Source: Cloeon dipterum
Taxonomy: Eukaryota; Arthropoda; Insecta; Ephemeroptera; Baetidae
Direction of reading: 5' to 3'
Length of the DNA: 64,000 bases
Assembly: GCF_949628265.1 (NCBI RefSeq)
Contig: NC_088786.1
Location: 14,756,001 to 14,820,000 of the forward strand
In this document: piece after piece, positions 1 through 64,000 of the stretch
Layout: every line of letters starts with the position of its first letter
Position numbering within the stretch: position 1 is the first letter of the stretch
Made by a program: the position numbers and the translations under genes
The notes under the pieces: generated by a model
What the model was told of the DNA's origin: nothing
The model's database searches: none
What the model saw: the letters and a program-made list of their open reading frames with translations, nothing else

Positions 1-2800
1 GAAAGCATCAGAAGTCATTCATTTGCCTTGTTTGCGTATGCATTTGAGTGGTGTGCAGATACGCTGGAAAACTTTTGTTATATGTATGGTTGGAATTTTA
101 TCGGCATGTTCAAGCTTTATATGGCAACTGAAGATGTGCTCATTGACCTGAAATCTATATTATTAAAATGATTTATTAGGAAAGCGCGTCACAAAGTGAA
201 CTAGATGCATATTTGTTTTGAAGTATGCGAACAGTGTAATATAATTGTTATTTGCTCCGCAGTCTTTTAACATTAAGTATGCTGCTTGATTTAGAGAAAA
301 TTATAAAAAATGAACTCTATCCGTATAAGTAAGTACGGGGTTTTGTGATAGATTAGAAATATATTCGAGACAGTAGAAGACACAATATAAGGCGGATGTA
401 TTAGATGGGTATGTTATGTAGCATGATTAACAATTAAATCATCAACAAAGATCACACACTGTCTCGCAGACTGAATATCAAATATATGCTTGTTAGAACA
501 AGCAGAAACCATTCGCTGCCGTGAGCAAACCTCAGACAGATGGTTCCCCCTCATCATTTATGATAATGTGTGTTGCCATTCTCCATGGGGGATGCAGATT
601 TGTGCGCCACAAACTACGTAATTATTGCTGTCGAGCTTATTGGGTCTGATGTCTGATCTCGCGGTTAATGCAATGATTACAAATCAAGTTTTCAATACTA
701 GGCATATATCAATGTCAAACCATCGTGATAGATTAGCTATAGCCAAATTGCGAATTTTACCTCAATCACGGAATTTGGTATGAACTAAGAAATACGAATC
801 TCAATTATTTTGAAAGGAAAAGCAGAAGTTGAGTACTATTGAACCGCATGCGGAGGATTATCCTCTGAATTTTTTTATCTAGTTCGTTTTATTTGCTTTA
901 TTCAGAGGCATTTCGAGAGTGTGGGCCGCAATTCCAATTGTGAAAGGCCAACAGGCGATCTAGAATCATTAACAAAGTTCTCTCGACCAGCAACGTAAGC
1001 CGTGTAGGAGCTTAATCTTGATGAATTCTGCCGAAGAAGCCATGCAATTAGTCGAAAATGGCTCACGCACGTGAGCTCCGCAGACTGGCTAAATGCACTC
1101 ACAGGATCTACTGTAATCCAGCGGACGGCAAGAGACTCCAAAATAACAAAACCCACCACCTTGAGCTGGTGAATAGCTGAGTGGGCTTAAACAAACAGGA
1201 GACAAAATGTAGCAAACTGAAAACATTTTTCAGTATTTGCCCTGTTTATAAGTGCGAAATAACATAAATCCACGGGATAGAAAACACAATGATCCGGGTT
1301 ATTAATTTTTTAGCTTTACATATACATTAAATAGTGTCAACAAGTATATTTTACAGCCATTTACTGATAAAAATTGATGAGAGGTAATAGAAAAAAGTCT
1401 TTTTCATTTTTCATAAAACTAAAAATACAAAATTGCAACAATTTTCAGGCTCATTAAGTTAGGAATAAAAATATAGCCTAATGTTCAATTAAGATTTGTC
1501 TTTCACTGAGAAAAAAAATATTTTCACTGAATATCCTCGTTTGACTTTACGACTTGCGTACAAACAAGAGGTCCGTTTTAGATAATGATTAAGTTATATA
1601 AAATTGAACTGCCTTATTTGTTTCAATATTTATTAAGACCGCGTAGGGTGGTGGGAGATGTATTGGGTGCATTTATTATTCATTGAGCGCGCCACCCATC
1701 GTTCGAAAGGATCAACTGTGCCGCTGTTGGGTGATTTGTGTCACCAGCGAATTTGCATTAAATTCGGCAGCCAAGCCCATGCATTAGCGGCCCCAACGTC
1801 GGCCATGAATAATTGTCTCTCGATCATTACTCTGCCGTGCGCCGGATTAATTCGGGCCGCGTGTATGTGTATTGATTGGTAACGGCTGCGCTCTCAACGT
1901 AAATCTGATTAAGTGTTAATTAATTATACTCCATCTAGTCATTATATTTTTCACTGCTTTTGATGCTTTGAAAACACAACTGTGCTAATTAAACATTTCT
2001 ATGTATAGCATAGTATGTTGAGCAAATGTTTATTACTCTGGAGCTGTCCGATACGCTAAAATTGATCATTGCCGAGTTCGGTTAGTAGCAGAATTTTTAT
2101 TATATAATATCAATATTTATCGGAGGTTTAATACAACTACTAGCTTTTAGGCAGTGGTTTTTGTATAGGTCTAGTTTGATTTTGCTAGAGTTTCAATGCT
2201 ACAATGTATTGTAATTTCTATGATTATTTTAAATGAAAATGATGTGCTAAAAACGGTGTATTTTTAAGAAGCCTCGCAATCAGAGTCAAAAATAAAATTA
2301 CTACGGTAGCTTCATTGTGTATAAGTGAAAACCCCTTGCAAAATTGTTTATTTCAAACATTGTTGACCCTTTATTAAAATAACCTATGTATCGATTTTTG
2401 CTGTAATGCTCCCTTAAATAGCAAATTTATTATCCAAGAGCTATGCTCACGTTGCACATCTGCACTGATATTCTGCTCTCGGTGTAGCATTAGGAAATTA
2501 ATAAAATTTCTCGCTTTCATAGCAAATATTCTGAGAATGAGTTTTGGGCCAATAAGAAGAAGTTGAGCAGATCTTTGAAGAAAATTCATTGAAATATTTA
2601 AATGTCAAGAAATAGTCGAATGCCTTGGATTGCTGTTTGGATTCTTGCGATTGCGATCAGCGTTCGCCTGGGCTTTGCCATTCTCTCATAAAACACTAAT
2701 CTTATCGGGACTATTCTTGACTCTTGAGAGAATTACGAACAACCTCGATTTTAATCGTCATTATATCTAATTTTTCAGATTTAGTTTAATTTTTTACAAT
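1..2800. other. Non-coding, AT-rich intergenic stretch
   Basis: I see no ORF with protein-like composition, splice structure or recognisable repeat here. The short ORFs around 902-1159 and 1658-1882 have no domain features and look like chance. The end, just before 2804, is a pyrimidine-rich tract closing in CAG, which may be the acceptor of a 5' UTR exon of the following LRR gene. Confidence 0.5.
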
Positions 2801-2807
2801 TCAGGCC

Positions 2808-4696
2808 ATGGACGAAGAAAAACTGAAAATTGCTAAGAGAAGGATTGCAGAGCTAAGAGGAAAGTCACCTTTACAATTAGAAAATATGCTCGTTAAAAAT
2901 GTAGCAGAAAACTTTGCACGTTACGTCGTAAATCAACAGCTGTCTACTTTAAGTGAGTATTTCATTACACTTGGCACAAGGATCTCCTCATTTATTTCAT
3001 TAATTGAATCCGATTGAATTTAAATTCCTCAGATGTCAGCATTCGCCGAATGGTTTTGTCTGAGCTTTTAAAGAAATGTTGTCATAATCAGAATGGTGAC
3101 GCTGATCAATTGCAAGATTTGTTAAGGGCTCTGCCTCAGTTGTTAAACTCGAAGACGCTGTCTCTTGACCTGACCAATCTGATGACCTTCTGTTATGACT
3201 ACCTGAAAAAAACCTGCTCTGGAGAAGTACGTTTTTAATAATTTTGAATGATTCATATTACTCAAAATATTTTATTTTAAGTTGCTGGCGCTGATCGCTA
3301 CACATGCGCCCAACATTTTATCACTGACGATGGAAGAAACGAGCAAAACACGCCAAATGCATCTAAACTCAAATTGCCTGAGCCAAGATATGGTGAGCTC
3401 AATTAGAAAATTAAAAAACCTCACTGCTCTTAAAATGGATGTATGCCAATTCCTACGCACTGACTTGATACAAACTTGCAATGAGCTAGTCTTTTTACGA
3501 GACCTCAAAGTCGATATTGTGTTTGACCATTACGTCCTGAAAGAAGATGATTTTGATGACTTTATCGACAAGCTGAAGAATTTGAAACAGTTTCGCTTCA
3601 AAACGTTCGTGACATATGAAATGTCACTCATCGAATCCTATGAATATCAAAGAAAACTGAGTCACGCGTGCTTCAAAGGACTGCCAAATCTTGAAGTGAT
3701 CGGATCTGATGCGACTGGTGCAGACGTCCCTTTCAACATGTCACCCTTTTGCTTTGATCAGGAGGTAGTATCAGACCTACGGCACTTGCAAATAGTCCTA
3801 AACGAGTTCCAAGGACCAGAGTCATATGAGAAGTTCCCAAATGTCACGCATCTGAAGGTGATTAAGTCAGTTTCCTAAGAGAAAGCCTTAGGGTTGATCA
3901 GTTTCAAGAAATTATTATGCGAGATGAAGGCTATTTTAATTCATGTCTCCCTTTTTTTACAGATTGGTTGGTCTCCAGAAAACGTACATAGTGCAGAAAA
4001 TCTGAATTCACTACTGAATTTTCCAAAATTGCTGCACTTGAGTTTGGTGGAGTTGCCAAACAAACTACTTCTATGCAAGCTTCTGGAAAAATATGGACCG
4101 CAACTTCAAACACTCTCCATTGGCAATAAAGTCATAAAAACTAACTTGATCTTGACAGAAATTTCCCAGACTTGTCCGAAGTTAGAAATCTTTTGTCTAT
4201 CTGGATGGATTTATGTGCCGGACGTTCCACAAGATATGCCATCTTTTCCTCATTTGAAACATTTGCAGTTGAACATTTTGTGAGTTGAAATATAACTTAA
4301 TTAAAAATTAAAAATATTCATGACCTTCTAAATTTTTTCAGGTCAGCTCATGATCAAATACTGACTCTGCAGAAGATTTTTTCTGCACCCAATTTAGAAA
4401 AAGTAAATCTGACTTGTCAAAAAATTGGGGATAGTGATCTACTGAATCTGTCGTCACTAGTGGAAAATCGACAAATCCTCAGTAAACTCATTTCGTTTGA
4501 GCTTTCCTTTGACCCAATAATGGACAGCCCTACCGCTTACATGTTATGCAGCAATCTCTTGAAAAATATGCTAACCTATCTTCCAAATTTGGCGAACGTC
4601 AACGTGATCACAAGAGATTGGAAAAAATTTGTAAAAGTCGTTTGCTCCAACAAGGATCTTGTGCTCCTAAAGTTCCTTTCGACTGTTCAACACTGA
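2808..4696 (+). CDS. Leucine-rich-repeat protein (F-box/LRR-like, no F-box seen), 5 exons
   Basis: I read five coding exons: 2808-2952, 3033-3226, 3282-3857, 3963-4279 and 4342-4696. All junctions are GT-AG with consistent phase and encode about 528 residues. The start ATG sits in a good context (gccATGG) right after a possible acceptor, so a non-coding first exon is likely. The N-terminal 110 residues are helical and charged. From exon 3 onward irregular leucine-rich repeats dominate, for example NLTALKMDVC, ELVFLRDLKVDI, LPNLEVIGS, FPKLLHLSLVELP, CPKLEIFCLSGW and FPHLKHLQL. This is the pattern of the variable LRRs in F-box/LRR proteins, which fold into a solenoid used for protein binding. 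I see no F-box, signal peptide or membrane segment, so a cytosolic or nuclear adaptor is the inference. An AATAAA lies 42 nt after the stop. The LRR call is firm; specific function is unknown. Confidence 0.82.
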
Positions 4697-4737
4697 TGAT
4701 TTATAAATGAAGCGCCAAACATGTTTTTACATGAATC

Positions 4738-4743
4738 AATAAA
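4738..4743 (+). terminator. Poly(A) signal of the LRR gene
   Basis: AATAAA lies 42 nt after the TGA stop of the LRR gene, the usual place for a cleavage signal in a compact 3' UTR. Confidence 0.6.
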
Positions 4744-7700
4744 ATCATCAGTAAAAAAAGTATTTAGCATTTTGTATTTTAGTAATTATATATGTCTGTC
4801 CTTAAATAAAGGCAAAATATAATAACATTATTGAAAATTAAGTAGAAATGTCGCTATGGTTCATACTCTCATGAATAAATTTGATTTATTCAAGGCTGAA
4901 ACGTACTCGAAAATATTATGAGATTGGTTGCCTATTTATTCAGTCATATGTTTGTGGAGTTATTTTACATAATGTTAGAATGCCTCACATACCATGTATG
5001 TTAAACTCTTAGATAATTTTCTATATTAATCAAGTTAACTCAATTAGGTGATGCATTTAGAGCTTGAAATTAGGTGAGCTTGGATTTCGCTTATCATTCA
5101 TTCAGTTACACGTCTATGGAAAACATATCAGTAGCAAAAATCCTGAAAATGTAGAATATGCATGGCAACAAAATTCCAGTTAACCCGGCTCTTACGCATG
5201 AGTGAGCATGCTGATTGGGAGCAGGAAAAAATAGAAGCATGCTCTGGTAAAGCTTGTTTTTATGAATTTTTCAGTGGTGAATGCAATAATTTCGTTTCTG
5301 CTTTGATCGGCTGCGCCGAGTTGTTCCAATTATACACATGTGTACATGATTAAAAATTATATTTAAAAGGGGAGTGAGCCGAGCCGTGTACATGAGAGCA
5401 TTGATTGATATAAATTGGAGCGGGCAAAGAGAGAAAAACGCCGCATTTAAATTGGAAACGTGCCCGGAGTGGCGTTGATTTAATCCACACATACATTACA
5501 CACACCTCGCACGCGCTGCCTGCCTCTCGGTCGGCGTACAAGAGCCCAATTAAATCTCCAACATGGTGTCGCCCTGATTTATACTCGCACTCGTTCGTCC
5601 GTTCCGTTTGCTGCGTGTGTGAACGCATGGAAATATTTTTCCAACGCCCTCTTAAAAACGGCATGGCTGCTGTGGGTGTGCGAGCAAGCAGCTCTTGTAT
5701 AATCATTTCAGTTTACACTCACAACCATTTTCCACTGCTTTCTCCGCTCCTACTTCGGGAAATGTAGATGTTGTTGCTAACTCGGTCCATGGATGGCCGA
5801 CTCAAAGACCATTACAGCGATTACACAATTGCAGGCTGGTGCAAATTGAAGGGAAAAATAGATCGAACTGGGCTTTGAAACATACCTGATATTTTGATTA
5901 ATTTAGAATCATAATTTAAATTGTGCGGAAAAATTGTATTTGAAATACAAAAACTGGAATTATGCTTCAAAATGCCATTAGCTGGCGTGGTGTGGAACAT
6001 ATTACAGAACTTTTTGAGACAGTAAAATCAATCTAACTGTTGTGCAAATCTCGAATAAGTTGGATTTCCCATTATCATTATCAGTAGAATCAAATCAAAT
6101 ATTTTGAAAAGCATTCTTTAGTCACTTAAAGTTTAAAAAATGACATGCGTAATGTTTTAAAGCTGGATTTATTTCTTATGGAGTGTTTAATTTAAAAAAT
6201 GATTTTTCTTCTTTCTTAACTTGTTGTTCATTCAAATCCCTTCAACGTTTTAAAATAGCTTTGCATCAAGCTAATTATAGCGCGTAAAATTTACTTAAAC
6301 CTATTTTCCAGCAAACTTCATGCGAATTATAAAATCAATTTTGTGTAAACTCGACTCCAACGCACAGAAACATTCTGATCCCATTAATTAGCTCATTAAA
6401 AATTAAAGAGGTAAAAAGATTCGTTCACCTCCCCAGAGAAGCGTGTTTAATTTTCAATATTATTGGCGAGACTAGAACTAGCAATTAAAATTAAATCGCA
6501 GTTATGCAACCGGTTGAGCTGCGGAGACAAGCGTGGTGTAGACTTTCGAAACCGACTCCTCGTTAGCTTTGCCGGAGGAACACACTCGGTGTGTATGTGT
6601 GTCTCTTGTGTTGTGACGTTGTGAGCGAGCGGGAGTGTCGACGTCGCTTCCTCGAGTACGGATTTTAATGAGTTCGCTCAACTCGCTCTTAGCCCGTTTG
6701 TGTTTGTCTTTTGCGCTGTTGAAGGTGCCGGCGCGCGACACAAAGCAGACAAACTTGCTTCAATCGTAAGTTAATACGTTTTGTGCTGCCTTGAGTTAAC
6801 TACCGCGCTGTTGACCCCGTTGGACGCTTTTATTTGCGCTTCTCATATCTCTGCTTAAATATTTCATTGCTTTCCGTTTGACTGTGCTCTCATCAGAGCT
6901 AACTTCCTTGACTTGGTGTAAGTAAGTGAGAGTTAATGAAAATTTCCTCTATTGTTTTACCTTCTGTTGAACGTTCTGCAGAAAATTTTCATGTTGTTTG
7001 TCGTATTTGGCGCACTCTTCGAACGAAATTAATAGTTTTAAAAACGTAACGTTGAAGTAGTGACTCTTTATGATAAATGACTGTTTTTAGATTAATTGTT
7101 AATTTACATATATTTGAGCATGAATAATGTCAACATAACATTAGTGACTTGAGTTAATTATAATCAACGCATAAAAGGAAAAAAAATTTACGGAGACATT
7201 GAGGGGATGATGAAAATTTGGATCACACAAAAAACCTAAACATATAATTGAAAAATTAAGGTTGTCATTGAGCGTGTCTCCATTAAATAATTTTTGATAT
7301 ATGTTGATTACGAATCATGTTGATTAGAGGATTATTTAGGAGGAGAATACAAGAGGATCTGTTTCCCCACATACCAATAAAAATGCCTACAAAAAAGTTG
7401 GTACTCACCGGATCGTCACGTGCGTGCGTGGGCGAAGGCGGATGAGCGGCAAGGGCTGCTTCCCTGCTGGCTGTGCGGCCACGACTGACAAGTTGCGAAA
7501 ACTCTCGCCGGGGCGGTCGAGGGAGGCGGCAGAGGCAGCACCGTCGCCGCTGGAGTCTGGGGGTGAGTGACGGGCGTCAAACAGGGCTCTCGAAGCCCCG
7601 CGCCAGGATGAAATGTAATGTGTATGTATGATATAAAAGTGTGTATACAGTATATAGGTAAGGCGCAAAAACAGCAGCTAAACAGAATTCTATGGGGAGA

Positions 7701-10700
7701 GACACCTCGGCTATTCATCCACGTGTGATTGATTAGTTTCACTGTCAGGCCTAATAATAAATCATACGCACGCAGCCTCCATTTGTCACACTGTGTGCGC
7801 GAGCAACAACACGATTCTCCTCCTCTGAATATGGCACTTGGCCGATGGATTTTTTATTTGATTAATTTCGCCGCCGAAGCCGCTTCTTCCCTCCTGCGCC
7901 TTGTGGTAACAATGGAGCCGTTTTCTGCTGATGAGATCCTTTTTCTGATGCTGAAAAAGTGAACACACGTTGGCTTGCTTGGCATGGCGCACACGTATGG
8001 AGCCACCTCCGTGATTAATTGCCCTCGTGCGAGGGAGTTACGCCATTATCATAATCATGGAGTGCGCCGCACAGTCCTTACACACGTGCCCACCCTCTCC
8101 GCTTGCCACTCGCTTCCATTTGCCATATTAATTGTGCACGTTTGTTTTGCTTCGTTTCTATAATAACGCCTCGCGCTATGTGCTGAAGCACCTGATGATT
8201 TATCGCTGCGCGCTGCAACTCCCTCTCTAAATAAACTAATTTGTTGACACACATACTCGGTTTCACATTGGATTCATTAGCAACTCTACGCTGAAATGGA
8301 TTGAGTGTAGTGCGGTTATAATTGTTATTATTAGTGCCAGTCGTGTGAGATCATATAAAAAGGCTGGGAAAAATACAAAGCTCTTTGAATCCGTGTTATA
8401 TTAAAGAAATCAACACTTTCAGATAAAATAAGACTTGGGAGCTGATTGCAACGCGAAAATCCCATGGTGCGTGATCATAGATTTTTCACTCGTGATTACC
8501 ATAATATCAAGGTTATACCGGTTGAAAATTGGATAAATCAGGCCCTCCATAAACACAGGAAAAATTTCAAACTGCCACCGAACGTGCTCACTTAAAATTT
8601 AATCTCGTGGTGAATAAAAACAAAAGTTGTAATATGTTTCCATTTGATTACGGAAATCCCTCAGCACACGACGCTGATAAGAAACCAAATACTTAAGTAA
8701 ATTACCAGCGCAGCCTTGTCGGCAATAAAGAGCGAGCACTTAACAACCGCTCGGCGAGGAGCGACGCGCGCGGCTGGTTGCTATCGCCGTTTCGCGAACG
8801 ACGTCTCAATTTGCGCTCTTGCCTCATAATCCTGCGCACACTCTAATTTATTTTCACTGCTTCCGGCCGGCGATTGGCTGCGAAAAGTGAATGTGCGACT
8901 GGCCTTGATTTTAATTAAAAGGCCGGCCTCAAAGCTGAGACTTGTGATCGTGTGCCGAGATCGCTAGCTCGCAGTCGGATCAACCGAGCGACTGCATGCA
9001 GCAGCTCCAACGTACTCAATGTTGTCTGCACACCGCTGATAGCGAAAAAATGGTCCCAGCAGACTTGTCGCCGCCGCCGCGAGTGGTTCAGCGCAAAACG
9101 AATTTTCGGCAATTTGTATTCCGCAACGGTAAGGTTGATAACACGCCGCTTGGACAGCTTCACTTGCAAGCAGGAGAAATGACTGTCGTTTTACAGATGA
9201 ACTCTTTTTTTCCTTAGAATCGAGTCCTCTTCGAATCTCGTCATTTGAAGAAATATCTGGTCCAAAAAACATGCTGTGCCTTCTGTTGAAAAAAGCATGG
9301 ACTGACTAGAATCAAGGAGGAATAATATACTACTTTTCAAACTCCACGATGCATCCTTGATTTGAGTAAAAAACGATATTAATAATTGTTTAATTATTGC
9401 TTTATTATTATATCAAATCTCAATTCTACAAAGTTAATTTGTTTCACTGACATAATCCAAAATCTGTGAAAAAAAGTTGGCAGCAAGTTATTAAATGATA
9501 CGGGAAACCTCCTAAAAAACCTTGCAAAAATTCGCTAAAAATATTTTTAACTATACATTCATTTGTCTTCATATTGGTCAGACCAGATCATTTTTAAGTG
9601 GATTCATTTATTCGACCGCTTCTTTTTTCCTACGAGATCCAGGGAGGGTGGTTTGAGCGGGTCCAGAGAGGCAGAGGCAGCAGCAATTTAATAGCGGGCT
9701 GGCCAAGAGGGCGAGAGCGGTCAGCACACAGCGGCTGGCCGCCATCGAAGGAGTCGAGCAGCTGTGAAATCGCTTTTTAGCTAAATGGACAGGAAAAATT
9801 TTCATAGCGGCAATGTATTGCTTATTGTTGCGAGAGTGCCGCCGGACAGAGAGGGAGTGAAAGGGAGAGAAGAGATTCTGCTTTTTTGTTGCCTCGAGAG
9901 AAAGCTTTTGCGCCGATTCGCCCGCCCGCACCTTTGTGAACTTCCGTCCCATAAATTTTTGCTCTTCACCGCTATTTTTTGCCCAAATGAACAAGTGAAA
10001 ATCATACGCAGTGCTGCTTGGCTAGAGAAGAATGCTCAATAATTTTACTATCGTTGTTTTTCATACTATTTTTTCATCAAAAGAAATATCATTTATTCTC
10101 TTAAAACCTATTAACAGCGAGTTTTATGCTATTACTCTTCTATCTAACGTGTTTTAGCAACGAAGCGATTTTCTATATCCCCAAACATAAGTTGAAAGCT
10201 TTTTTGGTTCCTTCTATCGTGTGAAAATTTTTGGTTACTTTTTTTAGTTTGTGGAAAAGTTGCAGTAGAAAATTAACTATAAAATTTAATGTCATTTGAA
10301 TCATGTTTTGAGGGATTATTTTCAGAACTTTGTACTTGATCTTTATTTAACATATCATCCAAATAGCGTTGTCTCCTGCAGCACACAACAAAAGAGCCAT
10401 AAATGGAGAGCTGTAATGGGCAAGTGTTGAAAAGGCGGTGAGAGTGGAGACATTCAGATTTGGTTTATTTTGGCAGCGGAACATGAGAAACGTTACTCCG
10501 TTCGCTTGGTGACAACTTCCATTTCCACAGGTTCCTTTTGCTCGTACATTCACATATACATATTCCCATAGCGTATGGGCGCATAAATGTGGTAGGCGGA
10601 GGCGACAGAGAGGCAAAGATGGCAAGAGACATGCTGGCAACCGCGTTTCGTTTTGGAAAGTGAGTTGTGCCTGCTGCCCGTGATATTTGACAAGGTGTTG

Positions 10701-13030
10701 ACACGGTCCTGCACCGCACACTGTGTGGGAGCCAGTTGTACATACAAGCGCCCTTGTGTTTCACATCTCGAGGGCCATTGTATCAGATCGATTGTACGTC
10801 CCGCCAGGGCTCTCTTTTTTCTCTCGCTGCCGATGCTGATTGCTCTTCTGCCAGTGTCACCACCCTTTCTCTCTCTTTCTTCTCCAGCTCCAGCAGCTCT
10901 TTTCTTTTCGTTCGACCCCTCACTAGCAAAAACACGCTTCAACAATCACAGGCAGCAGCGAAACGAGAGAGAACACAGAGCGAGTGAGTTGCCCTCGCGA
11001 GCGCAAAAAGAATAAATTCTTTCTTTCTCCACCCTGGCCACAACCATTAAATTCTAGCGTTTAAAAGAACATTTCGCCTCTATGTCCGCGTTGAGGAAGC
11101 ACCAGCAGCAAAGGGTGGCCCACTTTTGTCTTAAAATATACTGGGTTGAGATGATGACTCGACGATGAACTTGAATAAATTATTATAAACACGAACGCAA
11201 GCTTCGCACGAGGGTAACAAACTTTTCTTTTGTAGGCTCTCTTATCCCGTACTGTATATGGCCATGGTACTTGGTTTTAATTATACGTGTCAATCAAATC
11301 AACAATTAATTGAACTGTATCACACAAACCCAAATGATACAAACAAAAGAGAAAGTTCTGGTAAACAATCAATAAAACTGTTTACCCCTAGTATTATGTA
11401 AATTAAACAAATGAGACTGTTTTTTCATATTTCATTGGTTTATCAGTCGGCTTGTATAAGCTGTATCTAAATCAATAAATTGGAGGTCTTATGTGCTAAG
11501 GAAGAGTAAAATATCGCCTAAAATTGAACATCTCAACTAAATTTTGAATTATCTCGTGCCCTTTTACTGTAATCAATCTAAGATTTTATAAATGCGATGG
11601 GATTCCGAAGCGTCTTCAATCAGATTTCGTATGCAGTTTGGCGACCCAGGAGGCGTTTTGCCTCGTCGAGCAGGCAGGCGCTTGCTTTCTTTATTTCTGC
11701 GCTTGCAGGCCGATGTTAAATGGAAATAAAAGCAGCTGGCAGGGCGAGTTCGAGACTCCTAGCACAGCAACACAGCCAGCAGGGAGCAGTGGACGTATTC
11801 GTATATTGTGCATTCGGTGAATAAATAAGAGCTCGTGCCAGCAGCAATTGAACCTACCCTCGTCGCGCCCGCGATTTCATCCCCGAGAACGACTTTCGCC
11901 ACCAAAACCCTGATCAATATGCAACGCCGCTTAAGCGGCCGAATAAATTACTCCTAATGCTTCGATAAGAGACACCAAAACATACAACTGTCAGCCCCTT
12001 TTTAAATTTCAAATCGCGGTATCAGCATGATAAACTAATTGGGCTTTATAGTTTTTTCTCTCCACACGAATGATTTCATTTTTTCCTCCTTCAGCAATTT
12101 ATTCATCACATTCAACAGAGATTGAGCAAAGGAGGAAGGAGGAGAAAAAACGGTTCATCCATATTCCATGGAGCGGACAAGGACATGTGCTTGTGAGCCA
12201 CTGTTGACGATGGAGAAGGACGCCTTATCGAATTAATTCTTTGGAACTGTTCTAAGCGGCTCCGTTTTGTGCACCAGATATTGCCAATAACTGCATGCCT
12301 CGTTGCTTTGTCGCTCCACAGGGACAAAAATCATTATCCCCGCCTCGAGGACGTTCCTATAAGAAATAAAAAGGTCTCGGGAATTGTATTAAATTTTTCG
12401 CAATTACTCACGTTGTCCTCGTTATTGCATTTTCCATCATCACATGTTGGGCTACACGTGCCGAGTGATGTTGAAACTCATAACTTTTCAATTTAAGAGA
12501 TGCCTGTGTTTCGCTGGAGGAAACTAGATTTTAAGTTGAAGAAGAATATTTATTCACTACACACGACATGACTTTCAATTTAAAAAAGTTCAAGAAGAAC
12601 AAGAACTCACAATATGAGTAAATAACGTCAACGAAACAATTTAAGAAAACAATCAAAGAAAACATTTGGAAATTTATCTGGGAATTTCCGCTATTTTAAC
12701 CTAAAAAGTGTGCTTGTCAAAAGCGGTAGGACAATATATAATTGCAATTGGACTAAAAATCTAATTAAAAACATTTATTCTACATGTATATTTACCATTA
12801 TTGTTTTGTCTTTGACTTTGAAACTAAATTGGTATATATTGAAGAAAAAAGTAAGGATACGTTTAAAACCAAGTGTTTATGATAAATAGCACCTAATTCA
12901 ACTGAATATACTAATGGACGAACAAGCTAAGTAATTTCATAGTGGCATCTAAGTAAAAAGTGAAACAAGGTATAACAATTCAGCCAATATTTTGGTCGCC
13001 AATAAAGTTATTAGAGCAATCATAGAGTTA
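4744..13030. other. Long intergenic region without a supported gene
   Basis: About 8.3 kb with many overlapping short ORFs on both strands but none with convincing composition or splice partners. AT-rich DNA alternates with GC-richer blocks at about 5.4-5.7, 6.5-6.8, 7.4-8.3, 8.7-9.2, 9.6-10.0, 10.4-11.0 and 11.6-12.4 kb. These blocks are rich in CTC/CGC pyrimidine strings. They could be regulatory DNA, non-coding first exons or old repeats. One spot near 6767 has a good donor (GTAAGT) after a GC-rich run, as a 5' UTR exon would, but I cannot join it to a coding exon. Confidence 0.4.
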
Positions 13031-13038
13031 ATAATTTG

Positions 13039-13838
13039 TTAATTTTCTTCCAAGTTCGTCATTTGGTAATCGAAGGTTTGAACTCCCTTTGCAATTTGAT
13101 TCAGCCAATTTGCTTCTCCGAAAGCGGTGACTGCCACCAACAGAAAAAGAACATCACTTAGACTTGCAGCGTAAAACGACCAGCTGAAGTAGTTATGTTC
13201 GCTGCGATGAATCCAATTTGGGTGGCTCCTGAAGAGGCCAAAGCTGATGAGACTAATTGTAGTTAGCAATACTGAAAAAATGGGAAACAAAATTACTAAA
13301 AATTAAATTAGACCTCAAATTTAAGTCAAAGTTACCCTAATGTTGAAAACAAAGTACCTGTTAATTCAGAGGTGACTCTAATGACTGTCACAATTGTTTT
13401 CGAGAAAGCAGGGTTGTGTTCTTGCCGAACGGCGAAGTACAATACGTGAGCAACCGCCAACGTGACAACGGGAAAGAAAGACAAACCAAAGCACGTCTGA
13501 CATATCCCTAAATATGCTAAAAATTGTCTCGTTAATCAATGCAAAAGTGATTCATATAACTGCATCACTCACCTGACGTCAAATGGGGACTTTCATCGTT
13601 GCCATGTTTATGATAGATCGGGCTGCATATTAAGTGCTTAGGAATTACAGAAGTCTCGTTTAGATTTTTCCAGCAAACTTTAAAGAGACCTAGCACCCAA
13701 GAAAAAAAATCAAGAAATTAATATCAGATAAAAAATCGATATGTTACCAAGGTGATGCATCTGCTCACTGTTTTCGTCATTTTGCAGCCAATATAAGGAG
13801 TAAAAAGCAGCAAAGAAAAGTGCTGAGGCAGAGGTCAT
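13039..13838 (-). CDS. Claudin/PMP22-like four-transmembrane protein, paralogue A
   Basis: Four exons on the minus strand: 13838-13748, 13689-13573, 13507-13358 and 13271-13039. All are joined in phase 1, giving about 196 residues. The hydrophobic profile is TM1 near the start, an extracellular loop with a possible N-glycosylation site (NLNETS), TM2 (LSFFPVVTLAVAHVLYF), TM3 (TVLLTTISLISFGLF), a short loop, TM4 (FYAASLSDVLFLLVAVTAF) and a short cytoplasmic tail. This is the topology of the claudin/PMP22/LHFPL superfamily. The S-E-H-N-Y-F-x-W-x-F-Y segment before TM4 recalls the conserved pre-TM4 stretch of that family. The first-loop W-GLW-C-C claudin signature is absent. The gene is clearly paralogous to the one at 16923-17869. 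An acceptor-like CAG just upstream of the ATG means a short additional N-terminal exon is possible. A junctional or glial membrane role is inferred from the family only. Confidence 0.75.
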
Positions 13839-14227
13839 CAGTAGAGCTGAGAAATGCAAACATTTTGTCCGGCGGGGCATTCTAATTTAATACCATTCAA
13901 ACACGAAGCCACATACGACTTTCTCCAACAAGAGCATATAAAGACTAAAATTGTATTTGCGTCCCTTTGCTGGGAAAACAAGAAACAACATACTAGGAAA
14001 ATATTATTTGTTTCTTATTTTCCTTTAATTCATAAAATATGTTGTGGTTGAACGTTAGCTTTTTTGAACTTTAAACGTTCTAGAATTTATTTGTCTTTTT
14101 AGACTTTAATTCATTATTATTTAGTTCATAGATCATGTGTATAAATCTTACTTTCTATTTATGACTATTATGTACTTGATATACTTGGGTGAGAACAAAC
14201 AACAATAATAAATAAATATCCGTTATG

Positions 14228-14500
14228 TAATAGATCTAAAAACGATCTCAGCCAGCCGTGCCAGCCGCTGGTCAAAAATTCGAAAAATCAATTGTTTTTT
14301 CGGCACGTATTGATAAGTGCCAGAGAAAAAATTGGCTTCCGGCTCCGATCACTTCACTTTTAAAAGTTTGTCAGCCGCATTAGTCGCCAGCCGCCGGGCC
14401 CGCCGGCAAAAATACTCCGCCGACGCCAGGCCAAAATTCGGCTGAAGCCGTTTCAGCCAGCCGCTGCCTAAAAATATGCGGCTGAGACCTCTAGGTATAA
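14228..14500. repeat. GC-rich patch with repeated CAGCC/GGCTG words
   Basis: Inside AT-rich surroundings this 270-bp patch repeats CAGCCGC, CCGCCG and GGCTGA words. It has a rough inverted relationship between GATCTCAGCC at its left side and GGCTGAGACC at its right. It may be a decayed non-autonomous element. I could not define clean ends. Confidence 0.3.
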
Positions 14501-16327
14501 ATAATTGACTATTCGCTGACAAAACTATAATTTCCAAATACACAAATACATACAATATAATACATGTTTTTCATAAGGTATCATCGGAATCTGGAAGCAT
14601 TGAATTATGGGACTTCAGTCGAGTATGAAAATTAAAAGATTGCGTCAACGCACATCATCGCAAAAAAGAGCCGTGAAGATAGCAGAGAAAGAGCATGGAA
14701 CCAAATTATCGTGCATGCTGGGCGCCTTCCTATTTGTCAGCAGCAATAATGATCCAGTGCACAGCATCAAAGCTTTCGCTTCTTTGTGCTTGCGTCCAAA
14801 AAGTCTGAAAGGAAGAGCACAACGATGTGCCACTTGACTCACACACAGAATGACAAGCGTGTGTAGCTCTAAAAAATCGATATCGAGGACGCATTTTATT
14901 AAAATTCTCATCGATATCAGATTATGATGTTAAAACAGCAGAATAGATAAAACGAATTGTTAAGCATATGGAGCATAAACTATTTTAATATTTTTTGTGT
15001 TGCAGAAATGTTAATTACACTTATAAGCCCAGTTGAAATTTAATTACATAATACAAAAAGAACATCGCATTTTTCATGTAAAAACATGAAATAAATACTC
15101 AATTTAATCAAAATTTTATCATTAACCTGCAGTGATGTTGATGTAAGTCAAATATTTTTATCACAAACTAGCTTCACTAAAGAGGCTTTTTAGCGTTATT
15201 TGACAACCATGTTGAGTGGGATTATGCAGTCTGGGCTTGACATTCTAAGTGTTAGTCTCTTATATGCATCTTAAAATTAACGGCTGAGAGTGAATTGAAG
15301 AATCAACCACTTACTTTAATTGCGGTGTTTGTGTCCACCTAATAAAGTAAATGGCTCGCGTTCGTGTCCCCGTTCAATTATTACTCTCATCCGCCTTAAT
15401 TTGATCATAATGAGAGCGAACTTAAGGGGGGGGGGCCGAAGGCAAACACACACATATTGCAGAGTGTTTGTGCCTCTCTTCCTTTGTATGCTATAATGGG
15501 TACGTGTGAGTTGCTGTGTTGGCTCAGCCGGCGGAATTGTTTCGAGCTTTTGCTTGTTTACTTGCCCAAGAAGGGACACCAGCGGCGAGAAGGGTCGCGT
15601 GTACGGTGTAGGTTGCAAGGGGTGGGTGGTGTTTGCGAGAGCAGGCAGGGTCAGCCATCTATTATGCTTAAGGGGCCGAATTCGGACTTTGCGACGCAAA
15701 CTATGCATCAGCCCCGGGACAAGATCTATGGATTTGGGAGTTGCGGCGATCTGCGCAGGAAAGCTGTTCATATTACGCAAGATCGACTTGCCCGTTCGCT
15801 CTCCCCAAGAGCCGCTGGCCATTATATTGTGTTTGTTTGACAAGCTTGTGGAGGTGACTCACCTTTGTGAAGAGAAAATATCGAGTTGCGCTGAGAGAAA
15901 TGCGAAAAATAAGGAAAATTTCTTATCCTTAAGGAACGTTATACGTATGCTGGAAGGCTTATTTATGCCCGCACCCAGCATATCAACATCCCAACCGGTT
16001 TTGATTTTTGGTCTACTTATGGTATTTTTTAATTGAAGAATATTTCTAGTTTTGACCGTTTTGACAAAATTCTTAAAAAATAAATAAACGAAATTTACTG
16101 CAACTCAATTCTGAATTGTATTTTTGTTTTCCTTGTGAAGTTTGAATTTGTTGGTGATTAATAAAAATATCTACAGTGAAAAAAGGTAGAAGAAAATATC
16201 TTTATTGCTACGTAAGATTATGTTTTTATATCGAGGGAAAGTAAAAAATGTTTCTAGGTAACAGGATTATATATTTTTTCCTAAAGATAGAGAAAATTAC
16301 CAACTAAACAGGGAAAGTTTTTTTGCT

Positions 16328-16480
16328 CTTTTTAACCCTGCCCGAGGACTGGGAAGGGCGCGCACTGCACTTAGCACGAATGCTGAAACCCGGGTCCTAA
16401 TAACACCGCGAACGGATAACATGGGCGCACCAGGCCGCACAGGGACCCAGCCCATACTGAAGGGCCACTACTTGCCTCCG
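16328..16480 (-). repeat. SINE-like repeat, copy 1 (truncated, minus)
   Basis: Reverse-strand copy of the interspersed repeat described at 28830-29260. It starts with the complement of the A-rich tail (gctctttttaaccctg), covers roughly the 3' 150 bp and breaks off after the segment complementary to CAGGGACCCAGCCC. It has several substitutions relative to the other copies, so it is an older insertion. Confidence 0.8.
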
Positions 16481-16922
16481 ACTGTTATTCTGTTTATGTA
16501 TTATTCTCTTTTGATTGTAAATATTTTCTAGATATAACTATGGACATAATTTTTGATCAACTCTGTTATCGGTTTTAAGCATTCGAAAGCAAATCGTGAG
16601 CGAAGCAATGAAACGCAGTATGCTCCTTCAAACATTTACCTTACCAGCATAATTTTGACTTGATCCTTTCTTGTAAGCAATACTGCTTTAACCTGTTCAG
16701 AATTTATGACTGAAAACTTCTCTGTTATCTACTACCGATTATAATGAGTGGGCCACTCAATTTTCTTTACTAATAAAAGCGGAAAGTACATTACAAAACA
16801 TGTTATTGTATTTACATCTTACGCCAAAGAAAGTTCAGTTTTAAACTTGCCGTTGCTGGATAGCTGTGTGCTAGTTTATTTGGGCCAAATCTACAATAAA
16901 CATGTCCTGCCAAGTGAAATAC

Positions 16923-17869
16923 ATGACACTTACATTGATATTTAGTTCCTTTGCCATCCTTTGTTACTTTATTGCCTTGGTTTCAACACACTGGATACAA
17001 AATGATGTAGACACGGAAAGGCTAGAACGGCTTGGTAGGTACACGCAATTCAAGTATTGATAGTTCATATTTAATTCCATCTAGGTATCAGCAAAGTCTA
17101 CTGGCGAACAATCATGGTCAACGAAACGATGATTGGGCTTGGCCCCAGGAACTCGACAGAGACACGCTTGCCGCTCGTTGGTGTGAGCGCTGACGAATTT
17201 TTAATGCCAAGTAATATACAACAACTATACTACGCACTATGCAAGAACAGCTCATGACGCATATTATTATATTAATTTAAATTTACAGCCTCGTTTCATA
17301 TCGCTCAGGCTTGCTACTATGCACGCAGCATCAGCTTAGGATTGTTGGTTATTTGCCTCTACATGCATTCGTGGAAAGCTGACAATGAGCTAGACGTTGA
17401 ACCCTCCACAATCACAAATTTGAGGGCGATATACGCCTGCTGTATTATATCAGGTACACATAGCAGATAAGAGCAAAATTATTAATGGATTCAGATCTTG
17501 ATAATATATACTAACTATAAAAACGATTTCATTTCCATTGGAAACAGTTAACCTGTATTCGAGTTTAATCTGTCACATACTGAATTTTCAGCACTATTAG
17601 GAATGGCTAGTTTAATTTCCTTCACCATCTGTAGCGGCTATGACGAATGGACACCATACAGCGAGCACAACTACTTCGGATGGGCGTTTTACGTTGCAAG
17701 TTTGAGTGTCGCATCGATGTGGCTGGCTTCAATTGCTACCCTCGCAGATGTTTTATGGCAAAAAAAAGCAAACTACAATTCAAAGCAAGATCTTGCGAAT
17801 AATGAATATGAAATGGTCGATATGAAGAAATCTAAAGAAGAAAACGAACCTCTCTATATAGATGTTTAA
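16923..17869 (+). CDS. Claudin/PMP22-like four-transmembrane protein, paralogue B
   Basis: Four exons, 16923-17034, 17085-17210, 17289-17453 and 17592-17869, all joined in phase 1, encode about 226 residues. TM1 (LIFSSFAILCYFIALVSTHW) ends in the T-H-W typical of claudin-family first helices. It is followed by an extracellular loop with NET and NST glycosylation sequons, TM2 (YARSISLGLLVICLYMH), TM3 (AIYACCIISALLGMASLISF) and TM4 (FYVASLSVASMWLASIATL). The acidic C-tail contains NEYEMVDMKK and ends in YIDV, which could be a PDZ ligand (inference). Shared words with paralogue A (W-[IL]-Q-N-D, S-E-H-N-Y-F-x-W-x-F-Y) and identical intron phases show duplication. The classic W-GLW-C-C loop motif is missing, so it is a divergent member; exact function unknown. 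Confidence 0.8.
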
Positions 17870-17932
17870 ATGAAGCTTTTCATCGACTCAATACACAGAT
17901 ACTTAACTTGCATCTGGAATAACTGTATTTAA

Positions 17933-17938
17933 AATAAA
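17933..17938 (+). terminator. Poly(A) signal of claudin-like paralogue B
   Basis: AATAAA 64 nt after the stop codon at 17869, followed by a T-rich stretch. Confidence 0.6.
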
Positions 17939-20900
17939 ATGTTTTTTTTTGAAGGCCTATCTGTGAGTTTTTTTACTTTACCAAAAAGAAGAAAAATTGA
18001 CCTATCCGTCATAAATTAGATACATTAAAATGTATAAATTATTTAAGTCTGGTTTCCATTTTTACAAAATCAAATATGAACTTCTTTTCGCTTATAATTA
18101 ATGTAAAATACTGTTAATATGCTTCTAATCTCAATTTGCAACAGCCAAGTTAGGCTGACAAAGAAAAGAACGAAATATGACAATTTGCTTGATTTTGATG
18201 CACCTCTTCACGATCTATCCAAACGGTGGGTGAGGGCTGGCTTGAGAGGAAATTTTTCATTATAAGCAAAAAAGATTATGAATAAGTTTGTAATCGGCAC
18301 ACACGTTTTGTATAGCATAAAAACCTGGGTGCCAATTTTCAAGAAATTTTGATCTAGGGAAATTATTAGCTTTGGTTCTTTTCAGAAAATATTTTATGTA
18401 AAGATAATATACGAGTTAGAGTATCGACATGGACTCTTTCTGGTTGTCAAAGCAGGTGGGTTTTAATTTAACAAAACCTACAGAACTAGGTATGTCAAAA
18501 CGCGTGTTAACCTTAACGCAGAGGCTGCATTGTTTTAACGCTAATGCCCCGATTGAGTTTATTTGGTGGTAGAGGGTGTGTCTGTCTGTGCGGTTTATTC
18601 TCTCTTTGCGTTGCGAGAGGCCATGAGAAAATAGACTCTCATTGCTGCTAATCCCGTCCCGTAAATCCTATACAAGCCGCGATAAGGAAAATTGTTTCTG
18701 TTTTATTGTCAGACGGTGTTTGGAACGAGAAACGAGAGCGGCGTAAATCTGCTTGGCAGAGCTGAGCTAAGCTCGTCGGAGACAACAATGAGCTTTCGAA
18801 CGCCCAGCCTGCTGGTGCGAAATTCGCTAAATATATCATTTCCAGACTCACTCGCTCTAATCCTTCATCTAGTGGCTCGCACAAACACACATTTCGAGAG
18901 CACGCAAGTATTCCCTGCATTGAAAGCAGCTAGCGGTGCTCGATCGATTTCCATTGGCACAGCTGACACGTTTTATCAAATTTTCGGACGGCCGGTTCGC
19001 AGAGGAACTCACTCTCGCGCATATATTTAAATGAAGCTGCTGCCGGGTCGGTCGGTTGTGAACGAATCACAGCAAGGAAACCCGAACATGATGACAGTTT
19101 TGCTGGCAGCATCCACATCGAGTGATGCGGCCAAAAATTATTGTATGGAAGTGCCACTTCATTCAATCTCCGTCACAAGCATAAGTGGCACGCTCCCTCA
19201 CTGCCGCTGTTTTAAAAATATAAATTTCAACATTCATTTTAGCATGCTACTGCCACATTTGTTGGCAGTACATATTATTCGTTGTACTTGATACTCATGT
19301 GATTTCAACATTGCTGAAATATACACCATTAAACCATATTATTACTTTTATCCTTTTATCTAAAAATTAAATACAGATTTCACGTTCAACTTTGTGAACC
19401 GGCCACGCATCAATAGCAACGAATTGGGTTAAGCTTGAAATATGTCATTGTAGTGCAATCGCGTAGTGTTAGCATGCCTTCATGATTGATCAATTAATGA
19501 AATAATCGGGTCAGATATCTTCTAATCACCATGAAAATAATTACGATAGTTGAAGATAATGTGAGAAGTAAACAGCAAAAACTAACCTTTGTGCATTACG
19601 ATCTCGCATTATTTTAACCAGCTTGCTCATTTGATCGCAAAAATTTAATGATATGCACATTAACTTTTTAACTCGATTTAATTCACATTTGCTCACAGGT
19701 CATTTAAACGTTGGAATTGTATTAAAGCCATTTTCAAAATAAATATTTAGCCAAATTTTGAGCACACGTACAGTCTCACGATCTACCGTAATGCTTTTAT
19801 TCTACGATTTTAACTAAAAAAGCATTCGATGACATCATATCAAACTATCATTCGTCATTTGACTCACCATACATAAAATTGTTTACATAAAGGACTTGTT
19901 TATGGTAAAACACCGTTTTTAATGTTTTACAAAGAAGATAACTTTTTTGGAGAAGAATTTCCTACCGGATTAAATCACGTATATATGAGGCTAGAAAAAT
20001 CAAGCAAATAAAGTAAGGATATGTGTTTGGTTTTACTGATTGTTTAATATTGTTTACAAATGGAGAAAACTCTCGCCTCTCTTCATTTTTGGGACTTTTA
20101 GTAAAAAACATTTTTTTACCTTAAAATTTAACATCCGCAGCCAATATTAAAATAATTCCAATTATGTATTTTGACAAAAAATTTATTTGTTATTTCCTTT
20201 TTTTTCAGTAGTTTATATTTTAAAAGAAATTATAATGTGTTATTTCTCAACGCAGTCAAAGTTACAATCCGCCTTTCATTCACAGAATTCGATTTTCGGA
20301 GTTGGGATAACGAAAAATTAAGGATCGCCCTCGTTCCCGAGCCTTAAACCTGGAATTTCACCATTTATTAACAAGTACTTTAAGCAAATGTAAGTTTCGC
20401 CTAAAAATTTAAACGCCGAAAAATCCCATCCTATCGACCTCCAAATTCGCGGAGAACTGCTCTGCTTATTTTATACTCGCAAAGAGTCTAAACTCACAGA
20501 GGATTTTCTCTCAACACTGGAGCGGTCATCAAAAGGGCCCTCTGCCTGGGTACTTCAGTGTTGTTTTGAATTGTTTTTCCTCACTCATGACGAGAGCCAA
20601 AGCGAAAAATTAAGTGCTATGTGATTAAAAAGGTAGCGCCGCCGAGAGACAGCTCAAGGCCCTCAGGCCGATGCTGGCCAGCGCAGTTTTCCCGCTTACT
20701 ACTGGCACGCTTCACGTCGTAAACAGCAAGCGTGACTTTTTAAGCACCGATTCGAGCGTCACCCCTTTTATTCAGAGACGGACTCCACTGAAAAGGATGA
20801 GAGGAGCTTTTGCAGGCGAACTAATTATGTCCGCAAAAGACATAATAGCTTTGAAAGTGGTTTCATTTTCATGAGATTTAATAAACTCATTTCCCGCCAA

Positions 20901-22297
20901 TTGACGCTAGCCATAAAGAGCAGTTAAAAAAAAATCGTTCTAGGATACTATGGCTATGTGACCTTTGGATTTATAAGTACTTTTATTTTCCATGCTTTTA
21001 CAATAATATTATTTACAGATTGGTATCATCGAGGTACATCACTACACTATTTTATAGGAAATCAAACAAATATTTTTCATAGGAAACAGGAAGAAACCAA
21101 ATGTCATCAATACATAATAATTTTAGTTAAATATTCAAAAGAAGGTAAAAACTAAGTGTGTTTACGTGTCTCTTATGATTTCAATAACAATCACAGGAAC
21201 GTCTCTTTGTGTAGAGAGTGTGGACGCTCGAGTGCAGCTAATTAAATCGTGTCCAGGTATTTGGCTCCTCTGATTACGAGAGACAGGTAAGACTATCTAA
21301 TATATACCCATCTTCTGTATAGGTTCTTTAAAAATCATTCACACGCCTTTGCAACGTGGAAAAAATTCAGGTCTTGTTCGTTTTAGTGGCAATGCAAGAA
21401 TAATTAAATAAAGTTATTATTTAATCAATTAATTAAGGTTCGGGTAAAAGAGATAAATCAACTCTAAAAAGAGAAAGAAATGTCCCAGGGTTTTATTTTA
21501 TATTTTTCGCTATATACGAAAATAAATCATTTTTTTTACTTTGCATAAAATTATTTATATTTTGTTTTTCTAAAGTTAGTTTAATTTTTTCCTCAAACTG
21601 ATAAAAATGCTAAAATTTTCAAAATGAACGCAACATTTTTACAATAAGCACGTATAAATTCAACAGTTGCAAAAGTCCCTTAGTATTTGAAGAAGCTAAC
21701 AATAGATTGTTCCAGAGATCACTTTAGATTTTAATGCACTTTCCGCTGCGAAAGGCTACATCCAGTTGTTGTGCATTATGCTCTTTTAAAGATTTCATTT
21801 CATGCTGCAAAAAATCAATCAAGTAAATCACCTTAGAAACATCAGCAAAGATAATTTATTTAAAAAATTTGTTGTTCACGATACCACCATGCGCCGTCAA
21901 AAGAAAGCATTTAAAGTGTAGAATGCAGGATGAGACGGAAGCAGTGGATTCGCAGCAGAAGTGCTTAAAATCGTAGGTAAACGGTGGCGCCATCTGATGT
22001 TGGCTTTGAACACTAAGACCTTTTTAGAAAATTAGTGAATTGAGATGAAACGATGTCTCGAAAAACTGTCTAAATAAGCCTTCAGAAATCTTCTAAAATG
22101 TCTAGTGTGTACGGAAATCAGGCTCTAAATAGTCGACTGCCGAAAAAAGTCTAAAATTCACAGCCCCAATTCTTACAAAGCTAATCATTTCTAAATCGAG
22201 AAAACAAGCTAACATCAACATTGTCAACATTTGTTTAACATAAAAGTGTTTTAATATATTAATTCGTTTAAGGCACTATAACCTTATAAAACAAGAG
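17939..22297. other. Intergenic stretch without a supported gene
   Basis: About 4.4 kb. A GC-richer block at 18.5-19.2 kb and another at 20.3-20.9 kb carry overlapping ORFs on both strands without domain features. The rest is AT-rich. No RNA gene or clear repeat recognised. Confidence 0.4.
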
Positions 22298-23689
22298 TCA
22301 TTTTGGATGCTGTGATTTCTTCTGGTGTTTGCGTTTGGAACGGGTCTGATTGGGTTTGGTACGTGGAGGAGCTTGGCTCGAGCCATTGCCTGAGTCTAGG
22401 GGAAGAACATCAGGAGAGATCATGGTGGGAGTTTTGTCTTCAGATACCTCAAAATTGCCAGCTTCAGGATGATACCATATATTTTCCTGGCTATGGTTCT
22501 TACAATCCGCAGGAGCCATTTGAGGAGTAGCGTTTAAGTAAGGCTGAATTTGCCAGCCATAATTTTGTGTGTAGGTGGGCGCATAGTTGTTCCATTGATG
22601 TGCATATTGATTTGTGGGTATCAATAGCATTGTTGGGTAGTGCTGGGCAAGCGGATATTGGGCGAAGAAAATTTGATTTTCATAATATATATTAGGGTGG
22701 CGGCTTTGAGCTTGTTCTGTGGACTGATTTGAGCTTCTCGGAACTGTTGGAATAAATTCTTGAGCCTCAGGGTTGAGTATAGATTTACGCGCAGTTTTTT
22801 CATCTGATGCAATTTTGAAAGCAGCTATCACTTCAGTATCTAAGGCATGCGGGGAATCTGCGGAATTCAGAGTCGGGATAGCAGACTCTGAAGCCTCGGT
22901 CTTTAGAGATGCAGAAGTAGATTTTGGCGTAACATCCGGATTTAAGTTTAGAGAAACATTTTCCAGGGATTCATTTTTCACGTTAGAGAAAACAGATTCC
23001 GAAGCTGCAGTGTCCAGACAATCAAATTTCTGCAATTATTTTAAATTAATATCAATATTCACATCCTACTGATGAAGCATAGCAATAAACTTGCTTTCCT
23101 TTACTTACTCATAAATATTTTTAATTAATTTTTATTGGAAATTTATAAACTGAAATTAATGTTGCTATGGTGTTGAATGATAGACAAACATTTGTTTTTA
23201 AGAAAATAATTTTCAAACTTAGAGAAAAAACGTGTGGGTGAATTTAATTCTACAGTTTTTTCAACGGCTTCTCCAAAAGCGAAAATGCATGAATAGAAGG
23301 TTAAAATAAATTGAAAAAACTATTTAAAAGATGAAAAATTATTATCACACGCTCTCATACTGTGTAGCAGCTGTTTAGGCTCCGCAGGCCTCATCAGCTC
23401 GTTTCTCTTTTCGTTTGCACTCTGAATTGAGTGTAAGCAGCCGTTTTAAACGATCTCGTTGGCTCAAAATTCTCTACAGCTAATACTGCGTGGCTATGAA
23501 TTTTGTTATTGAGGTAAATTAATGCTAATGGCAGCTGTTTCGGTCACGTAGGCTTCATCCCCAAGGATGAATATAATAAAACATCCATCTTATAAATAAT
23601 AATATTTAAAGCAGAATACTTGCCTCTGGATTTTCAGGAGCTTGCATAGATGTTTCTGGTGTTTCATGATTTGATTTCGAGCTTTTCAT
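22298..23689 (-). CDS. Disordered PAM2-motif protein (PABP-binding candidate)
   Basis: Two exons are supported: 23689-23624 (22 residues) and 23029-22298. They join in phase 0 to about 265 residues. The key feature is SILNPEAQEFIPTVP at residues about 105-119. It fits the PAM2 consensus ([ST]-x-L-N-x-x-A-x-x-F-x-P), a short linear motif that binds the MLLE domain of cytoplasmic poly(A)-binding protein, as in ataxin-2, PAIPs, TOB and eRF3. The rest is low-complexity: a Ser/Thr/Glu-rich N-part, a Tyr/Gln/Asn/Pro-rich middle and a basic Lys/Arg/Gln tail (TRSKRKHQKKSQHP). Such tracts suggest an RNA-granule or mRNA-regulation role (inference). The intron between the exons begins with GCAAGT, a GC-AG donor, the only join in frame. 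The ORF stays open upstream of the chosen ATG for some 15 codons, so the true start may lie further 5'. Not assigned to a named family. Confidence 0.7.
22739..22783 (-). other. PAM2 motif
   Basis: These 15 codons encode SILNPEAQEFIPTVP. The invariant Leu, Asn, Ala, Phe and Pro of PAM2 are all present at the right spacing, which is why a poly(A)-binding-protein interaction is proposed for the enclosing gene. Confidence 0.8.
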
Positions 23690-24320
23690 GTTGCCTGCGA
23701 CAGGATGAGCTTGAGGGGTCGACGACACTAGTTGGACCCACTAAATCGGGCTGAGAAGACTAGATATTAAGCTGCGTATTTGGATTTTTCACCCTAGGTA
23801 CCTGTATAAATTCGTAATGGGAGTGTCGTGGGAAAGCTGGTCTGGTTTGGATCAAAAGAAAGGGGGCTATGGGGATGAAATCCACCACACGAATGAGCTA
23901 TATCCGATATCAAACTCGGCTAGAAATGACTTATTGATGGTTTCCAAATATTTGTGGGTAATACTACGTCATCAACATTAACTCAAAACACTCCCAACTT
24001 AAAAATAATAAAATAAACTAAACATCTTATTTAGGAATAATATTGTTATATTGCGAGCTGTTGCTAATCTTATATTATTATAATTTGTCTTTAAACGCTA
24101 TTACATGATGACATTAAATTTAATGTGTTATGAATAGAAATCCCTTAAATTGAAATCAAGTCAACCGTAACTTAGACAAGGACTTTTGATGATAGCGATG
24201 ATAGATATACTATTAAACGAAAAAGGGAAAATCAGTCGAATGGAGTGATTTAAAATTAATTAATTAATGGTTTATTAAACGCAAAATATGCGTGCAACTG
24301 CAACACTCTACATTAAAAGG
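23690..24320. other. Intergenic or upstream intron sequence
   Basis: AT-rich sequence between the PAM2 gene and the orphan ORF. On the minus strand an open frame continues from the PAM2 exon up to about 23745, where an acceptor-like TTTAG occurs, so an upstream exon of that gene may lie here or further right. Nothing else recognised. Confidence 0.35.
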
Positions 24321-24324
24321 TTAA

Positions 24325-24756
24325 TCAATTTTTACAAATTTTCGCTGCTTCTCTCAAAGTAAATTTTCTTGCTGTACACTTTTGGATATTATATTTTCCA
24401 CAAGACTCGCCACAGAATTTACATCTACAATCATTATTAGGTTCATAGTGAAACGTTACATTATTACAGAAAATATGGTGATAGCCATGACAAGCAAATC
24501 TTGCAAAAATATGTTTATCAGGAAAATCAGGGCCACGCCAGTTGTCATTAATCAAAGTTTCAGTCTCAAAAAATTCAGAACAAATTAACAATCTATTTGT
24601 TTTCTTTGCTTCAGAGAACTTTATATATACATCAGTCTCTGGTAGATTAAATCTATCTTTTAAGTCAGTTACATAGAAATTAGAGTGATTTAAAATACAA
24701 ATAGGTTTTACCGCATTATTGTTTATTTGCCTATTTGGAGAAGCAACGAATCTTCA
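24325..24756 (-). pseudogene. Unrecognised Cys-rich ORF, apparently 5'-incomplete
   Basis: An open frame of about 143 codons ends at 24325 and is strikingly protein-like. The N-part has NHSNFYVTDLKDRFNLPETD, and the C-part is rich in Cys and His (FACHGYHHIFC, CRCKFCGESC, LREAAKICKN). No ATG suits the 5' end. An in-frame TGA at about 24757 separates it from a further 11 open codons upstream, so it is either an exon or a broken gene. Codon use is much more AT-biased than in the neighbouring spliced genes. I do not recognise the family. It faces away from the ORF at 25012-25317, and the two could be parts of one insertion. An exon of a host gene, a transposon gene or an old DNA-virus gene are all possible. 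Confidence 0.4.
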
Positions 24757-25011
24757 AGTAATAAAAGCAATCTTCTCTTTTTCATTCCACTATAAATTAT
24801 TGAAAAATGAAAATTACAATCACCAAGTCATTTTTATATAAGTATCAAAGCTATTTTTATTTTGGTAAATAACACAAATTCAATGTGAAAAATATATCGA
24901 CCCATATTTAATAATACCGTGGCAGTGTTGCTTCGCATCTAAATAATTTCGTGTATTTAGAATATTCTATAATATCACTTTTAATAATTAATAAACACAA
25001 TTTTTATCAAA

Positions 25012-25317
25012 ATGTTTCTCGCCAAACACAGTATTAATGCTTTCAATACCATTTTCGGCTTCTATTTATTTCACAAATATTTATATCCTCTAGTAAAATT
25101 ATTATTACAATATAAAGATAAAAGGTGGTTGGTACAAATCATCCAAATTCCAATCTCAGTCTCCTCAACTATAACAATTTATATTACAATTTCTAGGATT
25201 CAATTAAATTCCTTACTGTGGTTGATGGGAGATACTAGTTGGGCACGTTTACGCCAAATTTTACCCTTGCTTATTTTTTATTATCATTATAAGCTAGCTG
25301 TATTCCCAATGAAATGA
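25012..25317 (+). CDS. Small hydrophobic ORF, 101 aa, unrecognised
   Basis: A single uninterrupted ATG-to-stop frame with several hydrophobic stretches (FNTIFGFYLFHKYLYPLVKLL, ISVSSTITIYITI, QILPLLIFYYHYKLAVF) separated by basic patches, as in a small membrane protein. The composition is AT-driven (many Ile, Tyr, Leu, Lys), so part of the hydrophobicity could come from base composition alone. The ATG follows an AT-rich 250-bp spacer shared with the divergent ORF at 24325-24756. No family recognised; it could be chance. Confidence 0.3.
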   Translation: MFLAKHSINAFNTIFGFYLFHKYLYPLVKLLLQYKDKRWLVQIIQIPISVSSTITIYITISRIQLNSLLWLMGDTSWARLRQILPLLIFYYHYKLAVFPMK

Positions 25318-25319
25318 AC

Positions 25320-28300
25320 AACATATTTGAATGTTATCAATCAATTAATTACAAGTACTAAAATACTAGGAGCAATTTTGTCACTATCCTGGCCATGAGT
25401 TTCAGTGACTTGCTCACTAACAAAACATAAGCCATTTTCCTCGATCATGTGATATTTGTTGCGTCAGCATTAAGTATATGAAAAAAAATTTTGGTATTGT
25501 AGAGAAATGAAAAATAGCCAACCTTTTTAATTCATAATAAAGGGTTTGTTTCTTTTTCTTTTGCAGGCCAGTCGATTCTGCGTTCTTGGCAAGAAACATA
25601 GGTTGGTTTGGAGCAACACCCAGATCAACTTCTCGTATCTCGCCCGTCAATGAAGAGACGTACGCGAATTTTCACCCCCCGTCGCGGGCGCACAGCGACA
25701 GCGCAAAGTGGTCTCGTCGTGCTCGCTCTGCATAAGTGCTGTAAGCTCTCTGGCAAACCTTTTGTTGCCAACAAATACGGCCCCGTTCGATGCATGCATA
25801 ATGCGGAATAAGCTCTTAAAACTGCTCCCGTGGCACATATATTTCCATTTTAAGACCGCTTATTGAGAGCCGAGCCAAACTTACAACAACCGAGCTTCTA
25901 TATGTGCACAGTTAACTAGTAAATATACGACACCAAGCGAGCTAGAGAGGAAAATACACTCTCGCTTATTTGCAGCAGGAGTGTGCTACATTTGCTAGCT
26001 CTCCTTGCCAATTTAACGATTAATTTTCACTCCTAAATGGCTCGCTCCAGCTCGTTTGTATAATTCTAATATACTTGAGGAGGATAAATGATTGTATATT
26101 AGCTGCTCCTTTTTGTGTTAATACACGCTAATGTGCTTCCTTTATAGCGGTTGAACAGCTATTAAATATTTTTTTGACAAAAACGTAAAGGAAATTATTT
26201 TTTAGAGTTAATTACACATTTCATAGCTCTAAGATATTTTGCATTTCTCCAATTCATTTATAATTATAACTGTTTGCAGAAAGAAGCAAAACCCAGAAAA
26301 CGTTCATTCAAACTTTTCATGAAGTGGCGTAATGTTAGGTAACCCTGTGAGTTTATTTAACAGTGTTGCTTGTAGAAACAATATTAAATCTTTAAATGCA
26401 CAAAATATTTTTCCATTAATTGCCCTTCATGTTTTTTAGTTTCAATGAACAGAAAAATCAAAAAAATATTTTACTTACAGTGCAAACATGAATTCAATGT
26501 AAAATTATTGTTATGAGAAAAAAATAGATTAACGCCCGCTTTTGTTATTAAAAATGCATAAAATCGAAAAATGTTTGCTGAAAAAAAAATGAAAATAGCA
26601 TTAGTGTTGGTTTCAAACCAAACAATTACGTGTTTCTATTTACCGTTGAAAACAAAATATTTATTAGAGCTTTTCAATCATTTTTAATTGAAATATCAAT
26701 TAATAATTAATTAATGACGAAAGGAACATGTGTAATTAAAATATTTTAGCATTGTTTATTGGTACGTGCATGTGTCACCGCCTTATTAAACCACTTTCAG
26801 TGGGCTTTGCGTGTAAACATAACAAAAACGTTTGTCTCCCTGTGATATGAAACTGCTATACTTTTTATGGATGTATGAAGCTATTTTTTTCTCAAAGTAA
26901 AAGTGACACATAAAATTCTAAACTTCACCTCACCGTCTTCACTACGCGTGCAAGGAGTGTGAAATAGTGCGTGCAGAGTGCAGCACAAAGGAGTGCCAAA
27001 TACAGTCCCGCTCGCCTTAGAATAAGTTTTTTAACTTATTCAAATGAAATTTTTGGGTGACCCTTTTTTCAACGTCGTGCAAGACAGACTGTAAAAATTC
27101 GTTAAATCGTGGAATCAACATATAAATTACAGTCACTCAAAAATTTAATTTGAATAAGCTAAAAAAACTTACTCTACTCCAGATCATGCTTCGGTTGGAG
27201 TTGTCCTATCAACGGACGAAGCGTTTGCCAGAAACCATCACAAAGGTCGGCGGACAGTGATTGTTGGGCGACAGACTGACTCTCGTGCGAGAGGTCGCAA
27301 CCTCTCCCCTCATGGTAGGCCTATTTAAATCGCAGCTAAGGCGTTTATTTTTGCACTCTTCTCCTTTATGCTGCACTCTACACGCACTATTTCACACTCG
27401 CTGCAAGTGCGGCGTGATTTATTGAAAAATGAAAGGAACGGGATCACAATTATAATATTTTTTACTAGAAATTCGTTTTATCGTTCAAATGGAATGTAAC
27501 GTATTGTTGCAGGTTAAGATAATTACGACACAGCTAGAATTAAAAATATGCCATGCAGCACACGACACGAGAACGAACGGATTCCGCACGCTCTTCCTGC
27601 ATTGCATAATTATTACTCTCTCGTATGTGTGTGCATCCTGCTTCTGCGCTCGCCGTCGGCACAAAAGACTCAAGTAATGACCCCAAGCCATTGTACAGAC
27701 GACTCCAGCAAGCATACAGAGAGGGAAAGCTGAGAGTTGGCGTTTACATATAAATAAACACAGCACAGGGAGAACACACGCGACACTTTAGCTCCGTCTA
27801 GAGCCCTCTCGACAGCTCATCCCGCTCTAGTGAAAGGGAAGCACCACTACAGCCACAGCTCGAATAATTACAATTAGTTGTCGGCGACGACTTGCTGCTG
27901 CAGCTGATCGGGTTCAAAAGCATCTTACTCAGTGAAAAGAGAGGAACTTGGAGCTTAGCAAAGATAATTTGTCTAATAGGGAAGATAAAAACAATTAGTT
28001 CAGCTGAGCGAGAAGTTATTTAAGGCCGCGGCGAATTTGAGATTGTCTATTGGTTGATATTGCTGGGAAGGTAGATCTTTTCAGTGAGCTTGACATCGGT
28101 AAATATTGCTTAATAGCCGTGGTAACTGGTAGGATATGCGTTGTTTCGAGCATTGCATAGATATGTAGTGGTTCAGTTGCGTGGTCCTACCCTTTTTGTT
28201 TAGTGAGCCAACAATTGTCGGTGGTTTGAATTATTGTAATTTTGCATTACTGTTTAACAGCAGAAAGAAAATTTTAAAAACAAGAAAATAATGTGTTCCT

Positions 28301-28829
28301 TATTTTTTTATTGTATTTATTAGACAACAACGGTGTACAACATTATAAAATTTATCATATTACAAAATTTTTGGGAAACACTCTTGTAATTAGCAGCTTG
28401 GAATAAATTAATTTGTATTATTATTATTATTTTATTGTATTTTATAATTATTTTGTAAAATAATTTAAGTTCTTGTGTTTGATTGATGTCTGATCCAATT
28501 TCTTCTGTAAACTTAAACATCAACAAAATTCTTTATTTGAATTCGATGGTTTTCATTATTTCAAACCTCTGCCCCAAAGATACTAAGCGGAGGTTTTGTT
28601 CTCAACAGGGTACCAGCTGGGATTAGCATTTTCGGCGAGATAGGCAGGACTCGAAGCCGAAGCTGAATATTAATATTTTCTCGGAGATTTTTATGTTTGA
28701 TCCATCTCGGAAATTTTCTCTTCGGGAGTCTTTAAATTTTTCGATTTATGTTTTGCTTGCTATCTATCAATTAAAAGTCACTATAGTTTGATTTCACCGG
28801 AGTTTTTCTTGCAGAAATCGCAAAAATAC
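25320..28829. other. Intergenic stretch with one inverted-repeat element
   Basis: No supported gene. GC-richer blocks at 25.6-25.9 and 27.5-27.9 kb contain overlapping ORFs with no domain features. A nested inverted-repeat element occupies 26950-27405 and is listed separately. Confidence 0.4.
26950..27405. repeat. Nested inverted-repeat (foldback/MITE-like) element
   Basis: Outer arms 26950-26995 and 27361-27404 are reverse complements over about 45 nt with few mismatches; the shared core is GAGTGTGAAATAGTGCGTG. Inside lies a second inverted pair, 27019-27060 and 27133-27173, about 41 nt each (core CTTATTCAAAT). The structure would fold into a long hairpin with a smaller hairpin in its loop. 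This suits a non-autonomous DNA transposon carrying, or disrupted by, a second element. Confidence 0.65.
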
Positions 28830-29260
28830 CAAGCCCGTTGGCTCGCATTGTTAAGGCACTCTCAGGAGTGTCAAAGCAATGAGAGGTATTTGAGCAGTTC
28901 GGAGATCTAATACTGGCTACCCAATGTCAGAAATGGCAAAAAGTGGTTAGTTTAGTGACTCGAATTGCTCAAATTGCTCAACGGGCTGGGAGGCGCACCG
29001 GCGCCGAATCGCTACTTGCTGGTTTGCACCTTTCCAGCATGCGTGATTTGGCTTCACGGGACAAATGTCTAGCGTTTCAATGCAGTCCTCGGTGCGGAGG
29101 CAAGTGGCCCTTCAGTGGGCTGGGTCCCTGTGCGGCCTGGTGCGCCCATGTTATCCGTTCGCGGTGTTATTGGGACCCGGGTTTCAGCATTCGTGCTAGT
29201 GCAGTGCGCGCCCTTCCCGGTCCTCCGGTCCTCGGACAGGGATAAAAAGAGCAAAAAAAA
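28830..29260 (+). repeat. SINE-like interspersed repeat, copy 2 (full length)
   Basis: Best complete copy of a roughly 430-bp repeat family. It starts AAGCCCGTTGGCTCGCATTG, contains a small hairpin (CACTC TCAG GAGTG) and an internal CAACGGGCTGG that is the inverse of its own start. It has a GC-rich 3' half and ends GGGATAAAAAGAGC followed by an A-run. An A-rich 3' tail, variable 5' truncation between copies and lack of coding capacity fit a SINE or the 3' end of a LINE. An apparent 100-codon ORF inside is not a gene: it is disrupted in the other copies. Confidence 0.85.
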
Positions 29261-29920
29261 TTTTTAGGCAATCTGCAAAAAATTGAGGAAACTAACTTTC
29301 CAGTGTCTTTGTACACTTGTAAGTGATTAAAGGCAGATTCCTGCTACCATTCTTCAAGAAAGCTGACAGGGAACTCGCACCATTGCGCAGGGCGATTCGC
29401 ACGTTTACAGAAAGGATAACTGGCAGCCACTTAAAATTGTTTTTGCGTTAATATTCAGTTCTGTTAGTTTTAAGATCAGCTTTTAGTTATTCTTTTGATA
29501 AATATTGTATCCTTTTGGTCAGTGCTGACAGCTTTGTATTTCAACGCTTTTCATTACACGTGAAACCGGACTGGCGTGAAAAATTCAACCGTGGCACCGC
29601 TAATTTTGGCAGCCTTCTACTGTCCATTTTCATTGTGAGGCTAGCCTCTGAAACCCATTTTGGCCGCGGCCCACCAGTGCGCCTGATGGGCAATATCCAG
29701 TCCAACGACTTAATATAATAATTTGCTTTTTATATAGTTGAATTTGTATCCTTAACCCTTTAACTGAACCATTTTTGGTGCCTTCTGTATTCCTGGACTT
29801 TGTGTTGATTTAATATTAGATGAGTGTAAATAAACAAAAAATTCATTAACTTGTGTTAAGGTGGCAATGTTTCTTATCAGCGAAAATATTTTCCAAGTGG
29901 CAACGCTCGGCCACTGAAAG
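29261..29920. other. Spacer upstream of the FoxP-like gene
   Basis: AT-rich sequence of about 660 bp. No gene or repeat recognised. It should contain the upstream promoter of the FoxP-like gene. Confidence 0.4.
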
Positions 29921-29923
29921 GTG

Positions 29924-29931
29924 TATATATA
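29924..29931 (+). promoter_or_regulatory. TATA box of the FoxP-like gene
   Basis: TATATATA lies 48 nt upstream of the consensus-context ATG at 29979. Transcription about 30 nt downstream would give a 5' UTR of only some 25 nt, so the promoter and the start codon support each other. Confidence 0.5.
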
Positions 29932-29978
29932 GACGACATCCATATCACTTGTCGCAGCCAAAATCAGCTTTCACAGCC

Positions 29979-32768
29979 ATGGATCTCAAAATCAAATTCA
30001 GTGAGTCGATAGAAAAACTTTTCATTCACGGGAAATGTGAATGGATAGGTTGCAAGGCAGCTTTCAAAACCTTTGACGAGTTCTGCGAGCATCTGCAATC
30101 GGTTCATTTGTCAAGTGAAAGGTAACATATAACTGATTTCTTATGTTGTCGTTCCTGTTTTCTAATGTCCCTGGACGTTGCTTTTATAGTTTAAATATGA
30201 AATTTTTTGTTTAATCTTCCACAAATATTTGTTGTTGACAATGTTATTTCAACTCTCATCATGTGTACAACATAGTTGCATATACTTTACTTCAAGCAAG
30301 TGCCTTTTTTAATTGTAAAATCACGTACCCTGGTGGTGTTTTCATGTACACTATTTGCACGGGGGAATCAGGTCATCCTAGGATTTGTGTATGAGGTCTC
30401 AATTAATTTAGGGCTGTGACCCACCAAATATTAGATTTTCAACTTTTCTTTGAAATTTACTAGATTTTTTCTTTTTGATTGTTAAAAGCCCAAACATATT
30501 AAGTAAAAAAGAAACATAACATTCCCAATTTTCCTTATTTTCAACAATTTTTTTCCAAACAAGCACTATTTTCAGTGTAAGAGACAAATAGTAAATGAGA
30601 CGATGTATGGATAATTGATTTAGTACGCCAAATTATATGAAAACGAAAACACCTAATTCATATTGTCAAAAATATTTTAAGCCTCTTGTATATGGAGTGA
30701 CTAGTTGTAAATTTAAAACTATACATATAATTAGGGCTGTGAAAATTTAGACGATCAACTATTTTTTTCTGAGCATCAAATCATCATGGAACCATCAAAT
30801 GAGCACGAATCATGCAATTTTAAGCCATTTAAACCAAACTTAGAATTATCTAAATCTGCTAAAACCGTCTAAAGCGTCTAAAACCGTCTAAAACCGTCCA
30901 AAGCTCGTTATTTTTTTTTAGTTTGAAACAAACATTTCCTATACTCTATAAGAAGAGTAAATAAATTAAAATGTATCAATAATTGCTCATTTCAATCGTT
31001 TTCATTTATTAGAGGGAAATTACGTAAGTTAGATAACATTCGCACTTACTTTTAGTTTAAATTGTTTTTAGTAATTTAAAGCCATCGTGCCCCATCATGA
31101 ACTCATCTGCAAATTCAATCTATTGCAAGAAAAGTCGAAACTCGATGGCGCGTTTTCTCTGCTCAATGGAACTATATTGTTTTGTATCTTTTTTTTTTAT
31201 TATATATTCAGTGTGTTATTACGCTATTATTGAAGTGACTTAGTTTTTTGAGTCAATAATTTTAAAAATTGACAAACAGAAGGCACAAACACTCAAATCA
31301 TATGTAGGGCTGTGAAATTTAGATGATCGACTTTTTTCTGAGCTTCAAATCATTGTGGGGACCATCAACTGAGCATGAATCATGCAATTTTAAGCCATTC
31401 AAACCAAATTTAAAATCGTCTAAGTCTTCCAAATAACCGTATAAAATGGACTAAATTGGTCATTAAAACCATTTAAAATGGATGAATATTTTCTCAAAAA
31501 CCAAGACCGTCTTTTTCACAGCCCTATAATGGTTAAAGCTGTTACGGGTTCCGCGCTTCCTGGCGACGCCAGCATGTGCGGGAACCTTTTTGCTATGATT
31601 CGGTTTTGGTCTATGGGTGTTTTTTTAATTCTAACAGTCTTAATTTTACTGTTGTACATCTTTGTATTTATGATTAATTGTAATAATTAATGTAGATAAT
31701 CAAGATTAACATAGATAACCATCACTGGGTTCATTTCACTGTAGCTTTTGATCCCTTTTATGCTACTATATGTACATAAAATGTGCTCTAATAAAACAAA
31801 ATATATAAAAATAAATAAACCATTAATTCATTTTTAGATCTCAATGCGATTTGATTGCCCAGGAAAGAGTTGTGACCCAAGCGCAAGATCATTTGAACAT
31901 TGAATCAGACCGGCTGGAAGCTATGAAAATCATTCTTTCCAAGGTACAATGTTATGAAAAGACAGCAACAGAGAAGCAAGGAAACAAGTTAATTACCAAC
32001 CTCATCGAAATATATTTTCAACATAATGCGGCCGCTGAAGCTCTCTTGCAAGCGTATCAAAATAACCCAACCCGTTCAAAGCTTATGCCAACAGTTGTAC
32101 CCAGCCAAAGTAAATTAAAACCGTTTTCAATCGACACAACTGCAAAGATCGACGAGCTCAATTCGAGGGCGAAACCACAAAAAACATATGCTGAGCTTAT
32201 CAAAGAAGCAATCGACTTGTCGCCGGAAAAGCAGCTATCACTGAACGATATCTACAACCATTTTGAAAACACTTACAATTACTATAAGACCAACCAGCAG
32301 ACTTGGAAAAACGCAATCAGGCACAACCTTTCTTTGCACAAGTGCTTTAAGCGAAAGGAGGTACAAAAAGGTTCCGTGTGGATAGTGGACGAAATAGAGT
32401 TTGCGAAACGGCAGACCAAGGGTGCGAGGTACAGCACCGGGCCTTTCAGAGGTATGAGCGATAGTCCAACCTGTTCAGATGAGAACTGCGAGGGCGAGTC
32501 TATAAATTGTCCATTCAATAAGGAAAAGATGGAAGAGGAACGGATGATGACGGAAAGCGGAGCTCAAATTACCGCCACTCTCTCTTTGGATCAGAAGGAT
32601 GAACTCAAAGTCCAGTCAATGGAGGATGATGATGCTGGAAATAAAATTAGCAGCAACAGTGACACCAATGGCAAACAGAATTCCTTTGTTGTGGAGAATG
32701 GAGACAAAAACCAGTATTCTAAAATTATTCGTTTAAACAAAGATATGGGCACAGTCATGGCGGCATGA
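29979..32768 (+). CDS. FoxP-like: Divergent FoxP-type forkhead transcription factor, 2 exons
   Basis: Exon 1 (29979-30121) and exon 2 (31838-32768) join in phase 2 and encode about 357 residues. Exon 1 carries the FoxP C2H2 finger (C20-x4-C25 ... H38-x4-H43, beginning KLFIHGKCEWIGC). Exon 2 continues directly into the FoxP leucine-zipper region (SQCDLIAQERVVTQAQDHL) and then a forkhead domain at about residues 158-245. The DNA-recognition helix WKNAIRHNLSLHKCF is intact, as is GSVWIVDE of the wing. This finger-zipper-forkhead order is diagnostic of FoxP proteins, nuclear DNA-binding dimers mostly acting as repressors. Oddities: the usual R-P-P-F/Y-T-Y entry to the forkhead reads AKPQKTYAEL; there is no glutamine-rich N-terminus; zipper, forkhead and acidic C-tail share one exon. 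That suggests a fast-evolving or partly retroposed paralogue rather than the main FoxP gene. A possible poly(A) signal is at 33339. Confidence 0.88.
30731..30905 (+). repeat. TIR-element copy (left part) in the FoxP-like intron
   Basis: Begins AGGGCTGTGAAAATTTAGACGATC and parallels the left half of the element at 31309-31525 (shared ATCATGCAATTTTAAGCCATT). It then runs into a short tandem of CTAAAACCGT units at about 30860-30900. No matching right terminus is seen, so it is truncated or part of a larger composite reaching 31525. Confidence 0.65.
31309..31525. repeat. MITE-like element with AGGGCTGTGAAA terminal inverted repeats
   Basis: Left end AGGGCTGTGAAATTTAG at 31309 and right end TTTTTCACAGCCCT ending at 31525 are inverted repeats of about 12 nt enclosing 217 bp of non-coding DNA. 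The same AGGGCTGTGA word occurs at about 30412 and 30732, and its complement TCACAGCCCT at 32771, so the FoxP locus has been hit several times by this family. Confidence 0.65.
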
Positions 32769-33345
32769 CTTCACAGCCCTCTGACTGACCTGGCTAACTC
32801 TGTTTGGTTAATTTTGATGTCCAAAATTTTGCGCAAGAAGCAAAATCATGCCACTCGACATGCACCTGATCCAGGCAGAAGTAATTTTTATTTTTAACAA
32901 ATTTAGAGGGATTGATTTCAACAACCGTGCGCGCAAAGGAGGCGAAGTTAGGCGATCGACCAGCGTCTGCAGTGGCTCCGAGACTGCAAGAATATCGCGT
33001 GCGAATCACAAGTTGGTGATGCCTTTGTGACCCGTTGAAAAGGGTGAAAGTGAAGCATATCGCAAGAAGAAGCTGAACCAACTGATCAAGAATCAATTTC
33101 TGCGAGATCTTCCTAACAGTGCGCGCAAGATGCTGATTGGGCGCGAGTTTCTTAAGGGTGGCGTGAGAAAAAAATTATTATTGTTTTTTAATAATGCTTA
33201 TAAACGTCTTTGTATTCGTGAGAATGACCTTACACTTTTTTTGAGGATGGGATAAATGTTTGCATTTTCAACTGATTACTTCTTGTTATAAATTTCATAG
33301 ATATTATTGATGTTCTTCAAATCAGTCAAGGTACAGTCAATAAAG
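32769..33345 (+). other. FoxP 3' flank with a broken ORF
   Basis: Immediately after the FoxP stop there is a TCACAGCCCT terminal-repeat word, then an open frame from 32848 interrupted by a single TGA at 33028 and continuing to about 33255. The second part is protein-like (SEAYRKKKLNQLIKNQFL, DLPNSARKMLIGREFL). I recognise no family; it looks like a decayed gene fragment or untranslated 3' UTR. An AATAAA at 33339 may end the FoxP transcript. Confidence 0.35.
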
Positions 33346-36300
33346 CTCCACTGGTAAAATTGTTTAATTGGTTTCTTTCTTTGCTTTCATATTTTAATCG
33401 TTTGGCTTCTTGATTCTTATTATTTAAATAATTTTATTTCTTCTCATCCTAAAAAACGCACAAGTTCCGCCAGCATAAAACGAAGTAATTTTAATTACTT
33501 ATATTCATTTCTTTAATTTCAATTACTGCAAAAAATGGTTCAAAATTTGTCGCTGATTATTGAGTGCGTATTGTGAAATGTTTCTTCGTCATGAAACCTA
33601 AAATCCCGGATCACTAATTGTGAGGGTTGTATTGTCTCTTTTTAGCAAGGTGATTAATATGGTGATTAATAAAATACCTGTAAAATTTAAAAGGTATTCT
33701 CTGGCGTTCTTGACTAAGCGAGACTATTGCCGATTATTAATTAAAGCAGAAATAAGCAGGATCATACATGAATTAAACGGAGAATGGATATAGGTTTAAA
33801 TTGACGTGTATTCTAAAATCAAATATTCTCAATACTTCTTGTGCATTATGATTTACAAATTAATATTCTTTCCCAAATTTGCGCGTTTTAACTCGTATGT
33901 CCTTCGTTTTGTGTCCTTTAGGCACTTCTTCGCGGTTTGACTGTGTACTCACGGTATAGATGACCTCTGCACTGTTGCAGAATTGTTCATACAGAGTCCT
34001 TGTGGTTACTTAGCTGAAGTAGCTGAATATAGTGAACGTTTTGCAGACCTTTCCTGAACGGGAGCAGGAAAATTAGTTCTGTCCATTTGGATTGCTGACG
34101 CAGACATAGGGAAAACCTATGTCCAGAACTCACTACACCACAGGTGCTGATCGGGCCTGATTGCTCAGAGTCTGCGGCCTCAGTTAGCACTTTCACTTTT
34201 CTCTGTTGGACGGACTGAGAAGACAGTCTTAGTCGTCTCGGGTGTCTCGAAAGACTGATGTCTTCCTCTCGGACGCCGACCTTCTCTCCTGCACGTCTGA
34301 AATCCTTTGAACTGGATTGGTTAATTAAATAACCAATAGTTGAGTCTTGCTATTATCAAGATGCACTCATTGGTTCACTCACTCATGAATGTCTTACTTT
34401 GTTCTCCAGTACACAGTGTCCTATTGCCAGGGTCGGCCGGTCTGGTGTTATTATGCTGTTTATACAAACAACTAGATGTGCGCATCAAATTCGGTTCTTT
34501 AATTGTAATTCATAGGCAGTCTGTTTTGACTTTCTATCTTAAAAACACAAAACAAGCGTCTCTGGATGAAAACATTCTTTTATGGAGATGTTTTGGCTGA
34601 CCCAGCGGTGTTTTTCATATCTGTGGTTGCCAAGCAAAATTGATCATTGCATACAAGTATTGAGTTTAGTTTATTATTGATTATCTATTGATTTCTTCTA
34701 ATCAACTTAATTACCTATCCATTCCATTATTAATTGCGAAAATTTATTATTATACCTGCTACAAGAGCATAGGGATATTACAGGGTAACGATGACAGACT
34801 GTAGTGGTGGCCGACAACCACAGAAAAGAGTATAGCAAAAGCGATTGGCCGTGTCTCGCTCTCACAGTGAGTAGAAAAATTCGTGCTCACTTGAGTACCG
34901 GATAATATTTTTTCTCAAATTAAGTGTTTTATTTACGTGCACTCATTTCACGGTAATGTGGCTTTTCTTGCTCGCAAATGATTATCTTTTAATTTCTGTG
35001 AGATAAATTTAACCTCCAATTTGTTCATTGCAAATTTATTTGTACCGTATTTTGCAGCATTTTTATTGTTTGAACGAATGGAAAGGAAACGAAAACAGTC
35101 TAGATGCTGCCACGTGTAGCTCAAAGCCAGAAACAAATTGCTTTTCATCAACTTTCTGCCTAAGCTGGAAGGCTTCTTTGTCTGTAAACAAAGCGGCATG
35201 CTATTTGTAGATACCGCCAATCGGCCGCCCTCCCCCGCCCGCCCCAGCAATCCGAGAGCGAGTGCGTCTGGCTCATTAAGCAGGAAAAGTGGATTGTCGT
35301 CATGTCATCTCGCCGGCACACAACCCTTTTTCGCGAGCGAGCGAACCCGCTCGACTCACTCGTCATTCGCTCCGAGAGAAAGAGACGTCGGAAAATGTGC
35401 TTTGTGCGCCGAGTGCACACGCGCTCTCTGTTTTAGCACTCCCGATAAAAAGCAGGTGAAGCGCTCTTTCGCGTGTTGTCGTCGTTCTTATTATTCTAAT
35501 CGTGCACGCGTCCTTTTCCTCTGCAAATAAATATAAACGTGCGTGAAACGCGAGAGCTCGCCCTTTTCCTCCACCGACTAATTAGTCGCCTTTGTTCTCT
35601 CCTCCGCGGCACACTCTGCACCGAAAATGCGTCGGCGAATTCCTACCGATTCCCATCTTTGCGTTTCAATTGCAGGGCTTAATGTAAGAAAGGAGCACTG
35701 ACTTAATTAGTAATCTCGTAACTTTTCAGTTTATTTATAAAATCACAATTCGATATCTGCGCAAAATTTTGGTCTAGAAGACATTATTTGCAAGAAGAAT
35801 TTTCGAAACATTTTTTCAAAATGGTTTAATATGTTATTCCCATAAGAAACGTTTTTCAAAGCAGCGTCGAAACCGCTCGCTCGAAATAGTTGAAAATTTC
35901 AATCAAAAAAACTTCCACAGTTTTTGAATGTTGTGCCGTTGGAATTTTGATCCCACCCCAACCACACTTTTCGCGGTGTTCAATTTGTTTTGAACGTTGA
36001 ATTTTACCCCTCCCTTTATATCTAACGAAAGCACTTTGATGTTTACGATCAGATTTGTCTTCTGTCCGCTGCCTTTGTTGCCTTTCTTCGTCTGTACAGT
36101 TAGTTGTGGCTGCTCAGTCAGCTAATAAACTAAAATGATAAAAACAGTAATACGCATGCATCACTCAACTTGTGATAGTTGAGTGTCTTTTTAGTATTAT
36201 TTTCACTACTGCTATAATTAAAAAATAAACCAGTCCGATTGCGAGCCCAACCTTTTACATGAAGCTTTAAACGTAATACATTGGTCCCGTAAGCATAAAA

Positions 36301-36945
36301 AAAGCACATTTTTTAAGCATCTCAAAAAGTACAAGTAGCAAATCAGGTGTTGCCTAAAATTCTCTTTTCTAAATTCTATACGATCATATGGACTTTGATA
36401 AAAATTACTTTGAAATGGAAAGAAGTGGCCAAAAAAATTTCATTAAGCTTTTTATCATAATATGATAATAAACTATATTATATTCATTATCTCACTAGCA
36501 CATTTCATCATAATGATTGTTGCCGCATAATTTGGTTTGGGTAAACACCTAATTGTATGATGTTCGGGTATTATTGAGTTTTTCATAGTCTGGTCCTATA
36601 AATCCCAAAAACTAAATGTAATGAAAGATTTGTCATTTTGCCTCTCCGTTTGAAAGATATATAATTAGTTTTTCTAAGCTATCATCACAAAAAACCTTTT
36701 ACCCTTGAAATAATTAAGTTCACTTAAGGAAATTTTGAACGGTAGACACTAGATAAAAAAGCTTTTAATATATACTTATCATGCACGCATTTCATCACAG
36801 ATAAATTGAAACAAATCTCCGTGCGTGACAGCTTGTCCTTCATGAACCGGATGAATATTTGTGTCCTTTTGTTCTGCTCAAGCACTTAGCGTTCGCGTTG
36901 GTGAATTTCGGCCGAATATTCGGGTCGCAGCGCTTTAGCCATGAT

Positions 36946-37034
<89 letters not shown>

Positions 37035-37967
37035 GCGCGCGTGCGGTTGATGCGAGTCACCTAATTTGCATTACCAGTCCATTAAGACGTACTTACCAGA
37101 CTGGCTGTGCACGTCGGGCTATAAATTTTGTCCTAATATGACGTTATATTAGCAACTTCTGTAAATTTATGGTATTTATGTGTGAATAACTAGTTCATGA
37201 ATGCCAAAACTTTGTGAAAAGATGAAGAACTCTAAGTTAATATAAGTTGTAAGGAATTAAAAAATTATACATTTTCAGTATTTTGTTTGTTATGGGCAAA
37301 CAATTTTTATTGTATATCACGATATTTTTTGTGATGGACTTCTGCAGAATGTTTGGCCAACACAAGGGTAATGTGAAAAATAATAGCAAATATATAGTAT
37401 TCATAACGGATGAACTGCCAGGAGTTTTTCCACGGACGAAGAGGTTAATTTTAAGTCATTAAGGTCATTAATAATATTATTATTTATTTACTCTCACACT
37501 TTGTCATATATACTTAAATGTTTATCACAAGTTAATTACAAATGAGAATCATGGGAGAAAGGGCGAAACTTGAGGACAACAAGTAACTAAGACACTGCTC
37601 TGGAGGACAAAGCCGAAGTGAGCCCAGACTCATTCATCTTTGAAATGAATGAAATCTTTACTCAGCACAAACATAATATAATAGGGTAATTTAGCATTTG
37701 TAACCTGAAATTGAAAAATAAATCTCTAGCTCCGTAGTCCTGAACGCTTTTCTCATAATTTTTAAGTCATTTGATTGTTTTTCCCTTAATTACTTCTGCC
37801 AAGAGTCGCTGCCGTTTTTCGTATAAATTTACGATTGCGTATTTTGCGAATTGCTGCCACTTGCCAACCCTCAGTTGTTTTTCCCTCGTCAAAATTACGA
37901 GCTGCATCGAGTTCAGCATCCCTCAACCAGAGGGCAGAGTTGGCTTGTAGGGTTGCAGCCCTTTACA
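33346..37967. other. Intergenic stretch, no supported gene
   Basis: AT-rich DNA with a GC-richer block at 35.1-35.7 kb whose ORFs overlap on both strands without domain features. It contains the GT microsatellite at 36949-37033. No RNA gene recognised. Confidence 0.4.
36949..37033. repeat. (GT)n microsatellite
   Basis: About 40 GT dinucleotides interrupted once by GGTG. Translations through it (poly Cys-Val) are artefacts. Confidence 0.95.
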
Positions 37968-38482
37968 TTGTGGGTGTTAAAAGGTGAATATGCTGCGTGG
38001 AATTTAAACTTCCCAACAATTCGTGTTTGAGCGGTGACTTTATTTAGCCAGGTAGACAGAATTGAACTGTGGAAATACACATCTAATAAATAATTCGAAT
38101 AGCCTAAATATCATTGTGAAAATATTTCTTAACTAGCAGATTAAAACTCAAAAACGTATGAACAAAATAGTTTTGGCAATAAACTATTGAACTATGAACA
38201 CATTAAAACATCAAAAGATAATAAGATATATCTCTCACCCCTAGGCGGGTTCCAATCGTTTGTGTCTTGCTCGCGCGCTCAAAGCGGCCTTGCGCGGATT
38301 ACTAAATTACAAGCGTGCAACTCTGCAAATCAATAATAATATTTATGATATTCGAGTTATTTATTAGATGTGTATTTCCACAGTTCAATTCTGTCTACCT
38401 GGCTAAATAAAGTCATCGCTCAAACACGAATTGTTGGGAAGTTTAAATTCCACGCAGCATATTCACCTTTTAACACCCACAA
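37968..38482. repeat. 515-bp element with 133-bp near-perfect inverted arms
   Basis: Arms 37968-38100 and 38350-38482 are reverse complements at 131 of 133 positions by eye, starting TTGTGGGTGTTAAAAGG. The roughly 250-bp centre is AT-rich with a GC-richer patch (38240-38300) and has no coding potential. Arm identity this high means recent insertion or gene conversion between the arms. A foldback-type or long-TIR non-autonomous DNA transposon is the simplest explanation. No clear target-site duplication was visible. Confidence 0.85.
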
Positions 38483-39005
38483 CATAATGGGTATCACTTT
38501 AAGAGGATGAATCATGAATTTCCAATAAACAGTGTGTTTCTATAATTTTTTTGAGTGTCTTTCAGCCAAAAAGTTGTTTGATAGGCATTATTAACATTTT
38601 CGCAGCAAATATTTTGAACAGCACTTTGACTAAAATTCACATTTCAACTGGAAAATAGCTTTTGCATATATTTTTAATTTTGTTAATAAGACAGTTAAGG
38701 AAGTGAATTTTGAATACTAATAGCCAGCCATGCAGTTTTTGCAATACTATACAAATCAAGGCTCAAAAATATTTATAAATAAAATAGAAAAATTGAGGCG
38801 TCACTATTAGAAAACGAGCATTTCTTCGAGATCATTAAAATATAATTAGTATAGTATTATTGAAAATTTAAAACAAAACCTCTTTATTACTCGCTTATGC
38901 AAGGAGGTAAACATATTATTTTGTGGCTTTAAATGTAATGTAAAAAAGATTTAGTCTCGACTTCTGGAGCGAATGGATTGGTAGCAGGACTGTTGAATCG
39001 ATGGG
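38483..39005. other. Spacer upstream of the FP25K-like gene
   Basis: AT-rich, about 520 bp, no feature recognised apart from presumably holding the promoter of the next gene. Confidence 0.35.
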
Positions 39006-40531
39006 ATGGAGCCGAGACAATCTGACTTGCAAGAAACTCAAAACGAACAATTTGAGAGTCATGGAACACAATCTGCAAGTGGATCCAAGTTTCTGATGGC
39101 AAAGTTGGTCCTAGATGAGTCACCACAGTTATTTCCTGACGAGTATCGTAGTCAAGTTTATCAGCCCCCACATCGAAGGTGGTCAGCATTTTCGCCTTCA
39201 AGAGCTTGGAAGTACAACTCTCCGTGGTCTTGGAGAGATGAAATAAGGTATCAGCCCCAGACCTTGAAGTCAATCGAGGACACCGTGGAAAACTTAAGGG
39301 TTGTCTCGCAAAAGTTGAGAGAGCAGGTTTTATCCATCCAAAGCTATGTTCTTAACAGTCAGAGAACAACCAACAAAGCTGAGAATACCAACGCGAGAAT
39401 GGGACTCGACCTGGTTCACGAGAAGCACTTCGAGTTGGAGATGGAAATAAAGAAACTGAACATCGAGATAAACGAACTGAAGCAAAGGAACTTCTCAAAT
39501 GACCTCGAACTGGCTGGCATTCCGCAGTGTGGCAACGAGAAACCGATCGATAAGCTGGACAAATTGGCACGGATCATAGGTGCACCACCCGTTTCAGTCT
39601 CTGTTACAGACGCGTTTTGGCTGCGTAAGTCAGGATATGGTGGACAAGCAGGACCCAGCCTTTTGGTAGTCAAGTTTTCTTCAGCAAGCTCAAGGGAGGT
39701 CTGGCGAAAGAATAGGAAAATTTTGCAGGTCAGAAATATAACATTTCGATTTTAAAATAGGTCCATATTGAAAACAAATTTACAAATTTAATAAATGATA
39801 ATATATAAAAAATGAAATTTCATAATTTATATTGTTTTTATGCTAACTGATGCTAACATTTAAAATCATTAACTTCACCAAATGAGAAAATATTTTGTTC
39901 CAAATTAATTTTTCTGTCGTTTTAGTTGGCCTTAAAGTAACACAATAATAACAAAATCGCTGCTCTGCTAACCAGCAATAAAAATTACTTAGAATCTAAA
40001 ATACCGTTATTTGGTTAGTTATAATATTACACATAAAATGATCAAGTTAGATAAATATATTTATTCATTAAACACCAATGGTGTACAACTACACAATTAT
40101 TTACGATTTTTATTGAGCAAATCGGGTTTCAAATAAATGGCAAATTTCATCGCTAATTAACAACTGCACAATCATCTTTTCAATTTTTATTTTTAATTTG
40201 GCTTAATTGTTCAACAATTTACCAACAGGAATTGACATGGCGGGATGATTGTGACTGTCCAGAGCAGCTGGATAATTTATCTGCGCCTCCAAGATACCGT
40301 CTAAATCGACCAAAATGCATAAAAGTTTATGAGAGACTCACCGCTTTGAACAAGAAATTGTTATTCTATACTCGCTGCGCAGCTAACATGTATGATTTTA
40401 AATGGGTTTGGGTGAGTAATGGAAACATTCTGGTAAAGCGTTATGACGAGAGTGAATGTATCAAAATCCGCTGCAAGGAAGATGTGGCCGAGAAAATTAT
40501 AGATCCAGTAAGAAAAAACCGAAGATATTAA
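39006..40531 (+). CDS. FP25K/retroelement-ORF1-like coiled-coil protein, 2 exons
   Basis: Exon 1 (39006-39728) and exon 2 (40229-40531) join in phase 0 and give about 341 residues. The N-terminal 90 residues are Ser/Gln/Trp-rich and unrecognised. Residues about 90-165 are a coiled coil (ending EMEIKKLNIEINELKQRNFS). It leads into LELAGIPQCGNEKPIDKLDK, a central segment with PSLLVVKFSSASSREVWRKN, and a C-part with LTALNKKLLFYTR and FKWVWVSNGNILVKR. This order (coiled coil, N-x-(L/V)-E-(L/I)-x-G-(I/V)-P, VKF...R..W, LT..N..L......YK(W)VW..NG.I.V+) is that of the FP25K-like family. It is known from baculoviruses and, abundantly, from ORF1-like proteins of insect retroelements. The intron, intact frame and lack of an adjacent reverse transcriptase suggest a host-retained copy. 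Possible roles are nucleic-acid or protein binding. Confidence 0.7.
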
Positions 40532-41303
40532 AAGAGTTCTCGAGGAAAAACGATTTGCATAAATAAATAATGTTCAACACTACCTAATTTTTAACTATCT
40601 GACAATATATTAACATAAAAAAATGCTCTAGCTTTTTACGAATTATTGTTTTATTTTTTTAAATACATTAAAACTTGAAGTCATATACTGTATGTTCTTT
40701 TCACCTGAATTAATATTTGGGATGATTAAATACTGTATAAGCTTAAAACCAACCATGTAACTTTCATATTATGTTTGTTTGCTGACATGCACGCTTCAAA
40801 ATACCTTTTCTATTCTGTAAATTGGAATTCCCTGAAATTGGCAAACAGACTGGAAAATTATATTATTATATTATTTTGATTTGTCAGAAAATAAAAAATA
40901 TGCAATTTTTATATTAATATTTTTGTTTGAAGATTATTTTTTGAGTTCTAAAAATATGATCTGCGCGTGGCTAATTATCAAGACAAGCATATTTTTGCCT
41001 AGAATATTTGGCCCATTTTTTTAATTTGTGAATAGAGAAAAAAAAATTTGTGTGTCATTTATGGAGATAATTAATTAATTTTACTGTTGATATTTCTTAG
41101 TCTTAATTAGTTTTTAATTATTTTAACAGGACTACATTGAACTCAGTAGCTAATCTACTGATTAATTGATTTTAATGTTAGCATTTAAAAAATTTACAGT
41201 TTCATCTAAAACTTTTTAATAACGTCTTTAAGGCTGAATTAATTTTACTTCGGATCGAACCAGAGATTCCAATTAATCTACAAATTTGATTAAATAATCT
41301 TGT
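40532..41303. other. AT-rich spacer
   Basis: Separates two convergent genes. An AATAAA near 40562 probably ends the FP25K-like transcript. Nothing else recognised. Confidence 0.4.
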
Positions 41304-43908
41304 CTACTGAAGGCGATGCAGTATCTCAAGCAGCCGCTGCACGATGAGCTCGACCTGCTCAGCTGGGTTTTGGTCGACCTGATCTCGTTTCGCGCCGCGC
41401 AGCAGCTCCGTTGTAGTGTCCAGTCTCTCATCAGCAACAGCCTCCTCCAATGCTATCAACTGGGCTGGCGCGAGTGAGCTGATTGCCGCAGCCAGGCCTT
41501 CGGGGCCCAGCTGCTGCATGATGTCACAAAAAGCACTCTGCTGCTGATAAAGCTCCTCCATCAGTTCGGACAACACCTGCTCCACGTTGCCCTTCTGCAG
41601 ATACTCCTGCAGCACCTGAGAATTATTTACTTTAAATTCAATGAAGTGCTGTGTATACAGTTTTATGGGGAACCAGCTCCAGCAGCTTAATTATTAATTT
41701 AAAATATTCAAATAAAAATAAAACGCTTTCTTTTTCAATACTACTAAAAAAGGAAATATTAATAATCAAACGCCAGTTTGCTTACTAGTTTTAAAACATT
41801 CCCTCCCCTAAAAAGTTGTTGGTTACAATTTGAGTAGTACATACCATTAGATCATCTTTGTTGAGCAGGCCGAAAAGGTTCTGCAGCCTCTCGTTTTGCA
41901 CGACTGACTTGAGTTTAAAAATGAGCTGCTGATCAGTCCTCTCGTGCAAAATAAACATAATTGCGATCTGCTCAAGCGAGTTGATGGCGTTGTTCAGGCT
42001 GTTGGCGATGTTACACGAGCGCTCCTTGTGCCTGGTTGCCTCCTCGCGACTGAATTTGACCACCTCCTCCAGTACTTGCACCTTTGAACCAGTCGGCATG
42101 AGCCTGGAGCCGATAACTTGGTGCCTTTTACCTGCTGTTCGAGAGTGGCGTTCTTGAGCACCAGCTGCTGCACCACGGGGTCTTCACTCTGTGGAAACTT
42201 GCTGTTCATAAGAAACTGCTTCAGCGTCAGGTTGTCAGTGACCAGCTTCTCCAGCAGCACCTGCGTCAGGAACTTGCGGTTACGTGCCAGCTCGTGATGC
42301 AGCAGGTTCTTTTCGTTCCTGATCTTCCGCATCTGCTGTTCAACTCGCTCAAGTTCCTCCACACGCGCTTGACTCTCCAGCTAATAAGCCCAAATTAAAT
42401 GCATTATCATATTGTGAGAAAAGAGACGCTCACCAGTCTCTGCTCGACATCGCCGAGATGGTGCACTAAGCGGATCATTTGACCTGGTAAACGCCAGCAA
42501 TCTGGGTCGCCCTCATAGCTCCACAACTGCCGGAAACACTTTATTGCTGCCTTCCTTGCATCTTCCTCGTCTTCTGTTTGTAGAGTTGAAACCACTTCGT
42601 CACCCTGAGCAGGCATGGTCAAGCCTAGGGAGTAATGCCAAACGTGGAGGTTGGACGAGGTCAGCTGTGTTTTACGTCTCCAACAGCTCAGCAACGAGCA
42701 GTTTCCATATCTAAAAATGATAGTTATAAAAATTGTTAGATATCCATTAAAAACACTTTACCTGTCAAATTGCTTCAACTTTAAAAACTTTTTCGCATTC
42801 GCTTTCTCCATCTTTTCCAACCTCTTTACGTCGATCTCAAAAGTCCTTAAAATAATGTATCATAAGAATTAGATAAAATATTATGATTGTCGTATTGATG
42901 CTCTTCTTTATGCTCTTCGTTTAACATAGCCCAGATATTCTGAGTTTTTTTTTAATTCTACCGTTAAGATCGTTTTTCATTTATTTAATTTAAGCTTAAT
43001 TAATTTAAGAAAACCAGATAGGAACCAAACTACTTTTATAATATGTTGATTATTTATGTCGGCTCATTGATATGCAATAAATTCTATCAACTAGTCAAAA
43101 CTCTCCGTAAATTTTGTAAGTATTCAAGCCTAAAAAGATGATCTCATACTTTGTTGCTTGGTTAATGCTGCTTATTTGAAACTTTAATAACCGAACGTAG
43201 TCGTTAATTGCAGCATTTTCCGCCAATTTCGGCCACATAGCACCCAGGTGAGGTTTTATCTTCTCCAAATGCTCCGTCCGAAGTTTGGTCATACGGATTT
43301 TAAAGGCCAGCTGCTCCTCAAACTTCAAATTTAGGTTGAGAAATTCAATTTTTGTCAAGTTTTTTAAATAAAAATTACCTTTGAGCGTACCTGCACGAGC
43401 TCTTGAAGGACATGATCGGGAAAAGTGTAAATGTCAGCCGTGTCCCACGACTGACCTGAAGAAATACGTGTGAAGAGCACTTCGTACTCGAGCCTGAGGG
43501 TTTGCAGTGCCAGCCAAGTATCCAGGACATCATCAAAGCGCTTTTTGTCCACATCAAGCTGTTCGCAGCGACACTTCACAGTATCCAAAGCGCAAATAAT
43601 GGAAGAGCAAATTTCACTGCGGAGGGTCTGAATGATTTCATCCTCGTTTGATTTTTCCGCTGCCTGGAAATTTTTCAGAGAATTCCTGGAAATTTTCTTA
43701 GGATTTCATTAAGAAGAAGAATGGAACTAAAGCTTTGGCACCTTAATTGAACTACCCGGTTCACCGCATTTTGCAAAATAAATTCTTGATCTATAGGAGA
43801 GGTGCATCCACTTGTTTTTTCTATTTTCCCACGAATCCGTCTTCTAAACATTGAGGATGGAATAGAGAAAATGACAAGAGAGTCAGTTGGCCTGATTTTT
43901 AATTTCAT
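41304..43908 (-). CDS. Coiled-coil protein, 601 aa, 8 exons, family unrecognised
   Basis: Exons on the minus strand: 43908-43742, 43685-43379, 43322-43150, 42845-42762, 42710-42434, 42380-42132, 42081-41845 and 41615-41304. Every junction is GT-AG with matching phase, and the total is exactly 602 codons. The second exon could instead end at 43391 in the same phase. Introns are very short (about 50-75 nt), except those before exons 4 and 8. The protein is almost wholly alpha-helical with heptad-like stretches (RVEQQMRKIRNEKNLLHHEL, LEQQVQVLEEVVKFSREEA, VEQVLSELMEELYQQQSAF). A Trp-rich insert lies near the middle (SNLHVWHYSLGL, FRQLWSYEGDPDCWRLPGQM), and the end is QRLLEILHRLQ. There is no signal peptide, membrane segment or catalytic motif. 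Size and helical design resemble cytoskeletal or spindle subunits such as augmin/HAUS proteins, but I found no diagnostic signature, so that is only a suggestion. Confidence 0.75.
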
Positions 43909-46670
43909 TGTTGGTGTCGGACTTTTGCAGTAATTGTCGTAATTATCTACATATGTATTTAATGTAATGCAACAAAGCAACCTCAACAATCAGAGAGTAC
44001 TTTCGGCTGACAATAAAGCCCCTATATGTACTGTGAATTTTGAAATATTTTATGCTCAAGCGGATGGGTATAAGGTAGCAGAGAAACAATTTTTATAAAG
44101 AGAGAAAAATACTCATGGGAAGTTAAATCAAACTAAAATTTACATAATGATCAAAAGAGTTTTAATTTTTTCTTCTTAAAATTTCACTAATAGCCATCTA
44201 GCTCTATGTAGAGCTAAACTATTACGTAAATTTTACAACATATTTTTTAATTGATAGTTATTTAATAATTTACTTTTTTATGTGATTAGACTTTATTATT
44301 TAACATTTTCAATTGTGTACGACGGAAGAGAATAAATAGCAATATTTACTAATATATTTTTAATCACTATTGGGTGAAACGCCGGCACAGCGATGAGTAT
44401 GCAACCCGCGCATCTTGCCCTTTGCCTTTGCTGCTGCCACGATAGCGCCGGTATCAAGGGCAGACATTAAACGTTATAGAGTGGAATATATTTGAAGGAT
44501 AAAAGAACAAAAATTTCTAAAATGTTTTTCAACTCGTTATAAATATTGACGAATCTTTTTAGATAAACTTGTATGTGAGTTTACAGTTGAAAATATTTTT
44601 GTTTACGCTTAAAACAACAACTTGTCACACTACGTGAGTGCGCAAGAGCAGCAATCATGAGCCGGAAAAGACTCGGAAAAATCATGGCCAGTTGGGATTT
44701 AAATGTGTAGCGTTCTTCTCCTCTCTCTTCACTTCGGAAGTTTTTCTGAGTACAAATAGGTAAACAAAATTGTAAATTACTTTTTAAACTTAAATTAACA
44801 TTAGATTTACATTCATTTCTATATCCTTCATTGATTTTAAAGCTAACAAATTGAAATAGGCATGCCCAGGATGGAAACGTTGAGTTTTTTCATAAAGTTC
44901 AGTTAAATCACGGGAACTCCCACGAGAGAGTTCCCGTAGCCCAAATAGAACAGGCAAGTCTGGCAGCTGGCTAGGGTGGTCTAGACATGGGAAATTAAAA
45001 TTAGGTTTTCAATTAGTAATAAATTTAATTCGGCCGCGATTACCACACTATTCTCTTTCGATTGACGAACAGGCGAATTACGGCGGAGTTTTAAAAATTC
45101 GTGTTTTGCATTGATGGTATGCAGCCTGTTCGTCAGGTCACTTTTGCTCCCCACTCGTCGCTGCAGCGGCTGTCATACTCACAAGACCTGCAGCAGCCGA
45201 AGCGACAAGAGTGTCCTAGCTACAACTCTAAGTGCAGTTATTTTAACTTTGTCTGCTGAAATTAAGTTATTCTACGAAGGCGATTATTTATAAATCGTGT
45301 GCCCTTCCCAACTTTCGCACCACTCGTCGTCGTAAAGCTGTTGGCCGAGGGTGCCTTAAAAGCGTGTGTTTGATAAGTAACGATTTGAATCCGGACTCGG
45401 GGTGTGGGCATTTAAATATGTTGTGAATTATATATTGTTTATTATTATTTTATGTTAATCTACTTTTTATTGTTTTAGCGTTACTTTAAAATTTATTATA
45501 AGTTATTATAAAACACATTTGTTGGCAAATCATGAAATTTGAAATATTTTTATAGAATTTATATTATTTTACAGTTGTTCAACTCTTACTTCGACGTGTA
45601 TTTCCAAATTCCACTCCTTTGAGAGAAAAATAACGCTCGCATATATGAGGCAGAATCTGTGGTGTTTCAAATATCTCACGCAGCCGACCAATTCTAACAC
45701 CCACACTGGTGACTTCCCCGACGTGTAACATTTTTTAATTTGACACATTGATATTACAGAATGTCAACTCAAAATATATAATATAATATGTTCATAGGGT
45801 TAGGCGTTTCACTTTCGGCTCGCTAGATAAAACTGAAATCTATTTTTACTTAATTTTTTCTAACATAACTTTTCCGTTTTAATTCAGTGCACTATCTTCA
45901 CTCAGGTTTTTACTAGTATGACCAATTGTTTTATGATGAATTTGTTAATCCTAAATGTTAAATCTTGACTGCATTATTACTCAAGCTATACGTTTATTTA
46001 CAGCGTACTTTTTCAAATTTTTTATTTAATATTTTCAAACTTCTTGTGCTTCTTGAGGCATTACTGTTTTAAGCAGTAATGAATTTTTATGAAATTATAC
46101 AATTTACTTTTATTATTTCCTGTGATTAAAAGCTCCATACCCTAATTTTAGCACTGTTTATGTTAAAAACACTTTTCCTTGGCATTATAATCTGTCGGGA
46201 ATCGCCATAATAATTTAATTCCAAAAAGAGTAGTTTTTACTCTAATACATACAACTATCATTCCATCCCAACAATTTATTTTAATTGCAAACTATCACCA
46301 TTAGGGGGTTTTTAAACTTTAAAATCTAACATCAAAGGGATACAATGAAAATGAGGATAGAAGGGAAAACTTGCCACAAAAAAGGACAATATTATTCAAA
46401 ATTTCAGTCCTAGTGTTGCCACGTTTGTATAGTGCAACACAGGATATTAATATTTAATAATATTTTGACATCCTCGCGTGGAATTTGCTTCTCTGCCTCA
46501 ATCAGCATTTCTCACACCTCCTGGAGATTTGTTTTGCTCCTTTGCCTATTATTTCCGATATTTGCTTTGTCAGCTATTACCAATTCTTAATTTACATGAA
46601 AAATAAAGGCATGTGTTATAAATAATATATGTTTGTTTACAGAAGGCTATAAATTTTTTGAGAGCAAAAG
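43909..46670. other. Intergenic stretch, no supported gene
   Basis: AT-rich, about 2.8 kb between divergently transcribed genes. Short ORFs (for example 45111-45293) have no protein-like features. No repeat with clear boundaries recognised. Confidence 0.4.
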
Positions 46671-49600
46671 ATGTTTTTTTCGAAAGTCCTCATAGTTTTG
46701 CTAACTTTCTGTGAGTATTTTCCAACCTGAAACATTTGAGATGTTAATCACAAATATGTACTTTAGACTGCTATTTAACGGATGGATATCTGTTCAGCGT
46801 TGGACGATCCAGTGACATAAATGCTTGTCTAACTGATGATTATAACGCCAGTATTGCATTTGTCAATGACTTTTGGACACCAGGTCAGTATACATCTTTG
46901 TTTGGAAAATTTTTATTGGATATATATTGTTAGCAATTCCAAAGAGGTACCAGACGCTTACTCAAAATAATATCCATAATTTGATTTTTCTGGGGTAGTT
47001 TTTCACCCCTTCTTGAACAACAATTCTCTTCATAACAATATTTTTTTTGCTATTTAGATGATTTTAAATTGGAAATTTAAGTTATTCATTTTGTCTGACC
47101 AAGTCATGATTTTTACTCCAATTTGAATCACTATTTGATTTAAGCTATATCAGATTTAAATAAATTTCAATATGCTTTAGCTTCATCAAATTAATATTTT
47201 GCGAAGTCAACAATAATGCATATTCTTTTGGCTTATTTTTGTCAAAATTTTATTTAATTTGGCTATTAATTATTTCAATTAGCTTTTAAAGCACAGACAA
47301 GACCGTTTTATTATCCTGACTACACTAAAGTGGACGTCTTTGGCTTACGTGGCAAGAACAACAAATTTCAAGACTGCAATTTAGCTACAGAACTCAACTG
47401 TCCTTGGGAAGTAATCAATTTAGAGAAAATACGAAACATGAATGGAAACGTTGATATGTACCCACCAGTTGCTGACTTCCGATGGCACGGTAAATCTTAT
47501 GATAGATGACATGATTTTTAATTTTTTTTGCAAAAATTTATTGATTGCATTTTTCATGCCATTATTTGCGGTTGTACAGATATTCCGGTTTCTGTGAGCG
47601 AAGGAGATTTCATATCGCAAATCTGGAGAAGTAAAGAGTGGCGTGTACATTATTCGATTCTCGCTAAAGGAGACATTCAATTTTTGATCTCTAACGACTC
47701 TGATTTGAAAACTGGATACAACATCAATATTAGAGAAGAAGCTGCTATTTATCAGTACTGCTCTTACCTGAATCCTAAGCCTGAGCACAATCAACATTGG
47801 ATGTCTGAGTCAGAATGCGAACAACTAAACTTTGCCCATGTTAGATTAGCACTCATATTTCATTTTATTCCAATTTTAAAGTGTTTTTTAAGGTTTCAAA
47901 TATGATTGACGGGAGGAGATGGAATCTTTTTACATTTGAATTTGGCATCAACGAGTTGGATTATTTGTCCATAAACAGCCAGAAAACTCTGTTGCTGAGC
48001 AATAAAATGTAGGTATTTTCAGTTACATATTCTTGATGTAGTGTGGAATAGAGTGTAATCATTATGCGACCTAATTTCGTTTTCAAATTATAGCAATGCC
48101 TCAACTACAGCATCGAATTCTGAAAGCTTTTCGTTCAGGATCGATGACATAGGAATTGTCAAACCTCACTATTGTAAGATTAGTTCTTGTTTGATAATCC
48201 TTTATAATTATCAATGTTGTGCGTTACAAAACAGATTATGTCCTACGCCCTAAAAATTCCAATTCAGCATCGATGGAATCACGATTGGATATCACCAACG
48301 AAAGCCGGGAATTTTGTGCTGACGTTGTCTACCACATAAATCCATCCATGGTGCCGGGAAGAGACGCGTTCATTGTTGAGCTGATCAATAAGAACATTAA
48401 ACGATCCCATCGCTTTGCTGCAAGTGACTCGCCAAATTTTTCACATCAATGGCACACGGAGAGAATTGAATATCAGCTTGAACCTGGATTCGTTGGAGAG
48501 ACTCTAATGAAACTAACAGTGCTTGAACCGCACATCACTATTGGTGGTATTAAATTTTGCACAAGAGGTAAATTTTCCGTGACCAAAATTATGTTTGCGA
48601 TGCTAATTTTCTTTTAATTACCTAGGGGACACCGTCATAAAGCCAAAAAATAACTACACCATGACAGACTGTCATTCGCTGTCGAATCACCTTAGCTCTA
48701 TTCAAGAGGCAAATGCCACAAAAAGCGTTGAAATTGGTATTAAAAATAATTACAAATAAACGAAAGCATTAAAATCTGGTTGTTTCAGTTACAAAAAATT
48801 GGAAATTATGTGAAGACCTAGACTTTGATGATTGCTCTGGAATTATGGCTTGCCAGGCCAAATCTTGCAAATGCTTTACCGGCTTCTTAGGTCAAACATG
48901 CGAAGAACGTGAGTGTGGTACCAACTATATTCAACTGTACCAGTGTTTATCATTAATTAAATATCTAGGTTGTGAACCCCCTACATTTGGGAGCGATTGC
49001 AAAAGCGTCTCTCAAAGCAAATGCAAAAACAACAAAATGAGTCTTAACAACGGAACGTGCTTGGAAGATTGCGTTTCTGAAACACTCAAATATCCCGAAT
49101 GCATTGATGGTATTAACCATTGTAATATCAATGAATTGTGTGTCCAAATTAATCTCTTTTTAGAAATAATAACTGCCGCACCTTTCATCGTGCTCACTGG
49201 GGTGAGAAAAATCGTTTTAGGAATGAATGAGAGTTTAATTGGCGTTACCAGCTACCATCACATTGAAGTTCAATACAAGAAGGTTTGTAGCTTTACTGGT
49301 ATTATGAAATTGCTTACTTTTTACGCTTTTGCAGTCATTGAATAAAGATAGCAGTGAATGGCAGACGAAAGATTATTTCAAATCAGACGGTCCGCTATTT
49401 TATTTAGAAAATCTCGAGCCAGGGACACTTTACATAATAAGATTCGTTCTTCATGAGGCAAAGGAATACGAGCAAAATTTGCTTCCTGGCAAGGAAAAGC
49501 AGGCACAAACCAAACCATGTGTTGCAACAAGTATGCTATAGACGAATAATGTTGTAAGCATTTTTCACTAATTTAATATTGCAGACACCACGCTCATCCG

Positions 49601-51455
49601 AATTGAAGAGGATAAACAGAAAGACAGTTTTATTCGATTTTTTAAACCCAGTGACGACCAGTGTGAACCGATATCCATGGAAATCATCAACATGGAAACG
49701 AACACAGTCAATAGGATACAAATAAAAAATGGATTTAACTTTCAAATAAGATACACTCCATGCAAACTTGACGTTCAATATTCAGTGACTGTTGTGTACG
49801 AAGATAACAACAAAATTCTTACCAATTTCATATGCAACCCTCAACAGAAGTTAGTTGGTGAGTTTTTGCATTAATATGTAGGCTCTATATCATCACGTTA
49901 CATTTAGAGACTTGCGCAGTAATATTTTGTATATTATAAAACAGGTTTCAGTTTTTTTTAAATAGAGGTTTTCGTGTAGTTTAAATTTCAAATTGAAGAA
50001 ATTAGTCCCGTTATCTAATATCATAATTTAAATTTACTCTATTATTGTTACAAGTGATTAAATTATAATTATTTAATTTTTTTATTCCGATTAAGGTTTT
50101 TTAATCGGCTGAGCCGATGATCCGTATTGAGCGTATGCACCGCGTGCACTTGAAAATATGAAAATCCTAGAGATATTTGGGAATAAAGTGCGGGCTGATA
50201 TAAGCCTACACTAGATTCTCTTGTATTACAATGACAACTAAGCCCATTTCGGACATGGAAAGGATGCAAAAGCATTCTGAATAGCTTTTTGCTGGTTTGC
50301 ATCATCCCAACATACATACATTATTTTAGCAAGACTGGCATGTCTGGCGTTTCAAAAACAAATAAATAATCAAATAAAATATGATGGCGTGAGGGCACAT
50401 ATGGTTTTATTCGTTAACAAAATATTGCAATAAAATCATTTCTCTGTTGTAGCAGAAATCATAAAAATTTCGATGTCTTTAACTTGAATTTGAATTTTTT
50501 TATAGTACATAAATATACATATAGCAGTTTAAATAATTTAATGAAATTCATATTTTTTACTTCCTTTTTTAGAAACCGTTTTTTTGGTTCCGACTGTTGC
50601 TGATGTTGGGGTTAGGAAGATTGTCCTTAACATGAATGAGAGCCTCAGTGGAATTGCTGAATTCGACCATATTGATATTCTGTGTAAAGTGAGTTTTGAA
50701 AAAAAAAAATGCAAGAGACTCTATAATTTTTTACGTTTAACAGGATATTGATGGATTAAGGAAAGAAATTTACGCTTCATCCTACAGAGAACCTTTTGTT
50801 CTTGAAGGTTTGGAGCAAAACAAGACATACAAAATAAGTTTGACCCTTTACAAAACAAAGGGCCAGTACTCGGGTCCAGGAAATGAGATTGAAGTCCTAA
50901 CGAAGCTTTGTTTGCCAGTTGGTATGTTGTATTCATAAAAATATATTTCATGAGAAATATTTTTTTTTTCAGTTTGAAACACTGCAGAATTAACTCATTA
51001 TTATTCTTTTACGCTTAAGATCTGTTACAAAATGAACATAAATAAATTAATAGTTACATTAAAAAAATGTGATTACAGATCCCTCACTAGTACAAGTGGA
51101 AATTGGAGACAACCCGGAGGGAGATCAAATCTCGATAAGGCTTAATGCGAGTGACGGTATGAAGGAGAGTTTGTGCAAGCCACATCTTTTAAAAGTTTAC
51201 AGCGAAGGCGAAAACTGCCTGGAAAATATAATTAATGTTAATTATTCCGAATATAATTTATCACGGCACTTCGGACGTTGCATATCGGAATGCATTTATT
51301 TCATTTCTGTCATAGATGAGAGCGGTGGCATACTCAAGCTATCGCACACTTGTCCAGACGAGGGAACCGATGATGCTTTCAAATCATGTGCTTTTATTCA
51401 AAACTTTAATCTCTTAGTGATATTCGTCCTCATTGCAATAAGTCAGCTTTTTTAA
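46671..51455 (+). CDS. Secreted or GPI-anchored multidomain protein with EGF-like and FN3-like modules, 16 exons
   Basis: Exons start at 46671, 46767, 47283, 47580, 47893, 48094, 48235, 48626, 48789, 48969, 49164, 49335, 49585, 50573, 50744 and 51079. They end at 46710, 46883, 47489, 47839, 48008, 48173, 48567, 48736, 48908, 49109, 49282, 49530, 49857, 50688, 50921 and 51455. All phases agree and give about 927 residues. The start is a signal peptide (MFFSKVLIVLLTF). Exons 2-8 form a large Cys-poor extracellular region; parts with spaced Trp (SQIWRSKEWRVHYSILAKG, GRRWNLFTFEFG) weakly recall the farnesoic-acid-O-methyltransferase-like domain. Exon 9 ends in an EGF-like CKCFTGFLGQTCEE and exon 10 is Cys-rich. 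Exons 11-16 are fibronectin-III-like (LENLEPGTLYIIRF, LEGLEQNKTYKISL). The C-terminus is hydrophobic with no cytoplasmic tail (NLLVIFVLIAISQLF), as in GPI-anchored proteins. Architecture recalls a Tie-like receptor ectodomain without kinase. A cell-surface adhesion or recognition role is inferred. Confidence 0.8.
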
Positions 51456-51519
51456 AGTTCAGTGCAGATAAAATGATGTTTTTATTAAATTTAAGAAGCG
51501 GGTATTTCGCTTTAACAAT

Positions 51520-51525
51520 AATAAA
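51520..51525 (+). terminator. Poly(A) signal of the EGF/FN3 gene
   Basis: AATAAA lies 65 nt after the stop codon of the 16-exon gene. Confidence 0.55.
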
Positions 51526-54193
51526 AATTATAGTTTTATAAGCATGTAAAAGTTAATGTTTTTATTATATACGGAACAACACTAGTATTATTTTGAGCTC
51601 TTATAGTCAATCATAACACAAACAAACAACAAACAAACATAAAACAAAAAGGTTTGTTAAAAACAAAAAAGCGATTTGATTCAAATCAGTACTATATATC
51701 AGATTCCTGAGAAAAGCGATTGTTCGTTTATCAAATGTTTATACGATGCCCTATGCAAAAATAAAAATAAATGTATATTGGACATATCAAACAATAGTGC
51801 AGTTTGTTTGTTTAAATTGTTAAATACATAATGAACCTATTGGATCTGGTGGCACAATTAGTTTTCCGGTGTATCTTTGTGTTTTTTTCTCAAAATTTGA
51901 GTCAAATAAGGTAACAAAAACCTAATATTTATTTAGTATTTCATTTGATATTTTAAACTGTCATTTATTCAGAACTCCCAGAGCTAAATAGAAAAAAATA
52001 AATTAAAATGACCAAGATGATCGAATGTCAGCAGAAATTACGTCCAAAAATTGATACTATACCAAATACGAAGAATTCATTTGGAATTTTCGGAATTTTA
52101 GTATTAATATATATCTATTGGAACGTTTATTTTTGTTGTCCGAAGGAATAAGCACGTTGGCCAAACACACTCCTCGCTGGTGACGGTTGCAGGCGAGGGT
52201 GGCGGTTGGCTGCATCTCCTCGCAACTGGCGGCCTTCCGTGATGTGAGCGCGCGCGTTAATATCAATCACTTCACCCTGGCTTCTCTTTACTATCGAAAA
52301 TCTTTTTTAAATTTTGGCAATTGATTTAAATAAATCTCTAGTCCAGATTGCACTAAAATATTTAGAAAAATATATCTCACAATCAACCAAGGAAATAAAT
52401 AGGTTAGTATAAAATAATTTTGTTAGCAACAACTATAGAGTAAGTACTTGAACCCTATCAAACTTGTTTATTTCCCGGGGTTTCACTTGGTAGACATATT
52501 TTTATCAAAATATTTCTGCAATCTAGGGATTTTTACAAAATCAACTTACAAAGTTTACAAAATTTACCATTTTTCACAAAATGATTTTTTCTTACGAAAC
52601 TAGGCAATCGGTTAACATTTGATTGCGCATATATGTTATGAAATATTTTAACTGATTCATGGTGCGATACGTGAAATGTTTTAGAAAATGAACTTGATTT
52701 TCCACTCTACTTCTAATTGAAGTCAGTTTTTTTTACTAAATAGTAGATTTGTTTGACAATATTTACCGTTATCAAATACTTAATAGAACTACGTCACGAT
52801 GCGTGCAAAGTAGATAGCCTTAATGTCACAATCAACATAATAAAGAAGAGTAAGCGTGTGTCAGCGACGCGGGGCAGGGGCCGCCGAATGGGTGCAATCG
52901 GCCCTGCCGGCGCGCCTTCTCCTTATCACGAGGTCGGAGCCTGTTCCTCTAGCCATGGTCGACTTTAAAGGGTGCAGGGTGGACAAGAAGGGAAAATGCC
53001 CGGTTACTATACCATACCAGTTTATTGATGATAGCGGCGACAGTACAGCGTGGCTACCCAGAGGGACGAGCGGGGGAGCGAGAGAGTTACCCTCTTGCTC
53101 GCGTGCCGTCAGGAGAGCGAATTGTGGGTGCGAGCAGGTCGTGTGCTCGCGAGAGGGAGGCTCTCACGTCGCCTTTATTGATACCTGAGTTTCTCCCTCC
53201 ACTCTCCCCTGTGGGCGCCCGAAAGTTCACGTCAATACATATCGGTGCGCAACAATTATTAATGCGATCGTAATATCGTCAGGTAAAACCCTGACAGCGT
53301 GTAAGTGTGCCCTACTTACTCAAGTGATCTAATCCTTTCTTTTCAATCATTCAATCAAAACAAGATTTTAAAACTTATTTATATTTATTATTATTTGCAA
53401 ATTTTCATTCAGATTGATTCGGTCAAATCTAGGTTATTATTTTTTATTTTAGATCTTATTGTCATTGTCTACCTTTTCCATGGTCGTCAGAAGTTTGTCA
53501 GCGAGTGCTGGAAGTGCCAACAAGCTGATTAACGCATATATTAGCGTGAGCAATGGATGTAAATAATTTTGACTTTTTTTTCAGGTAACCTATGAGCAAT
53601 CAACCTCGTGCGAATCATGGGAATGAACAAATTCATTTTGATTCTCGGTGACCTGGATGGCAAACGTAACAAACTTCACCAAGTCCTGCTTGACGTAAAA
53701 CTGAAACCGTCGATCATATTCCGATAGAGCCACTCATAACATCAATCTCCACTTTTGGGAATAGCGGATTTGATGACCACCGCAGAACAGAATTTTACAT
53801 TCTCTCACCTTTTATCAACAATGTTGTCTTTCATGCGGCAAGGAACTCAAAGATAGTATTTTTGCCGCAGAGCAATTAACTTTGTTGAAGACTATTCATC
53901 TTCTGCAATATGAAATATTTTCCAAATGCGCTATATATATAGTCACTAAATAAAATAAATATACGTGTTATGTCATCCTCTCAAAAAACTTAACAAAGAA
54001 CCCGAGCGAAAACACAAACAAGGTGAACGTGTTTCTCAATCTCGATATGTTGACATAGCACATACATTTATTTATTTTGTGACTTAATTGCGTCATTTAT
54101 TCTCATAAATATATAGTATAGTAAGCCTAATTTAGAATTAACACACATTTTGAAATGACTTTTCTCAAGAGGTTTTCTTTTTCCTAGTTGCAC
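51526..54193. other. Intergenic stretch, no supported gene
   Basis: About 2.7 kb. A GC-richer island at 52.85-53.25 kb has overlapping ORFs in two frames (52753-53273) with no recognisable domain. A short frame at 53614-53727 (start MGMNKFILILGDLDG) is protein-like but isolated and too short to support. Confidence 0.4.
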
Positions 54194-54313
54194 CAGCCCG
54201 TTGGCTCGCATTGTTAAGGCACTCTCAGGAGTGTCAGAGCAATGGGAGGTATTTGAGCAGTTCGGAGATCTTAATACTGGCTACCCAATGTCAGAGATTG
54301 CAAAAAGTGGTTA
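54194..54313 (+). repeat. SINE-like repeat, copy 3 (5' fragment, plus)
   Basis: CAGCCCGTTGGCTCGCATTG through GCAAAAAGTGGTTAG, matching the first 120 bp of the family. It stops where the inverted copy 4 begins. Confidence 0.8.
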
Positions 54314-54728
54314 GTTTTTTTTACTCTTTTTATCCCTGTCCGAGGACCGGGAAGGGCGCGCACTGCACTAGCACGAATGCTGAAACCCGGGTCCCAATAA
54401 CACCGCGAACTGATAACATGGGCGCACCAGGCCGCACAGGGACCCAGCCCACTCAAGGGCCACTTGCCTCCGCACCGAGGACTGCATTGAAACGCTAGAC
54501 ATTCGTCCCGTGAAGCCAAATCACGCATGCTGGAAAGGAGCAAACCAGCAAGTAGCGAGTCGGCGCCGGTGCGCCTCCCAGCCCGTTGAGCAATTCGAGT
54601 CACTAAACTAACCACTTTTTGCCATTTCTGACATTGGGTAGCCAGTATTAGATCTCCGAACTGCTCAAATACCTCTCACTGCTTTGACACTCCTGAGAGT
54701 GCCTTAACAATGCGAGCCAACGGGCTGG
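54314..54728 (-). repeat. SINE-like repeat, copy 4 (full length, minus)
   Basis: Reverse-oriented, nearly complete copy running from the complement of the A-rich tail (TTTTTTTTACTCTTTTTATCC) to CAACGGGCTGG at 54728. Its internal ORF is the same artefact as in copy 2. Confidence 0.85.
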
Positions 54729-55035
54729 TTATTTAGTGACTTGAAATACTCAAATTGCTCAACGGGCTGGGAGGCGCACCGGCGCCGACTTGCTACTTGC
54801 TGGTTTGCACCCTTCCAGCATGCGTGATTTGGCTTGACGGGACGAGTGTCTAGCGTTTCAATGCAGTCCTCAGTGCGAAGGCAAGTGGCCCTTGAGTGGG
54901 CTGGGTCCCTGTGCGGCCTGGTGCGCCCATGTGATCCGTTCGCGGTGTTATTGGGACCCGGATTTCAGCATTCGTGCTAGTGCAGTGCGCGCCCTTCCCG
55001 GTCCTGGGACAGGGATAAAAAGAGCATAAAAAAAT
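54729..55035 (+). repeat. SINE-like repeat, copy 5 (5'-truncated, plus)
   Basis: Starts in the middle of the family consensus (TTTAGTGACTTGAAATACTC) and runs to GGGATAAAAAGAGCATAAAAAAA. It directly abuts copy 4, giving a plus/minus/plus array. Confidence 0.85.
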
Positions 55036-55223
55036 ATTCACACCAATATTTAAATTACCACATGGTCAAAAATTTTATTCAATCACATACATTGCAATCA
55101 TGCAACTTAAATCTATAAAAATATTGTACAGAATACACTTTATTAAGCCACACTGAATATGATTACGAAAAAAAAACAATTTTATTCCTATTCCGGCAAA
55201 ATATACCTTAATGAAATGTTAAT

Positions 55224-56422
55224 CTAGGATTCCATGCTTTGGTTATGACGAGCTCGAGGTATGCAATACAATTCCATGTGTTTGTCCTTCTTGAGCTTGA
55301 GATTGAATTTTTTGAAACAAATATCGCACTTGAATGAAGAGTCTTCGCCGCTCAATTTTAAGTTTTTCTGATTTGAGTGCTTCCGTTTCTGATGTCTGAG
55401 GCAGTTTGATTTAGTTGTAAAGCTCAAAGGGCAAAACTTGCAACGGAACGGTTTCTCTCCTGTGTGAACCAGTATGTGTCTTTTCAGCGAACTGGTCCAG
55501 GGAAACGTGACTTTGCACACGGGGCATGCTACTCTGTTGGGAGCTCTTGAGTATGCGCTTGTTTTAGCTCTCTTCTCTTTTCCTTCACGTTCTTCACTTT
55601 CATCCTCATCGGTGCTATGGATGATGGTATCGACGTAAAATGCAGCCCAACCATTGGAATCTTCAAAATCTTCCTCAGAAGTTATAGATTCATTACACTC
55701 ATCTTCCTCTCCAGCAGATGAATTAGTAATTATTTTTTCATCCCGCCACCCTGATGGAATCATAGGGGTGTCTTCACTTCTAGCCAAATCTAAAAAATAT
55801 AGTTTTTTTAAAGATCAGCACCAGATAAAGGTAATTGAAAATTACAAAATGGCTTGAAAATTGTTTAAACAGCAAATATAACATATATTAACTTACCAGC
55901 TTCGGAAGCCACCAGATACTGATTAAGAAATGGTTCCGGATTCCAAATAGGAGGGACACCCCTGCTTAAATCTGCCTGCGCCATTTTGGAAATTAAGGCC
56001 AAGAGCATTGAGGAGTTTTGCATGATAGGCGTCAATACTTGGTCCTTCCCCGCAGTTTGCACTACTGCTTGCGGAGTCGAATTTTTCTCAGGTGTCTGTT
56101 CGTTTTCAGTGAGCAATGAAAGAAGTTGCTCTTCGCTGGTGATTGCGTGAGTTTTGAGCAAGTGCCTCTTGCAGTTGGATTTTGTGGAGAAGAAATCGTT
56201 ACAAAGTCCACATTTGTACGGCTGGTCCCCTTTGTGGGTTCGAATATGACGCTGCAAAACGACCTTCTCGTTGCAGATGAAGGGGCATATGTTACACTTG
56301 TACGGTGGACTCATCTTCATGTGGTCTTTGGCATGGCCTCTGAGTGCACGTAAATTGGGAAAGACCATTGAACAAAGGAGGCATTTGAATTCGTACCGAA
56401 CGCCAGCTGTGGAGATGTCCAT
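55224..56422 (-). CDS. C2H2 zinc-finger protein, hindsight/RREB1-like
   Basis: Two exons, 56422-55897 and 55789-55224, joined in phase 1, encode 363 residues. The ATG is in an ideal context (CCACCATGG). N-terminal fingers are FKCLLCSMVFPNLRALRGH, YKCNICPFICNEKVVLQRH and YKCGLCNDFFSTKSNCKRH. A Ser/Gln/Pro linker and an acidic segment (GEEDECNESITSEEDFED, DEDESEEREGKEK) follow. Then come VACPVCKVTFPWTSSLKRH, a TGEKPF linker and FRCKFCPLSFTTKSNCLRH, and a last degenerate finger (FKCDICFKKFN...H...C). The F-P-W-x-S-S-L-x-R-H finger followed by a (T/S)KSNCxRH finger is characteristic of RREB1/hindsight (pebbled) transcription factors, nuclear regulators of epithelial differentiation. Those proteins are usually much longer with more fingers, so this is a short relative or a partial paralogue. 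A candidate upstream 5' UTR exon ends with a strong donor at 57260. Confidence 0.83.
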
Positions 56423-59307
56423 GGTGGCTTGTACCTGTTGAACGAATGATAGTAAAATTATTTTCACTTGGCCTCTGCTTAAAAGTCATTAGCGTTAAGA
56501 GCTGTCACAGCTTACAGTTAAAATATCATAACAATTTTAAGATGAAAACAACTTCAGTATTTTCCATCTCAAAATCATGTTTACGCGCGAAAAGAGATTA
56601 TGAAAATAACAAAATATTTTTAGTCTCTTTTATATAAATGATGTTTAAAACAAAACATTTAAGAAAATTTCCTATTTTGGAGGTGAGAATTTTCTGTTGG
56701 CTTGTAATTGAATATTATTTAATGAAAACTATACATTATAGACGCTAAAAATGTACAGACAAAATAAGTAAGGATATTTCAAAACCTTCACTGCTCGTTT
56801 TTACTCAGCACCTTGAGACAGAGCACAAATTTAGTGACAAAACTTTAACATTGGTTTTAATTTAACCCATGTAACAAATTGGTAGCTTTGAAATTTAAAT
56901 TTGTGTATTTAAAAGGAAAGATCAGTTTTGTTAGCAATCTTTGGTGTTTCTTTTTAAATTCATGCTTGTTTTCCGCTTATTGTAGCTTTCCTTTGAAAGG
57001 TGTATCAAAGCAAACCTTTTATTCTGATCTACAAGCGTAATCAACATTTTCACAGTTGTAATAATAAATATTTAGCGTGTAAATTTGAACTTACAGAGTT
57101 TTAAAACTGTAAGGACTGTCTGTGACAGCTAACATGACCGCTGAAACCATGTTGAGTTAAAGTATTTTGGTTTTAAAAACCTAATGCGGTACTGAATAAT
57201 TATGAAACAAAGAGGCTATTCAACAACTGTGGTGATCCTTTATGGATATAAATACTCACCTTTGAACCCATTTACAGCGAGCGCAGGAACAAACTTCTGC
57301 CTTGGCCCAGTAGGTTTCAACTGCAGAACTGGAAGGCAGTGGATATGAGGTTGAGAAAAGGAAACCTTATAATACCACAAGCACTAATTATATATCTAGG
57401 AGGTTTGAGAGCAAAAGTCACTTTTGATTGGAGTTTGATTACCACGTGACCATCCAGAATCTTAAAAATATTATTGTTCTGGTTGTTTACGCGGCGCAAA
57501 GAGAGAAGAAAATAACAAAATTACAAAGGAGGTAACTCTGATCACGTAAACAGTTGTGAAATATTTATTCTGAAATAATAAATCATGTGCTCAAATTTAT
57601 TTGCTTTATTTTGTATGAATTCTTCAAGATGAATCAACCCTCTCTATGAAGTGATTTTAAAACAAATTTATTAAAAATATCATGTGAAGAGCAAGCTCGC
57701 AAATGAAATTCGTTGCTCAATTGACTTATTTTTATTAAGACACCACTCAACGAAAAAATTATGAATGTAAGAAGCAGAGCATTCGACCCCAAATGTCAGA
57801 AACTCAGAGAGAAAATAGAGTAAAATACATGACTTTTTAATCGAATTTATATGCAAATGAGGTCAGCCAGCAGCTCTGTGGAGTACCAGCCGACAAATAT
57901 TGGTTAGAGCCACCGAAATTTTAACTGTAAGCTGCGCTAGCCATTGATCAAATTTACTAAAAAAATGAATACAAATTTAAAATTAGATAGGTGAATAAAT
58001 TTGAAGCAAAATCAAATTTCACTCTCAAAATTAGTCAGTTATTCATTTATTGGACACCGTCGATGTACGAATCAATTAAATTTTTTTTCTTATAACAGGA
58101 GATGCTTGAGATATAGTGAATTCAGTAAATTTGATGGACTTCTCAGGTCATCATCAGACAATGCTGACCTCAAATACATTGTTGACATCAGCATGCACGA
58201 CACAATGAAGACTGAATCGTGTATATAAGTAGCGCAAAATATCGTCATTAAAAAGTGGAGTCGATATAGGTGTAGTTACTGCCACCTGATAGCGTTAAAC
58301 TTTACCCTGAGTTCACCTGTGCGCGGGTCTTCGTCGCTGGTTGTCGCTTGCAAAGTCACATTAAACACCTTTGCCCACATAGGCATATATAATAAATGCT
58401 GAACTTTTCACATTATTTTCTAATTTCTTCTTGTTTATTCTTGCCATGTCATATACATAAAGTACAAATAAAATCAAATATCAAATTAAGCAAGAAAGGG
58501 CGAACAGCACTAGCGAAAAAATGCTATAACGATCAATCACAGGGTAATATCACGCCGCACTGTGCCGCAAATCACACATTTTAAACACTAATCACGATCA
58601 TTGTGCACTTGCCACAAGTACTTTTTACAAAGGAAGGGAAATTCAGCTACTTCTAATATTTAAAGTTGAACTTTTAGAAATGAAACAATGCTCAATATTG
58701 CGCTGTACACCGCAAGAAAAAGAATTAAGAAGAAAAACATTCAATGTTTCAAAATATTGCGTTCTCTGAAGTTCTACGACCACATGCATGCGCGAGTATA
58801 TTATGATTTACTCGGATTTACTGAGAAAAATGGATATCAACATGAGCTTTTGACTGATTTCGAGAGTTAATCGTTTATTACTGTTTATTGCTCATTTCAA
58901 TTATGTACATGCATATATAATTAAGATTAATGAACAATGGCAAAAAATGATAAGCAGGATCTGCATAAACGCTCGAAACAAAAAAATTGATTCGTCGTCG
59001 TCACGTGCCGTAATACGATGATTTAAACTCAGCTTTGCTTGACGAGTAATAAACACGTCTGAAATGATAATGTATTTGTCAAGAAGTGAAGTTGGATTCT
59101 TTTGACGTACGTATTGACATTTATTACGATAGTTAAATTAAAATCCGGTGTTTTTTCATTGCGTATCATGTTTTTTTTTATTTTTCCTTAACAATACATA
59201 AAAGTGTTAATGATCATAATGCTGGACAATTGTTTCAAATCAAAATTTACCTGATTACAAATAAAAGCTGAACAACCAATCCGAACATGATGGATTGACC
59301 CTCATAA
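56423..59307. other. Upstream/intergenic region with possible 5' UTR exon
   Basis: On the minus strand, CAAAG followed by GTGAGT at 57260 could be the donor of a non-coding first exon of the zinc-finger gene, whose coding exon has an acceptor at 56435. The rest is AT-rich. An ORF around 58001-58228 and another at 58688-58870 are short and unrecognised. Minus-strand AATAAA words near 58880-58890 could serve the gene that stops at 59308. Confidence 0.4.
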
Positions 59308-61284
59308 TCAGAGATTTGTGGAGGGCAGATTATACTGCAAATAGTTAGAGATGAGTCGCTCGAAAGCTCGAATCTGCTCGGCAGCCTTTGCACTGCACTG
59401 CGGCCGCCTCCTCCTAGAAAATTTGTCTGCAGGCTCGGGGCGGCGTCCAGCGGGGTCGCGGGTCACGGCGGTCACTGGAGCGCGTGGCTCGGCTGAAAGT
59501 GAGCGTACAGATGGACTGCGACGCTGCTGCGCCTGGCGTGCCGCCTTCCGCACGACCTGCATAGCAAAATCACGCCAGTCGTAAGCAGGATGTCCGCATT
59601 GACCAAAACAAAAGAGTTTGTTTTGGAAAGTACAGGAATTACATATTGAATTCTAAACTCTACGCGAGAGGTGAGTTATTGCAAGAAAATAATATAAATA
59701 GGATAAATATTAATAGACCTGCTGGTCCTGGTCGAGATAGGCGAGGTCAAAAATGGAGTCTTGAGAGCGGCTTCGCCGTTTTGAGGAAACACGGATTGTA
59801 TTGAGAAAGTTGTGGAACAACATTCGGGAACCACTTAGCGACAGCGACTTGCGCAGCTTTGGCCGACGTCCAGCGCCGCCAGTTTGCCCGGCCGCCAGCT
59901 CCGGCGTCGAATTCGCCAAAGCCATCGACTTCCTCGAGCGCTCCGCCGCGCCTGTAAGATGTTCTTATTTTCAACCGATTTCCAAACATGCAGTGCGTTC
60001 ATTAGTGGAAGCAATGCTATCGAACGAATTTGAATTTACAACATTCAATCTTGAGCAAAGTTTAGTTGTAATAGTGAAATGGTTGAAATTTACATGGACT
60101 AAAATGGGCGATAGGGGGTGTTGCAAGTTGTCCGAAAAGATTTAGTTTGAAGTGTCAAAATGGACTTTTCCGAATTACTGGAAATTGTCCAAAAAATGGA
60201 AGATATCCTAAAGAAACTTTTCTGAAATGAAAGTTGTCCGAAAGGAATTTATTCGCAACGGAAATAGTCCGAAATTTAAGTGTTCCTTCAGTAATGTAAA
60301 CTAAGTGAGGATAGGAGATGCGAATGAGAATTTTTGGATGAATTCTTTTCGGACAACTTTCAATTGGGTGTTTCGGACAAATTCCGTTTTAAACGTTCCG
60401 GACAACTTGCTAGCTCCCAACGAGTAGAAGGCCACGAACCTCTACTGGCGATTCCCTTTTCCGCCTCTTCCTTCATCGAGGCAAGCAATTCCAACAGAGT
60501 TTGTCGCGCCGTCTTGTTGTCCACACGCCGTTGCGTTGCAATCCGCTGAAATAAGTTGATAAAAACTAAATATCAAAGTTTTTCTGGAAAGCCATTTTCA
60601 ATGGGTGATTTCCCTCCCCAAAACGCAGTATTTCCTCTGTGCTGGAATATATCTCACTATAAAACCTTGTTCATTCGATTTTGCCAACTGAGCATAAAGT
60701 TTCATACTAGAAATGTTGTAAAAATTTATAGGAGCTTAGTTGAAATAAAATTTTAAAGGTGGAAGTTTTAAGTATCGAGGATAAAGCCGGTTTTATTTAT
60801 AGTTTGTATTAATAATATAATATGATTGAACAACAAACATTGAGTGTCGACATTCTAACTCAGAAAAATTAATACATTCTAGTTGGAGAAAAAAGAACAA
60901 GATTTGTTTTAGTTGATTGAAAACTTGAATTTAATATTTATCTTTTTCTAGCAGAAAACAGTTTGTTGGGTGCTCTCATTTTCTTTGCTATTTATTTTCT
61001 TATATTAACCGAGCAAGACAATTTCTATATTAAAATTTTGTGTGCAATGTACATAATTATTAATATTAAATTACCCTTTGCAAGTCTGCATTACGCCTCT
61101 TCAGCACGGAAACGTCGGATATTCTTGCGTCAAAGCGGCTGTGTTGACCGATAGCCGCCCTTTTAGCCGTGCTTACGTCCCAACAATCGATGGCAAATTA
61201 CTACAATGCTGGAAATCATGCACTGAATAGATTTTACCTCCTGGGGCGGAGCTGCTGGCCAGACGGCGGCTTCAGCTGCGACAT
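59308..61284 (-). CDS. Basic Arg/Ser-rich protein with a short coiled coil, 239 aa, 5 exons
   Basis: Exons 61284-61238, 61159-61075, 60545-60440, 59951-59719 and 59556-59308 join in consistent phase to exactly 240 codons, ending in TGA. The N-terminal part (MSQLKPPSGQQLRPR) is followed by a helical segment (DVSVLKRRNADLQRRIATQ, TARQTLLELLASMKEEAEK). A Ser/Arg-rich middle has many basophilic kinase-type sites (PKLRKSLSLSGSR, SSKRRSRSQDS). A second basic helix (VVRKAARQAQQRRS) and a Leu/Tyr-rich end (AFERLISNYLQYNLP) complete it. No known domain recognised; a cytoskeletal or nucleic-acid-binding regulator is conceivable. The transcription start is probably near 61307 at a TCAGTT initiator. A TIR element sits in the third intron. 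The acceptor before exon 2 is pyrimidine-poor, making that exon the least certain. Confidence 0.65.
60123..60410. repeat. TIR element in an intron
   Basis: Left end GCAAGTTGTCCGAAAA and right end CCGGACAACTTGC are inverted repeats around a 288-bp element. Its interior repeats TTGTCCGAAA/TTTCGGACAA words in both orientations. No coding capacity. It lies wholly inside the third intron (59952-60439) of the minus-strand Arg/Ser-rich gene. Confidence 0.75.
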
Positions 61285-61303
61285 CCTCGCTTACACTAAA
61301 CTA

Positions 61304-61409
61304 AACTGATCGGACGCTTATCTGAATTGACGCTTATCGTGAGTTGCTCATCGCACCGCCACACACACGCCAAAATTATCGAAATTATGGCCATGCACGT
61401 CCGCTTATC
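61304..61409 (-). promoter_or_regulatory. Initiator plus three GATA sites
   Basis: On the minus strand a TCAGTT initiator (61309-61304) lies 20 nt before the ATG of the Arg/Ser-rich gene. Three GATAAG words at 61322-61317, 61338-61333 and 61409-61404 lie just upstream. Clustering within 100 bp of an arthropod-type initiator suggests GATA-factor control, as in gut or fat-body genes (inference). Confidence 0.45.
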
Positions 61410-62143
61410 AGCCAGTGAGGCGTGGCGCGTGACTGCAATCGTAACTAAACAATGCGGACAGCTCCTTATTTATACAAGCTCACATCACTTTGCCTATAAT
61501 TGAATCTTCGGTTCGTTTCTACAGTCTCATTTCAATCCGACAAGCTCACTGAAAAATTGTATACATTTTAATTAAAATAAATTGTGATCATTGGCCTACT
61601 ATTACATGTGACGTGTGTTTATTAAAATTTTCCCAGTCATTTATCAGGCTAAATTGCGTTTTTAATGGAATTAAATTCTTATATTTGTATTTTTAGGCAT
61701 GCAGCGCATTTTTAAGTGAAACTAGGGTATTGACAGATGTTCGAAAAATGAGAAGAGTGCGTCCATGATTAATAAGCATATAATTTTTCCAATGAATTAT
61801 GCATGGTACAACTTATTTTTCAGGAGCAAGTATATTGAAAAGGTGTTGTTTTTTATTAAAGCAAATTGAGAATGAAATGAAAAAAATAGTTAAAAATGTT
61901 ATATAATAAATAAAAAATAAAACTCCTATCCACTTGCTACTAATAATCAGTTTGAAAGAGCAATAATTTAGCCAGGAAAGGTGCCAGAGAGAAATGCTAA
62001 TGATGTAATGATAATAATTTGTCGTATTTATGGGATATATGCCTAATAATTTTTTCTGTTGAAGAATGAAAAGTGTATAGCGAAAGATTTTATATATTAA
62101 GCAAATCATAGTCCAATTAGTTTAACTAGTCGATTAAACCATG

Positions 62144-62149
62144 TTTATT
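62144..62149 (-). terminator. Poly(A) signal of selenoprotein P
   Basis: AATAAA on the minus strand begins 17 nt downstream of the SECIS basal stem and 220 nt after the stop codon. It places the SECIS at the end of the 3' UTR of the same transcript and separates it from the next gene. Confidence 0.65.
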
Positions 62150-62165
62150 TTGACCGTTGCAGGGA

Positions 62166-62235
62166 GCGAACATTTTAACATCAGAAATTCAGCTTCCGAC
62201 TAGGGTTTGGCCGAGTTCGTCATACAGATGTTCGC
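62166..62235 (-). promoter_or_regulatory. SECIS element of selenoprotein P
   Basis: Read on the minus strand: a basal stem GCGAACAT (62235-62228) pairs perfectly with ATGTTCGC (62173-62166). A short internal loop is followed by the core ATGA (62223-62220), matched on the other side by TGAT (62183-62180), which supplies the non-Watson-Crick GA/AG quartet. Above it is a helix of GAA-T-CGGC against GCTG-A-TTC (one mismatch and a bulge allowed). AAA lies 11 nt after ATGA, followed by a possible CC/GG mini-stem, as in form 2 SECIS elements. This element in a eukaryotic 3' UTR recruits SBP2 and the selenocysteine elongation factor so that UGA is read as selenocysteine. It lies 134 nt beyond the TAG stop of the selenoprotein P frame. 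Confidence 0.85.
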
Positions 62236-62368
62236 TTATTGCAACTGTCGAGTAAGAGCATAATTATAGATCGACTTAAAGGCTGAATCCGAGATAAGGG
62301 CGCATCCAGTTAAGCTGGCGCTGTTTTCTCTGCTCTCTTTCGTCTGTGTCGATTTCATTGCTGTTTGT

Positions 62369-63172
62369 CTATGATACAAAAAGGTCCGCATTACAAAACG
62401 TGCTGTGAAACGATCGAGCTTTCACCTCAGTAACATTGGTCAGGGTTTGTAAAATAGGCAGCACATCGTCAACGCTGACTGTGTCCGCGGGAGCAGCTTT
62501 TATCCCAAGTTCTGAACCTTGAGAGCAGCTGCCGCAAGGTTGATCTTTCGAAGTGGCTAGGATGGCCGCCTTCACGTAGGCTAGGTGCAGTTGGCTCCAG
62601 GGCAGGCTCAAGTGGAAGGTCACACGGCCGCACCTGGCAAGAGACAAGTGAAAATTTTTACTTTTTTTCTAAGTCTTCTGTTACTTGTCAATGATGAGAA
62701 TGTCGTCCTTGCGACCCTTGACCGACGCCCAGTCTCGTCCATTACCTACGAGCACGCGCATCTTTAAATTAAGACTAGTGGTTTATGTCGACCAAATACC
62801 CTGGATGGTGATAACCTTGCGTCCTGCTAGGTTCCTCAGATGATCAAACTGGTTCTTCGACCACGGATGGTCTTCGTTAATGACTATGAAAACTGGTTTC
62901 TGCTCGACGGCGGCACTGTCTTCGAGGCGAAGCTGAAGGTTTTGCAACCTACAAATGAGGTGGTGAGGAATATGCGAAAGGTTAGGGTGGGAAAAGTACT
63001 TGACAGCCTGCCTCTGGCACATTCCTCAGCTGGCGTCTAGCAGTGCCACCACCAGCACCTTCTGGCCGACTCCAAAGGGTTTCACCTGCAGATCGCTGGG
63101 CGCTGGTGAACATAGGTCAGCGGCCAAAACGACGCAAACCTGCAGAAGAACGCTCAACAACAACTTGTTCAT
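62369..63172 (-). CDS. SelP: Selenoprotein P (secreted, thioredoxin-like; in-frame TGA = Sec)
   Basis: Exons 63172-63000, 62948-62800, 62745-62685 and 62633-62369 are joined in phases 2, 1 and 2 across introns of only 51-54 nt. With TGA at codon 49 read as selenocysteine the product is 215 residues ending at TAG. A signal peptide (MNKLLLSVLLQVCVVLAA) marks it as secreted. The thioredoxin-like domain has VLVVALLDAS-U49-GM-C52, then QRQAVKLQNLQLRLED, FIVINEDHPWSKNQF, DWASVKGRKDDILIIDKCGR and VTFHLSLPWSQLHLAYV. A CGSC pair follows at about 161-164. Order and motifs match selenoprotein P throughout. In vertebrates SelP carries selenium in plasma and its N-terminal U-x-x-C is a redox site. This version lacks the C-terminal Sec-rich and His-rich region. 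The SECIS at 62166-62235 and a GATAAG word upstream (63222-63217) complete the gene. Confidence 0.92.
63026..63028 (-). other. SelP: Selenocysteine codon (TGA) of SelP
   Basis: The TGA follows VVALLDAS and precedes GMCQRQAVK, exactly where the selenoprotein P family has its N-terminal selenocysteine. Coding similarity continues unbroken on both sides in the same frame and exon, so it is a recoded codon rather than a stop. A simple ORF caller splits the gene here. Confidence 0.9.
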
Positions 63173-63698
63173 CACGCGGCGTGAATTACACTGCGTCGCA
63201 GCTCTAGAACTCAAAGCTTATCGGTTGAGGTCGAGGGCAAAGAGGCCGCGTGACCTCAGCAAGATATCATCATTATTTGATGTTTTGGAAAGATCTTGGT
63301 CGTTTTCTAAAGAATGCAAGTGTTGTAAAAATAACAAAAACAATGTCAATGCAATTTGTACTAGATTTTAATGTTTTAACTGATATAATATTTATATACT
63401 TAACCACACTCACACTAATCATTTAAGTGGTCATAAAAACAATTCCTATATTTATAAAATATTAACGCGCGTAAGTGCATATGAAGAAAACATATATTAT
63501 ATAACAAATTTTTATTTTAAATCTCTGTACGAATTTGGGTCAGTTAATTAATACAGTATCATCAAATTCAACAAGACGTCTTGAAATTTATTGTTGAGAC
63601 TTATCGTAATGACTTGGAGTTTATTTGAACCATCTCAATTGCTGTGTATAAGTGTTGGGGTTGAAACAGGTTTTTTTTAAACTAACAGTAGTATTTTA
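63173..63698. other. SelP upstream region
   Basis: Contains the presumed SelP promoter, with a minus-strand GATAAG at 63222-63217 about 45 nt before the ATG. The rest is AT-rich with nothing recognised until the repeat at 63699. Confidence 0.45.
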
Positions 63699-64000
63699 CC
63701 AGCCCGTTGGCTCGCATTGTTAAGGCACTCTCAGGAGTGTCAAAGCAATGAGAGGTATTTGAGCAGTTCGGAGATCTAATACTGGCTACCCAATGTCAGA
63801 AATGGCAAAAAGTGGTTAGTTTAGTGACTCGAATTGCTCAACGGGCTGGGAGGCGCACCGGCGCCGACTCGCTACTTGCTGGTTTGCACCTTTCCAGCAT
63901 GCGTGATTTGGCTTCACGGGACGAATGTCTAGCGTTTCAATGCAGTCCTCGGTGCGGAGGCAAGTGGCCCTTGAGTGGGCTGGGTCCCTGTGCGGCCTGG
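63699..64000 (+). repeat. SINE-like repeat, copy 6 (runs off the window)
   Basis: CAGCCCGTTGGCTCGCATTG onward, very close to copies 2 and 4, cut by the window edge at GTCCCTGTGCGGCCTGG. High similarity to the other copies suggests recent activity of the family. Confidence 0.85.

Follow-up and report, generated by a model that had tools for sequence, protein, structure and literature searches.

A selenoprotein P gene on the minus strand

A selenoprotein P (SelP) gene lies on the minus strand at 63172-62276 of the window, meaning the whole 64,000-nucleotide stretch of Cloeon dipterum DNA that was analysed. It has five exons and four GT-AG introns, the latter 51-57 nt long, and yields a spliced product of 227 residues. 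Exon 1 (63000-63172) starts with an ATG at 63172 and encodes a hydrophobic N-terminus, the putative Sec codon and the U-G-M-C motif. Exons 2 (62800-62948) and 3 (62685-62745) are defined by the spliced frame and by alignment with the public C. dipterum protein P0001. Exon 4 (62426-62633) carries the block CGRVTFHLSLP, the CGSC motif at residues 161-164 and the N-glycosylation sequon NVT at 194-196, and exon 5 (62276-62368) encodes the conserved tail QRQLNWMRPYL followed by the stop codon TAA at 62278-62276.

The public protein P0001 is identical, letter for letter, to residues 51-227 of this product. As all four introns fall behind residue 51, P0001 is concordant with every splice: the spliced product equals it across intron 1 (62949-62999, 51 nt), and agreement holds across intron 2 (62746-62799, 54 nt), intron 3 (62634-62684, 51 nt) and intron 4 (62369-62425, 57 nt, GTGAAA...TCATAG). 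An earlier note on this DNA, made from the letters alone, had proposed four phase-consistent exons and three introns encoding 215 residues. The introns do preserve the frame throughout, but the counts require correction. Intron 4 had been taken as coding, and because it was read through, the earlier model ended at 62369; its terminal stretch ...VKARSFHSTFCNADLFVS and its stop at 62371-62369 fall inside this intron. With the last exon placed at 62368-62276, the product reaches the TAA at 62278-62276 and has 227 residues. Both P0001 and P0002, a protein of the mayfly Neocloeon triangulifer in which the corrected last exon is also present, support the model of five exons and four introns. Apart from the TGA at codon 49, the five exons contain no further stop or frame break.

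The expectation that standard annotation would miss the selenocysteine is borne out by two NCBI mayfly models, one from C. dipterum and one from N. triangulifer. Both are named selenoprotein P-like and begin at the Met two residues past the Sec codon, so that the N-terminus and the Sec residue are dropped. The locus illustrates a concrete annotation fault. A second public SelP model from C. dipterum, P0003 (135 aa, from a contig of 67,765 bases), starts out of frame and differs at a few residues, perhaps because it comes from another strain or a cryptic species.

The Sec codon and its context

The in-frame TGA of codon 49 occupies 63026-63028 on the minus strand, at the Sec position of a U-x-x-C site, and corresponds to the Sec column of vertebrate SelP. 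Read in the direction of the gene, from 63028 to 63026, it is followed by G-M-C; the earlier note had likewise placed it at codon 49 in the U-x-x-C position. It is the single TGA of the whole product. When Cys is put at the Sec site, the spliced product matches the Pfam family SelP_N at 101.2 bits (E 7.2e-29), far over the curated cut-off of 23.2 bits; the match spans residues 38-173, so that SelP-like sequence does flank the TGA on both sides. P0001, which is without residues 1-50, still scores 79.9 bits. This SelP_N match is the sole one in the C. dipterum assembly.

Alignment with the SelPb protein of Xenopus tropicalis (P0096) gives 39% identity (60 of 154 aligned positions; pairwise E 3e-31) and leaves the Sec site ungapped. 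The context of the site reads KVLVVALLDAS-U-GMC in the mayfly and KVTVVALLQAS-C-GFC in Xenopus SelPb, and nine of the 11 residues preceding the TGA are identical. In an anchored test, the 11 open codons preceding each TGA in the window were compared with five vertebrate SelP 11-mers: the codon-49 context ranked best of 1289 at 9/11, the runner-up reaching 5/11, and shuffling the upstream segment 200,000 times never gave nine matching residues. This test was devised after an unanchored phmmer comparison of the 31 residues upstream of the TGA had proved weak, with a best score of 4.6 bits that was reached by 12 of 300 shuffles.

The Sec site could be located by a simple pattern in 24 of 117 non-mayfly proteins among the matches listed. 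Among these 24 sites, again from the matches listed, five read C-x-x-C, three W-x-x-C and 16 something else; the W-x-x-C proteins look as though Trp had been put in for TGA, and the 16 other readings are probably gene models that bypass the site. A search of PDB sequences with the mayfly protein returned no match better than E 0.049.

A SECIS-like element downstream of the stop codon

A SECIS in the 3' UTR had been claimed, with no position given. A SECIS-like element is found in the 3' flank at 62165-62236 on the minus strand, running from 62236 to 62165, beyond the earlier gene model, around 40 nt past the true stop codon and about 580 nt from the Sec codon in the mRNA, as summed from exon lengths. 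Its fold comprises a helix I of 9 bp (62236-62228 pairing with 62173-62165), an AUGA/UGAU core (ATGA at 62223-62220, TGAT at 62183-62180), a helix II and an apical loop with AAA (62208-62206) 11 nt after the AUGA.

By a descriptor that was composed after the element had been seen and that had no positive control, the element ranks first of 371 candidates in the window (minus strand 196, plus strand 175), with a score of 16.4 against 14.2 for the next. When the 1-kb 3' flank was shuffled 1000 times with dinucleotides preserved, 16.4 was never reached, and the best score was 14.8. A blind search of 60000-64000 for inverted pairs returned seven, the outer stem among them, and the element folds with a z of -3.3, a stability equalled by none of 200 shuffles. 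The Rfam model SECIS_1 aligns over 64 of its 64 positions, at 20.9 bits and E 0.043 in a search of 121 bases, a sub-threshold score given the cut-off of 35. Among the Rfam scans the match appeared only in that one: no SECIS was reported in 60000-64000 at E 1 or in the full window at the gathering threshold, and a genome-wide SECIS_1 search gave no match in C. dipterum and was equally silent in the control genomes.

Elsewhere in the window

Three stretches of the window are alike in translation (QKWQKVVSLVTRIAQ...AGRRTGA.SLLAGL): 28883-29242 on the plus strand, 54274-54675 on the minus strand and 63812-64000 on the plus strand, the last resembling the others, in its listed frame, only from VSLVTRIAQ onward. 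They are probably copies of a dispersed repeat, one of which lies upstream of the SelP gene. At 31827-32765 on the plus strand, an open frame encodes a Forkhead domain (E 9e-25), and two open frames at 55227-56485 on the minus strand encode C2H2 zinc fingers. The stretch 40157-40528 on the plus strand matches the Pfam family 'Baculovirus FP protein domain 2' (E 3e-13) and is perhaps of mobile-element origin.

Selenocysteine machinery in the genome

A full-length tRNA-Sec gene with the anticodon tca is found in the C. dipterum genome at 75.3 bits (cut-off 47), together with three additional matches to the family, all under the cut-off. Matches to this family occur in all 14 control genomes, in five of them above the cut-off; the evidence therefore consists in the full-length 75.3-bit match and its anticodon. 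The elongation factor eEFSec is detected at E 2.6e-28, with GTPase-like stretches at its locus and no match in the control genomes. SepSecS is represented by five neighbouring stretches that cover model positions 1-312 of 389 (best E 2.3e-27), a search in which three of the 14 control genomes match too.

An SBP2-like gene was recovered at E 2.6e-6, with 35% over query residues 32-94 and one TAA inside; a flanking exon, read by eye, leans towards SBP2, although the gene may be either SBP2 or SBP2L. The family PF01248 has eight matches in six genes of the genome. These were rejected as SBP2, as the six genes read otherwise: they look like RPS12, NHP2, SNU13, RPL30, RPL7A and RPP38, and the SBP2-like gene emerges only through the SBP2 query. 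The full Sec machinery attributed to this lineage is thus found in part, as tRNA-Sec, eEFSec, SepSecS and an SBP2-like gene; the proposed search of the genome for tRNA-Sec, SBP2 and eEFSec recovers the first and the last, with SBP2 as a short SBP2-like match.

Other candidate selenoproteins

Two further genes with stops inside their matched stretches were considered and rejected as selenoproteins. The GPX gene at C1:29816040-29816398 contains one TGA, which apparently lies in an intron; its motif VNVASKCGLT presumably marks a Cys form. The Rdx-family gene at C2:11597258-11597500 contains one TGA and one TAA, both apparently intronic. Its motif SGTCGHKAQF is presumably that of the Cys form of SelW/MIEN1, and we take the gene to be MIEN1/SelW-like. 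It is the one Rdx gene found in the C. dipterum genome, and its product ends in CIIS. Matches to the MsrB (SelR) and Sep15/SelM families are present, with no stops within the matched stretches. A search for SelK (PF10961) gave no match in the genome, the controls being silent as well; SELENOK is described as highly divergent in insects in a passage of PMC12822975.

With GPX and Rdx read as Cys forms and SelK not found, Sec use in C. dipterum may be slight. A rich selenoproteome is not supported by the Cys forms of GPX and Rdx.

Readings of the in-frame TGA

The locus is best explained as a real selenoprotein P gene whose codon-49 UGA is decoded as Sec, a reading to which we assign a probability of about 0.92. 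A UGA in a conserved insect frame need not specify selenocysteine: for insect SPS1, readthrough without Sec has been argued (PMC4561486, PMC2500217), and the SPS1-UGA genes resemble mayfly SelP in having a conserved in-frame UGA. An ordinary tRNA might likewise read the mayfly codon. However, the account of the SPS1-UGA genes in PMC4561486 describes them as being without a SECIS, whereas mayfly SelP has a SECIS-like element close behind its stop. The presence of tRNA-Sec and eEFSec in the genome, and the position of codon 49 in the Sec column of SelP, further speak against such readthrough, which we consider very improbable. A marginally smaller chance still is given to a decayed or mis-sequenced Cys-form SelP in which a nonsense mutation or an error produced the TGA. 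Public annotation, by taking the TGA as a stop and starting translation downstream, agrees with this view, but the five exons are otherwise intact, and the protein is 67% identical to that of Neocloeon over the shared part. The Neocloeon model, moreover, also has this Met as its first residue, which is in line with a stop codon at about this position in another species, and a SECIS would be needless for a Cys gene.

A further possibility accepts Sec decoding and is compatible with the preferred explanation: the protein might serve mainly in selenium transport despite its one Sec. Transport is the role of the SelP family in vertebrates according to PMC8744743, and the single SelP_N match in the genome is in keeping with it. 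Against this stand the lone TGA, the failure to match SelP_C and the few selenoprotein clients seen among the few families checked, and we regard a mainly transporting SelP as unlikely.

Comparison with vertebrate proteins and possible role

The closest parallels are the frog SelPb-like proteins, which share with the mayfly product the SelP_N domain, the G-x-C that follows the Sec site, another C-x-x-C, a short length and the lack of a Sec-rich tail; the C given at the Sec site of these proteins in the database may stand for Sec or Cys. Frog tails differ in being longer and dissimilar, whereas the mayfly protein ends in the conserved QRQLNWMRPYL. Human SELENOP is about 33% identical in the N-terminal domain and has U-x-x-C in the same place. 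Vertebrate SELENOP differs in possessing a Sec-rich C-terminal domain (as outlined in PMC8744743) and two SECIS elements (as given in PMC8230778), whereas in the mayfly a single Sec codon and a single SECIS-like element were found. Neocloeon P0002, compared as protein, has an equally shortened database start.

Sec insertion at UGA 49 by way of the SECIS is the most likely mode of decoding, judging from the sequence. The element, in the presumed 3' UTR of the SelP mRNA, would be bound by SBP2, which would recruit eEFSec and Sec-tRNA(Sec); through this recruitment UGA 49 would be decoded as selenocysteine. The N-terminus MNKLLLSVLLQVCVVLAA, hydrophobic as judged by eye, would direct the product into the secretory pathway, and the one N-glycosylation sequon, at N194, stands at the same position in Neocloeon. 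The SelP_N domain is thioredoxin-like. Within it, U49-x-x-C52 would form a redox pair, with a second C-x-x-C at 161-164. Together, U-x-x-C, the second C-x-x-C, the hydrophobic N-terminus and the sequon point towards a secreted redox protein.

The Sec-rich C-terminal domain SelP_C (PF04593) has no match in the product at E 0.1. One Sec and no SelP_C match make a bulk selenium carrier unlikely; without a Sec-rich tail, the protein most likely works as a secreted thiol/selenol oxidoreductase and carries little selenium, if any. The balance tilts, if modestly, towards a redox rather than a carrier role. The tail QRQLNWMRPYL (62276-62330, minus strand) is identical in Cloeon and Neocloeon, the linker preceding it is not, and it follows basic residues; it may serve for binding or for processing.

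Selenoprotein P in insects

Insects have undergone repeated selenoprotein loss. The earlier note had considered the gene notable if its host were an insect, and the host is indeed one: the mayfly C. dipterum, order Ephemeroptera. The literature sets the frame for this occurrence. SelP is called rare in invertebrates (PMC3473315), and arthropod Sec losses have been mapped (PMC5330540). Many selenoproteins are held to have been lost at the base of Insecta, as put in PMC4244043, and mayfly SelP is not part of that basal loss. The pertinent statement of PMC8744743 is that SelP was lost in most, not all, insects, so that published work already implies its retention in some. PMC2500217, which covers the insects fully sequenced by then, tabulates SelH, SelK and SPS2, and neither 'SelP' nor 'selenoprotein P' occurs in its main text; for Paraneoptera, MSRB1, TR, SPS2, GPXx and SelenoK are named in PMC7376646. 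The main text of the C. dipterum genome paper (PMC7250882) contains no 'selen-' word. No dedicated paper on mayfly selenoproteins was found, by listed title, in the open-access literature searched. In their treatment of SelP evolution, Baclaocos et al. 2019 reportedly noted a single UGA in certain insects, and mayfly SelP may already be tabulated there.

Database searches delimit the known distribution. A broad protein search returned 333 matches, and the proteins named by species among the best 120 of the 333 were three mayfly proteins and vertebrate ones. Searches based on the mayfly protein, at E 0.001 and at E 10, retrieved only the three mayfly proteins, and C. dipterum and N. triangulifer ranked first in a protein search with mayfly SelP. 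What appears to be new is a mayfly SelP with a Sec codon and a SECIS-like element; the family itself was already known.

A more far-reaching, and doubtful, proposal is that baetid SelP was once a selenium carrier and has become a secreted redox protein with one Sec and a conserved basic tail, kept as one of few selenoproteins in a genome where GPX and the SelW-like protein are Cys forms, and possibly a main reason why the Sec machinery persists in these aquatic insects. With this gene, a naturally single-Sec SelP is available in a species put forward in PMC6446309 as a new model insect. A mayfly SelP with both a Sec codon and a SECIS would mean that SelP was still present when winged insects arose.
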